A DNA stretch of 64,000 nt, taken from the NCBI RefSeq assembly GCF_008298015.1, contig NZ_VTPX01000001.1, positions 744,001 through 808,000 of the forward strand, in the 5' to 3' direction. The position numbers were made by a program, and so were the translations under genes. The notes beneath the pieces are model-generated. The model searched no databases. It had not been told where the DNA came from and saw nothing but the letters and a program-made list of their open reading frames with translations. This document shows positions 1-64,000 of the stretch, in pieces; within the stretch, counting starts at the first letter, position 1; each line of letters starts with the position of its first letter. Source of the stretch: Salinicola corii (GTDB lineage Bacteria; Pseudomonadota; Gammaproteobacteria; Pseudomonadales; Halomonadaceae).

Positions 1-455
1 CGATTACTTCCTACGTGCGTCGTCACTACGGCAGCCTGATCGGCGAGGCTACCGCCGAGCGGATCAAGGAGGAGGTGGGGTGTGCCTACCCGGGCGGCGA
101 ACTGCGCGAGATCGACGTTCGCGGTCGCAATCTGGCCGAAGGCATTCCGCGCAGCTTCACACTCAACTCCCACGAGATTCTCGATGCGTTGCAGGAGCCG
201 CTGGCGTCCATCGTCGCGGCGGTCAAGAGCGCGCTGGAGCAGTCCCCGCCGGAACTCGCCTCCGATATCGCCGAACGTGGCCTGGTGCTGACCGGTGGCG
301 GTGCGTTGCTGCGGGATATCGATAAGCTGATCGCCGAGGAGACCGGCCTGCCGGTCATCATTGCCGAGGACCCACTGTCCTGCGTTGCCCGGGGTGGCGG
401 CAAGGCACTCGAGATGATCGATCAGCATACCTTCGAACTGCTCTCCAGCGATTGA
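1..455 (+). CDS. mreB: Rod shape-determining protein MreB (3' end only)
   Basis: C-terminal ~150 residues of the actin-like protein MreB, which forms membrane-bound filaments that guide lateral wall synthesis. The reading frame is open from base 3 ([10 protein letters not shown]), so the gene begins before the window. The segment [13 protein letters not shown] and the phosphate-loop motif LTGGGALL match the family closely, and the end (about [10 protein letters not shown]) is at the usual place. It is followed by mreC and mreD, the standard operon. The identification is secure; only the missing 5' part cannot be judged. Confidence 0.97.
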
Positions 456-506
456 GGCCAGCCGCGACGGATGAAGCCGCCGAGCGGCACGTTCCGTCTT
501 CGGTAG

Positions 507-1484
507 GTGGGGGTGAGGCCTATCAAACCGCTGTTTTCCTACGGCCCGATACCCACGTACCGCATGCTACTGTGTGCGGTACTGGCGTTCGGGCTGATGT
601 TCGCCGAACACCGCTTCAGCGCGGTGGAAACGGCACGTTCCCACATGACTACGATCGTGGCACCGATCCAGTGGCTGGTCGCGCTGCCGAGTGAGGGCGT
701 GCGCTGGGGCGCCATGGCGATCTCCGACCAGCAGGCGCTGATCGACGAGAATGGTCGCCTTCGCGAGCAGTTGCTGACGCTCTCCAACCGGGTGCAGCGC
801 ATGGCGAGTCTGACCGCCGAGAACGTCCACCTGCGCGAACTGCTCAATGCACCAAATCCCGCCGATGTGCCCTATATCACTGCCGAGCTGCTGTCGCTGG
901 ACTCCGATCCGTTCACCCAGCAGATGGTGATCAACCGGGGGCGGCGCGATAGCGTCTACATCGGCCAGCCGGTGATGGACGCCTCAGGCCTGATCGGCCA
1001 GGTGGTGTCCGTCTCCGCCTATACCAGCCGGGTGCTGATGGTGGCCGATGCCAACCATGCCGTGCCGGTGGAGATCAATCGCAACGGATTGCGCTTCATC
1101 GCCCAGGGCACCGGCCAGCTCGATTCGCTCAACATTCCCAGCGTGCCGGCGACGGCGGATATTCGGGAGGGCGATCTGCTGGTGACGTCTGGCCTGGGCG
1201 GGCGTTTCCCCCAGGGGTATCCGGTCGCGCGCGTCGTCGATGTTAAGCGCGAGTCGAGTCAGGCGTTCATGGAAGTCTCGGCGGCGCCGATCTCCCAGCC
1301 GGAACGTTCGCGCTATTTCCTGCTGCTGTTTCCCCCCGAGCGACCCGAGGAGAGCTTGAGCGGGCCGGAGCGCATGGCACGCCAAGTGGTGTGGCCGGGC
1401 GATCCCGGGCATCCCGATGCCAACCGCATCAATGAAGACGCGTTGACCGCGGCGCTGACACTGCAATCCACGGAGCAGGAGTAG
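507..1484 (+). CDS. mreC: Rod shape-determining protein MreC
   Basis: Bitopic inner-membrane protein that links MreB to periplasmic wall synthases. A short cytoplasmic tail is followed by one membrane span (about residues 18-35), a coiled coil (about 73-113, heptads such as LIDENGRLREQL) and the beta-barrel domain with VMDASGLIGQVV and GLGGRFPQGYPVARV. Length (~325) is normal. There is no ATG at the start: in-frame GTG codons lie at 507 and 513. The second gives MRPIKPLFS, closer to the usual MKPLFS opening, but both sit in a G-rich stretch (505-513), so the start is uncertain by two codons. It ends 2 bases before mreD. Confidence 0.94.
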   Translation: MGVRPIKPLFSYGPIPTYRMLLCAVLAFGLMFAEHRFSAVETARSHMTTIVAPIQWLVALPSEGVRWGAMAISDQQALIDENGRLREQLLTLSNRVQRMASLTAENVHLRELLNAPNPADVPYITAELLSLDSDPFTQQMVINRGRRDSVYIGQPVMDASGLIGQVVSVSAYTSRVLMVADANHAVPVEINRNGLRFIAQGTGQLDSLNIPSVPATADIREGDLLVTSGLGGRFPQGYPVARVVDVKRESSQAFMEVSAAPISQPERSRYFLLLFPPERPEESLSGPERMARQVVWPGDPGHPDANRINEDALTAALTLQSTEQE

Positions 1485-1486
1485 GC

Positions 1487-1966
1487 ATGGGTCCGTTCGG
1501 TTATCTCTTCGTCTGGTTCACGCTGCTGTTGGCGCTCTGCCTGCAGGTGATGCCGCTGCCGGATGCCTGGCTGGTGTGGAGACCTGACTGGCTGGGCGTG
1601 CTGCTGGCCTACTGGTGTGTCGCCACCCCGCAGCGAGTGGGTGTGCTGCACGGCTTCGTACTGGGCCTGATGCTCGATCTGATCGAGGGCGCGCCGCTGG
1701 GGCAGAACGCCCTGGTGCTGTCGCTGCTGGCCTATCTCTTTCTGCTGCTCTACCAGCGCTTCCGTGTCTATTCGATATGGCAGCAGGCGGTATTGGTCTT
1801 CATTCTGCTGGGCATTGCGCAACTGGTCGAGCAGTGGCTGCGCACGATATTCGGACCGATCTCCGTGAGTCTCGAGTTCCTGCTGCCGGCGCTGATCGGC
1901 GCACTGCTCTGGCCGTGGCTCTTCACCATGATGCAAGTGGTGCGTCGCCGGCTGGGGATCGGTTAG
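1487..1966 (+). CDS. mreD: Rod shape-determining protein MreD
   Basis: Small, very hydrophobic inner-membrane protein of 159 residues with about five predicted spans, the typical MreD size. It works with MreB and MreC in the elongation complex. The motif G-x-x-x-D-L-I-E-G-A-P-L-G-Q-N-A (about residues 60-75) is the family signature in Gammaproteobacteria. The ATG lies 3 bases after the mreC stop, and the AGGAG ribosome site is inside the end of mreC, so translation is probably coupled. A 110-base gap with no obvious gene separates it from maf. Confidence 0.94.
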   Translation: MGPFGYLFVWFTLLLALCLQVMPLPDAWLVWRPDWLGVLLAYWCVATPQRVGVLHGFVLGLMLDLIEGAPLGQNALVLSLLAYLFLLLYQRFRVYSIWQQAVLVFILLGIAQLVEQWLRTIFGPISVSLEFLLPALIGALLWPWLFTMMQVVRRRLGIG

Positions 1967-2076
1967 TCCGTGGAGCAGGCATCTCGCAATGACGCTTCTG
2001 TGTGATCGAGGCCTTCCCCGGTTGATGGCGTCATCTCCGCGGCCAGCGACTTTCAAGTTGTCTTAGAGGATTGCCC

Positions 2077-2706
2077 ATGCATGCCGCTTCTCGATCCGCG
2101 CCCGTCCTGCGCCTGGCATCGGCTTCGCCGCGTCGGCGTGAGTTGCTCGCGTCGATCGGCGTCGTTGTCGAGGTCGCGCCTGCCGATATCGACGAGACCC
2201 GACTAAAAGGGGAGTCGTCGGAAAATTTCGTCTCTCGCTTGGCTCGCGAGAAAGCCGAGGCAGGCCAGGCAGGCAGTGCGTTGCCGACATTGGGTGCCGA
2301 CACTGTCGTGGTCTGCGATGACACCATCTTCGGCAAGCCGGAAGATGAGGCGCATGCCCGCGAGATGCTGATGACGCTGTCCGGGCGCGAACACCGCGTG
2401 CTGTCCGCGGTCGCCGTGCTGGGGCCTCGGGGGCTGGTCGAGACCCGAGTCTCCACGCGCGTGGTCATGCGTCGGATCGACGAAGCGGAAGCGTCGGCTT
2501 ACTGGACAACCGGAGAGCCATTGGGCAAGGCGGGCGGCTACGCGATCCAGGGCTTGGCATCTGTCTTCGTCGACCACCTGGAGGGGAGCTACTCCGCCGT
2601 GGTGGGGCTGCCGCTCGCCGAGACGGCGGCCCTGCTGCGGGCGCAAGGCGTCTCGCTGTGGGGCGGTACGTTGCCGGATATCGGGTCCAGCGGTGGTGCC
2701 TCGTGA
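2077..2706 (+). CDS. maf: Maf family nucleotide pyrophosphatase (YhdE-like dTTPase/UTPase)
   Basis: Maf proteins hydrolyse dTTP, UTP or modified nucleotides to the monophosphate and limit incorporation of non-canonical bases; they also affect septum formation. The 210-residue product has the N-terminal S-P-R-R-R-E-L-L loop, the GADTVV segment with its catalytic Asp, and SGREHRVLSAV. I chose the ATG at 2077 because AGAGGA lies 6 bases upstream; a TTG two codons earlier lacks that spacing. Its place between mreD and rng matches E. coli yhdE, which favours the dTTPase/UTPase subfamily over the YceF subfamily. Confidence 0.93.
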   Translation: MHAASRSAPVLRLASASPRRRELLASIGVVVEVAPADIDETRLKGESSENFVSRLAREKAEAGQAGSALPTLGADTVVVCDDTIFGKPEDEAHAREMLMTLSGREHRVLSAVAVLGPRGLVETRVSTRVVMRRIDEAEASAYWTTGEPLGKAGGYAIQGLASVFVDHLEGSYSAVVGLPLAETAALLRAQGVSLWGGTLPDIGSSGGAS

Positions 2707-2736
2707 CAGAGCGCCTTATGAGAGAATGGGCGGCTG

Positions 2737-2745
2737 TGCCATAAT
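2737..2745 (+). promoter_or_regulatory. Possible extended -10 promoter for rng
   Basis: TGC followed by CATAAT in the 117-base maf-rng gap gives an extended -10 element about 80 bases before the rng start. No good -35 hexamer lies at 17-18 bases. This is weak, motif-only evidence; rng could equally be read through from mreBCD-maf. Confidence 0.3.
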
Positions 2746-2823
2746 CCTTGGAAGACCAGCTCCGCTCGCCCTGGCAAGGGATGTCGCCGGCGTGCTCGAA
2801 CAACCCGCAACAAGGATGCCCGC

Positions 2824-4287
2824 ATGAGCGGTGAGGTACTGATCAATCTGACGCCGATGGAAACGCGGGTGGCCGTGGTGGAAAACGGCGTGCTGCAGGA
2901 AGCCTTCATCGAGCGCAGCCGTCGCCGGGGCATCGTCGGCAATATCTACAAAGGCAAGGTCGTGCGGGTCCTCCCGGGCATGCAGGCCGCGTTCATCGAT
3001 ATCGGCCTCGAGCGGGCCGCCTTCATTCACGTCAACGAAGTGCTGCCTCCCGATGCACCGCACGAGGAGCCGGCGTCGATCAGTCATCTGCTGCACGCCG
3101 GGCAGTCCCTGATCGTCCAGGTCACCAAGGATCCTATCGGTTCGAAGGGCGCGCGGCTGACCACGCATCTCTCCATCCCCTCCCGTTATCTCGTCTACAT
3201 GCCGGATTCGCCCCACGTCGGCGTGTCCCAGCGGATCGAGGACGAGGCCGAGCGCGAACGATTGAAGGCTCTGGTCGAGAGCGGCAAGGCGGAGCTGCCG
3301 GCGGGCGACAGCGGGGGCTTCATCATTCGTACGGCGGCCGAGGGCGTGGGGCGGGAGGAGCTGTTCGCCGACATGGTCTTTCTCCAGCGGCTGTGGCAGA
3401 AGGTGGCCGAGCGGCGCACCACGGCCGAGGTCTCCACGCCGATCTACGACGATCTCCCGCTATTCATCCGCACGCTGCGGGACGTGATGCGCGATCAGAT
3501 CGAGAAGGTGCGCATCGACTCGCGCGAAAACTACTTCAAGCTCAAGGAGTTCGCCCGGGAGTTCATGCCGACCATGGAGTCTCGGATCGAGTATTACCCT
3601 GGCGAGCGGCCGATCTTCGATCTCTACAGCGTCGAGGACGAGATTCAGAAGGCACTGGGGCGCAAGGTGCAGCTCAAGTCCGGCGGCTATCTGGTCATCG
3701 ACCAGACCGAGGCGATGACCACCATCGACGTCAATACGGGCGGCTACGTCGGGCATCGCAATCTCGAGGAGACCATCTTCAAGACCAACCTCGAAGCGGC
3801 CACCGCCATCGCCCGTCAATTGCGACTGCGCAATCTCGGCGGCATCATCATCATCGATTTCATCGACATGGAAGAGCTGGAACATCAGCGTCAGGTGCTA
3901 CGCGTGCTCGAGAAGTCGCTGGAGCGGGACCACGCCAAGAATAAGTTGACCGGCGTCACCGAACTGGGTCTGGTGCAACTGACCCGCAAGCGCACCCGCG
4001 AGAGTCTCGAACAGACACTGTGCGAACCCTGCCCGACCTGCCTGGGGCGGGGAGCGCTGAAGACGCCGGAAACGATCTGCTACGAGATCTTCCGCGAGAT
4101 CCTGCGCGAGGAGCGTGCCTATGCGCCGGAGACCTACATGGTGCTGGCTGCCCAGTCGGTGGTCGATCGGTTGCTCGACGAAGAGTCCGCTGCGGTGGCC
4201 GATCTCGAATCCTTCATCGGCAAGACTATCCGCTTCCAGGTCGAGGCACACTACTCCCAAGAACAGTACGACATCGTACTGATGTGA
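2824..4287 (+). CDS. rng: Ribonuclease G
   Basis: Endoribonuclease of the RNase E/G family, which cuts AU-rich single-stranded RNA and matures the 5' end of 16S rRNA. At 487 residues it is RNase G and not RNase E, because the long C-terminal scaffold is absent. The N-terminal S1 domain (about residues 38-125, GNIYKGKVVRVLPGMQAAFIDIG) is followed by the DNase I-like catalytic part with metal-binding Asp302 (TIDVNTGG) and Asp345 (IIIDFIDM), and the Zn-link C-x-x-C (CEPCPTCLGRG, about residue 402). The stop is 4 bases before yhdP, as in E. coli maf-rng-yhdP-tldD. Confidence 0.96.
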   Translation: MSGEVLINLTPMETRVAVVENGVLQEAFIERSRRRGIVGNIYKGKVVRVLPGMQAAFIDIGLERAAFIHVNEVLPPDAPHEEPASISHLLHAGQSLIVQVTKDPIGSKGARLTTHLSIPSRYLVYMPDSPHVGVSQRIEDEAERERLKALVESGKAELPAGDSGGFIIRTAAEGVGREELFADMVFLQRLWQKVAERRTTAEVSTPIYDDLPLFIRTLRDVMRDQIEKVRIDSRENYFKLKEFAREFMPTMESRIEYYPGERPIFDLYSVEDEIQKALGRKVQLKSGGYLVIDQTEAMTTIDVNTGGYVGHRNLEETIFKTNLEAATAIARQLRLRNLGGIIIIDFIDMEELEHQRQVLRVLEKSLERDHAKNKLTGVTELGLVQLTRKRTRESLEQTLCEPCPTCLGRGALKTPETICYEIFREILREERAYAPETYMVLAAQSVVDRLLDEESAAVADLESFIGKTIRFQVEAHYSQEQYDIVLM

Positions 4288-4291
4288 ACCG

Positions 4292-7200
4292 ATGAGTCGT
4301 CCGCGAATGACTCGGTTGCGTGCCACGTGGCGCTGGCTGTTGACGCTGGTCGCCTTGGTTGCCCTCGTCGCCGCCTTGCTTTCGAGCGGCGTTCGACTGG
4401 CGGCCTGGCAGATTGATCGGTTGAGTCCATGGCTGACCTCGACCCTGGAAGATCAACTAGGCGCGAACGCCGAGCTCGGTCACCTCTCCCTGACGGTCCA
4501 TCGGTTGAATCCCAGACTGACAATGAATGGCTTGCGACTCGACAGTCACGACGGTCAGCCGCTGCTGGACATTGATCACGCCGCCGGGCGGCTCGAGACG
4601 CTGGCGAGTTGGCGGCTGGGCGCGCCGGTGATTCGTGGAGCGGAGATTCGAGGTCTGACGCTGCATCTCTATCAGACCGCCGACGGTCGGTGGGCTTGGC
4701 CGGGTGGCGCGGGGAGCCGCTGGTTCGGCGGCACCGACGATTCGTCGTCGCCTTCGCTCGATGTCGATGGCTGGCTGCGAATACTGACGCGCCAGCAGGC
4801 CCGGCTCGAGAACATGACGCTGGTCCTGCATGGCGAGCGCGAGCAGGCCAGTATCTCGGTTTCGCAACTGACGCTGGCCAGCCGGCACGGTCAGGCTTCG
4901 ATCCAGGCCACGCTCAGTACAGGGGAAAAGGAGGCAGGGCGTCTCCATCTTGCGGTCGAGAGCGGTGGCGAGTCGCGAGCAGAGGGAGGCGGCACCGACA
5001 ACCATCCCGAGGCGCGCTTCGCCGGAGAGTTCGATCTGAGCGCGCTGTCGCCGTCGCTGGCCGCGTTGAGCTCGGGCTACCCCAGAGCGATCGGGAAGAT
5101 CGAAGGCCAGGCGTCGCTGGGTGGCGAGTGGCGTGACAGCGGTCTGCGTCAGGGCCGTCTCTCCTTGAATGTGCCCAAGTTGCAAGTCAATGACACCCGC
5201 AACGAAGTCTCCGAGACGCTGCGGAGTCTCGGATTCGAGGCGGGACTGGACCGCGATCCCCAAGGGCGCTGGCAAGCCTGGCTGGATGACTTGAGCGTAT
5301 CCCACGCCGGTTTGGCGGCGGTCGACTGGCCGCAGCGGTTGCAAGCCCAATCCACCGAGGATGGCTGGCGGCTGCGCAGCGCACCGTTCGATCTGGCTGG
5401 TATGACCGACTATTTGCGCTATTTGCCGTTGCCGTTCGAACTTTCGCAGACGCTGATCCAGTTGCACCCCCGTGGTCACGTTGCCGGTCTGGAAGTCGGG
5501 CGGAAAGGGGGTGAATGGTATGCCCAGAGCGCACTCGAGAACGCCTCGGTCACGGCCTGGAACGAGATTCCGGGCGGTGGGCCAGTCGATGCCTGGGTGA
5601 CGTACCGAGGGCGTGGCGGCACGGTCTCCTTCTCGGCCGATGATGCGGCACAATTCGCGATTCCCATGGTCTATGCCGATCCACTGGACCTCTCCCATGC
5701 CAGCGGCCGGATCAACTTCGAGCTGACCCGTCAGGGCGCCGTGGTCAGCGGCGAGAACCTCAAGGCGGGATGGCGGGGCGCGACCGCCAATGGGCGATTC
5801 GGTCTGACGCTCTACGATGACCAGGACAAGCCCGGCACCTTCTTGCTCGACCTCGACTTTGCCAATGCCGATGCTCGAAACTCGCGGGTGTTGTCTTGGC
5901 TGCCCACACGAGTGATCGACGACGAGCAGCTGCGGGAGTGGTTCGGCGGCGACATCGGTGGCATCGTCGAGCAGGGTAAGCTGGGACTCTCCGTCACTCT
6001 GAGCGACAAGGAGTCGCCGGAGGGGCAGATGTTCTTCAACCCGGACGACTATTTCAAGTTGTCGCTGGACGTGGCCGACGGGCGTCTCCAGTACGCGCCG
6101 GAGTGGCCCGCGCTGGAGAAGGTGTACGGTCATCTGCAGATGGACAACATGAACCTGGACGCGGACATCACGCATGCCACCAGCCACGGCCTGACGACGC
6201 GCGATGCCACCGTCGAGTTAACCGACAAGACGTTGAGCATCGATGGTGGCGTTGACGGCAGTGCCACTGGTGTACTGGATTTCCTCGCCCATGCCCCGCT
6301 GGACACCATGAGCGAGACCTTCGGCCTCTGGCGGAGTGAGGGCTCGGTCAAGGCCAATCTTCACATTGACATGCCGATAGACGGGGGTAGCGATGTCGAA
6401 ACCGACATGGCGGTCGACGTCCGGGGCCGAGTCGATGCGGAGTCACTGACGTTTCCCGAACTCCAACTGACGCTCGGCGGTGTCAACGGCAATCTGCGCT
6501 ATCGGCGTGAGAAGGGCGAGGACTATGTCACGGGGGACCTGGGCGCCCGGGCTTTCGAGGGACCTGCGCTCGCGCACTTCAATATCGGCGGACGCGAGAG
6601 CGGTCCCAGCGGCATTGTCTTCGAGGGCAGAGCGTTGGGGCGTGGCCTTTTGGATTGGGCTGGGCTGTCTCGCGTCGGCGGTCTGATGAATGGCTTTTTC
6701 CCCTATCGGGCCAATTTGACGTTCGACGAACAGGACAACGCTAGCTTGGCGGTGCGCAGCGATCTCGAGAGCCTGGGGATCGAGTTGCCACCGCCGTTCG
6801 GGAAGTCGCCACAGTCGCGCGAGTCGCTGGCGGTCGATGCCGATATCGCCGCCGGCACTGGGCGGGTGACCTTGGGTAGCTGGGGGCATGCGCGCTGGCG
6901 CACCATCGGCGATCAGGTCCAGGGGCAGGTGTGGCTGGAAGGGTGGCCGGGCGAGCAGGCCGCCTGGCCCAGCGAGCCGGGCTGGTACGTGCTATGGCAT
7001 CCGAATCGCGTCGACACCCAGCGCTGGGTCAAGGCGCTGAGCGAGCTCGAGGCTGACGATTCGGTGGGCAGTATTGGAACGACACTCGAAGACGACGTCG
7101 GCGATCCCGAGGCGAAGCCCGTCAAGGACGGCGGCGGTCTCAAGCGTATCGCGCTCTCGACGCCCTGCATCCTGGTGGATGGTCGCTGTCTCGGCGGCCT

Positions 7201-8245
7201 GCAGGCCGATGCCTCACCGCTGTCGAACGGCTGGCAACTGTCGCTAGCGGGCGAGATCGCCGCAGGCGAAGCTAGCTGGCAGCCGGACGCCGCGATGCCG
7301 ATCGACGTCAACCTGCAACGTCTCAACCTCGACGCCTTGACGCCCGAGAAGGAAGCGGATCAGGACCAGGTATCGAGTCTGATGGAGGAGGTCGAGACCG
7401 CCCCTCATCCCGCGGCGATGCCTTCGGGTCTAGACAAGGTGCCGGCGGGCCGCGTGCGAGTCTCGCAGTTCGAGCGCCAGGGGCGAAAATTCGGGCCACT
7501 GGACGCAACCTGGAAAACCGATGGAAGGCATCTCGCCGTCAAGCCGCTGACCCTCACGTTGGGCGAGCTGAAGCTGTCCGGGGCGCTCGAGTGGGAAGCC
7601 TCCGGCAATGCGAGCTTGAGCCGAGTCCAGGTGCACGCCACCGGTGGCGACGTGGGAAGTGCCTTCCAGGCGCTGGACCAGCCGGTGCCGGTCACCAGCG
7701 AGAGTGCGGACACTGAACTGCAGCTCTCCTGGCCGGGGGCCCCGTGGCAGTTCGCCTTGCCGCTGTCGACCGGGCGGGTTCAGGCGACCATGGAGAATGG
7801 ACGGCTGCGTCAGATCCATTCATCGGGAGCCAAACTGGTCGGGCTGTTCAATCTGGACAACGTGCTGCGCCGCCTGCAACTGGACTTTTCCGATGTCACC
7901 AGCGGTGGTACGTCTTTCAATAGCATCGAGGGCAGCGCTACGCTGTACAATGGCCGGTTGCAGACCGAAGGGCCGATTGTCATCGACGGTACCGCCACTC
8001 GATTCACGCTCTCCGGCGGCGTCGATCTCAATCGACAGACGCTGGACCAGCGCCTCGGGATCACCGTGCCCGTGAGTCAGAATCTGCCGCTGGTCGCGGT
8101 CATGGCCGGCGCCCCGCAGATCGGAGTCGGCCTGTTCGTCGTCGATCAGCTGTTCGGCCGCTGGCTGGACCGGGCAACGCAGATTTACTATCGCATCGAG
8201 GGCCCCTGGTCCTCGCCGAACATCAACCTGGAAAGTGCCCAATGA
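4292..8245 (+). CDS. yhdP: YhdP family AsmA-like envelope lipid transport protein
   Basis: Very large (1317 residues) TIGR02099/YhdP protein. One N-terminal membrane anchor (about residues 13-36) is followed by a long periplasmic part made of repeated beta-strand segments, with the AsmA-like C-terminal domain (about 1120-1310, including [24 protein letters not shown] split over the conserved core). In E. coli, YhdP with TamB and YdbH spans the periplasm and moves phospholipids to the outer membrane. Context supports the name: it lies between rng and tldD and overlaps tldD by 4 bases (ATGA), so the two are coupled. Length is close to E. coli YhdP (~1266). Confidence 0.93.
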
Positions 8246-9711
8246 CACTGAGCCCGATGAAACAGACGAGTGGTGACGCCCTCGAGCAGGCGTCGACGCT
8301 GTTGCTGGCCCCCGGCGGGCTGGATGTGGAATCGTTGAGCGTTGGCCTGGGCCACGCCATGGGCGCCGGTATCGACTACGCCGATCTTTTCTTCCAGCGC
8401 ACCTGGCACGAGATGTGGGTGCTGGAAGATGGCGAGGTCAAGGATGCCAGCTACAACATCGATGGCGGCGTCGGCGTGCGCTCGCTCTCCGGCGAGAAGA
8501 CCGGCTTCGCCTACTCCAGCCAGATCAGCCCGGATGCGCTGCTGGATACCGGACGCACCGCTTCCGGCATCGCGCGCAGCGGCGATCGGCGTGAACCGAC
8601 AGCGATCCAGGTCGCCACCGCGACGTCTCGTTACCAGGGTGTCGATCCGCTGAGCGGGCTTGGCGCCGAAGAGAAGATCGCGATGCTCAAGCAGGCGGAT
8701 CGCGTGGCGCGCGCCGCTGACCCTGCGGTGACCCAGGTCAGCGCGTCGCTGACCGGTGTCCACGAGGTGGTGCTCGTCTGTGCCAGCGACGGCACGCTGG
8801 CCGCCGATATTCGGCCGCTGGTACGGTTCAACGTCAATGTGATCGTCGCCAGGGATGGGCGCCGCGAACGGGGCAGCGCTGGCGGTGGCGGCCGCTACTC
8901 CATGCAGCGCCTGCGGGACGAGAACGTCGCCGACACCTACGCCAGGGAGGCCGTGCGACAGGCGCTGGTGAACCTGGAAGCGGTCGCCGCGCCGGCTGGC
9001 CAGATGCCGGTCGTGCTGGCCAATGGCTGGCCGGGCATCCTGCTGCATGAAGCGGTGGGACACGGTCTGGAGGGGGATTTCAACCGCAAGGGCAGCTCCT
9101 CCTTCGCCGGCCGCCTGGGCCAGCAGGTGGCGGCCAAGGGCGTCACCGTCGTCGACGATGCCACGCTCGACGACTGCCGCGGTTCGCTGAGCATCGACGA
9201 CGAGGGGACGCCGGGCCAGTACACGCCGTTGATCGAGGATGGCATCCTCACCGGCTACATGCAGGACAAGCTCAACGCGCGGTTGATGGGAATGCAGCCC
9301 ACCGGCAACGCGCGCCGTGAATCCTATGCTCACGTCACCATGCCCCGCATGACCAATACCTACATGCTGGCGGGGCAGGATGACCCGGAAGAGATCGTCA
9401 AGAGCGTCAAGCGAGGCCTCTATGCGGTCAGCTTCGGCGGCGGCCAGGTCGACATTACCTCCGGCAAGTTCGTGTTCTCGGCCTCCGAGGCGTACCTGAT
9501 CGAAGATGGCAGGATCACGGCGCCGGTCAAGGGCGCCACGCTGATCGGCAATGGCCCCGAAGCGATGTCGCGCGTCTCGATGATCGGCAACGACATGGCG
9601 CTGGACAGCGGCATCGGGATCTGCGGCAAGGAGGGCCAGGGCGTGCCGGTGGGTGTGGGCCAGCCGACCTTGAAGCTGGACGAGATCACCGTCGGTGGCA
9701 CGGCGTCATAG
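8242..9711 (+). CDS. tldD: Metalloprotease TldD
   Basis: Active subunit of the TldD/TldE(PmbA) heterodimeric zinc protease that degrades unfolded peptides and helps mature microcins and the CcdA antitoxin. The HExxxH motif is present as His269, Glu270 and His274 ([11 protein letters not shown]). Other family blocks are GVGVRSL near the N-terminus and the Gly-rich C-terminal [16 protein letters not shown]. Length (489) is normal. Its start overlaps the yhdP stop, and its partner pmbA is 760 bases downstream beyond the opposite-strand darP. Confidence 0.96.
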
Positions 9712-9786
9712 GCTTGAGCTACTGGCTGCGAGCAAGGCGTTGCGCGATCTCGCGAGAGACAGGCACCGGTTTTCGCGGCTCGCGGC

Positions 9787-10302
9787 TCAAAGCCCGGCGG
9801 TGTCGCGAATCAGCTGGAACAGCTTGCGGGAGCTGGCGGGCGGTTTGTTGCGCTGTCTCTCGCTCCGGGCATTGCGAATCAACTGGCGCAGCGACTGGCG
9901 GTCGACGTGGGGGTGCGCTTCGATGAAGGGCTCCAGTGCGTCATCGTCCTCGATCAGTTGGTCACGAAGCCGTTCGAGACGGTGGAACGCCGCGTTACGC
10001 TGGACGTGCTCATGGTCGATCTCCTCGAAGGCGGCCCGGATCGCCTCGCGGTTTTCCTTGCGCATGACCTTGCCGACGTACTGCATGTGGCGACGGCGTC
10101 CTTCGTGGGAGCGGATGCGGCCGGTCTCCTCGACGGCAGCAAGCATGTCGTCGGAGAGCGGTAACCGCGCACGCACGGCGGGGTCCAGCGCGATGATGCG
10201 CTCGCCCAGGGCCTGCAGCTCCTGCATCTCCCGTTTGATCTGGCTCTTGCTGGGAGGTGCGTCGTGGTCGAAAGCCGTATCGTGGTCCGAATCGTTAGCC
10301 AT
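9787..10302 (-). CDS. darP: Dual-action ribosomal maturation protein DarP (YjgA, DUF615)
   Basis: DUF615 protein of 171 residues that acts late in 50S subunit maturation near the peptidyl transferase centre. The core PPSKSQIKREMQELQALGERI (split by charged residues) near residue 16 and the C-terminal RQLIRNARSERQ segment are family landmarks, and the protein is highly charged and helical. It is divergent from pmbA and convergent with tldD; the yjgA-pmbA pair is the E. coli arrangement. The ATG has only a weak GGGTAA ribosome site. The 75 bases between its end and tldD show no clear terminator. Confidence 0.93.
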   Translation of the reverse strand: MANDSDHDTAFDHDAPPSKSQIKREMQELQALGERIIALDPAVRARLPLSDDMLAAVEETGRIRSHEGRRRHMQYVGKVMRKENREAIRAAFEEIDHEHVQRNAAFHRLERLRDQLIEDDDALEPFIEAHPHVDRQSLRQLIRNARSERQRNKPPASSRKLFQLIRDTAGL

Positions 10303-10332
10303 GGTTTACCCAATGCGTCGAGTGAGGGCCGT

Positions 10333-10360
10333 AGTATATCAGCGCGACCCGCCTCGCCAA
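10333..10360 (-). promoter_or_regulatory. Predicted sigma-70 promoter for darP
   Basis: On the minus strand TTGGCG and TATACT are 16 bases apart, about 35 bases before the darP ATG. The -10 matches consensus at 5 of 6 and the -35 at 4 of 6. Position and spacing are good; no experimental support. Confidence 0.5.
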
Positions 10361-10473
10361 CGCCTCTTGTCAGTCAGGTGCGTGGAGAGAGCCACGTCCA
10401 GGATTCGAATTGATCCAGGCTACGCTCGATCGGTGTTCCCGGTGAGCGGAGTTTCAAGCATCAGGAGTCTCAG

Positions 10474-11814
10474 ATGAGTCAAGCTTTCAACGCCGAGGCG
10501 CAGCAATCGCGCCTCGAGGAGCGCGCCGGCATGGCGCTGGAACTCGCCAGGCAACTTGGCGCAGACGCTTGCGAAGTCGGTGCCAGCGTCGATCAGGGGT
10601 TGGGCGTGAGCGTGCGTCTGGGCGAGATCGAGACCGTGGAGCTCTCCCGCGATCAAGGCATCGCGGTCACCGTGTACGTGGGCAACCGCAAGGGCAACGC
10701 CTCCTCTTCGGACGCCGGTGACGCCTCGATTCGTGCGGTGGTCGAGAAGGCGGTCTCGATCGCGCGTTATACCGGCGAGGACCCGGCCTCGGGGCTCGCC
10801 GACGCATCGCTCATGGCGACCGAGCTGCCGGATCTCGACCTCCATCATCCCTGGGCACTGAATACCGACGAGGCGGTCGAGCTGGCGTTGCGCTGCGAAG
10901 ATGCCGGCCGTGAGCGTACCGGCATCACCAACTCCGAGGGGGCCAGTCTTTCTTCCTCGGAGGTGGTCACGGTCTACGCCAACAGCCATGGTTTCCTGGG
11001 CAGCAAGCGCGGCACTCGGCACTCGCTCTCCTGCCTGCTGATCGGTGGTAGCGGCGACGGCATGCAGCGCGATCACGATTTCACCACGGCGCGCAGGGCC
11101 AGCGATCTGGCAAGCCCCGAGTCGGTGGGGGTCAGCGCCGCCGAGCGGACACTGAGCCGGTTGGGCGGGCAGCGGCCCAAGACCGGGCGGTTTCCGGTGC
11201 TGTTGGCGCCGGACATGGCGCGCGGGCTGGTCGGCAACCTGCTCAACAGCATTGCCGGTGGCGCGCTCTATCGAGAGTCGTCGTTTCTCTGCGACCAGCT
11301 CGGCGAAACGCTGTTCCCGGACTGGTTCACCCTCGGTGAGCATCCGCGCGAGGTCGGTGGCATGGCGAGTGCCGCCTTCGATGGTGACGGCGTGGCCACT
11401 CGCGACAACGTCTTCATCGATCGCGGCAAACTGGCGAGCTACATGCTGGCGGCCTATAGCGCGCGTCGGCTGGGCCTCCAGACCACCGGAAACGCTGGCG
11501 GCGCGCGCAACGTCCGTATTCAGGCGCCGACGTCTTCCCTGGAGCGTCTGATGCAGCAGATGGGCACGGGGATCATGGTGACCGAGATGATGGGGCAGGG
11601 GCTCAATCCGGTGACCGGCGACTATTCCCGAGGCGCGGCGGGTTTCTGGATCGAGAAAGGTCGGATATCTCATCCGGTGGAGGAGTTCACCGTGGCCGGC
11701 AACCTGCGCGAGATGTTCGCCGGCCTCCAGGGCATCGGTGACGACATCGACCGGCGGGGCAGCATCCAGACCGGCAGTTGGTTGATCGACTCGATGACCA
11801 TTGCGGGGCAGTAG
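10474..11814 (+). CDS. pmbA: Metalloprotease PmbA (TldE)
   Basis: Partner of TldD in the heterodimeric protease; the PmbA subunit lacks the HExxxH zinc site, and none is visible here. The 446-residue product has the family blocks FNSIAGGALYRESSFL (read as NSIAGGALYRES) and MGTGIMVTEMMGQGLNPVTGDYSRGAAGFWIE (centre around residue 370; MGQGLNPVTGDYSRGA is diagnostic). The ATG follows CAGGAG by 7 bases. It ends before a strong bidirectional terminator hairpin. Confidence 0.96.
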   Translation: MSQAFNAEAQQSRLEERAGMALELARQLGADACEVGASVDQGLGVSVRLGEIETVELSRDQGIAVTVYVGNRKGNASSSDAGDASIRAVVEKAVSIARYTGEDPASGLADASLMATELPDLDLHHPWALNTDEAVELALRCEDAGRERTGITNSEGASLSSSEVVTVYANSHGFLGSKRGTRHSLSCLLIGGSGDGMQRDHDFTTARRASDLASPESVGVSAAERTLSRLGGQRPKTGRFPVLLAPDMARGLVGNLLNSIAGGALYRESSFLCDQLGETLFPDWFTLGEHPREVGGMASAAFDGDGVATRDNVFIDRGKLASYMLAAYSARRLGLQTTGNAGGARNVRIQAPTSSLERLMQQMGTGIMVTEMMGQGLNPVTGDYSRGAAGFWIEKGRISHPVEEFTVAGNLREMFAGLQGIGDDIDRRGSIQTGSWLIDSMTIAGQ

Positions 11815-11832
11815 GCGCACGCGATGGGCTAC

Positions 11833-11871
11833 GAAGAAAGCCAGCGACGTTCGTCGCTAGCTTTCTTCTTT
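11833..11871. terminator. Bidirectional intrinsic terminator between pmbA and the thioesterase gene
   Basis: Arms 11833-11849 and 11852-11868 pair over 17 positions with one C/A mismatch around a 2-base apex (realistically a TTCG-like tetraloop), flanked by A-rich and T-rich sides. It lies in the convergent gap and can serve both strands. Confidence 0.85.
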
Positions 11872-11902
11872 ACGGCAAACCACATGCTGATCCTCGCGGC
11901 TC

Positions 11903-12292
11903 TCAGCCGTCGAGCCGATCCTTGATATAGGTGATCTCGGTTTGGCCATGCGGTGCGGGAACGCCGTCCTCGCCGAGATTCACGAAGACCATCCTGTCGA
12001 TCGTCAGAATGCTCTTGCGGGTGATCTTGTTGCGGACATGACACTCCAGCGTGATGGAGGTGGTGCCGAAATGGGTCGCCGTGATGCCAAGCTCGATGAT
12101 ATCGCCCTGTCGGGCGCTGGAGGCAAAGTTGATCTCGGAGATGTATTTCGTCACCACCTGGGCGTTGCCCAGTTGAATGATGGCGTAGATCGCGGCTTCC
12201 TCGTCGATCCAGCGCAACAGGCTGCCACCGAACAGCGATCCGTTGGGATTGAGATCCTCGGGCTTGATCCATTTGCGGGTGTGAAAGTTCAT
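11903..12292 (-). CDS. Acyl-CoA thioesterase, YciA-like hotdog fold
   Basis: A 129-residue single hotdog-domain protein. The motif N-P-N-G-S-L-F-G-G-x-L-L-x-W-I-D-E-E-A-A (about residues 14-33) carries the catalytic Asp and Asn of the YciA/BACH acyl-CoA thioesterase group, and I-N-F-A-S-S-A follows. Such enzymes hydrolyse acyl-CoA to free acid and CoA in the cytoplasm. I start it at 12292 (MNFHTRKWI), with AAGGAG about 8 bases upstream; an in-frame extension to 12334 has no ribosome site. It follows mgtE by 57 bases on the same strand and may be cotranscribed. Substrate is not predictable here. Confidence 0.85.
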   Translation of the reverse strand: MNFHTRKWIKPEDLNPNGSLFGGSLLRWIDEEAAIYAIIQLGNAQVVTKYISEINFASSARQGDIIELGITATHFGTTSITLECHVRNKITRKSILTIDRMVFVNLGEDGVPAPHGQTEITYIKDRLDG

Positions 12293-12349
12293 CTGCTGCT
12301 CCTTGCCTGGCTTGCGCTCGTGGCCAATTGTCACGTTGCCATCATGCCG

Positions 12350-13705
12350 TTATAGATAGAACGCCGTCGCCAACCCGAGGAAGGCGACGAAGCCGACTAC
12401 GTCGGTGATGGTCGTCAACAGCACGCCGCCGGATAGCGCCGGATCGATCTTGAACTTTTTCAGCATCACCGGGATCAAGGTACCTGCCAGCGTGGCCACG
12501 GTCAGATTGATGACCATCGCCATGGCAATGATTTCGCCCAGCCGAATGTCATCGAAGCGGAACACCGACATCGCGCCCACGACGACGGCCCAGATCAGGC
12601 CGTTGGTCATGCCGACGAGCAGCTCTCGAATCAGCAGCCAGCGGACATTGGCGCCCGACACGTGACCCAGTGCGATACCGCGAATCAGAACGGTCAGGGT
12701 CTGCGAACCGGCGATGCCGCCCATGCTGGAAACGATCGGCATCAATACGGCCAGCGCGGCAATCTGCTGGATGGTGTCCTCGAAGAAACCGATGGCGATG
12801 GAGACGATCGTCGCTGCGATCAGGTTGATGCCGAGCCATACCGCGCGGCGGCGGCTGGTCCTCAGTGCGGGGGCGAAGGTGTCTTCGTCTTCGTCGAGAC
12901 CAGCCATGCTCATGACTTGATGTTCGGCATCCTCTCGGATGACGTCGACCACGTCGTCGATGGTGATGCGGCCGAGCAGTTTGCCATCAATGCCGACGAC
13001 TGGCGCCGAAATCAGATCATGTTTCTGGAACAGCGTCGCCACGTCACTGTCCGAGGCAGTCGCCTGAATGGCGTGAAAGTCGGTCTGCATCACTTCGCGA
13101 ACCAGTACCGAGACATCCGATACCAGCAGACGGTTGATCGACAGGATGCCGATCAGCTCGTCGCGACGCGTGACCACCAGCAGAGTGTCCGTGGCATCCG
13201 GCAAGCGCTCGTGGCGACGCAGATAGCGTAGGACGACGTCCAGCGTGATATCCGGGCGGATGGTGATCGCATCCGGGTTCATCAGACCGCCGGCGGTGTC
13301 CTCCGGATAGGAGAGAACCGCTTCGACGCGCTGGCGTTCCTGGGCCTCCATCGACTGGAGGACTTCCTGAATGACGGTATTGGGTAATTGCTGCAGCAGG
13401 TCGGCGAGGTCGTCGACATCGAGCCCTTCGGTCGCTGTCAGCAGCTGTTCCGCATCCATGCGGTTGAGGAATTCGAGCTGGACGTCATCGCCCAGATACT
13501 GCAGCACGTCGCCATGTAGCTCGGGGTCCAGCAAGCCCCACAGGATCTCGCGCTCCTTGGGTGGCGTGGATTCCAGCAGATGGGCGACATCCACCGGTGC
13601 CAAGCCGCGGTTGAGCATGCGCCGCGCCTGATCCAGTGCGCCGCTTTCGAGGGCTTCATTGAGCTTGGCCAGCCGTGGCTGCAGTTTTTCGGGATTGTTG
13701 CTCAT
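12350..13705 (-). CDS. mgtE: Magnesium transporter MgtE
   Basis: MgtE family Mg2+ channel/transporter, 451 residues. The order is a helical N domain (about 1-130, VDDLADLLQQLPNTVIQEVLQ), two CBS domains (about 135-260) that sense cytosolic Mg2+, a plug helix, and five membrane spans (about 285-450) with the pore segment GIAGSQTLTVLIRGIA and the P-A-L-S-G-G-V-L-L-T-T-I-T-D-x-x-G end. It is separated from npr by 100 bases on the same strand and likely has its own promoter. No Mg2+ riboswitch structure was evident upstream. Confidence 0.96.
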   Translation of the reverse strand: MSNNPEKLQPRLAKLNEALESGALDQARRMLNRGLAPVDVAHLLESTPPKEREILWGLLDPELHGDVLQYLGDDVQLEFLNRMDAEQLLTATEGLDVDDLADLLQQLPNTVIQEVLQSMEAQERQRVEAVLSYPEDTAGGLMNPDAITIRPDITLDVVLRYLRRHERLPDATDTLLVVTRRDELIGILSINRLLVSDVSVLVREVMQTDFHAIQATASDSDVATLFQKHDLISAPVVGIDGKLLGRITIDDVVDVIREDAEHQVMSMAGLDEDEDTFAPALRTSRRRAVWLGINLIAATIVSIAIGFFEDTIQQIAALAVLMPIVSSMGGIAGSQTLTVLIRGIALGHVSGANVRWLLIRELLVGMTNGLIWAVVVGAMSVFRFDDIRLGEIIAMAMVINLTVATLAGTLIPVMLKKFKIDPALSGGVLLTTITDVVGFVAFLGLATAFYL

Positions 13706-13745
13706 CCTGAACGGTCATCCTTGAACGACTGGCGATAGGGTGAGC

Positions 13746-13754
13746 ATTCTACCA
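13746..13754 (-). promoter_or_regulatory. Possible extended -10 promoter for mgtE
   Basis: Minus-strand TGG followed by TAGAAT, about 41 bases before the mgtE ATG, forms an extended -10 element. A matching -35 is not apparent. Motif-only call. Confidence 0.35.
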
Positions 13755-13805
13755 TCGTCGAGAGAAATGACGAGGATAGAAAACGCTGTTCATAAACGGG
13801 GTGGG

Positions 13806-14075
13806 TTACTCGTCCTCGTGAAAACGAGCGTCGAACAGCCCGACGATAGCCTCCATGGCAGCGTCTGCGTCCTCGCCTTCGGTGACGACGACCAGCGCGG
13901 TGCCACAAGGTGCCGCGAGCATCAGCAGCGACATGATGTTGGCGGCGTCTGCCTGGCGGTTACCGTGATGGATCGCCACACGCACGTCGAAGGGTTGGCA
14001 GCATTGAACCAGTTTGGTGGCGGCACGGGCATGTAGCCCGCGGCGGTTGGTCAGGCGAAGTTCACGTGTCGGCAT
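13806..14075 (-). CDS. npr: HPr-like phosphocarrier protein NPr of the nitrogen PTS
   Basis: HPr-family protein of 89 residues. His15 in R-R-G-L-H-A-R-A-A-T-K is the phospho-acceptor that passes phosphate from PtsP to PtsN in the regulatory nitrogen PTS; in E. coli NPr also controls RapZ-related and LPS pathways. The ATG at 14075 lies 14 bases inside the end of rapZ, so the genes are translationally linked. Another in-frame ATG at 14096 would add seven residues and is less like the family. The gene order ptsN-rapZ-npr after rpoN-hpf is the standard one. Confidence 0.93.
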   Translation of the reverse strand: MPTRELRLTNRRGLHARAATKLVQCCQPFDVRVAIHHGNRQADAANIMSLLMLAAPCGTALVVVTEGEDADAAMEAIVGLFDARFHEDE

Positions 14076-15006
14076 CGCGCTCGGGTGATCCTGCATTTCC
14101 TGTTGATGCGGACGGCTGCGCTGCTGAGTCACTCGAGAGAGCGGTGTGAATGCCCAGCTCACGATGGCGCAGTCGAATATCGGCGTCGTCGTGGTGAAAA
14201 TGGCGTGCCAGTCGCTCAATCAGATAGACCGAGCGGTGTTGGCCGCCGGTACAGCCGATAGCGACTGTCAGATAACTGCGATGGCTGGCCAGATAGGATG
14301 GCAGCCAGCGATCGAGCCAGGCGTGGATATCCTCCGCCAGGGCATGGACGTCGGGATAGGACTCCAGGAACTCGATGATCTGAGCATCTCGGCCATCGTA
14401 GGCGCGCAGCCCAGGGTCCCAGAACGGATTGGGGAGACAGCGCGCGTCGAATACCATGTCGGCGTCCAGCGGCACGCCCCGTTTGAAGCCGAACGACTCG
14501 AAGGTCAAGGTCAGGCGGCCGCCGGTATGCTTGGCCACCTGTTCGCCGATTCGGGCCCGGAGGTCGTGCACCGATAGCCCCTGCGTGTCGATTACCAGAT
14601 CGGCCACGCGGCGAATCGGCGCCAGATAGCCTTGCTCGTGGTCGATTGCCTCGGCCAGCGTCATGTCGTTGCCGCGGGTCAGCGGGTGGCGGCGACGAGT
14701 GGCCGAGTAGCGTTCGAGCAGGATCTTGGCGTCGGCGGTGAGATAGACGACCTGGGTGTCTATGCCGCGGCCGCGCACCGCGTCCAGCAGTATGGGGAAG
14801 CGCTCCAGGGATTCCGGCAGGTTGCGCGCGTCGATGCTGACCGCCACGTTGGGCCGGGAGGGTGGGGCGCTGCGCAGCTCGTCGATCAGCGGGGCCAGCA
14901 GGTTGGCCGGAAGGTTGTCGATGGCGTAGTAGCCAAGATCCTCGAGCGCCTGCAGTGCGATCGATTTCCCCGAGCCTGAACGGCCACTGATGATGACGAG
15001 TTGCAT
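14062..15006 (-). CDS. rapZ: RNase adapter protein RapZ (YvcJ family)
   Basis: RapZ binds nucleotide and, in enterics, guides RNase E to the GlmZ small RNA to control glucosamine-6-phosphate synthesis. The N-terminal Walker A motif is G-R-S-G-S-G-K-S (residues 8-15), followed by ALEDLGYYAIDNLP. The C-terminal domain holds the conserved G-C-T-G-G-Q-H-R-S-V-Y-L block (about 245-257) that binds amino sugar. At 314 residues it is about 30 longer than E. coli RapZ because of a Ser/Ala-rich tail that overlaps npr. It starts 3 bases after ptsN. Confidence 0.95.
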   Translation of the reverse strand: MQLVIISGRSGSGKSIALQALEDLGYYAIDNLPANLLAPLIDELRSAPPSRPNVAVSIDARNLPESLERFPILLDAVRGRGIDTQVVYLTADAKILLERYSATRRRHPLTRGNDMTLAEAIDHEQGYLAPIRRVADLVIDTQGLSVHDLRARIGEQVAKHTGGRLTLTFESFGFKRGVPLDADMVFDARCLPNPFWDPGLRAYDGRDAQIIEFLESYPDVHALAEDIHAWLDRWLPSYLASHRSYLTVAIGCTGGQHRSVYLIERLARHFHHDDADIRLRHRELGIHTALSSDSAAQPSASTGNAGSPERDADT

Positions 15007-15009
15007 TGC

Positions 15010-15492
15010 TTATCCGTCGTCGCTGTCACGATGATGGCGAATGGCATCGATGAGAGAGTCGTGCAGCGCCCGCTGCGAGTCGGCCTGGCGCAGCTGATGC
15101 CGGACGCTGCTCTGATTCATGATGCCGGCAACTTCCGCCAGGAGCGACAGATGGGCGTCGTCCGCCTCTTCCGGCACCAGCAGCACGAAAACGAGGTCTA
15201 CCGGCTCGCCGTCGATGGCGTCGAAGTCGATGGCATCTTCCAGGCGCATGAATCCCGCGATCGGCCCTTTGCAATGAGGGCTGCGAGCATGGGGGATGGC
15301 AACGCCGTTGCCAATCCCCGTGCTTCCCAGTCGTTCACGGCCGATCAGGCGACTAAAGACCTCGTGGCTATCCAGGCTGGGCGTGTTCTGGGCAATGAAG
15401 GTGCTGAAGAATTCCAGCAGACGTTTTTTGCTGCCCCCCGTGACCTCGAAGAGGGTGCGCTCGGGGGGCAGAATGCTTTCCAATGTCATCAT
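15010..15492 (-). CDS. ptsN: Nitrogen-regulatory PTS enzyme IIA PtsN (EIIA-Ntr)
   Basis: Cytoplasmic regulatory IIA protein of 160 residues. The active His68 sits in G-N-G-V-A-I-P-H-A-R-S, the IIA-Ntr signature, where it takes phosphate from NPr. Unphosphorylated PtsN controls K+ transport and envelope and phosphate regulators in relatives. The start may be the second Met. It lies 6 bases downstream of hpf and 3 bases before rapZ, so the group is one transcription unit. Confidence 0.95.
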   Translation of the reverse strand: MMTLESILPPERTLFEVTGGSKKRLLEFFSTFIAQNTPSLDSHEVFSRLIGRERLGSTGIGNGVAIPHARSPHCKGPIAGFMRLEDAIDFDAIDGEPVDLVFVLLVPEEADDAHLSLLAEVAGIMNQSSVRHQLRQADSQRALHDSLIDAIRHHRDSDDG

Positions 15493-15498
15493 CAGGCG

Positions 15499-15807
15499 TC
15501 AACGGGCGCCTGCGCCTTGGGCGCGGGCTTGTGCCTTCTCTTTGTGTTTGACCAGTTGGCGGTCGAGTTTGTCGGCCAGTGAATCGATGGCGGCATACAT
15601 GTCGGTATCGCTGGCTTCGGCGTGCAGATCACCGCCTGCCGCGTGCAGGGTACAGGCTGCCTGTTGGCGTTCCTTCTCGACACTCAGGGTGACCTGGACA
15701 TTGGTGATGTTGTCGTAGTGACGCTCCAAACGAACGAGTTTCTCTCCGACGTAGTCCCGGAGGGCGTCGGTCAGCTCGACATGGTGGCCGGTAACGTTCA
15801 CTTGCAT
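15499..15807 (-). CDS. hpf: Ribosome hibernation promoting factor, short form (HPF)
   Basis: Short HPF/YhbH-type protein of 102 residues that binds the 30S decoding region and helps form 100S dimers in stationary phase. The opening MQVNVTGHHVELTDALRDYV is diagnostic, and the C-terminus is Lys/Arg/Gln-rich without the long-form dimerisation domain. I start at 15807, 6 bases after an AGGAG-like site; an in-frame upstream extension is not supported. It sits immediately downstream of rpoN, as in many Gammaproteobacteria. Confidence 0.94.
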   Translation of the reverse strand: MQVNVTGHHVELTDALRDYVGEKLVRLERHYDNITNVQVTLSVEKERQQAACTLHAAGGDLHAEASDTDMYAAIDSLADKLDRQLVKHKEKAQARAQGAGAR

Positions 15808-15840
15808 GACACACTCCTGTTGCGGCAGATGGCACTTCTG

Positions 15841-15868
15841 ATTGTAACCCTTTTCAGGGCACTGCAAA
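15841..15868 (-). promoter_or_regulatory. Possible promoter for hpf-ptsN-rapZ-npr
   Basis: Minus-strand TTTGCA and TACAAT are 16 bases apart in the 119-base rpoN-hpf gap, about 35 bases before hpf. The spacer contains a small CCCT-GAAA-AGGG hairpin. It would allow hpf and the nitrogen PTS genes to be expressed apart from rpoN. Confidence 0.4.
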
Positions 15869-15926
15869 GGCATCGTGATCGATCTGGTTCGGAATGGCGA
15901 GCCTTGACTGGCTTCGGGCTCGAGGA

Positions 15927-17360
15927 TCAGGCCAGACGCTTGCGCTCACTGGACGACGGAATGCCCATGGCTTCGCGGTATTTGGCCACGGTGCGCCTGG
16001 CAACGTTGATATCGGACTGAGCCAGCAGTTCAACCAATTTGCTGTCCGAGAGAGGTTTGCGCGGGGACTCGTCGCCGATGAATTTCTTGATGCGGGCGCG
16101 GATGGCGGTGCTCGAATAGCTGTCGCCGTTGCCACTCTGGCCGCCGACCTGGCTCGAGAAAAAATATTTCAATTCGAACACACCGCGTGGCGTGTGAATG
16201 TATTTCTGGGTCGTGACGCGGGAGATCGTCGATTCATGCATATCGACGCTGCGGGCGATGTCGGCGAGGATCAGGGGTTTCATCGCTTCTTCACCGCGCT
16301 CGAGAAACCCCACCTGGCGCGACATGATCTCCCGACCCACCCTGAGTAGCGTGTCGTTGCGGCTGGAGAGGCTCTTGATCAGCCAGCGGGCTTCCTGCAG
16401 GTGCTGGCGCAGAAACGTGTTGTCATCGCTTTTGTCCGCCCGTTTGATCAGGGCGGCGTAGTCGGGCTGAATGCGCAGACGCGGCAAGGTTTCGGCATTC
16501 AGCTCGATGCGCCAGCCATCGTGAGAGGGGGTGGCGACCAGGTCGGGGGTCACGTAATCGTCGCGGCTGGTGTCGAAGCGCTGCCCCGGACGCGGCTCCA
16601 GCGTCCGGATCAAGGCGATGACGCTATCGAGCTCATCCTCCTCGAGACGCAGGCGGCGCTTGAGTAGTCGGCGATCGTTGCCAGCCAGCGCTTCGAGGAA
16701 CTGGCGCACCAGGCGCTTGGCCTGAGGCAACAGTGGCGTGTCGTCGTCCAGTATGCCAAGTTGGAGCAGCAGGCACTCGCGCAGATTGCGAGCACCGACG
16801 CCGGTGGGATCGAACTGTTGCAGGCGCATAAGCGTGTGCTCGAGATCGGCCGTGCTGACACTTTCTCCGCGCTGCTTGCGCAGACTCGCCGACAGGTCGT
16901 CCAGCGAGCCCACCAAGTAGCCATCGTCGTTGATGGCATCGATCAGACATTCTCCCAGTGCCCGCTCGCGCTCGTCGAAATCCTCCATCGCCATCTGCCA
17001 GAGCAGGTGGTCGCGAAGGGTCGTGACAGCCGCGTTCCGGTCGAAATCCGGTGCTTCCACGCTGCCACTACCGTTGCCCAGAGAGCCTGCATGGGCGTCC
17101 TGATAGGTATCGCTCCAGTCACTGTCGAGCGCCAGTTCATCGGGAATGTCATTGGACCACTCGTCTTCCGCAGCGTCCCGAGTCTCCTGCTCCGAGTATG
17201 GCTCTTCCATTTCCAGCATGGGGTTGGACTCTAGCGCCTGCTGTATTTCCTGACGCAGGTCGAGCGTCGACAGCTGGAGCAGTTGAATGGCCTGCTGGAG
17301 CTGGGGCGTCATGGTCAACTGCGTGCCGACCCTGAGTTGCAGCGAGGGCTTCATGGACAT
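15927..17360 (-). CDS. rpoN: RNA polymerase sigma-54 factor RpoN
   Basis: Sigma-54 (477 residues) directs RNA polymerase to -24/-12 promoters that need activator ATPases. Region I (L-x-M-T-P-Q-L-Q-Q-A-I-x-L-L-Q-L-S, residues 14-32) is followed by an acidic region II (about 55-110), the core-binding domain and the C-terminal RpoN box, seen here as A-R-R-T-V-A-K-Y-R-E (about residue 460). The start is ATG 17360, with a second ATG two codons on; neither has a strong ribosome site. The 149 bases between it and lptB carry a sigma-54-type promoter motif, suggesting autoregulation. Confidence 0.96.
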   Translation of the reverse strand: MSMKPSLQLRVGTQLTMTPQLQQAIQLLQLSTLDLRQEIQQALESNPMLEMEEPYSEQETRDAAEDEWSNDIPDELALDSDWSDTYQDAHAGSLGNGSGSVEAPDFDRNAAVTTLRDHLLWQMAMEDFDERERALGECLIDAINDDGYLVGSLDDLSASLRKQRGESVSTADLEHTLMRLQQFDPTGVGARNLRECLLLQLGILDDDTPLLPQAKRLVRQFLEALAGNDRRLLKRRLRLEEDELDSVIALIRTLEPRPGQRFDTSRDDYVTPDLVATPSHDGWRIELNAETLPRLRIQPDYAALIKRADKSDDNTFLRQHLQEARWLIKSLSSRNDTLLRVGREIMSRQVGFLERGEEAMKPLILADIARSVDMHESTISRVTTQKYIHTPRGVFELKYFFSSQVGGQSGNGDSYSSTAIRARIKKFIGDESPRKPLSDSKLVELLAQSDINVARRTVAKYREAMGIPSSSERKRLA

Positions 17361-17432
17361 GGAAAAACGATCGTCACAATCAACGGAGGAAGGCTCACGT
17401 TACTGGCTGCGATGGCGATATGCAACGTTTTA

Positions 17433-17448
17433 TGCAAGAAACATGCCA
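17433..17448 (-). promoter_or_regulatory. Near-consensus sigma-54 (-24/-12) promoter upstream of rpoN
   Basis: The minus strand reads TGGCATG-TTTC-TTGCA. The GG and GC dinucleotides are exactly 10 bases apart, and the match to TGGCACG-N4-TTGCW has one change (C to T). Transcription would start near 17422, about 60 bases before the rpoN ATG. The site faces rpoN and no other gene lies between. Whether it is an active promoter or a place where sigma-54 represses its own gene cannot be told from sequence. Confidence 0.65.
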
Positions 17449-17486
17449 TCGAGGCGAACTTCGGGTGGCCGACTGTCGATGGCATG
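17442..17486. repeat. Perfect 10-bp inverted repeat between lptB and rpoN
   Basis: CATGCCATCG at 17442-17451 and its reverse complement at 17477-17486, with a 25-base loop. On the minus strand the hairpin follows lptB and is trailed by TTTCTT, so it could end the lpt transcript; its rpoN-proximal arm also contains the -24 element of the sigma-54 motif. Confidence 0.75.
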
Positions 17487-17509
17487 ACCAGAAGGGGAGG
17501 CGTGGGCGA

Positions 17510-18235
17510 CTACAGGCGAAACTCGTGGCCGAGATAAACGTCACGAACGCGCTGGTTTTCGAGAATGGCCTGTGGATGGCCCTCGGCGATGATCTGGCCG
17601 TCGCCGACGATGTAGGCGTTATCGCAGATGTCGAGCGTCTCGCGCACGTTGTGGTCGGTAATCAGGACGCCGATCTCGCGGTCGCGCAACTGACGGATGA
17701 TGCTCTTGATATCACCGACCGAGATGGGGTCGACACCGGCAAACGGCTCGTCGAGCAGCACGAATGCCGGCTCGGTGGCCAAGGCGCGGGCGATCTCGAC
17801 ACGCCGGCGCTCGCCGCCGGACAGGCTCATGCCCAGATTGTCGCGAATATGATCGACGTGGAAATCGCCGAGCAGCTGTTCCAGCCGTTCGCGCCGCCCG
17901 ACACGATCCAGATCCTTGCGCGTCTCGAGGATCGCCATGATGTTGTCGGCGACGCTCAGCTTGCGGAAGATCGAGGCCTCCTGTGGCAGATAGCCGATAC
18001 CGGCTCGTGCCCGGTCGTGCATCGGCGCGCGGCTGAGATCCGTGTCGTCGATATGGACGCTTCCAGCATCGGCCTTGACCAGGCCGACGATCATGTAGAA
18101 GGACGTCGTCTTGCCGGCGCCATTCGGTCCCAGTAAGCCGACGATACTGCCTTGCCGTAGCGTTAGGCTGAAGTCGTGGACGACTCGGCGTCCCTTGTAG
18201 CTCTTGGCAAGGTTGGCGGCCGTTAGCGTTTTCAT
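17510..18235 (-). CDS. lptB: LPS export ABC transporter ATPase LptB
   Basis: Cytoplasmic ATPase of the LptB2FGC machine that extracts LPS from the inner membrane. Walker A is G-P-N-G-A-G-K-T-T (about residue 37), the signature is [10 protein letters not shown] (about 139) and Walker B is [13 protein letters not shown] (about 159). The 241-residue length and the [14 protein letters not shown] stretch are typical of LptB rather than general ABC ATPases. It follows lptA by 101 bases. Confidence 0.96.
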
Positions 18236-18336
18236 GAATACGATCCTTGTGGCTGCGCGCCAGAGAGTGATGCCGGCGTGTCGGCGATCACGCCTCGCGC
18301 AACGGCTCGAAACGATGCCGGGTCATGGTTCGACCG

Positions 18337-18867
18337 TTACTGGGACGAATCGCGCGGCGTGAGAGTCATGCGGACGCGACCGTCGCCGTTTCCGTCGCCA
18401 TTCTGGGCTGAGCGGGCCTGGACGCGTCGCGAGTCGAGATAGTATTCGACATAGGCGCCGTCGAAGGTGTCGCCAGCCTGGTGCAGCTCGGCGTTGCCGA
18501 TCAGCTCCACGCGTCGTTCGGCAGCGTGGTAGACCACGGTATCGCCCCAGCCCTTAACGATTTCCTGATCGGGGGCCGGCTTCTGTTCGAGATAGGCGCG
18601 CTCGCCGCCGCCGCCCTTGGCAGTGACCTGGCTGACCTGGCCGTTGTTGCCGCGCTGGATATCGACGCGTGCGGCCTTGAGATGCATGCTGCCTTGCTGC
18701 ATGTCGACGCCGCCCGTGTAGACGGCGGTGCCCTGGCGGTCGTCCAGCTCGAGTTGATCGGCGGCGATTTCTATCGGTGCGCTGGCATCGCTTTCCAGCG
18801 CGACGGTCGGAAAACTGGTGAAACCCAGCGCGGTCAGCACCAGGAGTTGGCCGATTTCTCGCCTCAT
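18337..18867 (-). CDS. lptA: LPS periplasmic bridge protein LptA
   Basis: Periplasmic OstA-like beta-jellyroll protein of 176 residues that forms the LPS bridge between LptC and LptDE. An N-terminal signal peptide (about 1-23, ending T-V-A-L-E) precedes PIEIAADQLELDDRQGTAVYTGGV, the LptA/OstA signature. Its ATG overlaps the lptC stop (ATGA), so the two are coupled. Confidence 0.93.
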   Translation of the reverse strand: MRREIGQLLVLTALGFTSFPTVALESDASAPIEIAADQLELDDRQGTAVYTGGVDMQQGSMHLKAARVDIQRGNNGQVSQVTAKGGGGERAYLEQKPAPDQEIVKGWGDTVVYHAAERRVELIGNAELHQAGDTFDGAYVEYYLDSRRVQARSAQNGDGNGDGRVRMTLTPRDSSQ

Positions 18868-19460
18868 GATCCTTGATCCTCAGATTGCTGTGGCAGGCGC
18901 CCCTGCACGTTGTCGGTCAAGCGCATACGATCTTCGTTGATCCAGGCATCAAAGCGATTCCCGCGCATGCTCTGATTATGCTGACGCAACACGGAGGGTG
19001 TGTCACTCCAGGCGTGGGCTTCTCGATTGTCGTAGTGCAGCGTCTGCGTTTCCAGGCTCCACGCCTGCTCCGGCTGAACCAAGCGTGCGTCGCCCTGGAG
19101 CGTCAACTGTTCGCCGCTGCGGCTCAACTGCCCTGTTTGACTGGTCACCTGCCACTGGCGTTGCTGGTCGTCGGTCAGATAGCCGTGTGGCGCTTCGGTG
19201 CGGATGATGTCGTCGGACGGCGTATGTACCAGCCGTGGCGTCTCCAGGCGCTGATAGGCGCGCCCCTGTTCATCGAAGCGCGTCATGCGGGCGTCCTCGA
19301 GATAGTAGTCGGGCTCGCCGACCGTGTTGCCGATGACGGGCTCCTGATCGTTCTCGCCGCGCTGATCCAGGTAGGTCAAGCCACCCCCCAGGGCCAGCAG
19401 CAGGACCAACAGGCCGAGGCGACGCCACCAGGGAGACTGGAATCTGGCTGTTTTGGCCAC
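18864..19460 (-). CDS. lptC: LPS export system protein LptC
   Basis: Bitopic inner-membrane protein of 198 residues; a single span (about 12-31) anchors an LptA-like periplasmic jellyroll with YLEDARMTRFDEQGRAYQRLETPRL-type strands. It couples LptBFG to LptA. I start it at the GTG at 19460 because GAGGAG lies 6 bases upstream; the open frame extends to 19514 but has no ribosome site. The usual upstream neighbour kdsC is absent: only 111 bases separate it from kdsD. Confidence 0.92.
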   Translation of the reverse strand: MAKTARFQSPWWRRLGLLVLLLALGGGLTYLDQRGENDQEPVIGNTVGEPDYYLEDARMTRFDEQGRAYQRLETPRLVHTPSDDIIRTEAPHGYLTDDQQRQWQVTSQTGQLSRSGEQLTLQGDARLVQPEQAWSLETQTLHYDNREAHAWSDTPSVLRQHNQSMRGNRFDAWINEDRMRLTDNVQGRLPQQSEDQGS

Positions 19461-19571
19461 GTTATCTCCTCGTGTTGATTGTGCGTGTCGTGATCGAAGG
19501 TTCCGGGGCCGCACGCCTGTCGTCGGATGGCTTGGATCGAAATCACGAGACGACGGGTATCGTGCGACGCC

Positions 19572-20549
19572 TCAGATGACGCCGCTTCTCAACAGGTCGT
19601 GCATGTGCAAGGCGCCGACGGGCGAACCGTTCTCGACGACGGCCAGTGCGGTAATTCGGTTGTCCTCCATGATCCTCACGGCCTCCGCTGCCAGCATGTC
19701 GGGAGACGCCGTCTTGCCGCCGCGGGTCATGACGTCGTCCACGCGCAGCAGCGCGAAATCGCCACGTTGATCGAGCGTTCGACGCAGGTCGCCGTCGGTA
19801 TAGACACCGACCAGCATGCCGCGTTCATCGACGACGCAGGTGAACCCCATGCCCTTGAGCGTCATCTCCAGCAGCGCTTCTCGCAGTGGGCTGCCGGCCG
19901 GAACGCTGGGGAGGCGGTTACCCTCGTGCATGAGATCCGCGACTCGCAGTAGCAGGCGCTTGCCGAGGGTGCCGCCAGGGTGCGAGAGTGCGAAATCCTC
20001 CGCGCTGAATCCCCGTGCTTCGAGCAGCGCCAATGCCAGCGCGTCGCCCATCGCCAGCGTGGCAGTGGTGGAAGAGGTCGGTGCCAGGTCGTGAGGACAG
20101 GCTTCGCGAGAGACGCCGACATCGATATGCACGTCGCTGTAGCGTGCCAGCGTGGAATCTGGGCGCCCGGTGAGGCTGACCAGTGGCGCGCCGAGACGCT
20201 TGAACAGCGGAAGAAGGCCGGTGATTTCCTGGGTCTCGCCTGAATTGGACAGGGCGATGACGACGTCGGCGCCGGTAATCATGCCGAGATCGCCATGGCT
20301 GGCTTCGCCCGGGTGTACGTAGAAAGCCGGCGAGCCGGTGCTGGCGAGGGTCGCTGCCATCTTGCGCGCGATGTGACCCGACTTGCCCATGCCGGTGACG
20401 ATCAACCGGCCTCGGCATTCGAGAAGCAGCTTGCAGGCCTCATCGAAGCAATCGTCGAGCTTCGACACGAGCTCTCCGATGGCTTGCTGTTCCAGGGTCA
20501 ACGTGCGCCTGGCGCTGGCGCGGAAATCTAGCGCGGCGATGTCGCTCAT
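19572..20549 (-). CDS. kdsD: D-arabinose 5-phosphate isomerase KdsD
   Basis: Converts D-ribulose 5-phosphate to D-arabinose 5-phosphate, the first step towards Kdo for the LPS core. The SIS domain (about residues 30-180) has GRLIVTGMGKSGHIARKMAATLASTG and the GEASHGDLGM motif, followed by two CBS domains (about 205-325) ending in MHDLLRSGV. Length 325 is standard. It heads the minus-strand lpt-rpoN run and is divergent from mlaF. Confidence 0.96.
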   Translation of the reverse strand: MSDIAALDFRASARRTLTLEQQAIGELVSKLDDCFDEACKLLLECRGRLIVTGMGKSGHIARKMAATLASTGSPAFYVHPGEASHGDLGMITGADVVIALSNSGETQEITGLLPLFKRLGAPLVSLTGRPDSTLARYSDVHIDVGVSREACPHDLAPTSSTTATLAMGDALALALLEARGFSAEDFALSHPGGTLGKRLLLRVADLMHEGNRLPSVPAGSPLREALLEMTLKGMGFTCVVDERGMLVGVYTDGDLRRTLDQRGDFALLRVDDVMTRGGKTASPDMLAAEAVRIMEDNRITALAVVENGSPVGALHMHDLLRSGVI

Positions 20550-20664
20550 GGTCTCGGTTGGTGCTCCCGGTGGTGATGGATGGAACGAAGCAATCGGTCA
20601 TGACGTCTAAATGCATATTGCCGCTTTTCGAGGTCTCGTGTCCGGAACGCTTTGCAGTGGCGGC

Positions 20665-20670
20665 AGTATA
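20665..20670 (-). promoter_or_regulatory. Possible -10 element for kdsD
   Basis: Minus-strand TATACT about 116 bases before the kdsD ATG in the kdsD-mlaF divergent gap. The hexamer 17 bases upstream does not resemble a -35. Weak call. Confidence 0.3.
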
Positions 20671-20758
20671 CCTTTGATTGACCGGCGATTCGTCCTTCCT
20701 GCGGTGGTGATTTTTACGGCCTGAAGGTGATGGCTGGTCGCTGACGCCAAGGTTAGGA

Positions 20759-20764
20759 TACAAT
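20759..20764 (+). promoter_or_regulatory. Possible -10 element for the mla operon
   Basis: TACAAT about 38 bases before mlaF. No convincing -35 hexamer at 16-18 bases. It is the only candidate of this kind close to the operon start. Confidence 0.3.
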
Positions 20765-20801
20765 GTTCGATAATTGATCTCATTAGATTGGTGGATGCTG
20801 C

Positions 20802-21617
20802 ATGGACGATCCGATTATGGTCGAGGTCAAGGATCTGCACTTCTCTCGCGGCAGCACCGATATCTTCCGCGGCGTCGATTTGCAGATTCCGCTCGGCAAG
20901 ATTACCGCCATCATGGGGCCTAGCGGGACCGGGAAGACGACCCTGTTGAAACTGATCGGCGGGCAATTGGTGCCGGATCGGGGTCAGATCCTCATCGATG
21001 GCCAGGATGTGCATAAGCTGTCTCGACGCTCGCTCTTCAAGCTGCGTCGCCGAATGGGCATGCTGTTTCAGAGCGGCGCGCTATTCTCGGACCTCGACGT
21101 TTTCGAGAACGTCGCATTTCCGCTGCGCATCCATACCGAACTCCCGAATGCCATGATCCGCGACATCGTGTTGATGAAGCTCCAGGCCGTCGGGTTGCGT
21201 GGCGCCCGGCATCTGATGCCCTCGGAGTTGTCCGGTGGCATGGCCAGGCGCGTGGCGTTGGCACGGGCAGTGGCGCTGGATCCGGACCTGGTGCTCTATG
21301 ACGAACCGTTCGTGGGGCAGGATCCCATCTCGATGGGAGTGCTGGTGCAACTGATCAAGAAGGTCAACCTGGCGCTGGGCCTGACAGCCGTGATGGTCTC
21401 TCACGACATCAAGGAAACGTTGTCGATCGCTGACTACGTCTACATCATCGCCGATGGCAAGGTTATGGCGCATGGCTCTCCGCAGACGCTGAACGTGAAC
21501 GATGACGCTCATGTGAAGCAGTTCGTGCATGGCGAGCCCGACGGTCCGGTGCCGTTCCACTATCCGGCGCCGGACTTCTTCGAGGATATTCTGGCGCCAG
21601 CGGGGCAATTCTCATGA
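20802..21617 (+). CDS. mlaF: Phospholipid ABC transporter ATPase MlaF
   Basis: ATPase of the MlaFEDB complex that moves phospholipid between inner membrane and the periplasmic carrier MlaC. Walker [10 protein letters not shown] (about residue 37), signature [13 protein letters not shown] (about 142; the M after GG is typical of MlaF/Mkl) and Walker [15 protein letters not shown] are all present. Length 271. It overlaps mlaE by 4 bases. Confidence 0.96.
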
Positions 21618-22396
21618 TGCGTCATATCGCTGCCCTGGGCAGGGCGACGCTCGATACGCTAAGTGCCATCGGGCGGGCGGGGCTTTTTCTGGTCCAATCG
21701 GTCGTCTGCCTCCCGTCCAGAGAAGGGTTTCATCTCTGGTTGCGCCAGATGCATTTCGTCGGCGTGATGTCGGTAGCCATCGTGTTGGTCTCGGGGTTGT
21801 TCATCGGCATGGTGCTGGCACTGCAGGGCTTCACCATTCTGGTCGGTTTCGGTGCCGACGAGGCGCTGGGGCAGATGGTGGCGCTCTCGCTCGTTCGCGA
21901 ACTGGCACCTGTGGTGGCGGCATTGCTGTTCGCCGGGCGCGCAGGTTCGGCGTTGACGGCGGAAATCGGCTTGATGAAAGCAACCGAGCAGCTCACCAGC
22001 ATGGAGATGATCGGTGTCGATCCGCTGCGCCGGATCGTCGCGCCAAGGCTTTGGGCGGGTTTCGTGTCGTTGCCCGTGCTGACCGTTATCTTCGGCGTGG
22101 TCGGTATCTGGGGTGGTTACCTGGTCGGCGTCGATTGGCTGGGTGTCTACGAAGGCTCCTACTGGAGCAATATGCAGGATAGCGTCGACTTCGTCGACGA
22201 CGTGCTCAACGGCATGGTCAAGAGTCTGGTATTCGGTCTGGTCGTGACCTGGATCGCGGTATTCCAGGGCTATGATCTGATCCCTACCTCGGAAGGTATT
22301 TCGCGCGCGACCACCCGGACGGTGGTATACGCCTCTCTGGCGGTATTGGGCCTTGATTTCGTGCTCACCGCGTTGATGTTTGGAGATCTCGGATGA
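21614..22396 (+). CDS. mlaE: Phospholipid ABC transporter permease MlaE
   Basis: Inner-membrane permease (260 residues, about five to six spans) of the Mla system. Family blocks seen: [52 protein letters not shown] (read in parts) and the C-terminal [22 protein letters not shown]. It overlaps both mlaF and mlaD by 4 bases, so the operon is tightly coupled. Confidence 0.96.
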
Positions 22397-22854
22397 AGCG
22401 CAATAGCTGGTTGGAACTGGGCGTCGGCATTTTCATGTTGGCAGGCATTCTGGGATTGGTGTTTCTCGGCCTCCGGGTCAGTGGTCTGGGGGTGGGGGTG
22501 CCCAACGATACGTTCACGCTGACCGCGAACTTTGCCAACATTGGAGGATTGCGACCGCAGGCGAAAGTCACCATGTCGGGCGTGCGTGTCGGCAAGGTGA
22601 CCGACATTCAGCTCGATCCCAAGTGGTTCGACGCCAAGGTCACCATGGAGCTGGACTCGGAGTACGATGGCAAGCTCTCCGATGACACCACGGCGGCGAT
22701 CCTGACGTCCGGGCTGCTGGGAGAACAGTATGTCGGCCTGACCGTGGGGGGCGCACCGGACATGCTCCATGATGGCGACGTCATTCACGATACTCAGCAG
22801 GCACTGGTGCTGGAAGAGCTCATTCAACAGTTCGTGTCGAACCTGGCCAAGTGA
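22393..22854 (+). CDS. mlaD: Phospholipid-binding protein MlaD (MCE domain)
   Basis: Single-span inner-membrane protein (TM about 7-25) with one MCE domain (about 38-115: [25 protein letters not shown]), which forms the hexameric ring beneath MlaFE. It has 153 residues, a little shorter than E. coli MlaD at the C-terminus. The segment LLGEQYVGL and the helix [13 protein letters not shown] at the end fit the family. Confidence 0.95.
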
Positions 22855-22886
22855 GCCGGTAGAACGTAATTGCAGACAAGGAGTCG

Positions 22887-23588
22887 ATGATGAAAGTGAC
22901 TTTCGCACGTAACGCCCCGAGCATTTCAAGGGGTGATGCCTGGATACGCGGTGTCTGGATGGTAGTGCTTGCGCTTGTCTCGGTGTGTCTGGCGAGCATG
23001 ACCACGACGGCACAGGCCCAGCAGTCGCCGACCCAGGTGATCCAGCAGAGCGTCGACTCCCTGATGTCCGAGCTGGAAGGCAAGAAGGATTACTACGCGC
23101 AGCACGAAGATGAGTTGGCGAAACTCGTCGATACCAACATGGCGGATGTGGCCGATTTCCGTTACATCGGCGCCAGTGTCATGGGGCGCTACTTCCGCGG
23201 CGCCAGCCCGGAACAGCGCTCGCGGTTCGTCAGCGTGTTTCGCAAGACGTTGATCGATACCTATGCCAAGGGGCTGGTGACGTTCGACTACAAGACATTG
23301 CGCGTGAAGGATAGCGAGGACGCAGGCCGCTATGACGATCAGGCCTCGGTGCCCATGGAAGTGATCTCGACCAGCGGCCAGACCTACCCGGTCAACTTCA
23401 CGCTGCGTCAGAGCGATGGTCAATGGAAAGTGATCAATGTCATCGTCAATGGCATCAATCTCGGCCTGACGTTCCGCAATCAGTTCGATCAGGCGATGCG
23501 CGACAACAACCGCGACATTGATGCCGTGATCGACAACTGGGCGCCGGAAGTCGGGACCGATGAACTCGAGAAGGGTGGGGACGCGTGA
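22887..23588 (+). CDS. mlaC: Periplasmic phospholipid carrier MlaC
   Basis: Periplasmic shuttle between the outer membrane MlaA complex and MlaFEDB. The 233-residue product has a long signal peptide (hydrophobic core about 25-40, likely cleavage after A-Q-A) and the Tol-Tol-Ttg2 domain with VDTNMADVADFRYIGASVMGRYFR (about residues 75-98) and GQWKVINVIVNGINLG. mlaA (vacJ) is not in the window, as is usual. It overlaps mlaB by 4 bases (GTGA). Confidence 0.94.
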   Translation: MMKVTFARNAPSISRGDAWIRGVWMVVLALVSVCLASMTTTAQAQQSPTQVIQQSVDSLMSELEGKKDYYAQHEDELAKLVDTNMADVADFRYIGASVMGRYFRGASPEQRSRFVSVFRKTLIDTYAKGLVTFDYKTLRVKDSEDAGRYDDQASVPMEVISTSGQTYPVNFTLRQSDGQWKVINVIVNGINLGLTFRNQFDQAMRDNNRDIDAVIDNWAPEVGTDELEKGGDA

Positions 23589-23947
23589 GTCTGCTGCTCG
23601 AACGCGAGGACGCCACGCTGGAGATCGTTGACGATAGCGTGCTGACGATTTGCGGCGAGGCGGACTTCGACAGTGCCGGCCCACTGGCCCAGGCGGGCCG
23701 GCACTGGTTGGCGGAACAGCCGGCCCAGACCGAGGTCTCCTTCGACCTGACAGGCGTGCAGATCGCGAGTAGTGCGGTGCTCAGCGTGCTGCTGGTCTGG
23801 GTGCGCAGCGTGCAGCGTCATTCGCTGCGGTTGAATCGCGTCTCGCTGTCGCCTGCATTGCAGCGCCTGATGGATATCACGGAGTTGGCACCATTGCTGC
23901 CGGCCGTCGAGACCACTTGTGCCGAGCCGGCGCGGGACCGCCGCTAG
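23585..23947 (+). CDS. mlaB: STAS-domain protein MlaB
   Basis: Small cytoplasmic STAS protein (120 residues) that binds MlaF and is needed for stable, active MlaFEDB. The STAS core is visible as EVSFDLTGVQIASSAVLSVLLVWVRS (about residues 50-75), with the conserved Ser pair. It starts at a GTG inside the mlaC stop. About 150 bases follow before ibaG, without a clear terminator. Confidence 0.9.
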   Translation: MSLLLEREDATLEIVDDSVLTICGEADFDSAGPLAQAGRHWLAEQPAQTEVSFDLTGVQIASSAVLSVLLVWVRSVQRHSLRLNRVSLSPALQRLMDITELAPLLPAVETTCAEPARDRR

Positions 23948-24096
23948 CACCTTCTCCTTCCGAGCGTCCCGGTGTCGTTCGCTGGCTTACGGCTTTTTTA
24001 CATGCTGGCGAGATCGCCAAGACGGGGCGCTTTCCGCTACCATGTGGCGCTTTCCCTGCGCATTCTGCGCAGTAGTCACAAGGGAGCCCGATTGCC

Positions 24097-24351
24097 ATGC
24101 AACCCAGCGATGTCAAAAGCCGTCTCGAGAGCCAGATCGACGGCTGTGAATTCCATATCCAGGGCGAAGGCTGCAACTTTCAAGTAATCGCCGTGGGTGA
24201 CGTCTTTGATGGCATGAGCCCGGTCAAGCGCCAGCAACTGATCTATGGGGCACTGTCGGACGAGATTGCCTCCGGCGCACTGCATGCCATTAGTATCAAG
24301 ACGTTCACTCCCGCGCAGTGGGAATCGGCGCCGGAAAACCTCGGTGTCTGA
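24097..24351 (+). CDS. ibaG: BolA family protein IbaG (YrbA)
   Basis: BolA-like class II KH-fold protein of 84 residues, linked to acid stress and to Fe-S trafficking with monothiol glutaredoxins. The core F-Q-V-I-A-V-G-D-V-F-D-G-M-S-P-V-K-R-Q-Q is diagnostic, and its place between mla and murA matches E. coli yrbA. The position that I recall as G-S-H-F in E. coli reads G-C-N-F here, so the usual His ligand is replaced although a Cys is adjacent. Confidence 0.92.
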   Translation: MQPSDVKSRLESQIDGCEFHIQGEGCNFQVIAVGDVFDGMSPVKRQQLIYGALSDEIASGALHAISIKTFTPAQWESAPENLGV

Positions 24352-24397
24352 GTCCCTGCCCGGCCTCTCGGGTCGGTCATCTCTCTCGATTCTATAG

Positions 24398-25669
<1,272 letters not shown>

Positions 25670-25686
25670 TCGGGTGTAGAGATACC

Positions 25687-26331
25687 ATGAGCAATCAACT
25701 GATCCTGGCGCTATCCAAGGGCCGTATCCTCGAAGAGACCTTGCCACTGCTGGCGGATGCGGGCATCACCCCGGCGGATGATTTCGGCAAGAGTCGCAAG
25801 CTGCTGTTCGATACCAACCTGCCCGACGTCAAGCTGGTGGTCATCCGGGCGGTGGATGTGCCGACCTACGTACAGCTGGGGGCAGCTGACCTTGGCGTTG
25901 CGGGGAAGGACGTGTTGCTCGAGCACGGCGCCGAGGGTCTCTACGAGCCACTTGACCTGGGGATCTCGCGCTGCCGGCTGATGACGGCGGGTATCGTCGA
26001 CGCCCAGCCCGCGCGGGCCAAGCGCCGTGTGGCGACGAAGTTCGTCAATGTGGCACGTCGTTACTATGCGGAGCAGGGTATCCAGGCCGAGGTGATCAAG
26101 CTGTACGGGGCGATGGAGTTGGCGCCGCTGATGAACCTGGCCGACGAGATCGTCGATATCGTCGATACCGGCAATACCCTGCGCGCCAATGGCATGGAGC
26201 CTCGCGAGCTGATCGAGAACATTAGCACCAGGCTGGTAGTCAATAAGGCGTCGATGACGATGAAGCATGAGCGACTCAAGCCGCTGATCGAACGTTTGCG
26301 CCACGCGGTGAGCGTGCGGACCGTTGCTTGA
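25687..26331 (+). CDS. hisG: ATP phosphoribosyltransferase HisG, short form
   Basis: Catalyses the first step of histidine synthesis (ATP + PRPP). At 214 residues it is the short form that lacks the C-terminal regulatory domain and normally needs HisZ, which is not in this window. Family motifs: [12 protein letters not shown] at the N-terminus and [16 protein letters not shown] (about residues 155-170), the PRPP-binding loop. I start at ATG 25687, 17 bases after murA. Confidence 0.96.
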
Positions 26332-26409
26332 GTCGCAGGTCCGTGAGCGAATTCGGGTTGCCCGTCTGATATCTGTCGGCGGCGGGACGGTCGCACGTAG
26401 AGAGAACCA

Positions 26410-27723
26410 ATGATGAGCCAAACGACTACCATTGCCCGTTTCACCACGCGGGACGCTGATTTCGATGCGCGTCTCGACGCTCTGCTGGCCTGGGAAGGGG
26501 TCTCCGATCATGAAATCTCCGCCCGCGTCGCGGAGATCATCGAAGCCGTTCGTCGGCGCGGCGACGCGGCGTTGATCGAGTATACCAATCGCTTCGACCG
26601 GCTTTCCGCAACGGCCATGTCCGAACTGATGATCGGGGCCGAGCGGCTGGAGGCGGCGTTCGCGTCGATCCCCGCGGCCCAGCGCGAGGCACTGCAGCAG
26701 GCGGCGGAGCGCATCCGGATCTATCATGAGCGCCAGAAGCCGGAGTCCTGGCAGTACCACGAGCCGGACGGCACCATGTTGGGCCAGAAAGTGTCGGCGC
26801 TCGATCGCGTCGGCATCTATGTGCCGGGAGGCAAGGCGGCTTATCCCTCCTCGGTGCTGATGAACGCTCTGCCTGCCCATGTGGCGGGTGTGCGCGAGAT
26901 CGTCATGGTCGTGCCGACGCCGGACGGCGTGGTCAACGAGCTGGTACTGGCGGCCGCCCATCTCGCCGGCGTCGACCGCGTCTTCACGCTGGGCGGGGCG
27001 CAAGCCGTGGCGGCGCTGGCCTACGGCACCCAGAGCGTGCCCAGGGTCGACAAGATCGTCGGGCCCGGCAATATCTACGTGGCGACCGCCAAGCGGGCCG
27101 TCTTCGGCCAGGTCGGTATCGACATGATCGCTGGGCCTTCCGAGATACTGGTCGTCTCCGACGCCGGTACCGATCCGGACTGGCTGGCGATGGACCTGTT
27201 TTCCCAGGCCGAGCATGATGAAGATGCCCAGGCCATTCTGGTGGCCTGGGATGCCGGGCACCTCGAGGCCGTCCTGGCTTCCATCGAGCGACTGTTACCG
27301 ACCATGGAGCGGGAAGCGATCATCCGCGAGTCGCTGGCGAGGCGGGGTGCATTGATTCTCTGCGACGGACCCGAGCAGGCGGTCGAGCTGATCAATCGCA
27401 TCGCGCCCGAACACCTGGAGCTCTCCGTGGAGTCGCCCCGGGAGATGGTGGAAGGCGTGCGTCACGCTGGTGCCATCTTCATGGGGCGCCATACGGCGGA
27501 GGTGCTTGGTGACTACTGCGCCGGCCCCAACCATGTGTTGCCGACCTCCGGCACGGCGCGTTTCTCCTCCCCGCTGGGCGTCTACGATTTCCAGAAGCGC
27601 TCGTCGCTGATCCAGTGTTCTCCGGAGGGGGCTGACACGCTGGGACGGACGGCATCCGTTCTGGCGCGGGGAGAGTCCTTGACGGCCCACGCCCGCTCGG
27701 CTGAGAACCGCCTCAAGCGCTGA
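26410..27723 (+). CDS. hisD: Histidinol dehydrogenase HisD
   Basis: Zinc enzyme oxidising L-histidinol to L-histidine in two NAD-dependent steps. The 437-residue product has [15 protein letters not shown] (about 137), the G-P-G-N-I-Y-V block, [10 protein letters not shown], and the catalytic [10 protein letters not shown] with Glu/His. ATG codons at 26410 and 26413 are both possible starts. Unlike in Pseudomonas, no hisC follows; a hairpin and the opposite-strand protease gene come next. Confidence 0.96.
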
Positions 27724-27742
27724 AGGTCGGGCACGTGGACGG

Positions 27743-27779
27743 ACGACGATCGCTGCCTCCTCGGGCGGCGATTGTCGTT
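27743..27779. terminator. Terminator hairpin between hisD and degS/algW
   Basis: Arms 27743-27757 and 27764-27778 pair over ~15 bases with G-T pairs only. It fills the 65-base convergent gap. The T-tract is poor (TTG) on the plus strand, so efficiency is uncertain. Confidence 0.6.
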
Positions 27780-27788
27780 GGATGACGG

Positions 27789-29063
27789 CTAGCGTTCGCT
27801 GGCGTCGCTATCGGTGCCGGGCGTCTCCGAGCCCTGGGTGGCCTGGGCCCTTCTCGTCGCGTCGTCACTGCTTTGGGCGGGCGGCGGGCGCTCGCCGACC
27901 TTCAGCGTGACTCTGTGTTTTTCACCGCCTCGTACGATGGTCAACGGCAGTTGCGTGCCGGGAGGGATCTCGGCGATATCCACCTGGGTCTCCCGCGGAT
28001 CGAGAATCGGCTTGCCGTCGATGGCGAGCAGGATATCCCCGGGGCGCAATCCAGCCTCGTCGCCGGGTCCGCCTGACACCACGTTGGCCACGATGACACC
28101 ACTGAGGGTCTTGAGGCCGAACGACGACGCCAGATCCGGCGTCATCTGTTGAGCGTCGATTCCCAGCCAGCCCCGGATGACGCGGCCCTGAGTCACGATG
28201 TCGTTCAGAATGCCGCGTGCCAGATTGGCAGGTATCGCGAAACCAATGCCCTGGGAGCCGCCGGAGCGGGAGAATATCGCTGTATTGATGCCGATCAGTG
28301 AGCCGTTGGCGTCGACCAGCGCCCCTCCGGAGTTGCCCGGATTGATCGCGGCGTCGGTTTGAATGAAGTCCTCGTAGCGGCTGAGTCCGAGATGATCACG
28401 CCCGGTCGCGCTGATGATGCCCATGGTCACCGTCTGGCCGACGCCGAAGGGGTTGCCAATGGCGAGGGTGACGTCACCGATGGCGATGTCCTCCGAATCA
28501 CTCAACTTGATGACCGGCAGGTCGTCGAGGTCGATCTTGAGGACCGCCAGATCGCTGTCGGGATCGGTGCCGATCACTTGCGCGATGGCTTCGCGGCCAT
28601 CCCTGAGCGCTACCTGGATCTCATCCGCATCGTTGATGACGTGATTGTTGGTCAGGATATAGCCCTCTTCGCTGACGACCACTCCCGAGCCCAGGCTCGA
28701 CAGCATGCGCTGGCGTTGCGGCATGTTTTTGCCATAGAACTGGCGGAAGAATGGATCCGACATCAGCGGGTGCTGACTGGTGTCGACGACGCGCGACGAA
28801 TAGACGTTGACGACGGCTGGCGCGGCGCGATTGACCGCCTGCGAGTAGCTGACGGGCCCTTCGTGGCGATTGAGTGATGGCGCATCGACGACATCGGGCG
28901 GAGCGCGTTCCGAGGTCGTGGATGTAACGCCGGCCGTCCCGGTCGGAGGGGCGCCGGCGGGTTCGTCTCGACCCAGCAGCGACGGGAAGGCGTAGAGCAG
29001 GACGACGGCGATCAGAATGCCGCAGAGGGCGGGCCACAGGTAGGCGGCTAGGTGGCGGCGCAT
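27789..29063 (-). CDS. algW: DegS/AlgW-type periplasmic serine protease
   Basis: Membrane-anchored HtrA protease with one PDZ domain. An N-terminal span (about 11-30) precedes the trypsin-like domain with the triad His141 (T-N-N-H-V-I-N), Asp171 (S-D-L-A-V-L-K) and Ser245 (N-P-G-N-S-G-G-A), then one PDZ domain (about 300-395) and a polar tail. One PDZ plus a span indicates the DegS/AlgW group that senses misfolded porins and cuts the anti-sigma factor RseA/MucA. The neighbourhood (hisD, Nif3 gene) matches P. aeruginosa algW. The disordered linker at residues 34-70 is Pro/Thr-rich. Confidence 0.9.
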   Translation of the reverse strand: MRRHLAAYLWPALCGILIAVVLLYAFPSLLGRDEPAGAPPTGTAGVTSTTSERAPPDVVDAPSLNRHEGPVSYSQAVNRAAPAVVNVYSSRVVDTSQHPLMSDPFFRQFYGKNMPQRQRMLSSLGSGVVVSEEGYILTNNHVINDADEIQVALRDGREAIAQVIGTDPDSDLAVLKIDLDDLPVIKLSDSEDIAIGDVTLAIGNPFGVGQTVTMGIISATGRDHLGLSRYEDFIQTDAAINPGNSGGALVDANGSLIGINTAIFSRSGGSQGIGFAIPANLARGILNDIVTQGRVIRGWLGIDAQQMTPDLASSFGLKTLSGVIVANVVSGGPGDEAGLRPGDILLAIDGKPILDPRETQVDIAEIPPGTQLPLTIVRGGEKHRVTLKVGERPPPAQSSDDATRRAQATQGSETPGTDSDASER

Positions 29064-29304
29064 GTGCTGGGTCCTTAGACTGAAAATCAGAGCGACTTCG
29101 CCACGTCTGGCAGCGCTGCGGTGATCGAGGCGGCCGGGTTCACGCCGATGGGGCGAATGGCCGATCGCGGTTCATCGGGGCGGAGTCCGTCGACAGGATC
29201 AATGGAAATAGGATGCGCTCGATGACGGTGTGCGCGGTGCCTGGCACGATGTCGATATGGATCATGAGTGTAACATTCACCAAGGCTTTGCGCTGGGAGA
29301 CAGT

Positions 29305-30063
29305 ATGATTTCGCGGCAGATTCTCCGGGAGGCGGTCGATACGGAGTTGTGTATCGGCGCGTTCAAGGATTACACCATCAATGGGTTGCAGGTCGAGGGG
29401 CGGGACAGGATCGAGCGTATCCTGACCGGTGTCACGGCGTGCCAGGCGTTACTCGACGAAGCCGTGGCCTGGGGCGCCGATGTCGTACTGGTCCATCACG
29501 GCTACTTCTGGAAAAACGAGCCGGTGAGCGTGACCGGAATGAAGCATCGGCGTCTGGCTACCTTGTTGGGGAACAACATCAACCTGCTGGCTTACCACCT
29601 GCCGCTGGATGCCCACCTTTCACTGGGCAACAACGCCTGCCTGGGGCGGCGTCTGGGATTCGAGATGGAGCGCTGCCTCGACGGTGAGCCGGGGCGGGGG
29701 CTGCTGTGGATGGGGGCGCCGCAAGCCGAGCTGGACAGCCGGGCCCTGGCGGGACGCGTCGAGCAGGCGCTGGATCGCGCGCCCACCCTGATAGAGGGCC
29801 ATTCCGGCATCGTACGGCGCGTTGCCTGGTGTACGGGAGGCGCCCAGGACATGTTGCCGATAGCCGCCGAGGCGGGTGCCGATGCGTTCATCTCCGGTGA
29901 AATCTCCGAGCGCACCACCCACATGGCGAGAGAGATGGGGATCACCTATCTGGCGGCGGGCCACCACGCCACCGAGCGCGACGGTATCCAGGCCCTGGGC
30001 GGTTGGTTGGCGGATCGCTTCGGTATCGAGCACCGGTTCGTGGACATCGACAATCCGGCTTGA
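29305..30063 (+). CDS. Nif3-like dinuclear metal centre protein (YbgI family)
   Basis: NIF3/DUF34 family protein of 252 residues that forms a toroidal hexamer with a two-metal site; its biological reaction is not settled (proposed GTP cyclohydrolase-like or metal-related role). Metal-binding motifs visible are V-H-H-G-Y-F-W (about residue 67), A-Y-H-L-P-L-D-A-H (about 100) and the C-terminal A-G-H-H-A-T-E-R-D-G. I start at 29305, where GGGAGA lies 6 bases upstream; an in-frame extension to 29230 lacks a ribosome site. The 241-base divergent gap to algW holds no gene that I can see. Confidence 0.9.
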   Translation: MISRQILREAVDTELCIGAFKDYTINGLQVEGRDRIERILTGVTACQALLDEAVAWGADVVLVHHGYFWKNEPVSVTGMKHRRLATLLGNNINLLAYHLPLDAHLSLGNNACLGRRLGFEMERCLDGEPGRGLLWMGAPQAELDSRALAGRVEQALDRAPTLIEGHSGIVRRVAWCTGGAQDMLPIAAEAGADAFISGEISERTTHMAREMGITYLAAGHHATERDGIQALGGWLADRFGIEHRFVDIDNPA

Positions 30064-30120
30064 GGGGAGGGGATTGGCGCCCGTCGCCGCCCGGTGGGCT
30101 TCGACGGGTCTTCGGCCATT

Positions 30121-30573
30121 TCAGTAGCGGGGAGGCTGCGGGGCGCTCTCCTGCTGCTCCGCGGTTCGGCGTTGGCGGACGCCATAATCTTCGGCCAGCG
30201 TGCCGCCGGTGCCGTCGGCATAGTCGCGTGGCACCTGAGGCAGATCGACCTCTTCGTTCTCGTCCTGGCTGCCATGCAGTCGACGTTTCAGCTTGAGATC
30301 GTCGACCAGCTTGTCCGCACCCTGGATCAGGTGCTGTTCGAGGTCGTGGCTTTGGCGCTGAATGCTGGAGGCTAGATCGGCCACCTTGGCGAAGTGGTCG
30401 TTCAGCGCATCCTTGACCTGATTGAGTTCCAGCTCCGTCTCGGCCAGACGCTGACGCACTTTCTGGTTGCGGGCTACGTTGGCGTTCAGCAGGTGGTAAC
30501 AAAGGGCGCCGATACCGATGCCCGCCAGGAAGCAGGCGATTGCCAGGATCCAGTCGATATTGCTTTCGTTCAC
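30121..30573 (-). CDS. zapG: Cell division/envelope protein ZapG (YhcB, DUF1043)
   Basis: Inner-membrane protein with one N-terminal span (about residues 6-25) followed by a coiled coil (about 30-95, AETELELNQVKDALNDHFAKVADL) and a disordered tail rich in Gln/Arg/Pro. DUF1043 proteins join the elongation and division machineries in enterics. I start it at GTG 30573 (MNESNIDW) because GAGGAG lies 7 bases upstream; the frame is open to 30810 but without family similarity. It is divergent from zapE, as in E. coli yhcB-yhcM. Confidence 0.9.
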   Translation of the reverse strand: MNESNIDWILAIACFLAGIGIGALCYHLLNANVARNQKVRQRLAETELELNQVKDALNDHFAKVADLASSIQRQSHDLEQHLIQGADKLVDDLKLKRRLHGSQDENEEVDLPQVPRDYADGTGGTLAEDYGVRQRRTAEQQESAPQPPRY

Positions 30574-30643
30574 AGTGCGCTCCTCGTCGTCGTGCCCGGC
30601 ACGACCTGTCTCAAAGACCCTTGCGTAAGGTCGGTGCGGTGCC

Positions 30644-30674
30644 ATTATATCGACCCGCTCGGCTCTCGGGTCAA
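30644..30674 (-). promoter_or_regulatory. Predicted sigma-70 promoter for zapG
   Basis: Minus-strand TTGACC and a perfect TATAAT, 19 bases apart, about 70 bases before the zapG GTG. The spacing is long, but both hexamers are close to consensus. Confidence 0.5.
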
Positions 30675-30695
30675 ACCTTGCTTGTCTCCCAGGCA

Positions 30696-30724
30696 CTGTC
30701 AAGACTTTCGTCGGAGAGTATAAT
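30696..30724 (+). promoter_or_regulatory. Predicted sigma-70 promoter for zapE
   Basis: CTGTCA and a perfect TATAAT with a 17-base spacer, 37 bases before the zapE ATG. It lies 21 bases from the -35 of the divergent zapG promoter. Confidence 0.6.
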
Positions 30725-30761
30725 CCCGCCACCTGTTTCGAACCGAGGTCATGATACCGCC

Positions 30762-31934
30762 ATGAGTTCCCCCCATGCCGCGACGTCCCATCAAGGCACC
30801 ATGACGCCAATGTCGCGTTATCGCGCGGATCTGGAGCGCGATGACTTCAGCTACGACGCCGCGCAGGAGAATGCCGTCAAGCATCTGCAGCGCCTGTACG
30901 ACGATCTTCAGCGGACCCCGGCGCCCAAGCCCACGATGGCCGCCGGGGAGTCGAAGCTGTCGAAGGTGGCGGGGCTGTTCGGCAAGCGCAAGGCCGCCGA
31001 ACCCGAGGCGCCTCCCACGCCTTCGGTCATGGGGCTCTATTTCTGGGGTGGCGTCGGCCGTGGCAAGACCTACCTGGTCGATGTGTTCTATGAGTCGCTG
31101 CCCTTCGAGCGCAAGATGCGTACGCATTTCAACCGCTTCATGCAGCGAGTGCACCGCGAACTCGAGGTCCACAAGGGGGAGAAGAACCCGTTGACGCAGA
31201 TCGCGGCCACGTTCGCCGGCGAGGCTCGGGTCATCTGCTTCGACGAGTTCTACGTCAAGGACATCACCGATGCGATGATCCTCGGCAACCTGATGGAAGC
31301 CTTGTTCGCGCAGGGCGTCGTATTGGTGGCGACCTCCAATATCGTGCCGGACGATCTCTACAAGGATGGCCTGCAGAGGGCGCGCTTCCTGCCGGCGATC
31401 GATCTGCTCAAGCGCCATTGCGAGGTGGTCAACGTCGATTCCGGGGTGGATTACCGTCTCCGTGCCCTGGAGCAGGTGGAGATATTCCACGCGCCGCTCG
31501 ACGCCGAGCAGCTGCTGGCGAAGAGTTTCCGCTCGGTCGCCGGCAGCGAAGGGCGAGAGCGTGCCACGCTGACGATCAACCACCGGGAGCTGAAAGCCCG
31601 CCGCCTGCACGAGGGTGTGGTGTGGTTCGATTTCAAGGAGCTCTGCGATGGGCCTCGCAGCCAGAACGACTACATCGAGCTGTCGCGCGAGTTCCATACC
31701 GTGCTGGTCTCCGGCGTGCCGCGCATGGGGGCGGGGACCGACGATCAGGCCCGCCGGTTCATCAGCATGGTCGACGAGTTCTACGACCGCGCAGTCAAGT
31801 TGCTGCTCTCCGCCGAGACCGAGGTCGAGTCGCTCTACACCGGGGGCAACCTGAGCTTCGAGTTCGAGCGCACGCTGTCGCGTCTTCAGGAGATGCAGTC
31901 CCGGGACTACCTGGCGCTGGCGCACAAGCCCTGA
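30762..31934 (+). CDS. zapE: Cell division ATPase ZapE (AFG1 family)
   Basis: AFG1-like P-loop ATPase that acts on the Z ring late in division. Walker A is G-G-V-G-R-G-K-T-Y (about residue 92), Walker B V-I-C-F-D-E-F-Y-V-K-D-I (about 155), followed by A-T-S-N-I-V-P-D-D-L-Y-K-D-G-L-Q-R. It has 390 residues from the ATG at 30762, a usual length. The N-terminal insert with APKPTMAAGESKLSKVAGLF (residues ~50-70) is Lys/Ala-rich and variable in the family. Confidence 0.95.
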   Translation: MSSPHAATSHQGTMTPMSRYRADLERDDFSYDAAQENAVKHLQRLYDDLQRTPAPKPTMAAGESKLSKVAGLFGKRKAAEPEAPPTPSVMGLYFWGGVGRGKTYLVDVFYESLPFERKMRTHFNRFMQRVHRELEVHKGEKNPLTQIAATFAGEARVICFDEFYVKDITDAMILGNLMEALFAQGVVLVATSNIVPDDLYKDGLQRARFLPAIDLLKRHCEVVNVDSGVDYRLRALEQVEIFHAPLDAEQLLAKSFRSVAGSEGRERATLTINHRELKARRLHEGVVWFDFKELCDGPRSQNDYIELSREFHTVLVSGVPRMGAGTDDQARRFISMVDEFYDRAVKLLLSAETEVESLYTGGNLSFEFERTLSRLQEMQSRDYLALAHKP

Positions 31935-32003
31935 GCGGAGCGAGCCGCGAGTGAGCGCCAATGTCACGGCGAGACCGGTCTTTCCTCGTACATTGTGCTC
32001 GTG

Positions 32004-32009
32004 TACAAT
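32004..32009 (+). promoter_or_regulatory. Possible -10 element for rplM-rpsI
   Basis: TACAAT lies 136 bases before rplM inside a 6-bp inverted repeat (CATTGT-8-ACAATG, 31991-32010). The -35 region (near 31981) is poor. A transcript from here would have a ~130-base structured leader. Confidence 0.4.
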
Positions 32010-32025
32010 GCGCGCTCTTCGATCC

Positions 32026-32145
32026 GTTACCTTCCTGTCGGTAGTCGTTCATCGGCTCCCGGACATGTCGGTAACCCAAGAAAAATAGGGATGGCCGAGA
32101 AGCGTTTGCTTCGACGCCCAAATACGCTTATTTGGTGAAACACTC
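32026..32145 (+). promoter_or_regulatory. Structured rplM leader, possible L13 autoregulatory region
   Basis: The leader can form GTTACC/GGTAAC (32026-32031 with 32070-32075), GAAGC-GTTT-GCTTC near 32100-32112, and CCAAATA-CGCT-TATTTGG (32118-32135), whose last GG belongs to the rplM ribosome site. L13 autoregulation of this operon is known in E. coli; applying it here is inference. Confidence 0.4.
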
Positions 32146-32574
32146 ATGAAGACGTTCAGTGCCAAGCCGCACACCGTGCAGCGCGACTGGTATGTCGTTG
32201 ATGCCTCGGGCAAGACGCTCGGTCGTCTGGCGACGGAAATCGCTCGCCGCCTGCGTGGCAAACACAAGCCGGAATACACCCCGCATGTCGACACCGGCGA
32301 TTACATCGTCGTCGTCAACGCCGAGAAGGTGCATGTCACCGGCAACAAGGCGCAAGCCAAGAATTACTACCGTCATACCGGTTACCCGGGCGGTCTGCGC
32401 ACCATGTCGTTCGAGAAGCTGATCGACCACGCGCCGGAACGCATCATCGAAGGCGCCGTCAAGGGCATGCTGCCCAAAGGGCCGCTGGGTCGTGCCATGC
32501 ACGCCAAGCTCAAGGTGTATGCCGGTACCGAGCATCCGCACGCCGCGCAGCAGCCGCAAGAACTGAACATCTGA
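32146..32574 (+). CDS. rplM: 50S ribosomal protein L13
   Basis: L13 (142 residues), an early assembly protein of the large subunit. The opening M-K-T-F-S-A-K and [17 protein letters not shown], and the stretch M-L-P-K-G-P-L-G-R are fully conserved. It is followed by rpsI after 11 bases, the universal pair. Confidence 0.98.
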
Positions 32575-32585
32575 GGGTAACCGTC

Positions 32586-32975
32586 ATGGCACAACAGTAT
32601 TACGGCACCGGGCGTCGCAAGACTTCTACCGCTCGCGTGTTTCTCAAGCCGGGCACCGGCAAGATCACCGTCAACGATCGCGAGCTGGGCGAGTTCTTCG
32701 GCCGCGTCACCGCGCAGATGGTCGTGCGTCAGCCGCTGGAGCTGACCGAGACCACTGGCCAGTTCGACGTCTACGTCACGGTCAAGGGTGGCGGTGGCTC
32801 CGCTCAGGCCGGCGCGATTCGTCACGGCATCACGCGTGCGCTGATGGAGTACAACGAAGAGCTGCGCCGTCCGCTGCGTGCGGCGGGCTACGTGACTCGT
32901 GACGCTCGCGAAGTCGAGCGTAAGAAAGTGGGTCTGCGCAAAGCGCGTCGTCGTCCGCAGTTCTCCAAGCGCTGA
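32586..32975 (+). CDS. rpsI: 30S ribosomal protein S9
   Basis: S9 (129 residues), whose C-terminal Lys/Arg tail reaches the P site. Conserved blocks: [26 protein letters not shown] and the terminal [10 protein letters not shown] strong terminator follows 23 bases after the stop. In Pseudomonas petABC comes next; here it is absent. Confidence 0.98.
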
Positions 32976-32998
32976 TCCGGCGGGATCCGCGTCTGCGC

Positions 32999-33032
32999 AA
33001 AACGCCCGACTTATCCAGTCGGGCGTTTTGCT
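32999..33032 (+). terminator. Intrinsic terminator after rpsI
   Basis: Perfect 13-bp stem (32999-33011 with 33017-33029), loop TATCC, G+C-rich core and TTTT at the 3' side. A textbook rho-independent terminator closing rplM-rpsI. Confidence 0.93.
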
Positions 33033-33103
33033 GTTGGTACGCGGCGCAAAGGGTGTTCGTGCTCTCCATGGCGATGGTTGGCGCCCAGCGGGGTTGCCCG
33101 TCG

Positions 33104-33112
33104 TGTTACCAT
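33104..33112 (+). promoter_or_regulatory. Possible extended -10 promoter for sspA
   Basis: TGT followed by TACCAT, about 30 bases before sspA and after the rpsI terminator. No -35 seen. The terminator upstream implies that a promoter must lie in this 110-base stretch. Confidence 0.35.
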
Positions 33113-33142
33113 TGGTCGTTGAATTAATGCGAGGAAAGTTTC

Positions 33143-33769
33143 ATGGGTGTAGTGGCCAAGCGATCGTCGATGATCTTTTACTCCGGCAGTGATGATCATT
33201 TCAGCCATCGCGTCAGAATCGTGCTGGCGGAAAAGGGCGTGGCCGTCGATATCCTGGACGTCTCGGCCGATGAGCATAACGCCGAGTTGGCCGATCTGAA
33301 TCCGTACAACAGCGTGCCCACGCTGCTCGATCGCGATCTAGTGCTGTACGAATCCAAGGTCATGATGGAGTACCTCGACGAGCGTTTCCCGCATCCGCCC
33401 CTGTTGCCGGTCTACCCGGTGGCGCGCGCGCAGAGCCGTCTGTGGATGCATCGCATCGAGCGCGAGTGGTGCCCGCTGGTCGAACAGATTCAGCAGGGCC
33501 CCAAGAAGGAGGCCGACAAGGCCCGCAAGGAGCTGCGTGAAAGCCTGACCGGGATTTCACCGATCTTCGAAGACATGCCATATTTCATGAGCGAAGAGTT
33601 CACGCTGGTGGACTGCTGCATCGCGCCGATCCTCTGGCGTCTCCCGGCGCTGGGTGTCGAGCTGCCGGAGAAGCAGATCGCCCCGCTGATGAGTTACATG
33701 GAGCGTGTCTTCGCGCGGGATGCCTTCAAGGTGGCGCTGTCTGAAACCGAACGTGAGATGCGTAGCTGA
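33143..33769 (+). CDS. sspA: Stringent starvation protein A
   Basis: GST-fold protein (208 residues) that binds RNA polymerase and affects stationary-phase and virulence genes; it lacks GST activity. The N-terminal thioredoxin-like part (about 8-85, with N-P-Y-N-S-V-P-T-L) and the helical C-terminal part follow the family, and the loop around [10 protein letters not shown] (residues ~80-90) is the conserved PHP region that contacts polymerase. sspB lies 36 bases downstream. Confidence 0.95.
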
Positions 33770-33805
33770 TACGGCGACGCCGTAAGCTGCCCGAGAGGAG
33801 TTGAC

Positions 33806-34300
33806 ATGCTGACTAGCCGTCCCTATCTGGCGAGAGCCCTTTATGAATGGCTGCTGGACAACGAGCAAACCCCTTATATCGTGGTGGATGCTGGAAAGCC
33901 CGATGTCAGGGTGCCGCAGCAATTCGTGCAGAATGGTCAGATTGTGCTGAATATCGCGCCGGCCGCCGTGCGCGACCTGGCGATCGATAACGCGGCAGTC
34001 ACTTTCGGGGCGCGCTTCAGCGGTCAACCGATGCAGGTCGTGGTGCCCATGGATGCCTTGATTGCGATCTATGCGCGTGAAAACGGCGTCGGCATGGTGT
34101 TTGGCCAGGAGCCGGTCATGCCGAGCTTCTCCAGTGAGGAGGAAGCGGCGTTGGAAGAGGAGGGGCGTCCGACGCTCGAGAGTGTCGAGAATCGTCCGGA
34201 GGGCGATACTGGCGAGTCACCTGAGCCTGCCGCCGGCAAGGATGACGAAGCCCCCGGTCGTCCCGAAAAAGGCAAGCCGTCCCTGCGCATCGTCAAGTAG
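33806..34300 (+). CDS. sspB: ClpXP adaptor SspB
   Basis: Adaptor that delivers ssrA-tagged proteins to ClpXP. The substrate-binding domain (about residues 1-112: S-R-P-Y-L-A-R-A-L-Y-E-W-L-L-D-N) is followed by an acidic, disordered linker (about 113-155) and the C-terminal ClpX-binding module P-S-L-R-I-V-K. Length 164 is typical. The ATG follows GAGGAG. A strong terminator comes next. Confidence 0.95.
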   Translation: MLTSRPYLARALYEWLLDNEQTPYIVVDAGKPDVRVPQQFVQNGQIVLNIAPAAVRDLAIDNAAVTFGARFSGQPMQVVVPMDALIAIYARENGVGMVFGQEPVMPSFSSEEEAALEEEGRPTLESVENRPEGDTGESPEPAAGKDDEAPGRPEKGKPSLRIVK

Positions 34301-34336
34301 CGGGGCTTTTGTCGAACAAGTCTTGGTGAGTATTGC

Positions 34337-34374
34337 AAAGCCGCTGCCGAATATGATTTGGCAGCGGCTTTTTA
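34337..34374. terminator. Bidirectional terminator between sspB and dolP
   Basis: Perfect 12-bp stem AAAGCCGCTGCC (34337-34348) with 34360-34371, loop of 11 bases, TTTTT following. It sits in the convergent gap and can serve both operons. Confidence 0.9.
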
Positions 34375-34390
34375 CGTCTGAACCGGGATG

Positions 34391-34945
34391 TCAGTTGAGG
34401 TATTCGAATACCTTGACGATACGCTGGACGCCGCCCACGCCGGACGCGGCGGCAGTGGCTTCGCTAGCCTGTTGCTGTGTGACCAGGCCCATCATGTAGA
34501 CCGTTCCATTTTCGGTGATCACGCGAATCAGATTGGCATCGAGATCTTCGTTGGCGACCAGGTTGGCCTTGATGCGTCCGGTGATCCAGGTGTCGGTCAT
34601 GCGCTGACTGATCGGGGTATTGGCGGATACCGTCAGTTCGTTGTGCACCTGCCTCACGCTGCGCACGTCGCGAGCGATCTCGGTAGCGCGCTGCTTGAGA
34701 TCGTCGCTGGGGACCTGGCCGGTCAGAAGGACATTGCTATTATAGCTGTCGACGTTGATGTGGGCATCGCCGTACCGTGCGTCCGCCGCGTTGAGCGAGT
34801 CGAAGATCTTGCTCTGGATGTTGCTGTCTTCGACCTTGGCGCCAGGGGTTCGCTCGGCGTAGTTTTCCTGCTGGCCGCCGGTGGCGCATCCGCCCAGTGT
34901 CAGCAGGCCGATCAGGCATGAGGAAACGATCAGTGTCTTCTTCAT
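34391..34945 (-). CDS. dolP: BON-domain outer membrane lipoprotein DolP (YraP)
   Basis: Lipoprotein of 184 residues: signal peptide M-K-K-T-L-I-V-S-S with lipobox L-G-G-C (Cys about residue 20), then two BON domains (about 45-110 and 115-180, the second with ITENGTVYMMGLVTQQQA). DolP supports outer membrane integrity, binds anionic lipids and concentrates at division sites in E. coli. I prefer ATG 34945 over the GTG at 34954. It directly follows diaA, as in E. coli lpoA-yraN-diaA-dolP. Confidence 0.92.
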   Translation of the reverse strand: MKKTLIVSSCLIGLLTLGGCATGGQQENYAERTPGAKVEDSNIQSKIFDSLNAADARYGDAHINVDSYNSNVLLTGQVPSDDLKQRATEIARDVRSVRQVHNELTVSANTPISQRMTDTWITGRIKANLVANEDLDANLIRVITENGTVYMMGLVTQQQASEATAAASGVGGVQRIVKVFEYLN

Positions 34946-34950
34946 AAGGC

Positions 34951-35562
<612 letters not shown>

Positions 35563-35931
35563 TCAATATGCGTCGAAGGCGGCCCGAATCCAGTCGAATT
35601 CGAGTGCGGGAAGGCTTCCGGTCACGCCGACGACGTCGAAGCGGCAGGGGCATGATAGCCCGTGTGCATGAAGATAAAAACGCGCGGCCTTGACGATGCG
35701 CCGCTGCTTGGCGGGCGTGATCGTTTCGGCCGGGTGGCCGTAGTCGGAGCGCCGGCGATGGCGGACCTCTACGAACACGAGGTTTTCGCCATCGCGCATG
35801 ATGAGATCGATTTCGCCGCCCTTGGCATGCTGGTTGCTGGCGATCAACGCCAGCCCCTGCGTCTCGAGCCAGCGGGCGGCGGCTTGTTCGACCTGCTGGC
35901 CGAGCTGGCGCCGGTTAGCGGGTGTCGCCAT
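35563..35931 (-). CDS. yraN: UPF0102 nuclease-like protein YraN
   Basis: Small (122 residues) UPF0102 protein with an Endonuclease/Holliday-junction-resolvase fold. The signature is G-E-I-D-L-I-M-R-D-G-E-N-L-V-F-V-E-V-R-H-R (E, D, E-x-R pattern, about residues 42-62). The cellular role is not established. I start at ATG 35931, 17 bases inside the lpoA end; an ATG three codons earlier (35940) is also possible. Confidence 0.9.
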   Translation of the reverse strand: MATPANRRQLGQQVEQAAARWLETQGLALIASNQHAKGGEIDLIMRDGENLVFVEVRHRRRSDYGHPAETITPAKQRRIVKAARFYLHAHGLSCPCRFDVVGVTGSLPALEFDWIRAAFDAY

Positions 35932-37783
35932 CTTCGGCATCCAGCGCGAATCCGTTGAGATTGCCGTTGGATGCTCCCTGGGTGCCGCTCGATGCTTCGC
36001 CGTCACTGGACGTCGATGGGGAGCGAGTCGGGGCGGACGCGGGAGCCGTCAGCAGTGGCTGCGGTGTGCCGGACTGGAACACCGCCCACGGCAGAGTGCG
36101 CTGGATGCGGCCATCGTCGCGCGCCTGCAGCGCCCCGGTCGCGCCGAAAATCTGCGTGTTCGGCAGCGCCTGAATCAGCGGCAGGCGGCGCGCCAGTTCG
36201 TAGGCGTCGACGCCCATTGCGTTGAGCTTGAGCAGGCCCGGATCGTTCTCGCCCGCCAGTTGCTGGTAGGTGGAGACGAACGGTAGCGCATCGGTTCCGC
36301 CCACGGCGGCGTCCGGAATCATCCACGGGATATCGACGAATTGGACGCCGTCGAGGTCGTGGTCGGCCCGCGGTTGCGGGATGCCTTCGTAGAGATGTGA
36401 CGTGGCATACACCGGAAGGTCGCCGGCATAGTAGAAATCCAGTGTCGGCGGGACCTGGCGAGCGTAGCTGGGAAGCGCCAGCAGGAACAGCATGTCCAGG
36501 CTCGAGGGGTCGCTGTTCAAGAGATTGCGAACCGCGGTGGCGACGGAGCCCGAGGGGTCGTAGCTGACCACCGAGGCAACCGCTCCGCCTTCTTCTTCCC
36601 AGTTCTTGCGGAATGCTGCCAATACGCGCGACCCCCACTCGTTGTCGGGGACCATGATGCCGGCGCGACGGCGGCCGTCGAGATGGGCCCGGTGGGCGAC
36701 CTGGCGTGCTTCGTCCTCTGCGGACAGGCCATATTGGTACAGGCTGGCCGCCTGGTTGCGGGGGTGTTCACCGTAGTTCAGCGCGAGGGTGGGTAGCGGC
36801 ACGCTGCTGCGGGTCTCGAGTTCACTGACCTTGTCCTTGTCGAGCGGACCGATGACGGCCTGGGCGCCGCTCATCGTGGCCTGGGCGTAGAGAGCGTCGA
36901 TGTTCTGCTGGCTGGAGTCGACGAAGGTCAGGCGCGGGGTCCGCTCTCCCTGATTCTCCGCATCGCTGGCGCGAGCCTCCAGGCCCTGCCGAATGGCAGA
37001 CGCGATGTTGGCCAGCGGGCCACTGCTTGGCAGGAACACGGCGATCTGGTTGATTTCATTGCCTTCGACCTGGTGCAGTGCTGCCAGATCCTGCGGTAGT
37101 CGCCGATTGGCCGGGTGGTCCGGGTAACGGCTGCGCCACTGATCCAGGCGGTCGAACAGGTTGGAGATGTCACCGCCGCTGATGCGGTAGAGCCGAGCGA
37201 GATCGACCCAGCCTTGCGTGATCGGGTCGCCATTCGTCGCTGCCAGGGCGTCCAGTGCGGTGGGGCTCAGGTTCGAGAGCGGCTTCCAGATATCGTCGTT
37301 CAGTTCGTAGGGCGCGTTCTCCCGTTGCAGGTCGATCAGCAGGCGAGCCGCCGCCTCGGGCTCGCCAATCATGTTCAGCGCAATGCCGCGACGATAGCGC
37401 AAGGTCTGACGATCGTCCGTGGAGAGGTCGGCCTGGGTGTCGAGGATATCCGTCGCCCGGATCGCGCTCCATCCGTCCTCTTCGGCCAGTGCGCTGTCGG
37501 ACAGTACCAGGGCCCAGCGGGTGCGTTGTGCGTTGTCGAGTTGCGTACTGTCGATCTGGCCGGCGATCTGGAGTGCCTGCGCCGTATCGCCCTGGCGTGC
37601 TAGGATATCCGCCGCTTCGAGGCGAGACGCGGCGGCTTGCCGGCCGCTCTGGCTGTTGGCCTGCTCGAGTAACTCCTGGGCGCTCGGGCCGCCGATGCCT
37701 TGCATCATGCTCTGGCCCGCACAGCCTGCCAGCATCAGGGTTGCCATCAATGGCAGAAGAAGTCGCCGCAGCGCGTAACGCAT
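35915..37783 (-). CDS. lpoA: Penicillin-binding protein activator LpoA
   Basis: Outer-membrane lipoprotein that spans the periplasm to stimulate PBP1A. The 622-residue protein has a lipoprotein signal with lipobox L-A-G-C (Cys about residue 21), an N-terminal TPR-like helical region (about 30-240), and a C-terminal periplasmic binding protein-like domain (about 255-570, with IAVFLPSSGPLANIASAIRQGL and AQAVIGPLDKDKV), then a Ser/Gly-rich tail. I start at ATG 37783, preceded by AGGGAA. It is divergent from rsmI, as in E. coli. Confidence 0.93.
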   Translation of the reverse strand: MRYALRRLLLPLMATLMLAGCAGQSMMQGIGGPSAQELLEQANSQSGRQAAASRLEAADILARQGDTAQALQIAGQIDSTQLDNAQRTRWALVLSDSALAEEDGWSAIRATDILDTQADLSTDDRQTLRYRRGIALNMIGEPEAAARLLIDLQRENAPYELNDDIWKPLSNLSPTALDALAATNGDPITQGWVDLARLYRISGGDISNLFDRLDQWRSRYPDHPANRRLPQDLAALHQVEGNEINQIAVFLPSSGPLANIASAIRQGLEARASDAENQGERTPRLTFVDSSQQNIDALYAQATMSGAQAVIGPLDKDKVSELETRSSVPLPTLALNYGEHPRNQAASLYQYGLSAEDEARQVAHRAHLDGRRRAGIMVPDNEWGSRVLAAFRKNWEEEGGAVASVVSYDPSGSVATAVRNLLNSDPSSLDMLFLLALPSYARQVPPTLDFYYAGDLPVYATSHLYEGIPQPRADHDLDGVQFVDIPWMIPDAAVGGTDALPFVSTYQQLAGENDPGLLKLNAMGVDAYELARRLPLIQALPNTQIFGATGALQARDDGRIQRTLPWAVFQSGTPQPLLTAPASAPTRSPSTSSDGEASSGTQGASNGNLNGFALDAEDGDTR

Positions 37784-38024
37784 AGTGTCGTTCCCTTTAC
37801 GTGTGAGTGGTCGCGCGCGATCGATGGAGATCGTGGATGTCCCGGTCGCCGATGACCGGATTCGAAGCGCCGACCCGTTCCCGTTCCGCTGGAGGCACCG
37901 CGGTTCGGCGGCCAATGGTGGCCCGCCGCAGCCGCCTTGCGGAGGCTTCCTTGATGAATTGAACACCGACGTCGCCGCTGGCGGCCATCGATCTCTGAAT
38001 GCACGTCAATCCGGATGGTACCGA

Positions 38025-38879
38025 ATGAGCGAGACAAAGGAAGGCGTATTGTACGTGGTCGCCACGCCGATTGGGAATCTCGAGGATCTGAGCGCCAGGG
38101 CCGGGCGTGTCCTGTCCGAGGTCGATGCGATCGCCGCCGAGGACACGCGTCACACTCAGCGTCTGCTTCGGCACCTGGGTGTCGAGCGCCCGCTGATCTC
38201 GCTGCATGAGCACAACGAGGCGGCGCGGGTGGATCAGTTGCGAAGACGGCTTCTCGACGGCGAGCAACTGGCGCTGGTGAGCGATGCCGGGACGCCGCTG
38301 ATCTCCGACCCGGGATTCGTGCTGGTGCGGGAGCTGCGGCGGTCGGGTTGCCGGGTGGTGCCGATTCCCGGCCCCTGCGCGCTGGTTGCCGCGTTGAGTG
38401 CCGCAGGCCTGCCCACGGACAGGTTCACCTTCGAGGGGTTTCTGCCCCCCAAGTCCGGGGCGCGCCGGAAGCGGCTGGAAGCCGGTGCCTCGCGGGAAGA
38501 AACCAGGGTGTTCTATGAGTCTCCCCACCGGATTCGCGATCTGCTGGATGATCTCGCCAGCGTGGTCGGGGATCGCCAGGTGGTGCTGGCACGTGAGCTG
38601 ACCAAGACCTTCGAGACCCTGCTGGAGGGATCGGCGAACGAGCTGTTGGCGATCATGGATGCCGATCCCGATCAGGCGCGGGGCGAATTCGTGGTGATGC
38701 TAGCGGGGGCGCCGGTGAAAGAGGCATCCGCCGACGATGCCGAGGGCGAGGCGCTGCTTCGCGCGATGCTGGCGGAAGAGGTGGCGGTCAAGAGTGCGGC
38801 GGCCATTGCTGTCCGGCTGCTGGGCGGACGGCGCAAGCACTGGTATCAGATGGCGTTGTCGATCAGGTCGGAGGGATGA
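38025..38879 (+). CDS. rsmI: 16S rRNA 2'-O-methyltransferase RsmI
   Basis: Methylates the 2'-OH of C1402 in 16S rRNA using SAM (tetrapyrrole methylase fold). The opening LYVVATPIGNLEDLSARA and the block A-E-D-T-R-H-T-Q-R-L-L-R-H-L are diagnostic, followed by S-D-A-G-T-P-L-I-S-D-P-G and V-P-I-P-G-P-C-A. The protein has 284 residues. The frame is open back to 37785, but similarity begins at 38025. A small hairpin overlaps the stop, without a T-tract. Confidence 0.95.
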   Translation: MSETKEGVLYVVATPIGNLEDLSARAGRVLSEVDAIAAEDTRHTQRLLRHLGVERPLISLHEHNEAARVDQLRRRLLDGEQLALVSDAGTPLISDPGFVLVRELRRSGCRVVPIPGPCALVAALSAAGLPTDRFTFEGFLPPKSGARRKRLEAGASREETRVFYESPHRIRDLLDDLASVVGDRQVVLARELTKTFETLLEGSANELLAIMDADPDQARGEFVVMLAGAPVKEASADDAEGEALLRAMLAEEVAVKSAAAIAVRLLGGRRKHWYQMALSIRSEG

Positions 38880-38972
38880 CGAGCCGCCATCCCGTATCGA
38901 CGATCCGGAGGCTGGCTTCGTTGTCGCCGACGCCGAATCGGTGTCGGCATTGGGAGACGGTTTGGCGGGGTC

Positions 38973-38988
38973 GGCAAAAGCTTTTGCC
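38973..38988. repeat. Perfect 16-bp palindrome upstream of rnpB
   Basis: GGCAAAAGCTTTTGCC, symmetric with no spacer, 18 bases before the rnpB -35. It may be a protein-binding site or the relic of a terminator; nothing in the sequence decides. Confidence 0.6.
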
Positions 38989-39006
38989 TGACGCGTCAAT
39001 GCTGCC

Positions 39007-39035
39007 TTGAGAGGGTCTCGGGGGGCTGTTATTCT
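39007..39035 (+). promoter_or_regulatory. rnpB: Predicted sigma-70 promoter for rnpB
   Basis: TTGAGA and TATTCT with a 17-base spacer; the -10 ends 9 bases before the first paired base of RNase P helix P1 (39045). Position, spacing and hexamers agree well. Confidence 0.7.
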
Positions 39036-39044
39036 TGCGCGCTT

Positions 39045-39393
<349 letters not shown>

Positions 39394-39428
39394 TCTCCGA
39401 TTCTTTGCCGTTCAACACCGAGATACGC

Positions 39429-40409
39429 ATGCTGCACCGCGACAACGCTCCACAGGCACCCCAAGGCGGTGCGGCGAATCGCTCCGACTTTCGCCACACC
39501 AGCGTGTTGCTCGATGGGGCGGTGGACGCGCTCGTGCAATCGCCTTCCGGTATCTATCTCGATGGCACTTTCGGGCGCGGAGGGCATTCCCGAGCGATTC
39601 TCTCGCGGCTCGATGCTCGGGGGCGGCTGATCGCGATCGACCGCGATCCCGCCGCGCTGGCTGTTGCCGCCGAAATTGACGACCCGCGTTTGACGGTGTG
39701 TCGCGGCGTGTTCGCCGAGCTGGATAGCCATGCCGAGGCGTGCGGTGCCTCGGGGCGGTTGAGCGGTATCCTGCTCGATGTCGGTGTCTCCTCTCCCCAA
39801 CTGGACGATCCCTCGCGGGGTTTCAGCTTTCTACGCGACGGCCCGCTGGACATGCGTATGGATCCGACCTCCGGAATCGGTGCCGCCGAATGGATCGCGC
39901 GCACCGGTGACCAGGAGATGGCGCGAGTCTTCAAGTCCTACGGAGAAGAGCGTTTCGCCAAGCGCATCGCACGCGCCATCGTCACTGCGCGTCAGGAGAC
40001 GCCGATCGTCGGCACCCATCAGCTGGCCGACATCGTCAAGGCAGCCCATCCCGCCTGGGAGAAGGGGAAGCACCCCGCGACCCGCGTGTTCCAGGCCATT
40101 CGCATTCATCTCAACGACGAACTGGGACAACTGACCCGCGCGCTGGGCGTCGCCTTGGATTCGCTGGAGGTGGGGGGGCGTCTGGTCGTCATCAGTTTTC
40201 ATTCGCTGGAGGACCGGCTGGTCAAGCGGTTCATTCGTGACCAGTCGAGGGGCGATACGCACTTGCCCCGCGGCATGCCAGTACGCGAGGATCAACTTCA
40301 CAAGCGGCTCAAGCCGGTAGGCAAGGCGATGCGTGCCAGCGATAGCGAGGTCGACGCCAACCCTCGCGCGCGCAGCGCGGTCATGCGCATCGCCGAGAAG
40401 CTGGAATAG
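39429..40409 (+). CDS. rsmH: 16S rRNA m4C1402 methyltransferase RsmH (MraW)
   Basis: SAM-dependent N4-methylation of C1402, the same base that RsmI modifies at 2'-O. The 326-residue product has F-R-H-T-S-V-L-L, Y-L-D-G-T-F-G-R-G-G-H-S (SAM loop), G-I-L-L-D-V-G-V-S-S-P-Q-L-D, and L-V-V-I-S-F-H-S-L-E-D-R-L-V-K. ATG 39429 is chosen; a TTG at 39405 would add eight residues lying against the rnpB end. It opens the dcw cluster; mraZ, its usual upstream partner, is absent. Confidence 0.96.
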   Translation: MLHRDNAPQAPQGGAANRSDFRHTSVLLDGAVDALVQSPSGIYLDGTFGRGGHSRAILSRLDARGRLIAIDRDPAALAVAAEIDDPRLTVCRGVFAELDSHAEACGASGRLSGILLDVGVSSPQLDDPSRGFSFLRDGPLDMRMDPTSGIGAAEWIARTGDQEMARVFKSYGEERFAKRIARAIVTARQETPIVGTHQLADIVKAAHPAWEKGKHPATRVFQAIRIHLNDELGQLTRALGVALDSLEVGGRLVVISFHSLEDRLVKRFIRDQSRGDTHLPRGMPVREDQLHKRLKPVGKAMRASDSEVDANPRARSAVMRIAEKLE

Positions 40410-40417
40410 GGAGCAAC

Positions 40418-40747
40418 ATGGCCGTTCAAGGACGACGCAGTGGGTTGGGATTGGGCAACTGGCCATTCGCCCGACGCCTGGATCCACGTTCCGCTTTGCT
40501 GGGTGTGGTCATCGTTGCGCTGTTGATAACGGCGCTGGCCATCATCAGCACCTCTCATCTGACCCGGGTCCAGTACGCGCGCTTGCAGAAACTCGAGAAC
40601 CAGCGAGATTCGCTGCAGACGGAGTGGGGACGGCTGTTGCTCGAGGAGAGTACCTGGTCTTCTCCCGCTCGTATCGAGTCGTTGGCCAGTAAACGCCTGA
40701 ACATGCGTGTCCCGAGCGTCGATGAAGTGAAGGTGATTCATCCATGA
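40418..40747 (+). CDS. ftsL: Cell division protein FtsL
   Basis: Bitopic division protein of 109 residues: short cytoplasmic part, one span (about 27-49, LLGVVIVALLITALAIISTSHL) and a periplasmic leucine-zipper coiled coil (about 50-95) that joins FtsB and FtsQ and helps activate FtsWI. Sequence is poorly conserved in the family, but place between rsmH and ftsI and topology fix it. It overlaps ftsI by 4 bases. Confidence 0.93.
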   Translation: MAVQGRRSGLGLGNWPFARRLDPRSALLGVVIVALLITALAIISTSHLTRVQYARLQKLENQRDSLQTEWGRLLLEESTWSSPARIESLASKRLNMRVPSVDEVKVIHP

Positions 40748-42462
40748 GTGCGTCCAGACGCGCCGCGACAGCCAGGAGCCGCCGGCCGGATGCCCCCTTG
40801 GGGGCCGGACGCTACTGGTTCATGCTTCTCGTCATTCTGGTCGCGCTATCCGCACTCGTCGGTCGGGTGGTCTACCTTCAAGTCATCGACCGCAGTTTTC
40901 TCCAGAACCAGGGCGATGCGCGCACCTTGCGCGTCGAAACCATCGGCGCCCATCGAGGCATGATCAGCGATCGCAACGGTGATCCCTTGGCCATCTCGAC
41001 CCCGGTGATCACGCTGTGGGCCAATCCTCAGGAACTTCCGAAAGACCCCATTCAGCAGACGTTGCTGGCAAAGGCGCTCAAGGTGGATCCCGGCCAGCTG
41101 GCAGATCGCATCTCGCGCTACTCCGACCACGAGTTCATGTATCTGCGCCGTCAGTTGACGCCCGCCGCCGCCAAGCCGGCGCTCGATCTGCAGATGCCCG
41201 GTGTCTACTCGCGCGACGAGTACAAGCGCTATTACCCGGCAGGAGAGGTGGCGGCACAGCTCGTCGGGGTGACCAACGTCGACGACAAGGGGCAGGAAGG
41301 GCTCGAGCTGGCCTACAACCGTTATCTGACCGGTCAGCCGGGCAAGCGACGCGTGCTGAAGGATCGCAAGGGGCATCTGGTTCGCGACCTGCACCTGATC
41401 GACGAGGCCAAGCCGGGCGGTGACCTGACGCTGTCGATCGATCTGCGCCTGCAGTACATGGCGTATCGCGAACTGGCGGCGGGGATTCGCAAGAATGACG
41501 CCGACGGCGGTTCGCTGGTGATGCTGGATGCGCGGACCGGCGAAGTGCTGGCGATGGCCAACCTGCCTTCCTACAACCCCAACAATCGCAGCGATGTGGA
41601 CGTCCGCGGTCTGCGCAATCAGGCCATCACCGACGCCATCGAACCTGGCTCGGTCATGAAGCCGCTCGCCATGTCGGCAGCGCTCGCTTCCGACAAGTTC
41701 ACGCCGGAAAGTATCATAGACACCTCGCCCGGCTGGATGGTGGTGGATGGCTATACCATTCGCGATTTTCGTAACTACGGCAAACTGTCGCCGGCCGGAA
41801 TTCTGCTCCACTCCTCGAACATCGGGATGTCCCACATCGCGCTGGAACTGCCCAAGGATGCGATCTGGAATCGCTATCGCGAACTCGGTCTGGGGCAGTC
41901 GCCCGGCACCGGGTTCCCGGGTGAGAACAGCGGTAGCCTGCCGTCGCCGACCAACCTGCCGCGCAGTGCTCAGGCGGCGATGGCCTACGGTTACGGGGTT
42001 GCCGTGACGCCGCTGCAACTGGCGAGTGCCTATACCGCCATCGCCAACGATGGCAAGCGCCTGTCGCCCTCGCTGCTCAAGCTCAACGGCGATCCGGAGA
42101 GCGAGCAGGTGATTTCGGCCACCGTGGCGCACGAGCTCCTGGCGATGATGGAAAAGATCGTGCAGCCCAATGCCGGCGGCCATCTGGCGATGGTTCCCGG
42201 TTACCAGATCGCGGGCAAGACCGGCACCGTGCGCAAGGTCACCAGCACGGGCTATCAGGAAACCGAATATCGGGGGCTTTTCGCCGGTATTGCCCCGGCC
42301 TCCAACCCGCGTATCGTTACCGTGGTGATGATCGACAATCCCAAGAAGGGCGACTATTACGGTGGCCTGGTCGCCGCCCCCGTATTCAGTCGCGTCGTGG
42401 GCAGCGCGCTGCGCCTGCTCGACGTTCCCCCCGACGCGCCGCAGGAGGAAACCGCGCCATGA
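40744..42462 (+). CDS. ftsI: Septal peptidoglycan transpeptidase FtsI (PBP3)
   Basis: Class B PBP that cross-links septal wall with FtsW. One N-terminal span (about 21-43), the dimerisation module (about 60-215) and the transpeptidase domain with Ser303-x-x-Lys306 (P-G-S-V-M-K-P), S-S-N (about 358) and K-T-G (about 495). Length 572 is standard. It overlaps murE by 4 bases. Confidence 0.97.
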   Translation: MSASRRAATARSRRPDAPLGAGRYWFMLLVILVALSALVGRVVYLQVIDRSFLQNQGDARTLRVETIGAHRGMISDRNGDPLAISTPVITLWANPQELPKDPIQQTLLAKALKVDPGQLADRISRYSDHEFMYLRRQLTPAAAKPALDLQMPGVYSRDEYKRYYPAGEVAAQLVGVTNVDDKGQEGLELAYNRYLTGQPGKRRVLKDRKGHLVRDLHLIDEAKPGGDLTLSIDLRLQYMAYRELAAGIRKNDADGGSLVMLDARTGEVLAMANLPSYNPNNRSDVDVRGLRNQAITDAIEPGSVMKPLAMSAALASDKFTPESIIDTSPGWMVVDGYTIRDFRNYGKLSPAGILLHSSNIGMSHIALELPKDAIWNRYRELGLGQSPGTGFPGENSGSLPSPTNLPRSAQAAMAYGYGVAVTPLQLASAYTAIANDGKRLSPSLLKLNGDPESEQVISATVAHELLAMMEKIVQPNAGGHLAMVPGYQIAGKTGTVRKVTSTGYQETEYRGLFAGIAPASNPRIVTVVMIDNPKKGDYYGGLVAAPVFSRVVGSALRLLDVPPDAPQEETAP

Positions 42463-44012
42463 GAATCGATGCCGCGCGGCTAGCGACTGCACTGGCCGAG
42501 CTCTGGCCTGATGTCGCTACGCCTTCGGGCAACGCCGCGGAACCGTCGCGGTTGGCATCGTGGCTTCCGGGCGCAGCCGAATTGACGCTGACGCAGGATA
42601 GCCGCCAGATCGAGAGCGGCGACCTGTTCCTGGCGGTACCGGGCGTCAGTGTCGACGGTCGGCAGTTCATCTCCGAGGCGCTCGATTCCGGTGCGGTCGG
42701 TGTGCTCTGCGAGGCCGAGGCGCTGGATGCGGCCTGGGCTGCCGACGAGCGCGTTCTCGCCTTGCCCGGGCTGGCGCTTCGGCTGGCCGCGCTGGGGCGA
42801 CGGCTCTTCGCGGTTCCGGAATCGTTGAAACTGATCGGCGTCACCGGTACCAATGGCAAGAGTTCGGTTACGTATTACATCGCGGCACTATTGGAAGTCC
42901 TCGGCACCCCGGCCGCGGTGATCGGTACGCTGGGGTATGGTCGGCCTGGCGAAGTCCGCGCTGCGCTGCAGACTACACCGGGCCCGCTGGCGTTGCAGCG
43001 GATGCTCGGCGAGTTGGCCGGCGCTGGCGTCGAGGTCGTTGCCATGGAGGTGTCGTCGCACGCGTTGGTTCAGGAGCGGCTCGGCGATACCAGGGTCGAT
43101 GCCTCGGTCTTCACCAACCTGAGTCGCGATCACCTGGACTATCACGGCAGCATGGCGGCCTATGCCGCCGCCAAGGCCCGGCTTTTCAGGCGAGACTCGG
43201 TTCGGCTGGCCGTCGTCAATGGCGACGATCCCCTGGCACGCCTGATGCTGGCGGGTTTGCCGGGCGGCACTCGAGTCCTGGCGACCGGCGGCGGCGAGGC
43301 CACGACGCTGCGTGTCGTCGATTGCGAAGCGCTGCCGAATGGCCTGCGAGCCATCGTCGCCACGCCGGAGAACGAAGGGGTCCTCGAGCTGTCGTTGATG
43401 GGGCGTTTCAACCTCGACAACGCACTGCTGGCGATCGCCACGCTTTACGGCCTGGGCCATTCGCTGGCGTCGCTCTGGCAGGCCGCCTCCACGCTGCGGC
43501 CGGTGCCGGGTCGCATGCAACGACTGCCGCGAGACGATGCCGGCAGGGCGCCGGTGGTGGTCGTGGATTATGCCCATACGCCGGACGCGCTGGAGAATGC
43601 GCTTTCCGCGCTGCGCGCTCATCTGCCGAGCCGGAATGGCGGCGAACTGTGGTGCGTGTTCGGCTGTGGCGGTGATCGTGACAGCGGCAAGCGTCCGTTG
43701 ATGGCGGTGGTCGCGGAGAAGCTGGCGGACCGCATCGTCGTCACCGACGACAATCCCAGAAGCGAAGATCCGCAAGTCATTCGCGACCAGATCGCGGCCG
43801 GGCTGTCGCCGGGGGTTCGGGCGGAAAGCTGGTTGGTCGATGGTCGGGAAGCGGCGATCGAGCGCGTCATCGCGACGGCCACGGCGGAGGATATCGTGCT
43901 GATCGCGGGCAAGGGCCACGAGGATTATCAGGAAGTCGCCGGCATGCGCCACCCCTTCAGCGATGTCGGGGTGGCGAGCCGTTGCCTCCGTTCGCGGGAG
44001 GCGTCCGCATGA
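42459..44012 (+). CDS. murE: UDP-MurNAc-tripeptide synthetase MurE (meso-DAP adding)
   Basis: Adds the third stem residue to UDP-MurNAc-L-Ala-D-Glu. ATP loop G-T-N-G-K-S-S (about residue 130), the M-E-V-S-S-H-A block, and the D-N-P-R motif (about 430) that marks meso-diaminopimelate specificity. 517 residues, about 20 longer than E. coli at the N-terminal domain. Overlaps murF by 4 bases (ATGA). Confidence 0.96.
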   Translation: MRIDAARLATALAELWPDVATPSGNAAEPSRLASWLPGAAELTLTQDSRQIESGDLFLAVPGVSVDGRQFISEALDSGAVGVLCEAEALDAAWAADERVLALPGLALRLAALGRRLFAVPESLKLIGVTGTNGKSSVTYYIAALLEVLGTPAAVIGTLGYGRPGEVRAALQTTPGPLALQRMLGELAGAGVEVVAMEVSSHALVQERLGDTRVDASVFTNLSRDHLDYHGSMAAYAAAKARLFRRDSVRLAVVNGDDPLARLMLAGLPGGTRVLATGGGEATTLRVVDCEALPNGLRAIVATPENEGVLELSLMGRFNLDNALLAIATLYGLGHSLASLWQAASTLRPVPGRMQRLPRDDAGRAPVVVVDYAHTPDALENALSALRAHLPSRNGGELWCVFGCGGDRDSGKRPLMAVVAEKLADRIVVTDDNPRSEDPQVIRDQIAAGLSPGVRAESWLVDGREAAIERVIATATAEDIVLIAGKGHEDYQEVAGMRHPFSDVGVASRCLRSREASA

Positions 44013-45364
44013 ACGACCGGCTCAGCGGCATCGCCACGCGTCTCGGCGCGACCTTGAACGGCGCCGACGCCGAGGTGTCGCGGATCGTCACCGACACGCG
44101 CGCGCTTCGCCCTGGCGACCTGTTGGTGGCGCTGCAGGGCGAACGCTTCGACGCTCACGACTTCCTCGCCGAGGCGCGGGAGAAAGGCGCCGTCGGAGCG
44201 GTCGTCGCACGACCGGTCGCCGATCCGCTGGCGCAGGTCGAGGTACCCGACACCCGGCTGGCGTTGGGCTTGCTGGCGCGGGCGCACCGGCTCGGGTGGG
44301 ACGGAAAGCTGATTGCGGTGACCGGCAACAGCGGCAAGACCACGGTCAAGGAGATGCTCGCCTCGATCTTGCGGCGGCGGGCGCCGACACTGGCCACGCG
44401 CGGCAATCTCAACAATGACATCGGCGCGCCGATGACGCTGCTCGAGCTCGACGCCGAGCAGCGCTACGCCGCCATCGAACTGGGCGCCAACCACCTGGGC
44501 GAGATTGCCTGGACCACCGCGCTGGCCAAGCCGCAGGTGGCGGTCATCACCAACGTCACCGGGGCGCATGTCGGGGAGTTCGGCGGCATGGGCCAGATCG
44601 CTCAGGCCAAGGGCGAGATTCTCGCCGGCCTGGCCATGGATGGCTGCGCCGTCCTCGATCGGGACGAGTGCTATTTTCCGGTGTGGCGAGCGCTGGCGGG
44701 GCGCGCCCGAGTCATCGACTTCGGCATCGGGAGTGACGCCAGCGTCACCGCTCATGATCTGGTGTGCGATGCGGGTGGGCGTTATGCTTTCACGCTTTCC
44801 CTGCCGAGCGAAACGTCGGTGCGCGTCTCGCTGGCCTTGATGGGGCGACACAACGTGCGCAACGCGCTGGCCGCGGCGGCCGCGACACAGGCGCTGGGGT
44901 TCTGCGGCGCCGAGATCGTGGCCGGGCTCGAGGCCTGCCGGAGCATGGCGGGGCGCATGCAGGTGGTCGACGGGGTGCGTGATAGCCGCGTGATCGACGA
45001 CACCTACAATGCCAACCCCGGGGCGATGCGAGCGGCACTCGAGACGCTGGCGTCGCTGCCGGCGCCGCGCTGGTGTTTCCTCGGACCGATGGGCGAGATG
45101 GGCGCCGAGAGCGAACGCCTGCATGCCGAGGTCGGTCGGCTGGCGCACGATCTCGGACTCGATTTTCTGGGTACGTACGGCGAGCCCGCGCGTGCCGCAA
45201 CGGAGGCTTTCGGCAACGAAGGCCGTCATTTCGATGACTGGGCGACGCTCGAGCGTTTCGCCCAGGATCAGCTTCCTTCCCGGGCCAGCGTGCTGGTCAA
45301 GGGTTCGCGCAGTGCCGGCATGGAACGACTCGTCGCCGCACTGCGTGATGATGCCTCAAGGTGA
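44009..45364 (+). CDS. murF: UDP-MurNAc-tripeptide D-Ala-D-Ala ligase MurF
   Basis: Joins D-Ala-D-Ala to the UDP-MurNAc-tripeptide. ATP loop G-N-S-G-K-T-T (about residue 109), the E-L-G-A-N-H-L-G-E-I block, and D-D-T-Y-N-A-N-P in the C-terminal domain are diagnostic. 451 residues from ATG 44009 inside the murE stop. Note that no D-Ala-D-Ala ligase (ddl) gene is in the window. Confidence 0.96.
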   Translation: MNDRLSGIATRLGATLNGADAEVSRIVTDTRALRPGDLLVALQGERFDAHDFLAEAREKGAVGAVVARPVADPLAQVEVPDTRLALGLLARAHRLGWDGKLIAVTGNSGKTTVKEMLASILRRRAPTLATRGNLNNDIGAPMTLLELDAEQRYAAIELGANHLGEIAWTTALAKPQVAVITNVTGAHVGEFGGMGQIAQAKGEILAGLAMDGCAVLDRDECYFPVWRALAGRARVIDFGIGSDASVTAHDLVCDAGGRYAFTLSLPSETSVRVSLALMGRHNVRNALAAAAATQALGFCGAEIVAGLEACRSMAGRMQVVDGVRDSRVIDDTYNANPGAMRAALETLASLPAPRWCFLGPMGEMGAESERLHAEVGRLAHDLGLDFLGTYGEPARAATEAFGNEGRHFDDWATLERFAQDQLPSRASVLVKGSRSAGMERLVAALRDDASR

Positions 45365-45373
45365 ATCTGACTC

Positions 45374-46456
45374 ATGCTGCTTTTTCTGGCTGAACTGCTT
45401 ACCCATTTTCAAAGTGCTTTCAATGTTTTCGGATATCTGACCCTGCGCGTGATTCTGGGTACGTTGACGGCGTTGTTTCTGAGCCTGTGGATGGGGCCTC
45501 AGATGATCCGGCGTCTGGTCGAGCGCCAGATTGGTCAGGCGGTAAGGGACGATGGTCCACAGTCGCACCTGTCCAAGGCGGGCACGCCGACCATGGGCGG
45601 TGCGCTGATCCTGGTCTCCATCGCGATCAGTACGCTACTGTGGGGCGACCTGACCAACCATTACGTGTGGCTGGTACTGGCGGTCACGCTGGGTTTCGGC
45701 GCCATCGGCTGGGTCGACGATTTTCGCAAGGTGGTGGAGAAGAACCCGCGTGGTCTGCCGGCCCGCTGGAAATATCTCTGGCAGTCGGTAATCGGCCTCG
45801 GCGCGTCGTTGATCCTCTATTTCACGGCAGCGAGTCCGGTAGAGGTCAGTCTGATCGTGCCACTGTTCAAGGACGTGGTGATTCCGCTGGGCCTGTTCTA
45901 CATCGTGTTGAGCTATCTGGTCATCGTCGGCAGCTCCAACGCGGTCAATCTGACCGACGGCCTCGACGGTCTGGCCATCATGCCGACGGTGCTGGTCTCC
46001 ATGGGATTGGCGGTGTTCGCCTATGCCAGCGGCAACGCCGTCTTCGCCAATTATCTGCACATACCCGAGGTGCCGGGCGCCGGCGAACTCGCCGTCTTCT
46101 GTGGCACCATCGCCGGGGCCGGCCTAGGGTTTTTGTGGTTCAACACCTATCCCGCGCAGGTATTCATGGGGGACGTCGGTGCGCTGGCCTTGGGTGCGGC
46201 ACTGGGCATCGTCGCCGTCATCGTTCGTCAGGAGATCGTCCTGTTCATCATGGGTGGTGTCTTCGTCATGGAGACGGTGTCGGTCATCCTGCAAGTGGGA
46301 TCGTACAAGCTCACCGGCCGACGCATTTTCCGCATGGCGCCGCTGCACCATCATTTCGAACTGAAAGGGTGGCCGGAGCCCCGCGTCATCGTGCGCTTCT
46401 GGATCGTCACCGTCATGCTGGTCCTGTTGGGGCTGGCGACATTGAAGTTGCGTTGA
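45374..46456 (+). CDS. mraY: Phospho-MurNAc-pentapeptide transferase MraY
   Basis: Integral enzyme (ten spans, 360 residues) that makes lipid I on undecaprenyl phosphate. Catalytic motifs: [14 protein letters not shown] (cytoplasmic Asp pair, about 117), [10 protein letters not shown] (about 198) and [11 protein letters not shown] (about 325). Ten bases after murF. Confidence 0.97.
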
Positions 46457-46460
46457 TGCC

Positions 46461-47879
46461 ATGAGTGATTCGCTGTCTGCCGAGTCAGGAATCCGTTCCA
46501 CGGGAGGATCATCCGCTCCGGGCGCGCCGCCGATTTTGGTGGTCGGGGTGGGGATTTCAGGTCGCGCGATCGCCCGCTTCCTGGATAGTCGCGGTGAGCG
46601 CTTCATGGTCGCCGATACTCGCGCCGCGCCCCCGGGACTCGAGGCTTTCCGCGCGGCCTATCCGGAGGTCGAGCTTTACCTGGGGGGCCTGGAGTCGCTG
46701 GATCTGAAGGCATTCTCCGAGATAGTCGTCAGTCCTGGCATCGATCTCGAGCGCGCTGGCCTGGGCGCTGTTCGGGACCGGGTCGTCGGCGAGATTTCTC
46801 TCTTTGCGCGACACTGCGAAGCGCCGATCGTGGCCATCACCGGATCGAATGCCAAGTCGACCGTGACCACGCTGGTAGGAGAGATGGCTCGGCAGGCGGG
46901 CAGGCGGGTTGCGGTCGGCGGCAATCTCGGTGCTGCCGCACTGGATCTGTTGATCGACCACGCGGACGCGGAACTGTTCGTGCTGGAGCTGTCGAGTTTT
47001 CAACTGGAGACGCTCGCCGGACTGGGGGCGATCTGCGCGGCGTTTCTGAATCTATCGGCCGATCATCTCGATCGACATGGCGACATGCAAGGCTACCGCC
47101 GGGCCAAGGCGCGAATTTTCGAGGGCGCCGCGCATGCCGTCGTCAATGCCGACGACTCGGCCACCTGGCCGGAACAGGAGTCGTTGAGCTGCGAGCGTTT
47201 CACCACGCACTCCCCTCGTGACAGCGAGTGGGGTATCTCGAGTGTGGCGGGCGAGACGGACGAGTGGCTGTACCATGGCCGGCAACCGCTGATGCCGGTC
47301 GGTGAACTGCGCCTGGCAGGCCGTCACAATCACGCCAACGCGCTGGCGGCGATGGCGATCGGGCATGTCGTAGGGATCTCCCCGGGCGTGATGCGCGGCG
47401 TCCTTTCCCGTTTTTCCGGTTTGCCGCATCGCGGCGAGATCGTTGCCGAACACGGCGGCGTACGTTGGATCAACGACTCCAAAGGCACTAACGTGGGCGC
47501 GACACTGGCGGCGATCGCCGGCGTTGGGGAGACGCTGACCGGCAAACTGGTCTGGTTGGGTGGCGGGGTCGGCAAGGGTGCGGATTTCACGCCGTTGGCC
47601 GAACCGCTGGCACGTTACGCTCGGGAAGCGATCGTCTTCGGTCAGGATGCGCCGCAATTGGCCGCCGCGCTCGAACCGCAGGTCACCACCTGGCGGGTCG
47701 ACACGCTGGCAGACGCCATGCGGCGCGCGGCGTCGATCGCCGAGCCGGGGGATTGCGTGCTGCTGTCGCCCGCCTGTGCGAGTCTCGACCAGTTTCCCAA
47801 CTATCTGGCGCGCGGCGAGGCGTTTCGCGCCCTGCTTGATCAAGGGCAGCTCGGACAAGGGCAGGAAGCCGCATGCTGA
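46461..47879 (+). CDS. murD: UDP-MurNAc-L-alanine:D-glutamate ligase MurD
   Basis: Adds D-Glu to UDP-MurNAc-L-Ala. N-terminal Rossmann-like V-V-G-V-G-I-S-G-R (about 24), ATP loop G-S-N-A-K-S-T-V (about 130) and I-N-D-S-K-G-T-N (about 335) are present. The loop has Ala where many enzymes have Gly (GTNGKS); this G-S-N-A-K-S form is common in Pseudomonas relatives. 472 residues; it overlaps ftsW by 7 bases. Confidence 0.95.
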   Translation: MSDSLSAESGIRSTGGSSAPGAPPILVVGVGISGRAIARFLDSRGERFMVADTRAAPPGLEAFRAAYPEVELYLGGLESLDLKAFSEIVVSPGIDLERAGLGAVRDRVVGEISLFARHCEAPIVAITGSNAKSTVTTLVGEMARQAGRRVAVGGNLGAAALDLLIDHADAELFVLELSSFQLETLAGLGAICAAFLNLSADHLDRHGDMQGYRRAKARIFEGAAHAVVNADDSATWPEQESLSCERFTTHSPRDSEWGISSVAGETDEWLYHGRQPLMPVGELRLAGRHNHANALAAMAIGHVVGISPGVMRGVLSRFSGLPHRGEIVAEHGGVRWINDSKGTNVGATLAAIAGVGETLTGKLVWLGGGVGKGADFTPLAEPLARYAREAIVFGQDAPQLAAALEPQVTTWRVDTLADAMRRAASIAEPGDCVLLSPACASLDQFPNYLARGEAFRALLDQGQLGQGQEAAC

Positions 47880-49084
47880 AGACCATGATGAAGACGTCGC
47901 AGGCGCGATTGACCACGAAGCATCAGTCGTTCGATGGCTGGCTACTGCTGGCGACGCTGTCGCTGATGCTGATCGGCTGGGTGATGGTGACCTCTGCTTC
48001 TACCGAGATCGCCGCGAGTCTGACCGGCAACCCATACTATTTCAGTATTCGTCACGGCATCTTCGTTATCGCCGCGATTGGCGTCGGTCTCGTCGCCGTG
48101 CGCCTGCCGCTCGACTGGTGGCGACAGAAAGGCCCGATGATGCTGATCGTGGCGCTGTTGCTGCTGTTCGTCGTGCTGATCGTCGGCCGCGAAATCAACG
48201 GAAGCCGGCGCTGGATTCCGCTCGGCATCATCAATGTCCAGGCGTCGGAAGTCGCCAAACTGTGTCTGATCGTCTACATCGCCGGCTACCTGGAGCGTTA
48301 TTTGCCGGACGTACGGCGCACTTGGGGAGCCTTCATGCGGCCGCTGGCGGTGATGGCGTTGATCGGCTTTCTGCTGATCCTCGAGCCGGACTATGGCGCC
48401 GTGGTCGTGTTGACCGGCTGCGTGATGGGCATGTTGTTGCTCTCCGGTGCCCCGCTGTGGCGATTTCTGCTGATTCTTGCCGTCGTGGGGTCGGGCGCCG
48501 TCATGCTGGCGGTGGCAGAACCCTATCGTTTGCAGCGTATCACCAGTTTCGCCAATCCCTGGGCGGATCAGTACAACACCGGCTATCAGCTGACCCAGGC
48601 GTTGATCGCCTTCGGGCGGGGGCACTGGTTCGGTCTGGGGCTAGGCAACAGCGTCCAGAAACTGTTCTACCTGCCGGAGGCGCATACCGATTTCGTGTTT
48701 GCCGTGCTGGCCGAGGAATTGGGATTGTTCGGCGCCATGGCGGTGATTCTTCTGTTCGCCTTGCTGGTCTTTCGTGCCTTCAGGATCGGGCGCAAGGCAG
48801 AACTGATCGGTATCCCGTTCGCGGCCTACCTCTGCTATGGCATTGCGCTGGTCATCGGCGCACAGGCATTCATCAATATCTCCGTCAGCGCGGGTATGTT
48901 ACCGACGAAAGGCTTGACGCTGCCGCTTCTGAGTTATGGCGGTTCGAGTCTCATTATTAGCGGACTCATGATGGCCATACTGTTTCGCGTTGACGCCGAG
49001 GTCAGACGGCTGCAGCGCCGAGCCGAACCCAAAGCGGCTTCCGAGGCGCAGTCCGGCACCCAGGACTCGGAGCCGAATTTATGA
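47873..49084 (+). CDS. ftsW: Septal peptidoglycan glycosyltransferase FtsW
   Basis: SEDS-family polymerase for septal glycan strands, partner of FtsI. 403 residues, ten spans; motifs N-G-S-R-R-W-I-P-L-G (about 110), L-E-P-D-Y-G-A-V-V (the catalytic Asp region, about 165) and G-M-L-P-T-K-G-L-T-L-P-L-L-S-Y-G-G-S (about 342). Internal Met codons at 5 and 6 could also start it. It overlaps murD and murG. Confidence 0.96.
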   Translation: MLKTMMKTSQARLTTKHQSFDGWLLLATLSLMLIGWVMVTSASTEIAASLTGNPYYFSIRHGIFVIAAIGVGLVAVRLPLDWWRQKGPMMLIVALLLLFVVLIVGREINGSRRWIPLGIINVQASEVAKLCLIVYIAGYLERYLPDVRRTWGAFMRPLAVMALIGFLLILEPDYGAVVVLTGCVMGMLLLSGAPLWRFLLILAVVGSGAVMLAVAEPYRLQRITSFANPWADQYNTGYQLTQALIAFGRGHWFGLGLGNSVQKLFYLPEAHTDFVFAVLAEELGLFGAMAVILLFALLVFRAFRIGRKAELIGIPFAAYLCYGIALVIGAQAFINISVSAGMLPTKGLTLPLLSYGGSSLIISGLMMAILFRVDAEVRRLQRRAEPKAASEAQSGTQDSEPNL

Positions 49085-50166
49085 GCGATACGCGGCGCGT
49101 TCTGATCATGGCCGGCGGCACCGGTGGGCATGTCGTGCCCGCGCTCTCACTGGCCAAGGCCCTGTGCGAACGCGGAGTGACGGTCGAGTGGCTGGGGAGT
49201 CCGAGAGGCATCGAAAACCGTCTCGTTCCCGCCGCGGATATCCCGTTGAACCGCATCGCGGTGTCCGGGCTGCGAGGCAATGGCCTGGGCGGTTGGCTGG
49301 CGGTCCCGTGGCGATTGAGCCGGGCGGTCTGGCAGGCCCGGCGGGTGATACAGCGCTTCGACCCGCAGCTCGTCGTCGGCCTCGGCGGCTTCGCAAGCGG
49401 CCCCGGCGGTCTGGCCGCCCGCTTGAGCGGTAAACCCTTGATCGTGCATGAGCAGAACGCCGTTGCCGGCTTGACCAATCGGGCGTTGGCGCATCTGGCG
49501 ACTCGAGTCTACGCCGCCTTCCCGGGGGCTTTCCCGTCGGCCAAGGCTGAGGTGGTCGGCAATCCAGTGCGCGACGACATCGCGGTGCTGGGAGAGACAC
49601 CCAGGACGGTCGAGCAGATGGCTGGCCGACCGCTGCGACTGCTGGTGTTGGGCGGGTCGCTCGGGGCGCAGTCCCTGAACCGGAAGCTGCCCGTTGCGCT
49701 GGCGGCGCTGGATTCCTCGCGGCGCCCGCAGGTACGTCATCAGGCGGGGCGTGACAAGGACGACGAGACGCGGGAGGCCTATCGAGCGGCCGGCGTCGAG
49801 GCGGAGGTGAGCGCTTTCATCGACGACATGGCTGTCGCCTACGACTGGGCGGACGTTATCGTCTGTCGAGCCGGCGCCCTGACCATCGCCGAGCTCTCCG
49901 CTGCGGCCAAGCCCTCCCTGCTGGTGCCGTTCCCTCATGCCGTCGACGACCACCAGACTCATAACGCACGCCACCTCGTCGAAGCGGGTGGCGCTGAATT
50001 GATACAGCAGGCCGAGCTCACCTCTGAACGTTTGCAGGCGATGCTCGAGTCACTTTTGCAGCCCGACGTGCTGGCGACAATGGCGATTCAGGCACGTCGG
50101 GTGGCCCACCTCGATGCCGTCGGGCGCCTGGTCGACGGCTGCATGGAGATCGGTTTTGAGCGATAG
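49081..50166 (+). CDS. murG: UDP-GlcNAc:lipid I GlcNAc transferase MurG
   Basis: Makes lipid II at the inner face of the membrane. N-terminal G-loop [11 protein letters not shown] (about 11), second G-loop [12 protein letters not shown] (about 196), and [11 protein letters not shown] plus [12 protein letters not shown], which binds the UDP-sugar. 361 residues. Overlaps ftsW by 4 and murC by 11 bases. Confidence 0.96.
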
Positions 50167-51610
50167 CATTCAGACGCGTCCGACGCGGTCGCATCTCGGC
50201 ATGCGGCGTATTCGGGGCATTCATTTCGTCGGAATCGGCGGGGCCGGGATGTGCGGCATCGCCGAAGTGCTGGCCAACGAAGGCTACCAAGTCAGCGGTA
50301 GTGACCTGAGGGAATCGGCGGTCACCCACCATCTGCGCGACTGCGGCATTCGTGTCGCCATTGGCCATGCGGCGATCAACGCAGAAGGGGCCAACGTGAT
50401 CGTGGTGTCGACGGCCGTCGATCCGACCAACCCGGAAATCCAGTGGGCGCGAGAGCATCGCGTGCCGGTGGTGCGTCGTGCCGAGATGCTGGCCGAACTG
50501 ATGCGCTTCCGCCACGGTATCGCCGTTGCGGGTACCCACGGCAAGACCACGACCACGAGCTTGCTGTCGACGCTGTTCGCCGAGGCAGGGCTCGATCCGA
50601 CGTTTGTCATTGGTGGCAAGCTGACCAGCGCGGGAACCAACGCGCGTCTTGGTTCCGGGGACTTCCTCGTTGCCGAGGCCGACGAGTCTGATGCGTCCTT
50701 CCTGCACCTGCAGCCGATGACGGCGATCGTGACGAATATCGATGCTGACCATATGGCGACTTATGACGGCGATTTTTCCCGGCTGAAGACGACCTTCATC
50801 GAATTTCTGCACAACCTGCCTTTCTACGGCCGGGCCGTGCTGTGCCTCGACGATGACAACGTGCGGGAATTGCTGCCGCAGGTTCAGCGCCAATTCGTCA
50901 CTTACGGTTTCAACGAAGAGGCCGATTATCGCATTCGGGACTTCCAGCAGACCGCCGACACCATTCGATTCGTCGCCGAGCGTCCCGGCGACTCTGCGGC
51001 GCTGAACATCACCCTGGCGATGCCGGGCACCCATAATGCCCTGAACGCGCTCGCGGCCATCGCGGTGGCCACCGATGCCGGCGTTGGCGACGACGATATC
51101 GTCAGAGGGCTGGCGTCTTTCGGTGGCGTCGGACGTCGTTTTCAGATTCACGGCCACTACCCGCTGTCGCAGGGCGGCGAAGTGATGCTGGTCGACGATT
51201 ACGGCCACCACCCGCGTGAAGTCGAGATGGTGATTCGTGCGGTTCGCTCCGGCTGGCCGCAGCGTCGGCTGGTGATGCTCTATCAGCCCCATCGCTATAC
51301 CCGAACGCGAGACCTCTACGAGGACTTCGTCAGGGTGCTTTCCGGCGTCGACACTTTGTTGCTGCTCGACGTTTATGGCGCTGGCGAAGCGCCGATTCCC
51401 GGCGCGGAAGGAAAGATGCTGGCGGGCTCGATTCGCCAGCGCGGTCAGGTCGATCCACTGTTCATCGAGGAAAAGTCGGCATTGCCGGGGATCCTTGCGC
51501 GAGTGCTACGGCCCGGCGATATTCTGATCACCCAGGGGGCCGGAGATATCGGCGGTATTGCCCAGGGACTCGCCCACTGCGCGCTCAAGTTCGACGAGGT
51601 GATCCTTTGA
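50156..51610 (+). CDS. murC: UDP-MurNAc:L-alanine ligase MurC
   Basis: Adds L-Ala to UDP-MurNAc. [12 protein letters not shown] near the N-terminus, ATP loop [16 protein letters not shown] and D-D-Y-G-H-H-P are all present. I place the start at TTG 50156 because GGAG lies 7 bases upstream (50145-50148); the first ATG (50201) has no ribosome site but would still keep the nucleotide motif. The start lies inside murG, so the two are coupled. ftsQ follows; the usual ddlB between them is missing. Confidence 0.94.
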
Positions 51611-51692
51611 GGCTGGTGGTCGTGTCGGAAAAGAGTGTTTGCATCATGGAACGACCGAAGCGTTTCGAGCGACGTCAGGTAGGGCAGGTGTC

Positions 51693-52412
51693 ATGAATTC
51701 CAGCGCACGGGGTACGCTGCTCGGCATCCTCATGATCGTCGTGCTCATCGGTGCCGGCGGCAGGGCGCTGTGGCTGTGGCTGGACAAGCCCATCGCCCGG
51801 GTCTCGATCAGCGGTGACCTGAATTACGTGAGCGCCGCCTATCTCCAGAAGGAATTGGCTCCTTTGGTACGCGGTCATACTTGGCTCTCCCTGTCCTTGA
51901 GCGACCTGCGCGCCGAAGCGCGCAAGATTGGCTGGCTGCGGGAAGTGACCGTCTCTCGCGAGTGGCCCAACACCCTGCGGTTCGTGCTTTACGAACAAGA
52001 TCCGGTCGCGCGCTGGAACGACAAGCTGCTGCTTAATAGTCGCGGCCAGCCGTTCCCGCCCGGACCGGTAAGCGACTTTGGACGGCGTCTCCCCGACCTC
52101 GGCGGCCCCGATGGAACGGGTCGAGAGGTACTGGGTTATTACGATTCCCTGCGCCGTACATTGTCTGACCTCGGGCTTTCGATCACCCAGTTGAGGCTCG
52201 AGCCTCGCGGCGCCTGGCGCTTTCAAATCAATGATGGCGTCTGGGTAATTCTCGGGCGGACGGACTTGGACGCGCGGTTGGCTCGCTTTATTGCTGCATG
52301 GGAGCGACAGTTGGGACAAGAGGCGTCGCAGATTCGCTACATCGATCTCCGTTATCCTAATGGTGTTTCAGTGGCGAGACATGGGGAAACGGCGACCGTC
52401 TCTAGCGATTAG
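51693..52412 (+). CDS. ftsQ: Cell division protein FtsQ
   Basis: Bitopic scaffold of the divisome (239 residues): one span (about 8-27), POTRA domain (about 32-102, with I-A-R-V-S-I-S-G-D-L-N-Y-V) and the FtsQ beta domain (W-P-N-T-L-R-F-V-L-Y-E-Q-D-P-V-A-R-W-N). It binds FtsB/FtsL. ATG 51693 follows AGGGCAGG. An 82-base gap separates it from murC, where ddlB normally lies; a 337-base gap follows. Confidence 0.94.
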   Translation: MNSSARGTLLGILMIVVLIGAGGRALWLWLDKPIARVSISGDLNYVSAAYLQKELAPLVRGHTWLSLSLSDLRAEARKIGWLREVTVSREWPNTLRFVLYEQDPVARWNDKLLLNSRGQPFPPGPVSDFGRRLPDLGGPDGTGREVLGYYDSLRRTLSDLGLSITQLRLEPRGAWRFQINDGVWVILGRTDLDARLARFIAAWERQLGQEASQIRYIDLRYPNGVSVARHGETATVSSD

Positions 52413-52565
52413 TTCGGGATTCCCGGGCGAGAAGTCGGGCCTGATCCCACGGCTGGCGTCGTCCCCGGCCTCATTATCTGAAAGGATGTGTGTGTCGTGA
52501 ATGGCGACTTCTTGCTCGCCGGGCCTCGTACTTAACCTTGCCTATCGCCGGGGGACGTTATTTTT

Positions 52566-52609
52566 GGAGTGCTTTAATAGCGGAAAGACTCCTTCCTTAT
52601 TTCCCTTTT
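52566..52609 (+). terminator. Possible terminator after ftsQ
   Basis: GGAGT-(g)-CTTT pairs with AAAG-ACTCC (52566-52592), a 9-bp stem with one bulge and an 8-base loop, followed by a pyrimidine tract rich in T (52593-52609). The only terminator-like element in the ftsQ-ftsA gap. Confidence 0.5.
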
Positions 52610-52675
52610 AAAGAAAAAGGGCTTAATGTGGCTTTTGTTTCAACGATGGGCTGGTGAAAAGGGTCGTCTTGTTCC

Positions 52676-52681
52676 TATAAT
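52676..52681 (+). promoter_or_regulatory. Predicted -10 element for ftsA-ftsZ
   Basis: A perfect TATAAT, 69 bases before the ftsA ATG, in an A+T-rich stretch. The hexamer about 18 bases upstream (TGGTGA) is a poor -35. It follows the putative ftsQ terminator, so a promoter is expected here. Confidence 0.5.
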
Positions 52682-52749
52682 AAGCACGAATCTTTGTTGG
52701 CCCATTTTTATCCGGTTTATCGGTGAAGTTTGAGGAGCGACCCCGACCT

Positions 52750-54021
52750 ATGGCAGGACAATCCAACGCTTCCAATATGGTGGTCGGGCTGGATATCGGA
52801 ACATCCAAGGTGGTCGCCATCGTGGGGCAACCCACTGACGATGGCGGGTTGGAAATTGCCGGGATTGGTTCGCATCCTTCGCGTGGCATGAAGAAGGGTG
52901 TCGTGATCAATATCGAATCAACCGTTCAGTCGATTCAGCGCGCCGTAGAAGAAGCCGAGCTGATGGCAGGTTGCGACATCCACTCTGTCTACGTCGGTAT
53001 CGCCGGCAGTCATATCAGTTCCATGAATTCCGATGGTGTCGTGGCGATCAAGGAGCGGGAGGTCGCGCCTGCCGACATTGATCGCGTCATCGATTCCGCC
53101 CGTGCGCGCGCTATCTCCGAAGGGCAGCGCGTGCTGCACGTGATTCCCCAAGAGTTCGCCATCGACACCCAGGAGGGGATTCGCGAGCCGTTGGGGATGT
53201 CCGGCGTTCGCCTGGAAGCTCGCGTTCACTTGGTGACCGCAGCGATGAATGCCGTTCAGAATATCGAGAAGTGCGTCCGCCGCTGTGGCCTGGAAGTCGA
53301 TGACATCATTCTCGAGCAACTGGCCTCCAGCCACGCGGTGCTGACCGAGGATGAGCGCGAACTCGGCGTTTGCATGGTCGATATCGGTGGGGGGACGACC
53401 GATATCGCCGTTTTCACCGAGGGCGCCATTCGACATACCGCCGTGATCCCGATAGCCGGGGATCAGGTGACGAACGATATCGCCATGGCCCTGCGCACGC
53501 CGACCCAGTACGCCGAGGATATCAAGGTCAAGTATGCCTGCGCGCTGACACAGTTGGCGAGCAGCGATGAAATGATCAAGGTGCCGAGCGTTGGCGACCG
53601 GCCAGCCCGGGACCTCTCCCGCCAGGCATTGGCGGAAGTCGTGGAACCCCGTTACGAGGAACTCTTTACGCTGGTGCGCGAGGAACTGCGCCGCAGCGGC
53701 TACGAGGATCTGGTGGCGGCCGGAATCGTGTTGACGGGGGGCACCTCTCGAATGGAGGGGGTGGTCGAGCTGGCGGAAGAGATATTCCACATGCCGGTTC
53801 GTATCGCGTGCCCGTACAACGTCCGTGGCTTGGCGGATGTGGTGCGCAACCCGATTTATTCGACGGGGGTAGGTTTGCTACTCTACGGAATGAAGGACGC
53901 CAAGCACTCTCGCGCAGTATCAGCCCAGCCTCAAAGGGAAGATTCACTTCCCCGGCGCGCAACCAGGGATGAGGTTTCGACGCTGGAGCGACTTAAAGGC
54001 TGGTTTAAAGGAAATTTCTGA
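52750..54021 (+). CDS. ftsA: Cell division protein FtsA
   Basis: Actin-like membrane tether for FtsZ. Phosphate loop V-G-L-D-I-G-T-S-K-V, 1C domain after residue ~85, M-V-D-I-G-G-G-T-T-D-I-A (about 205), V-L-T-G-G-T-S-R-M-E-G, and the C-terminal amphipathic membrane-targeting helix L-E-R-L-K-G-W-F-K-G-N-F. 423 residues. ATG 52750 is preceded by GAGGAG at ~11 bases; a GTG at 52723 lies before that site and is not used in my call. ftsZ follows after 30 bases. Confidence 0.96.
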   Translation: MAGQSNASNMVVGLDIGTSKVVAIVGQPTDDGGLEIAGIGSHPSRGMKKGVVINIESTVQSIQRAVEEAELMAGCDIHSVYVGIAGSHISSMNSDGVVAIKEREVAPADIDRVIDSARARAISEGQRVLHVIPQEFAIDTQEGIREPLGMSGVRLEARVHLVTAAMNAVQNIEKCVRRCGLEVDDIILEQLASSHAVLTEDERELGVCMVDIGGGTTDIAVFTEGAIRHTAVIPIAGDQVTNDIAMALRTPTQYAEDIKVKYACALTQLASSDEMIKVPSVGDRPARDLSRQALAEVVEPRYEELFTLVREELRRSGYEDLVAAGIVLTGGTSRMEGVVELAEEIFHMPVRIACPYNVRGLADVVRNPIYSTGVGLLLYGMKDAKHSRAVSAQPQREDSLPRRATRDEVSTLERLKGWFKGNF

Positions 54022-54051
54022 CAGGCCGCAAGCGGTCTTGGAGACGGGGCA

Positions 54052-55221
54052 ATGTTCGAACTAGTAGATAATGCACCTTCTAGTAGTGCAGTCATCAAAG
54101 TCATCGGTGTCGGCGGCGGCGGCGGCAACGCCGTCAACCACATGGTCGAGAGTAACATCGAAGGCGTCGAGTTCATCTGCGCCAACACCGATGCCCAGGC
54201 GCTCAAGCGCGTGGCGGCCAAGACCGTTCTCCAACTGGGTGGCGAGATCACCAAGGGGTTGGGTGCCGGGGCAAATCCGGATGTGGGGCGTCAGGCAGCC
54301 ATGGAGGATCGTGATCGCATCGCCGAGATGCTCCAGGGTGCAGACATGATCTTCATCACCGCCGGCATGGGCGGTGGTACGGGCACCGGCGGCGCCCCCG
54401 TGGTCGCCCAGGTGGCCAAGGAGCTGGGAATTCTGACCGTCGCCGTCGTCACGCGCCCTTTCCCGTTCGAAGGGCCGAAGCGCATGCGCGCAGCCGAAGA
54501 GGGGATGAAAGAACTCTCCGAGTACGTCGATTCGCTGATCACCATCCCCAACGAGAAGCTGCTGTCGGTGTTGGGCAAGAACGCCAGCCTACTGACCGCT
54601 TTCAGTGCCGCTAACGATGTGTTGCTGGGCGCCGTTCAGGGTATCGCCGAATTGATCACCAGCCCGGGCATCATCAACGTCGACTTCGCCGATGTGCGGA
54701 CGGTGATGTCCGAGATGGGCATGGCGATGATGGGGACTGGTGCTGCGACCGGCGAGAACCGTGCTCGCGAAGCGGCCGAGAAAGCCATTCGCAGCCCGCT
54801 TCTCGAGGATATCGACCTGCACGGCGCGCGCGGTATCCTGGTCAACATCACGGCGGGTCCGGACCTTTCCATCGGTGAATTCAACGATGTGGGGGCGACG
54901 GTCCAGGAGTTCGCCTCCCAGGATGCGACCATCGTGGTGGGTACTGCCATCGATATGGAGATGTCCGACGAACTGCGGGTGACCGTCGTCGCCGCGGGAT
55001 TGGATGCCCAGAAGGAGAAGGCTATCCCCCGTGAAACAGCCGCTTCCCGCCCGGAAACGACCGATTATCGCAAGCTTCAGCAGCCGGCCGTCATGCGCCA
55101 GCAGGCCGCGCGCGCCGAACAGGAAGCGGCGGCTAAGAAGTCGCAGCAGGAGAAGCGCAAGACATCGGACATGGACGACTATCTCGACATTCCGGCATTC
55201 TTGCGTCGCCAGGCGGATTGA
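54052..55221 (+). CDS. ftsZ: Cell division GTPase FtsZ
   Basis: Tubulin homologue that forms the Z ring. N-terminal [13 protein letters not shown], tubulin signature [13 protein letters not shown] (about 105), T7 loop N-V-D-F-A-D-V-R (about 208), a linker rich in Gln/Ala/Lys (about 320-370) and the C-terminal peptide [11 protein letters not shown] that binds FtsA and ZipA. 389 residues. Confidence 0.98.
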
Positions 55222-55265
55222 TAGACTAATGGACTGCTCATCATCACTTTGTAACGTCGATATGG

Positions 55266-55294
55266 TTGGTGGGCCGGTGGTTTGGTGTTATAGT
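55266..55294 (+). promoter_or_regulatory. Predicted promoter for lpxC
   Basis: TTGGTG and TATAGT with a 17-base spacer; TGT directly before the -10 makes it an extended -10 as well. It lies 41 bases before the lpxC ATG in the 114-base ftsZ-lpxC gap. Confidence 0.55.
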
Positions 55295-55335
55295 GAACAC
55301 CGTTTCCAAACCATTTGACTGTCAGGTCGATGCCC

Positions 55336-56247
55336 ATGATCAAACAACGAACGCTGCAGAACACGATCCGCGCCACTGGCGTAGGGCTCCATTCCGGAGA
55401 AAAAGTGTATCTGACGCTGCGTCCTGCGACGCCCAACACGGGCATCGTCTTCGTGCGTACCGACCTCGATCCGGTGGTGCACATTCCCGCACACGCCGAA
55501 AGCGTCACCGACACCAACCTCTGCACGGCGCTATCCAAGGATGGCGTCAAGGTTGCCACCGTCGAGCACCTGATGTCGGCGTTCGCGGGGTTGGGGATCG
55601 ATAATGCCTACGTCGAATTGAGTGCACCCGAAGTGCCGATCATGGATGGCAGCGCCGGTCCTTTCGTCTTCCTGATCCAGTCGGCGGGTATTGCCGAGCA
55701 GTCGGCGCCGAAGCAGTTCATCCGTATCAAGCGCGAAGTGACCGTCAACGACGACGGAAAGCAGGCGACATTTCTGCCGCACAACGGATTCAAGGTCAGT
55801 TTCGCGATCGATTTCGATCACCCTGTCTTCGAGCAGCAGAAGCAGACCGCGACTGTCGACTTTTCCACGACTTCCTTCGTGAAGGAGGTGTCGCGAGCGC
55901 GCACGTTCGGTTTCATGCGCGACCTGGAGTTCCTGCGCTCGCAGAATCTGGCGCTAGGGGGGAGTCTCGACAATGCCATCGTCGTCGACGACTACCGTAT
56001 CGTAAACCAGGACGGCCTTCGTTACGACGATGAGTTCGTGAAGCACAAGATGCTCGATGCGATTGGCGATCTTTATCAGCTCGGCTATAGCCTGATTGGC
56101 GAGTTCAGAGGGTACAAGTCCGGTCACGGGCTCAACAATCAGCTCTGCCGTGAATTGCTGGCCCACCCCGAAGCATACGAGATCGTGACGTTCGAGGAAA
56201 CGACACAGTCTGCGCCGATATCCTACGCGGCGCCAGCCATGGCTTGA
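55336..56247 (+). CDS. lpxC: UDP-3-O-acyl-GlcNAc deacetylase LpxC
   Basis: Zinc deacetylase that commits UDP-acyl-GlcNAc to lipid A. M-I-K-Q-R-T-L opening, zinc ligands in T-V-E-H-L (about 79) and [10 protein letters not shown] (His/Asp about 240), and H-A-L-N-N-like G-H-G-L-N-N near residue 265. 303 residues. ATG 55336 is preferred over 55330 because AGG lies ~9 bases upstream. Its C-terminal tail A-A-P-A-M-A is hydrophobic/Ala-rich, the sort of end that FtsH recognises in E. coli. Confidence 0.96.
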
Positions 56248-56293
56248 GTGCCGCCGGCAATCCTTCGAAAGCATCATCTCTTGCCGTTGAATT

Positions 56294-56321
56294 CGACGCC
56301 GATCTCATGATCGGCGTCGTC
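56294..56321. terminator. Bidirectional terminator between lpxC and dciA
   Basis: Perfect 11-bp stem (56294-56304 with 56309-56319) and TCAT loop in the convergent gap, with TCGTTT on the plus-strand exit. Strong stem, moderate T-tract. Confidence 0.75.
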
Positions 56322-56385
56322 GTTTCCGAATGATGAACCTCGACGACAGCAGTGTGCGGTCCCTGGTACGAGGCAGGCTGTCCGG

Positions 56386-56871
56386 TCAGGTAGCGGAACC
56401 GTCGTCCGATTCCGGTGTGACTTGGGCGTGCGAGGCCAAGCGATTCAGAGAGCGCTTGAGCGGAGAGTCTTCCAGGCCCTCCGCGCAGTGGGAAAGTGCA
56501 TCGGCGCCGGCTGGCGACAGGCGACGCGTCTGTCGCGGTAGCGCCTTGACGGGCCGGATCGGGCGTACCTTCAACGAGAATTTCATGACGGCCTCGAAGC
56601 CGGGCAGTTGATGCAACAACTCGAGCAGCCGAGGCTGTTCGTAACGCAGCCACGTCAACCATGCGGCGCGGTCGGTGATCAATGTCAACACGCCGTTGCG
56701 GTAGCCGCCGACGTAGAGGTGTTCGGCCACGTCCGGTGGGAGCTGCCGCCTCAGGTGGTTCTGGGCGCGTTCGATCAACGTCGCCATGCGCATCACGTCG
56801 CCCAGCCCTCCCGGTTGCTCAAGGAGTCGGGAAACGGGCTGGGCTCGTAAACGCTTAGCCTTTATACTCAT
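56386..56871 (-). CDS. DciA-like DUF721 protein
   Basis: DUF721 protein of 161 residues. The core (about residues 20-100) includes G-x-L-x-x-V-M-R-M-A-T-L-I-E-R-A, V-G-G-Y-R-N-G-V-L-T-L-I-T-D-R-A-A-W-L-T-W-L-R-Y-E-Q (in parts) and ends with a poorly conserved basic tail. DciA is the common bacterial loader of the replicative helicase DnaB, and the DUF721 gene next to lpxC/secA is the Pseudomonas arrangement. The C-terminal half is not conserved, so function is inferred from the domain and position. Confidence 0.8.
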   Translation of the reverse strand: MSIKAKRLRAQPVSRLLEQPGGLGDVMRMATLIERAQNHLRRQLPPDVAEHLYVGGYRNGVLTLITDRAAWLTWLRYEQPRLLELLHQLPGFEAVMKFSLKVRPIRPVKALPRQTRRLSPAGADALSHCAEGLEDSPLKRSLNRLASHAQVTPESDDGSAT

Positions 56872-56933
56872 CGGCTTGCACGCGGTGGGGAAAGACCCGC
56901 TAAACCTATCACGGCGCGGAGTTCGTCGACAGC

Positions 56934-57281
56934 ATGACTTCGGTCAAAGCGCAGTCCGGTCAGCGTGGCGCCATCTGGCGCCCCCGGCAGCGAGCCCATT
57001 GGTGGCTGGCCAGTGTGCTGGTCGGTTGTCTGCTGCCTGCGGGCTTGATGCACGCTGAGGCGATGCGGCTGGCCGAGCGCTTGACTCAGGTCTATCTGAT
57101 GGCCCCGGAGGCTATCCGGGCCGAATCCCGACGTGTCGCGCGCATCGCCGCCAAGCGTCCCCTGCACCCGCGGACCATGGCTCCCTTGCCGCAGCCGCGG
57201 CGGACCTATCTCGCCCCCCTGGTTGCCCTCAGTGCCGCCCTGGACGTCTTGTCCCGCAGAGGCCCGCCTGCACCTGCCTGA
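56934..57281 (+). CDS. Small exported protein upstream of secA; candidate SecM-type secretion monitor
   Basis: Unrecognised 115-residue protein. Residues 1-22 are basic, 23-39 hydrophobic, with a likely signal peptidase site after A-E-A (41-43). The rest is basic and Ala/Pro-rich, ending S-R-R-G-P-P-A-P-A (107-115). It lies 87 bases before secA, the place of secM in enterics. The end resembles the Arg-x-Gly-Pro of SecM and the Arg-Ala-Pro-Pro type of other arrest peptides, but the upstream Phe/Trp/Ile residues of E. coli SecM are not present. The last codons (57267-57278) can pair with the secA ribosome site (57351-57360). That it is expressed and exported is likely; that it stalls ribosomes is inference. 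Confidence 0.65.
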   Translation: MTSVKAQSGQRGAIWRPRQRAHWWLASVLVGCLLPAGLMHAEAMRLAERLTQVYLMAPEAIRAESRRVARIAAKRPLHPRTMAPLPQPRRTYLAPLVALSAALDVLSRRGPPAPA

Positions 57282-57360
57282 TGACCGCTATACCTTTTTC
57301 ATCATCACCGGCAGCCGGTGCTGGCCTCGTCGTCGCATGGCTGCCTCAAGGGCACGCAGG
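57267..57360 (+). promoter_or_regulatory. Candidate secA translational control structure
   Basis: CCTGC (57267-57271) pairs with GCAGG (57356-57360) and TGCC (57275-57278) with GGCA (57351-57354): 9 bp around a 3x1 internal loop. GCAGG is part of the secA ribosome site. A local hairpin CACCGG-CAG-CCGGTG (57306-57320) lies inside the loop and would bring the arms together. A ribosome halted at Gly110/Pro111 of the upstream ORF would cover the left arm and free the site. Prediction by eye only. Confidence 0.5.
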
Positions 57361-57368
57361 AATACATC

Positions 57369-60110
57369 ATGTTGAACGCAATACTACACAAGCTGGTCGG
57401 CTCCAAGAACGACCGCGACGTCAAGCGCATGCGCAAGCAGGTGGCGGCGATCAACGCACTGGAAGCCCAGTTCGAAGCGCTGGATGACACGGCACTCAAG
57501 GCCAAGACCGCAGAGTTTCGCCGACGTCTGGCCGATGGCGAGAAGCACGAGGCCATGCTGCCGGAAGCGTTCGCTACCGTCCGGGAGGCTAGCAAGCGCG
57601 TGCTCGGCATGCGCCATTTCGATGTCCAGATGGTTGGCGGCATGGCGCTGCACGAGGGCCGGATCGCCGAGATGAAGACCGGTGAGGGCAAGACGCTGGT
57701 CGGGACGTTGTCGGTCTACTTCAATGCGCTGCTGGAGAAAGGCGTGCATGTGGTCACGGTCAACGACTATCTGGCCAGTCGTGACGCCAACTGGATGCGT
57801 CCGCTCTACGAATTTCTTGGTTTGAGTGTCGGGGTCATCGCCTCCGGCCAGCCGAACGAGGAAAAGAAGCAGGCTTATGCCTGCGATATCACCTACGGGA
57901 CCAATAACGAGTACGGCTTCGACTATCTGCGCGACAACATGGCCTTCTCGCTGCAGGACAAAGTCCAGCGACCGTTGCACTATGCGATCATCGACGAGGT
58001 CGACTCGATCCTGATCGATGAAGCGCGCACGCCGCTGATCATCTCCGGTCCCGTGGAGGAGGACGTCGAACTCTATCGCACGATTCACACGCTCTCCAAG
58101 CAGCTCAAGCAGTGTACCGACGAAGAGGACCCGACCACCGGCGATTTTCTGATCGACGAGAAGCAGAAACAGGTGGAGTTGACCGAAGAGGGGCATCAGC
58201 GGGTCGAGCAGCTGATGCGGGAAGCGGGCCTGCTCAAGTCGGAAGACTCGCTCTACGCAGTTCAGAATCTCGGTTTGCTGCAGCATATTCATTCGGCGCT
58301 GCGTGCTCGCTGTCTCTATCACCGTGATGTCGACTACATCGTCTCGGATGGTAACGTGGTGATCGTCGACGAGCACACCGGGCGTACCATGCCGGGGCGC
58401 CGCTGGTCGGAAGGTCTGCATCAGGCGGTCGAGGCCAAGGAAGGGGTGGCGATCCAGCGCGAGAGTCAGACGCTGGCATCCACCACCTTCCAGAATTATT
58501 TCCGCCTCTACGATAAGCTGGCCGGGATGACCGGTACCGCCGATACCGAGGCCTTCGAGTTCAATCACATCTACGGGCTCGACGTGCTGGTGATCCCCAC
58601 CAACCGTCCGTTGGCGCGCCAGGATCTGAACGATCTCGTCTATCTGAGTGCCGAGGAGAAGTACGCCGCGATCATCGAGGACGTCAACACGCAGCGCGAG
58701 GCCAACCGGCCGGTACTGGTGGGCACCGCGTCCATCGAGACCTCGGAGTATCTCTCCAAGCTGATGCAGGCGAAGCAGATTCCTCACAACGTCCTCAATG
58801 CCAAGCAGCATGACAGCGAGGCCGAAATCATTGCCCAGGCAGGTCGCCCCGGTGCCATCACGCTGGCCACCAACATGGCGGGCCGTGGCACCGATATCGT
58901 GCTCGGCGGCAACTGGGAAGCCGAAGTCGCCAAGCTCGAGGACCCCAGCGAAGAACAGATCGAATCGATCAAGGCGGAGTGGCAGCAGCGTCACGATGCC
59001 GTGCTCGAGGCTGGTGGCCTGCACGTCATTGGTTCCGAGCGGCACGAATCCCGCCGGATCGACAACCAACTGCGTGGCCGTGCCGGCCGCCAGGGGGATC
59101 CGGGCTCGACGCGTTTCTTCCTGTCGCTGGAAGACAGTCTCATGCGACTGTTCGGCTCCGATCGGGTCCAGCGCCTGATGGGTGCGCTGGGACTCGAGGA
59201 AGGCGAAGCCATCGAGCACAAGATGGTCTCCAACGCGGTCGAGCGGGCGCAGAAGAAGGTCGAAGGCCGCAACTTCGACATCCGCAAGCAGTTGCTGGAG
59301 TACGACGATGTCTCCAACGATCAGCGCCGGGTCATCTACGAGCAGCGAGACGATATCCTTGCCGCCGACGAGATCTCCGACAACGTTGCCAGCATCCGCG
59401 ATGAAGTGCTCGAGCAGACGGTCTCCGACTACGTGCCGCCGCAGAGTCTGCCGGAGCAGTGGGAGCTGGCAGGACTGCAGGATCAGCTCAAGCAGGAGTT
59501 CAACATCGACCTTCCGCTGGTGCAGTGGGCGGAGGAGGACGACAGCTTCAACGAGGAAGTACTGCGTCAACGCCTGCTGGACCAGCACCGTGGTCAATAT
59601 CTCGCCAAGGTCGAAGCGATTGGTGGCGACATGATGCGACGTTTCGAGAAACAGGTCATGCTTCAGGTGCTGGACACTCGCTGGAAGGAGCACCTGCAGT
59701 CGATGGATCACCTTCGCCGGGGCATTCACCTGCGGGGCTACGCGCAGAAGAATCCGAAGCAGGAATACAAGCGAGAGGCGTTCGAGCTGTTCCAGTCCCT
59801 GCTTTACAACATCAAGCATGACGTCACCCGCATCCTGAGCCATGTACAGGTGCGTCGTCAGGAAGAGGTTGAGGATCTGGAGCGTCAGCGTCGCGAAGCG
59901 CTCGAACGGGAAAAGGCGGCCAGCCAATCGGTCCACGAGGAGGCTGTCGCCGCTGCTCAGCAGACTGCCGACGGGGCGGAATCGAAAGTCGAGCCGGCCG
60001 AGGATGGTGCCCAGCCGGTGCGCCGGGAGGGCCCGAAAGTCGGGCGTAACGATCCTTGCCCGTGCGGTTCCGGCAAGAAGTACAAGCAGTGCCATGGTGC
60101 GCTGAGCTGA
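57369..60110 (+). CDS. secA: Preprotein translocase ATPase SecA
   Basis: Motor that drives preproteins through SecYEG. 913 residues: Walker [10 protein letters not shown] (about 102-110), DEVD box [13 protein letters not shown] (about 207), second NTPase domain with [12 protein letters not shown] (about 503), scaffold and wing, and the C-terminal zinc motif [14 protein letters not shown] that binds SecB. ATG 57369 is preceded by CAGGAA. The upstream small ORF and leader pairing suggest secretion-responsive control. Confidence 0.97.
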
Positions 60111-60158
60111 GAATGGCCAGGGGCACGGGCCCGGCCTGTGCTCCTTGAGGAGAATGGA

Positions 60159-61367
60159 ATGGCCGTAGGTAAATCACTGTTTCCCCGAATGGCGGCGCTC
60201 GAGGGCGTGCGGCTGGGAACCGCGATGGCAGGTATCAAGAAGCCGAACCGTCGCGATCTGGTGGTGATCGAGGTGCCCGAAGGTGCCTCCGTCGCTGCCA
60301 CGTTCACCCGTAATGCCTTCTGTGCGGCACCCGTGCACGTCGCTCGAGACCACCTGCAGCGAGCGATGCCACGCTACTTGCTGATCAATACCGGCAATGC
60401 CAATGCGGGAACCGGCGTGAAGGGCCGCGAGGACGCCGAGGATTGCTGCCGCGCACTGGCCGCGCTGACCGAAACCGAGAGCCATCATGTACTGCCGTTC
60501 TCGACCGGGGTGATTGGGGAGCCGCTGCCGGTGGCTCGAATCACGGATGGTTTGTCCGCCGCGCTGGAATCGCTGGATGCCGACGGCTGGGCGCTCGCTG
60601 CCGAGGGCATCATGACCACCGATACTCGTATCAAGGGCGCTTCGGCCCAGGTCGAGCTCGGCGGTGGCACGGTCACCATCAACGGGATCAGCAAGGGCTC
60701 CGGCATGATCCAGCCCAACATGGCGACCATGCTCGGGTTCGTCGCCTGCGATGCGGCGATCGAGCAGGACCGGCTCCAGCAGTGGCTGCGTGAGGCGGTG
60801 CGAGTCTCTTTCAACTCGATTACGGTGGATTCGGATACTTCCACCAACGATGCCTGCACGCTGATCGCTACCGGTCGTGGCCCGCGCGTCGAGTCGGCCG
60901 ACGATGAACATCGCTTCCGCGAGGCGCTGACATCGGTGCTTGTCGAACTGGCGCAGGCGATCATTCGTGATGGCGAGGGGGCGACCAAGTTCGTCACGTT
61001 ACAGGTCGAACAGGCGGAGAGCGTCGACGAGGCGCGAGCGGTGGCGTTCACGGTAGCCCACTCGCCGCTAGTCAAGACGGCGCTCTACGCGAGCGATGCC
61101 AACTGGGGACGAATCCTGGCTGCCGTCGGGCGCGCGCCGGTGAAGGATCTGGACGTCGAGCGCGTCATCATCGATCTCGGAGGCGACCGCCTGGTGGAGC
61201 ATGGCGGTCGCGCCGACAGTTACACGGAAGAGGCGGGCAGTCGGGTAATGGCTCAGGAAGAGATCGTCATCCGCATTCGCCTCGGTCGCGGCGATGCCAA
61301 CGCTACGATCTGGACATCGGACCTGTCCCACGATTACGTATCGATCAACGCGGATTACCGCAGTTGA
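60159..61367 (+). CDS. argJ: Bifunctional glutamate N-acetyltransferase/ornithine acetyltransferase ArgJ
   Basis: Recycles the acetyl group in arginine synthesis. 402 residues; the self-cleavage site is the Thr of M-A-T-M-L-G-F (about residue 193), preceded by K-G-S-G-M-I-Q-P-N, giving alpha and beta chains. I-N-T-G-N-A-N-A-G-T-G and the C-terminal N-A-x-x-W-T-S-D-L-S-H-D-Y-V-x-I-N-A-D-Y-R-S are diagnostic. ATG 60159 follows GAGGAGAA. It lies 48 bases after secA. Confidence 0.96.
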   Translation: MAVGKSLFPRMAALEGVRLGTAMAGIKKPNRRDLVVIEVPEGASVAATFTRNAFCAAPVHVARDHLQRAMPRYLLINTGNANAGTGVKGREDAEDCCRALAALTETESHHVLPFSTGVIGEPLPVARITDGLSAALESLDADGWALAAEGIMTTDTRIKGASAQVELGGGTVTINGISKGSGMIQPNMATMLGFVACDAAIEQDRLQQWLREAVRVSFNSITVDSDTSTNDACTLIATGRGPRVESADDEHRFREALTSVLVELAQAIIRDGEGATKFVTLQVEQAESVDEARAVAFTVAHSPLVKTALYASDANWGRILAAVGRAPVKDLDVERVIIDLGGDRLVEHGGRADSYTEEAGSRVMAQEEIVIRIRLGRGDANATIWTSDLSHDYVSINADYRS

Positions 61368-61445
61368 ACGCTTTCTGACGGAGAGCGATATTCCGAAGCC
61401 GGATGTCGCCGTCAAACACTGAAGTGGCGCGAGAGACTTAGCAAG

Positions 61446-62399
61446 ATGATCAAGAGACGGGTCCATGTGGCGGCTGCCGCCGTCATCCGAGGCGATGGGC
61501 GAGTGCTGATTGCCAGGCGTCCGGCGACGGTCGACCAGGGCGGTCTGTGGGAGTTTCCGGGGGGCAAGCTGGCGCCCTACGAAACCGGCTTCGAGGCGCT
61601 CAAGCGGGAACTGAGCGAGGAACTCGGCATTCAGATCCTGCGCGCACAGCCGTTGATTCGGGTGCATCACGAGTACGCCGACAAGCATATCCTGCTGGAT
61701 GTCTGGCAGGTACGCGAGTACGAAGGCGACCCGTACGGCAGAGAGGGGCAGCCGGTGCGGTGGGTCGAGGTCGACGATTTGACCAACTACGCCTTCCCGG
61801 CGGCCAATCTGCCGATTCTGCGGGCGGTGGCGCTGCCCCAGGAATATCTCATCACCGCCGAAGAGGCGGATGACTCCGTCTTCCTCGACCGGCTCGAGCG
61901 TGCCCTGAAAGAGGACAACATTCGCCTGGTGCAGTTGCGCGCCAAGGGGCTGGATGACCCGGCCTACCAGGCCCGTGCGGAGAAGACCCTGGAACTGTGC
62001 CGTCGCTACGGCGCCAAGTTGCTGCTGAACGCCGACCCCGAGTGGCTGCAACGGGTCGATGCCGACGGCATTCATCTGACCAGCGCCAGGCTGATGGAGC
62101 TCAAGCGACGCCCGGTTTCCAGCGACAAGTGGCTGGGCGCCTCGACCCATGGCGAAGAACAGCTGACCCAGGCCGGACAGATCGACTGCGACTTCGTCAC
62201 CCTCTCGCCGTTGGCGCCGACACCATCGCATCCTGAAGCGGTGACGATCGGGTGGCACGATTTCCAGCAGATGGTGGAGATGGCAGCGATGCCGGTCTTC
62301 GCGCTGGGCGGGATGACGCGCCACCATGCGAATCAGGCGCGGGCTGTCGGGGCGCAGGGGATCGCATCGATTCGCGATTTCTGGCGTGACGATTCCTGA
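61446..62399 (+). CDS. Nudix hydrolase (MutT-like) fused to a ThiE-like domain
   Basis: 317-residue fusion. N-terminal Nudix domain (about 5-130) with the full box G40-x5-E46-x7-R54-E55-x-x-E58-E59-x-G61, like MutT, which removes 8-oxo-dGTP. The C-terminal part (about 150-312) is a thiamine phosphate synthase-like TIM barrel with Q163-L-R165-A-K167-G, G-I-H-L, G-A-S-T-H and a P-T-P-S-H loop. In active ThiE I recall N-D-R and P-T-x-T-K where this one has N195-A-D and P-T259-P-S261-H262, so synthase activity is doubtful. The same fusion lies near argJ/secA in Pseudomonas. Confidence 0.9.
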   Translation: MIKRRVHVAAAAVIRGDGRVLIARRPATVDQGGLWEFPGGKLAPYETGFEALKRELSEELGIQILRAQPLIRVHHEYADKHILLDVWQVREYEGDPYGREGQPVRWVEVDDLTNYAFPAANLPILRAVALPQEYLITAEEADDSVFLDRLERALKEDNIRLVQLRAKGLDDPAYQARAEKTLELCRRYGAKLLLNADPEWLQRVDADGIHLTSARLMELKRRPVSSDKWLGASTHGEEQLTQAGQIDCDFVTLSPLAPTPSHPEAVTIGWHDFQQMVEMAAMPVFALGGMTRHHANQARAVGAQGIASIRDFWRDDS

Positions 62400-62411
62400 G
62401 CCACGAGCCAA

Positions 62412-62454
62412 AAACGGAAGACGCCGCACCCAGGGGGTGCGGCGTCTTCGTTTC
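62412..62454. terminator. Bidirectional terminator between the Nudix fusion and yacG
   Basis: Perfect 15-bp stem (62417-62431 with 62435-62449), 3-base loop, AAAA before and GTTT after. It lies in the convergent gap and suits both strands. Confidence 0.93.
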
Positions 62455-62505
62455 TGGCCATGGGATCAGGCTGTAGCAAGCGTCGACACACAGGGTGTAA
62501 GCGGA

Positions 62506-62751
62506 CTACTCGCCGCGTTCGAGCCGGTCGATGAGTTCGTCGAGTTCGGTTTCATCCATGTGCGGTTCGCCCGGAATGCGGTGGGAGCCATCCGCCCAGG
62601 CGCCCAGGTCGATCAGCTTGCAGCGCTTGGAACAGAACGGCCGATAGGCGTTTTCGGTCGTCCAGGCAACCGGTTGCTGGCACTGGGGGCAGGGGACGGT
62701 CAGCCCCTTACCGGCGCCGTTGGCGTTGCTTGGGTCGTTGGATCGAGTCAT
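62506..62751 (-). CDS. yacG: DNA gyrase inhibitor/zinc protein YacG
   Basis: 81-residue zinc-finger protein that binds GyrB and inhibits gyrase in E. coli. Four Cys ligands: C-P-Q-C (about 20-23) and F-C-S-K-R-C-K (about 39-43), then L-I-D-L-G-A-W and an acidic tail. It sits downstream of coaE, as in pilD-coaE-yacG of Pseudomonas. Confidence 0.94.
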
Positions 62752-62806
62752 AGAGAGATATCGTGTCGGTGGCTAACGTGTCGGGGGCGAGGGTGTCGAA
62801 GGACCG

Positions 62807-63439
62807 TCATCCCGCTGGAGAGCGCAACTGGCGGTACTTGGCATCCAGCCGAGCGACCTGATCGATCAAGTGTCGTCGAGTGCCTCCATTGTCGATGACG
62901 TCGTCGGCTGCTGCAAGGCGGCACTCCCGGGAGCTCTGCGCGGACAGGATGGACTCCACCTGGCGCCTGTCGACGCCATCCCGCGCCAAGGTTCGCTCGA
63001 TCTGGACCTCCCTGGGAACGTCCACGACTAGAATCCGATCGACCAGTTCGTGCTGACTCGATTCGATCAACAGTGGCGACACCAGTAGGCAGTAGGGCGC
63101 CCCAGCAGCCCGTAGCCGCATCAAGTGGGTCAACAGTCGCCGGCGAATACGCGGGTGTGTTTCCCCTTCCAGCCAGTGGCGTTCGGCTTCATCGTTGAAA
63201 ATTCGGGCGCGCAGCGCGCGGCGGTCGAGCGTGCCATCCTGCTGGAGGATCGTCTTTCCGTAGCGCTCGATGATGGCCGCCAGCGCGGGTTCGCCTGGCA
63301 TCACGATCTCTCGGGCAACATGGTCGGCGTCTATCCAGTTGATGCCCAGGGTGCCGAAGGCGTCGGCGACGGCGCTCTTGCCGGAGCCGATCCCGCCAGT
63401 GAGTCCCACCACCATGGTCTCGTGTGCGTTGGCTGTCAT
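62807..63439 (-). CDS. coaE: Dephospho-CoA kinase CoaE
   Basis: Last step of CoA synthesis (3'-phosphorylation). P-loop G-L-T-G-G-I-G-S-G-K-S-A-V (about 12-24), D-A-D-H-V-A-R-E-I (about 40), and L-L-I-E-S with the CoA-binding motif. 210 residues from ATG 63439, preceded by GAGGG at 5 bases; an internal ATG at 63415 is a less likely start. It overlaps nothing and lies 8 bases after pilD. Confidence 0.95.
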   Translation of the reverse strand: MTANAHETMVVGLTGGIGSGKSAVADAFGTLGINWIDADHVAREIVMPGEPALAAIIERYGKTILQQDGTLDRRALRARIFNDEAERHWLEGETHPRIRRRLLTHLMRLRAAGAPYCLLVSPLLIESSQHELVDRILVVDVPREVQIERTLARDGVDRRQVESILSAQSSRECRLAAADDVIDNGGTRRHLIDQVARLDAKYRQLRSPAG

Positions 63440-63447
63440 GGTCGCCC

Positions 63448-64000
63448 TCAGCCTCCCAGCAGCAGATTGCGATAGATTACCAGCAACGGCTCGCCGACCA
63501 GCATCGCAATCCACCCGGCCAGGGCGATAAAGGGGCCGAAGGGAATCGCCTGATTCCGATCTTGTCGCCGGGTGGCGATCAATGTCATGCCGGCGATCGC
63601 GCCGACACCGGCCGAAAGCAACAACAGCAGTGGCAGGCTTTGCCAGCCAAGCCAGGCACCGAGAGCCGCCATCAGCTTGAAGTCGCCATAGCCCATGCCT
63701 TCCTTGCCGGTGGTCAGCTTGAACAGCCAGTAGACCGACCACAGCGAGAGATATCCGGCGATGGCGCCCAGCACGGCATTCTCCAGCATCAGCGGTGCGA
63801 ACAGCCATTGGTAAAGCAGGCCAGCCCACAGCAGCGGCAGGGTCAACGTATCCGGTAGTAGTTGGGTGCGCCAGTCGATGACAGCCAACGCCAGCAGCGT
63901 CAGGCAGGCGCTGACCAGCCACAGACTCTGCCAGCTCAAGCCGTGCAGTGCGATGACCGCCAGCGCCAGTATCGCCGAGGCCAGCTCGATCAGCGGATAC
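63448..64000 (-). CDS. pilD: Prepilin peptidase/N-methyltransferase PilD (3' part)
   Basis: Polytopic aspartic peptidase that cleaves and methylates type IV prepilins and pseudopilins. The frame is open to the window edge (Y-P-L-I-E-L-A-S at the edge), so the N-terminal third, with the zinc Cys motif, is outside. Both catalytic Asp sites are present: V-I-D-W-R-T-Q-L-L-P-D and G-Y-G-D-F-K-L. The C-terminus ends normally at L-L-L-G-G. pilD-coaE-yacG is the Pseudomonas order, implying that pilBC lie just beyond. Confidence 0.95.
   Translation of the reverse strand, partial: YPLIELASAILALAVIALHGLSWQSLWLVSACLTLLALAVIDWRTQLLPDTLTLPLLWAGLLYQWLFAPLMLENAVLGAIAGYLSLWSVYWLFKLTTGKEGMGYGDFKLMAALGAWLGWQSLPLLLLLSAGVGAIAGMTLIATRRQDRNQAIPFGPFIALAGWIAMLVGEPLLVIYRNLLLGG

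Follow-up and report, generated by a model that had tools for sequence, protein, structure and literature searches.

A probable Sec-monitoring arrest peptide of the RAPP-like class encoded directly upstream of secA in Salinicola corii and in most genera of its family

Among the described systems that sense the state of protein export by stalling of their own translation, the closest to the locus analyzed here is uA_RQH_Pseudomonadales, a group of products of secA-upstream genes named by Fujiwara in 2024 (PMC10987492). According to the available part of that paper, its tested member, which has the motif R109GPP, brought ribosomes of E. coli as well as those of B. subtilis to arrest, and fAP values exceeded 0.9 in each of the two PURE systems. 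The same excerpts report that in every toeprint of an RQH-family member the P site is occupied by the third residue of the motif, and that in the case of uDF_RQH_Enterobacterales the arrest induces the downstream gene, while stem mutants relieve the repression at its Shine-Dalgarno sequence (SD). In the accessible portion of another work (PMC12992588), RGPP is the variant that generally gave the most robust arrest across several contexts and is, of all tetrapeptides, the one most excluded in many bacterial phyla.

In the window, i.e., the whole analyzed stretch of 64,000 nucleotides of S. corii DNA, secA is preceded by an upstream ORF (uORF) of 115 codons plus stop (56934-57281, plus strand, as are all features below unless stated otherwise), which we propose to be the gene of an arrest peptide monitoring Sec export, with secA as the regulated gene. 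The coordinates and translation of the uORF agree with the original prediction, including the C-terminal SRRGPPAPA and the gap of 87 nt (57282-57368) between its stop and the secA ATG, and so does the signal-peptide-like N-terminus, as the translation of 56934-57281 contains an arginine-rich start followed by a hydrophobic core. The secA gene (57369-60110) was recognized by the Pfam SecA domains, scanned from 57372; the ATG at 57369 was our choice of start, and the mechanical list of ORFs starts this gene at GTG 57318. On its other flank the uORF is bordered by dciA (56386-56871, minus strand, Pfam DciA). Results of our analysis indicate that the uORF product most probably belongs to the RAPP-like (RQH) class of arrest peptides, monitoring Sec export and exerting feedback control on secA, and that it very probably detects difficulties in secretion by stalling the ribosome that makes it. 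A sigma-70-type promoter was searched for in 56780-57420 with no match, which we count against this explanation, and the scan of 56800-57700 with Rfam gave no match up to E 1.

Relatives of the uORF are widespread in Halomonadaceae, a family placed by GTDB in the order Pseudomonadales. A search with the single sequence detected them in 53 of 61 genomes of the family, the window's own included, with E values no higher than 2.8e-5, and a 27-row profile matched the uORF in 257 of 275 family genomes, representing 20 of 24 genera. Every searched genome of genera g3, g4, g22, and g24 lacked a match, which accounts for 16 of the 18 misses; the remaining two concern genomes that are 66% and 80% complete. 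In the order-wide sample of 293 genomes, 12 of the 13 matches were in the family, and one, short and weak, was elsewhere. A search for the motifs [RQH][AG]PP and RAGP, limited to ORFs of 60-299 aa with ATG, GTG, or TTG starts that end no more than 450 nt from secA, revealed no RAPP-like motif near an ORF end before secA in eight genomes of g3, g4, g22, and g24, and no RAPP-like uORF before secA in 35 loci from other families of the order (one genome per family), two of which are incomplete. In the named genome collection 18 loci were found, of which 15 were labelled Salinicola, with identities of 61-93%.

In all 52 genomes in which both genes were located, the uORF sits 15-207 nt before secA. 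G013 was excluded from this set, as no secA start was found there; the profile does detect its uORF (1.3e-35), and the secA that follows it matches only partly, as if frame-broken, in an assembly that is 93% complete. G082 gave no secA match at 1e-20, and the sequences of L125 and L112 comprise only 397 and 1126 bases, respectively. Altogether 112 uORFs were read: the 52 in full and 60 among the better-scoring matches listed, the latter leaning towards conserved ones. The counts given here are not independent, because the genomes are related. In one genome of genus g12 (G355; L164/L209), the uORF frame has no stop and runs into secA, and secA is split over two frames, which is most simply explained by assembly indels rather than by a natural fusion. 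A gene similar to those of M23 peptidases precedes secA in seven of eight uORF-less family genomes examined (L102, L103, and L105-L109), as well as in 25 of the 35 loci of other families; elsewhere in the family it is the uORF that holds that place. The origin of the uORF from this gene was considered and rejected, as profile comparison detected no similarity (probability 0.9%).

The predicted arrest motif, R109-G110-P111-P112, is encoded at 57258-57269. In the set of 52 fully read uORFs the motif is RGPP in 49 and RAPP in three, so that R109, P111, and P112 are invariant (52/52) and G occurs in 49/52. R[AG]PP is present near the C-terminus in all 112 uORFs read (109 RGPP, 3 RAPP), and all 60 extra relatives, which come from the better-scoring matches listed, have RGPP. 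This conservation of the C-terminal motif exceeds chance. The tail that follows RGPP has 2 to 16 residues, except at one locus without a stop in frame. The motif is not a loose variant of that of SecM but RGPP, reported as the most robust arrest form in several contexts (PMC12992588, in the part available). By analogy to the RQH toeprints, the ribosome should stall with its P site at Pro111 (codon 111, 57264-57266) and its A site at Pro112 (57267-57269), which corrects the position Gly110-Pro111 proposed earlier.

The features that define the RQH/RAPP-like class and can be computed are all found in the relatives: a short ORF with no assigned function immediately before secA, secDF, or yidC (here secA, in 52/52 genomes with both genes located), an N-terminal localization signal in the form of a hydrophobic 15-mer (52/52), a conserved RAPP-like motif at the C-terminus (112/112 read, 60 of them from the better-scoring matches listed), and a signal-to-motif distance of more than 30 residues (70-77 in 52/52). 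Possibly, the uORF could be a diverged true orthologue of SecM, since it has the same place, a signal, a spacer near the short-SecM length, and Arg two residues before the P-site residue. However, the SecM family PF06558, which among 14 control genomes matches E. coli, gave no match in the genome of the window, and none of 27 relatives matched it at E up to 0.1. The SecM motif FxxxxWIxxxxGIRAGP is absent as well: the window protein reads ...LVALSAALDVLSRRGPP, with no F, W, and I at 13, 8, and 7 residues before Arg, and with RGPP instead of RAGP. We therefore rejected SecM orthology, which we regard as the least probable of the explanations considered. As the four computable features of the RQH class are present and SecM proper is not, the present evidence suggests that the uORF works like SecM but belongs to the RAPP-like class.

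The hydrophobic core of the signal sequence comprises residues 23-41 (WWLASVLVGCLLPAGLMHA; 57000-57056), for which the mean majority fraction in the 52 relatives is 0.81, and a hydrophobic 15-mer with a Kyte-Doolittle mean of 1.85 or more is present in each of them. Thus, the C-terminus and the signal are both conserved in relatives, as the original prediction demanded (R[AG]PP in 112/112 read, 60 of them from the better-scoring matches listed; hydrophobic core in 52/52). Inside the core there is an invariant Cys32 (57027-57029) in the lipobox-like context LVGC; this Cys occurs in all 112 uORFs read, including the 60 from the better-scoring matches listed, and is preceded by L, then V/I/F/L, then G/S/T. 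A strict lipobox pattern is found in 103 and a broader one in 111 of the 112 read (60 from the better-scoring matches listed). In the 52-protein set the Cys is at residue 24 to 59, a number that depends on the first start codon. From this Cys to the Pro predicted to occupy the P site there are 77-84 residues in 112/112 read (60 from the better-scoring matches listed). The spacer between the end of the most hydrophobic 15-mer and the predicted P site is 70-77 residues in 52/52, with a median of 72, which is close to the median of 71 of short SecM proteins; the available part of PMC10987492 gives 131.5 for the long ones and describes the spacers of secA and secDF uORFs as mostly varying widely. 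A second conserved block covers residues 52-67 (QVYLMAPEAIRAESRR; 57087-57134), with the approximate consensus QICLxAPxxIRAESRR, located 44-59 residues before the predicted P site. Majority fractions in the 52 are 0.81 for the signal core, 0.72 for this block, 0.33 for spacer residues 68-100, and 0.99 for RGPP; hence, the spacer sequence drifts while the spacer length and RGPP are constant. Since in VemP separate conserved elements are needed for regulated release (PMC11470409, in the part available), block 52-67 and the fixed spacer may be candidate release-control parts.

The signal with the invariant Cys in a lipobox-like context (strict in 103 of 112 read, 60 of them from the better-scoring matches listed) and the second conserved block could also be expected if the uORF product were simply a small secreted protein or lipoprotein acting in the periplasm, with RGPP near its end by coincidence. 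That the uORF product is a lipoprotein is only a possibility, the strict lipobox failing in 9 of the 112 read (60 from the better-scoring matches listed). Several observations argue against such an ordinary role, which we consider very unlikely: the window protein has no Pfam or NCBIfam family at E up to 1, no Pfam family is common to more than one of 27 relatives, the spacer drifts in sequence but not in length and RGPP does not drift, the tetrapeptide is reported to be the most excluded one (PMC12992588, in the part available), and the gene lies before secA in 52/52 genomes with both located. More speculatively, and in our opinion improbably, the arrest peptide could be a distance-gauged monitor, in which the Cys 77-84 residues from the arrest point would restrict the arrest to one stage of translocation or lipoprotein processing, so that SecA would be tuned to a specific export step and not to bulk Sec capacity, the sequence after RGPP having been recruited in Salinicola as an SD-sequestering arm.

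In Salinicola, the end of the uORF is complementary to the secA SD. The anti-SD arm CCUGC (57273-57277, codons 114-115) and the SD GCAGG (57356-57360) pair in 82 of 85 cells in 17 Salinicola loci, fully in 14 and with one mismatch in three, whereas 19-68 cells are paired when the arm is shifted 1 to 6 nt in either direction; CAGG is present no more than 20 nt from the secA start in all 17. Codon 114 is CCT in 11, TCT in four, TCC in one, and CCC in one, thus T-ending in 15/17. Within the 5' part of their secA genes, these loci use CCT for 3 of 204 Pro codons and TCT for 7 of 375 Ser codons, and in the uORF body CCT makes up 12 of 153 Pro codons. The binomial estimate for codon 114 was set aside because the genomes are related. 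The change between Pro and Ser at this codon places C or U opposite G, and the pair is kept. From the alignment alone, RNAalifold returned the arm-SD helix as the only long-range helix. The alignment shows little covariation (term -0.04; the consensus energy is -2.95), and pair-shuffle controls were equal or higher in 125, 71, and 115 of 500 on three measures. The conserved register has an ensemble probability of at least 0.8 in 8/17 Salinicola; S. salarius (L006, L009) and S. halophyticus (L007) are among those with a strongly predicted helix. SD sequestration by the uORF tail is supported at the genus level, but not by the window species taken alone. The original prediction proposed to check whether the R-R-G-P-P end and both arms co-vary: the end is conserved, but covariation of the pairing is slight. 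It paired 57267-57278 with 57351-57360. The bases are indeed complementary (CCUGC 57267-57271 to GCAGG 57356-57360, and GCC 57276-57278 to GGC 57351-57353), but the ensemble probability of this register in the window species is 0.00, and the conserved one uses codons 114-115, not 112-113. In the intergenic regions of three Salinicola genomes (L006, L008, and L009) a second GCAGGAA lies about 16 nt upstream of the SD copy, and L005 and L007 have its degenerate version. In genus g6, characterized by RAPP, the tail is different and, in L095 and L096, which are two of the three genomes read, matches its own SD over 10 bp.

In the window species itself, both registers have an ensemble probability of 0.00, and the conserved pairing is, in the folding model, only one of several competing folds. 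Folding of 57230-57400, put forward earlier as a check, gave a result no better than that for shuffled sequences (z 0.46; 133/200 shuffles fold at least as well), and the fold of 57258-57384 is not clearly better either (z -1.06). The predicted gain in SD opening is equalled or exceeded by 8/40 and 4/20 of the species' own shuffles. At the family level, masking of the region covered by a stalled ribosome reduces the SD-opening cost by a mean of 1.87 kcal/mol in 52 genomes, compared to 0.21-0.92 in 25 shuffle sets; when two other sequence lengths were used, averaging over genomes gave 1.73 (0.31 to 1.34 in 40 shuffle sets) and 2.02 (0.12 to 1.36 in 20), and averaging over genera gave 1.02 (-0.08 to 0.95) and 1.77 (0.14 to 1.07). 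The gain exceeds 1 kcal/mol in only 25/52 genomes. Pairing of the SD with the own arm across 20 genera is not significantly above that in permuted combinations (12.4% and 14.3% as good).

These results bear on the view that the uORF encodes an arrest peptide but secA is governed mainly by ribosome traffic or translational coupling, with RNA pairing incidental outside a few clades. The lack of either register in the ensemble of the window species, the differences in SD-pairing strength between genera with no significant overall excess, and the intergenic lengths of 15 to 207 nt among the 52 are in its favor, while the rare-codon constraint in Salinicola with its slide control and the effect of the masked ribosome, which exceeds all shuffle sets at the family level, speak against it. 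We consider this view rather doubtful, and feedback control of secA by the arrest peptide remains the preferred explanation.

The intergenic region of the window also contains the predicted local hairpin CACCGG-CAG-CCGGTG (57306-57320), a perfect one of 6 bp. It retains 5 or 6 of the 6 pairs in 9/17 Salinicola, five of which have one C-G pair replaced by U-A, and is lost in 8/17. When the uORF end is covered, GGCUGCC (57339-57345) is predicted to be an alternative partner of GGCAGCC (57310-57316), the pair probability in the window species rising from 0.01 in free RNA to 0.74 with the ribosome footprint masked, and the SD pairing hardly shifts (0.44 to 0.39). A four-arm attenuator in the sub-clade of the window was rejected: the helix swap is predicted in 3/4 genomes and is preformed without the ribosome in the fourth, and the mask hardly alters SD pairing in any of the four. 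Removal of all upstream RNA lowers SD pairing in 2/4 of these genomes (0.51 to 0.35 and 0.56 to 0.36).

Direct observations comprise the gene, its position, its motif and spacing, and, in Salinicola, the rare-codon and complementarity constraint on the SD arm. Arrest and its position have been shown for the RQH class in other members and may be extended to this protein by analogy, and we infer that this protein arrests, is released by Sec, and induces secA, as follows. The N-terminal signal would target the nascent chain to the translocon, and RGPP would halt the ribosome once the signal core lies about 72 residues from the peptidyl-transferase center, with Pro111 in the P site and, in the A site, the Pro-tRNA that brings residue 112. 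With Sec working, the pull on the chain would free the arrest, the ribosome would complete the last four codons and depart, and the vacated codons could then base-pair, either with the secA SD or with arms in the intergenic region. A ribosome footprint reaches about 15 nt downstream, and here would end near 57279. When Sec is slow, the stalled ribosome would thus cover the last codons to about 57279, leaving the SD exposed and more SecA to be made. Of the original proposal of a secretory arrest peptide that opens secA, the secretory nature and the probable arrest stand, and the stalled ribosome would cover the anti-SD arm, but the P-site residue and the register had to be corrected.

The ORF was originally regarded as unrecognised. 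In our literature search no paper was found that names this gene or genus in an arrest role, and the available text of PMC10987492 contains no mention of Halomonas, Halomonadaceae, Salinicola, Chromohalobacter, or Cobetia; however, the class and the secA-upstream group of Pseudomonadales with R109GPP were published in 2024, as that text indicates. Searches for RGPP with secA and ribosome matched only PMC10987492 and PMC12992588, and those for monitoring substrates with secA and Pseudomonadales only PMC10987492. Because among the sampled loci of the order (one genome per other family) only those of this family have such a uORF, and the residue number is identical, the published tested protein is likely a relative, and the uORF of the window, as a SecM-like Sec monitor of a known kind, is probably already catalogued. 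What the family offers is a natural series, across 20 of 24 genera, of strictly spaced RGPP-type arrest peptides encoded ahead of secA, and, in one genus, a synonymous-codon signature of an RNA switch, i.e., material for asking how Sec export frees arrested ribosomes and how such switches arise repeatedly.

In comparison with known systems, the uORF of the window shares with E. coli SecM a signal sequence, the position adjoining secA, arrest at Arg-x-[G/P]-Pro, and the logic of SD sequestration, but has RGPP where SecM has FxxxxWIxxxxGIRAGP, and a predicted Pro in place of Gly in the P site. With ApdA and ApdP, the RAPP arrest peptides, it shares the R-[A/G]-P-P core and a short upstream requirement (PMC12992588, in the part available), although these are encoded before secDF, in Actinobacteriota and Alphaproteobacteria, as stated in the available part of PMC10987492. 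In the case of uDF_RQH_Enterobacterales of Alteromonas, RGPP is shared, but the gene controlled is secDF2 (PMC10987492, excerpts). The greatest similarity is to uA_RQH_Pseudomonadales, which represents a subset of the GTDB order Pseudomonadales: like the uORF of the window, it is located upstream of secA and has a signal sequence and RGPP with R at position 109, and it differs in that the accessible text of PMC10987492 describes neither an anti-SD arm nor a fixed spacer for it.
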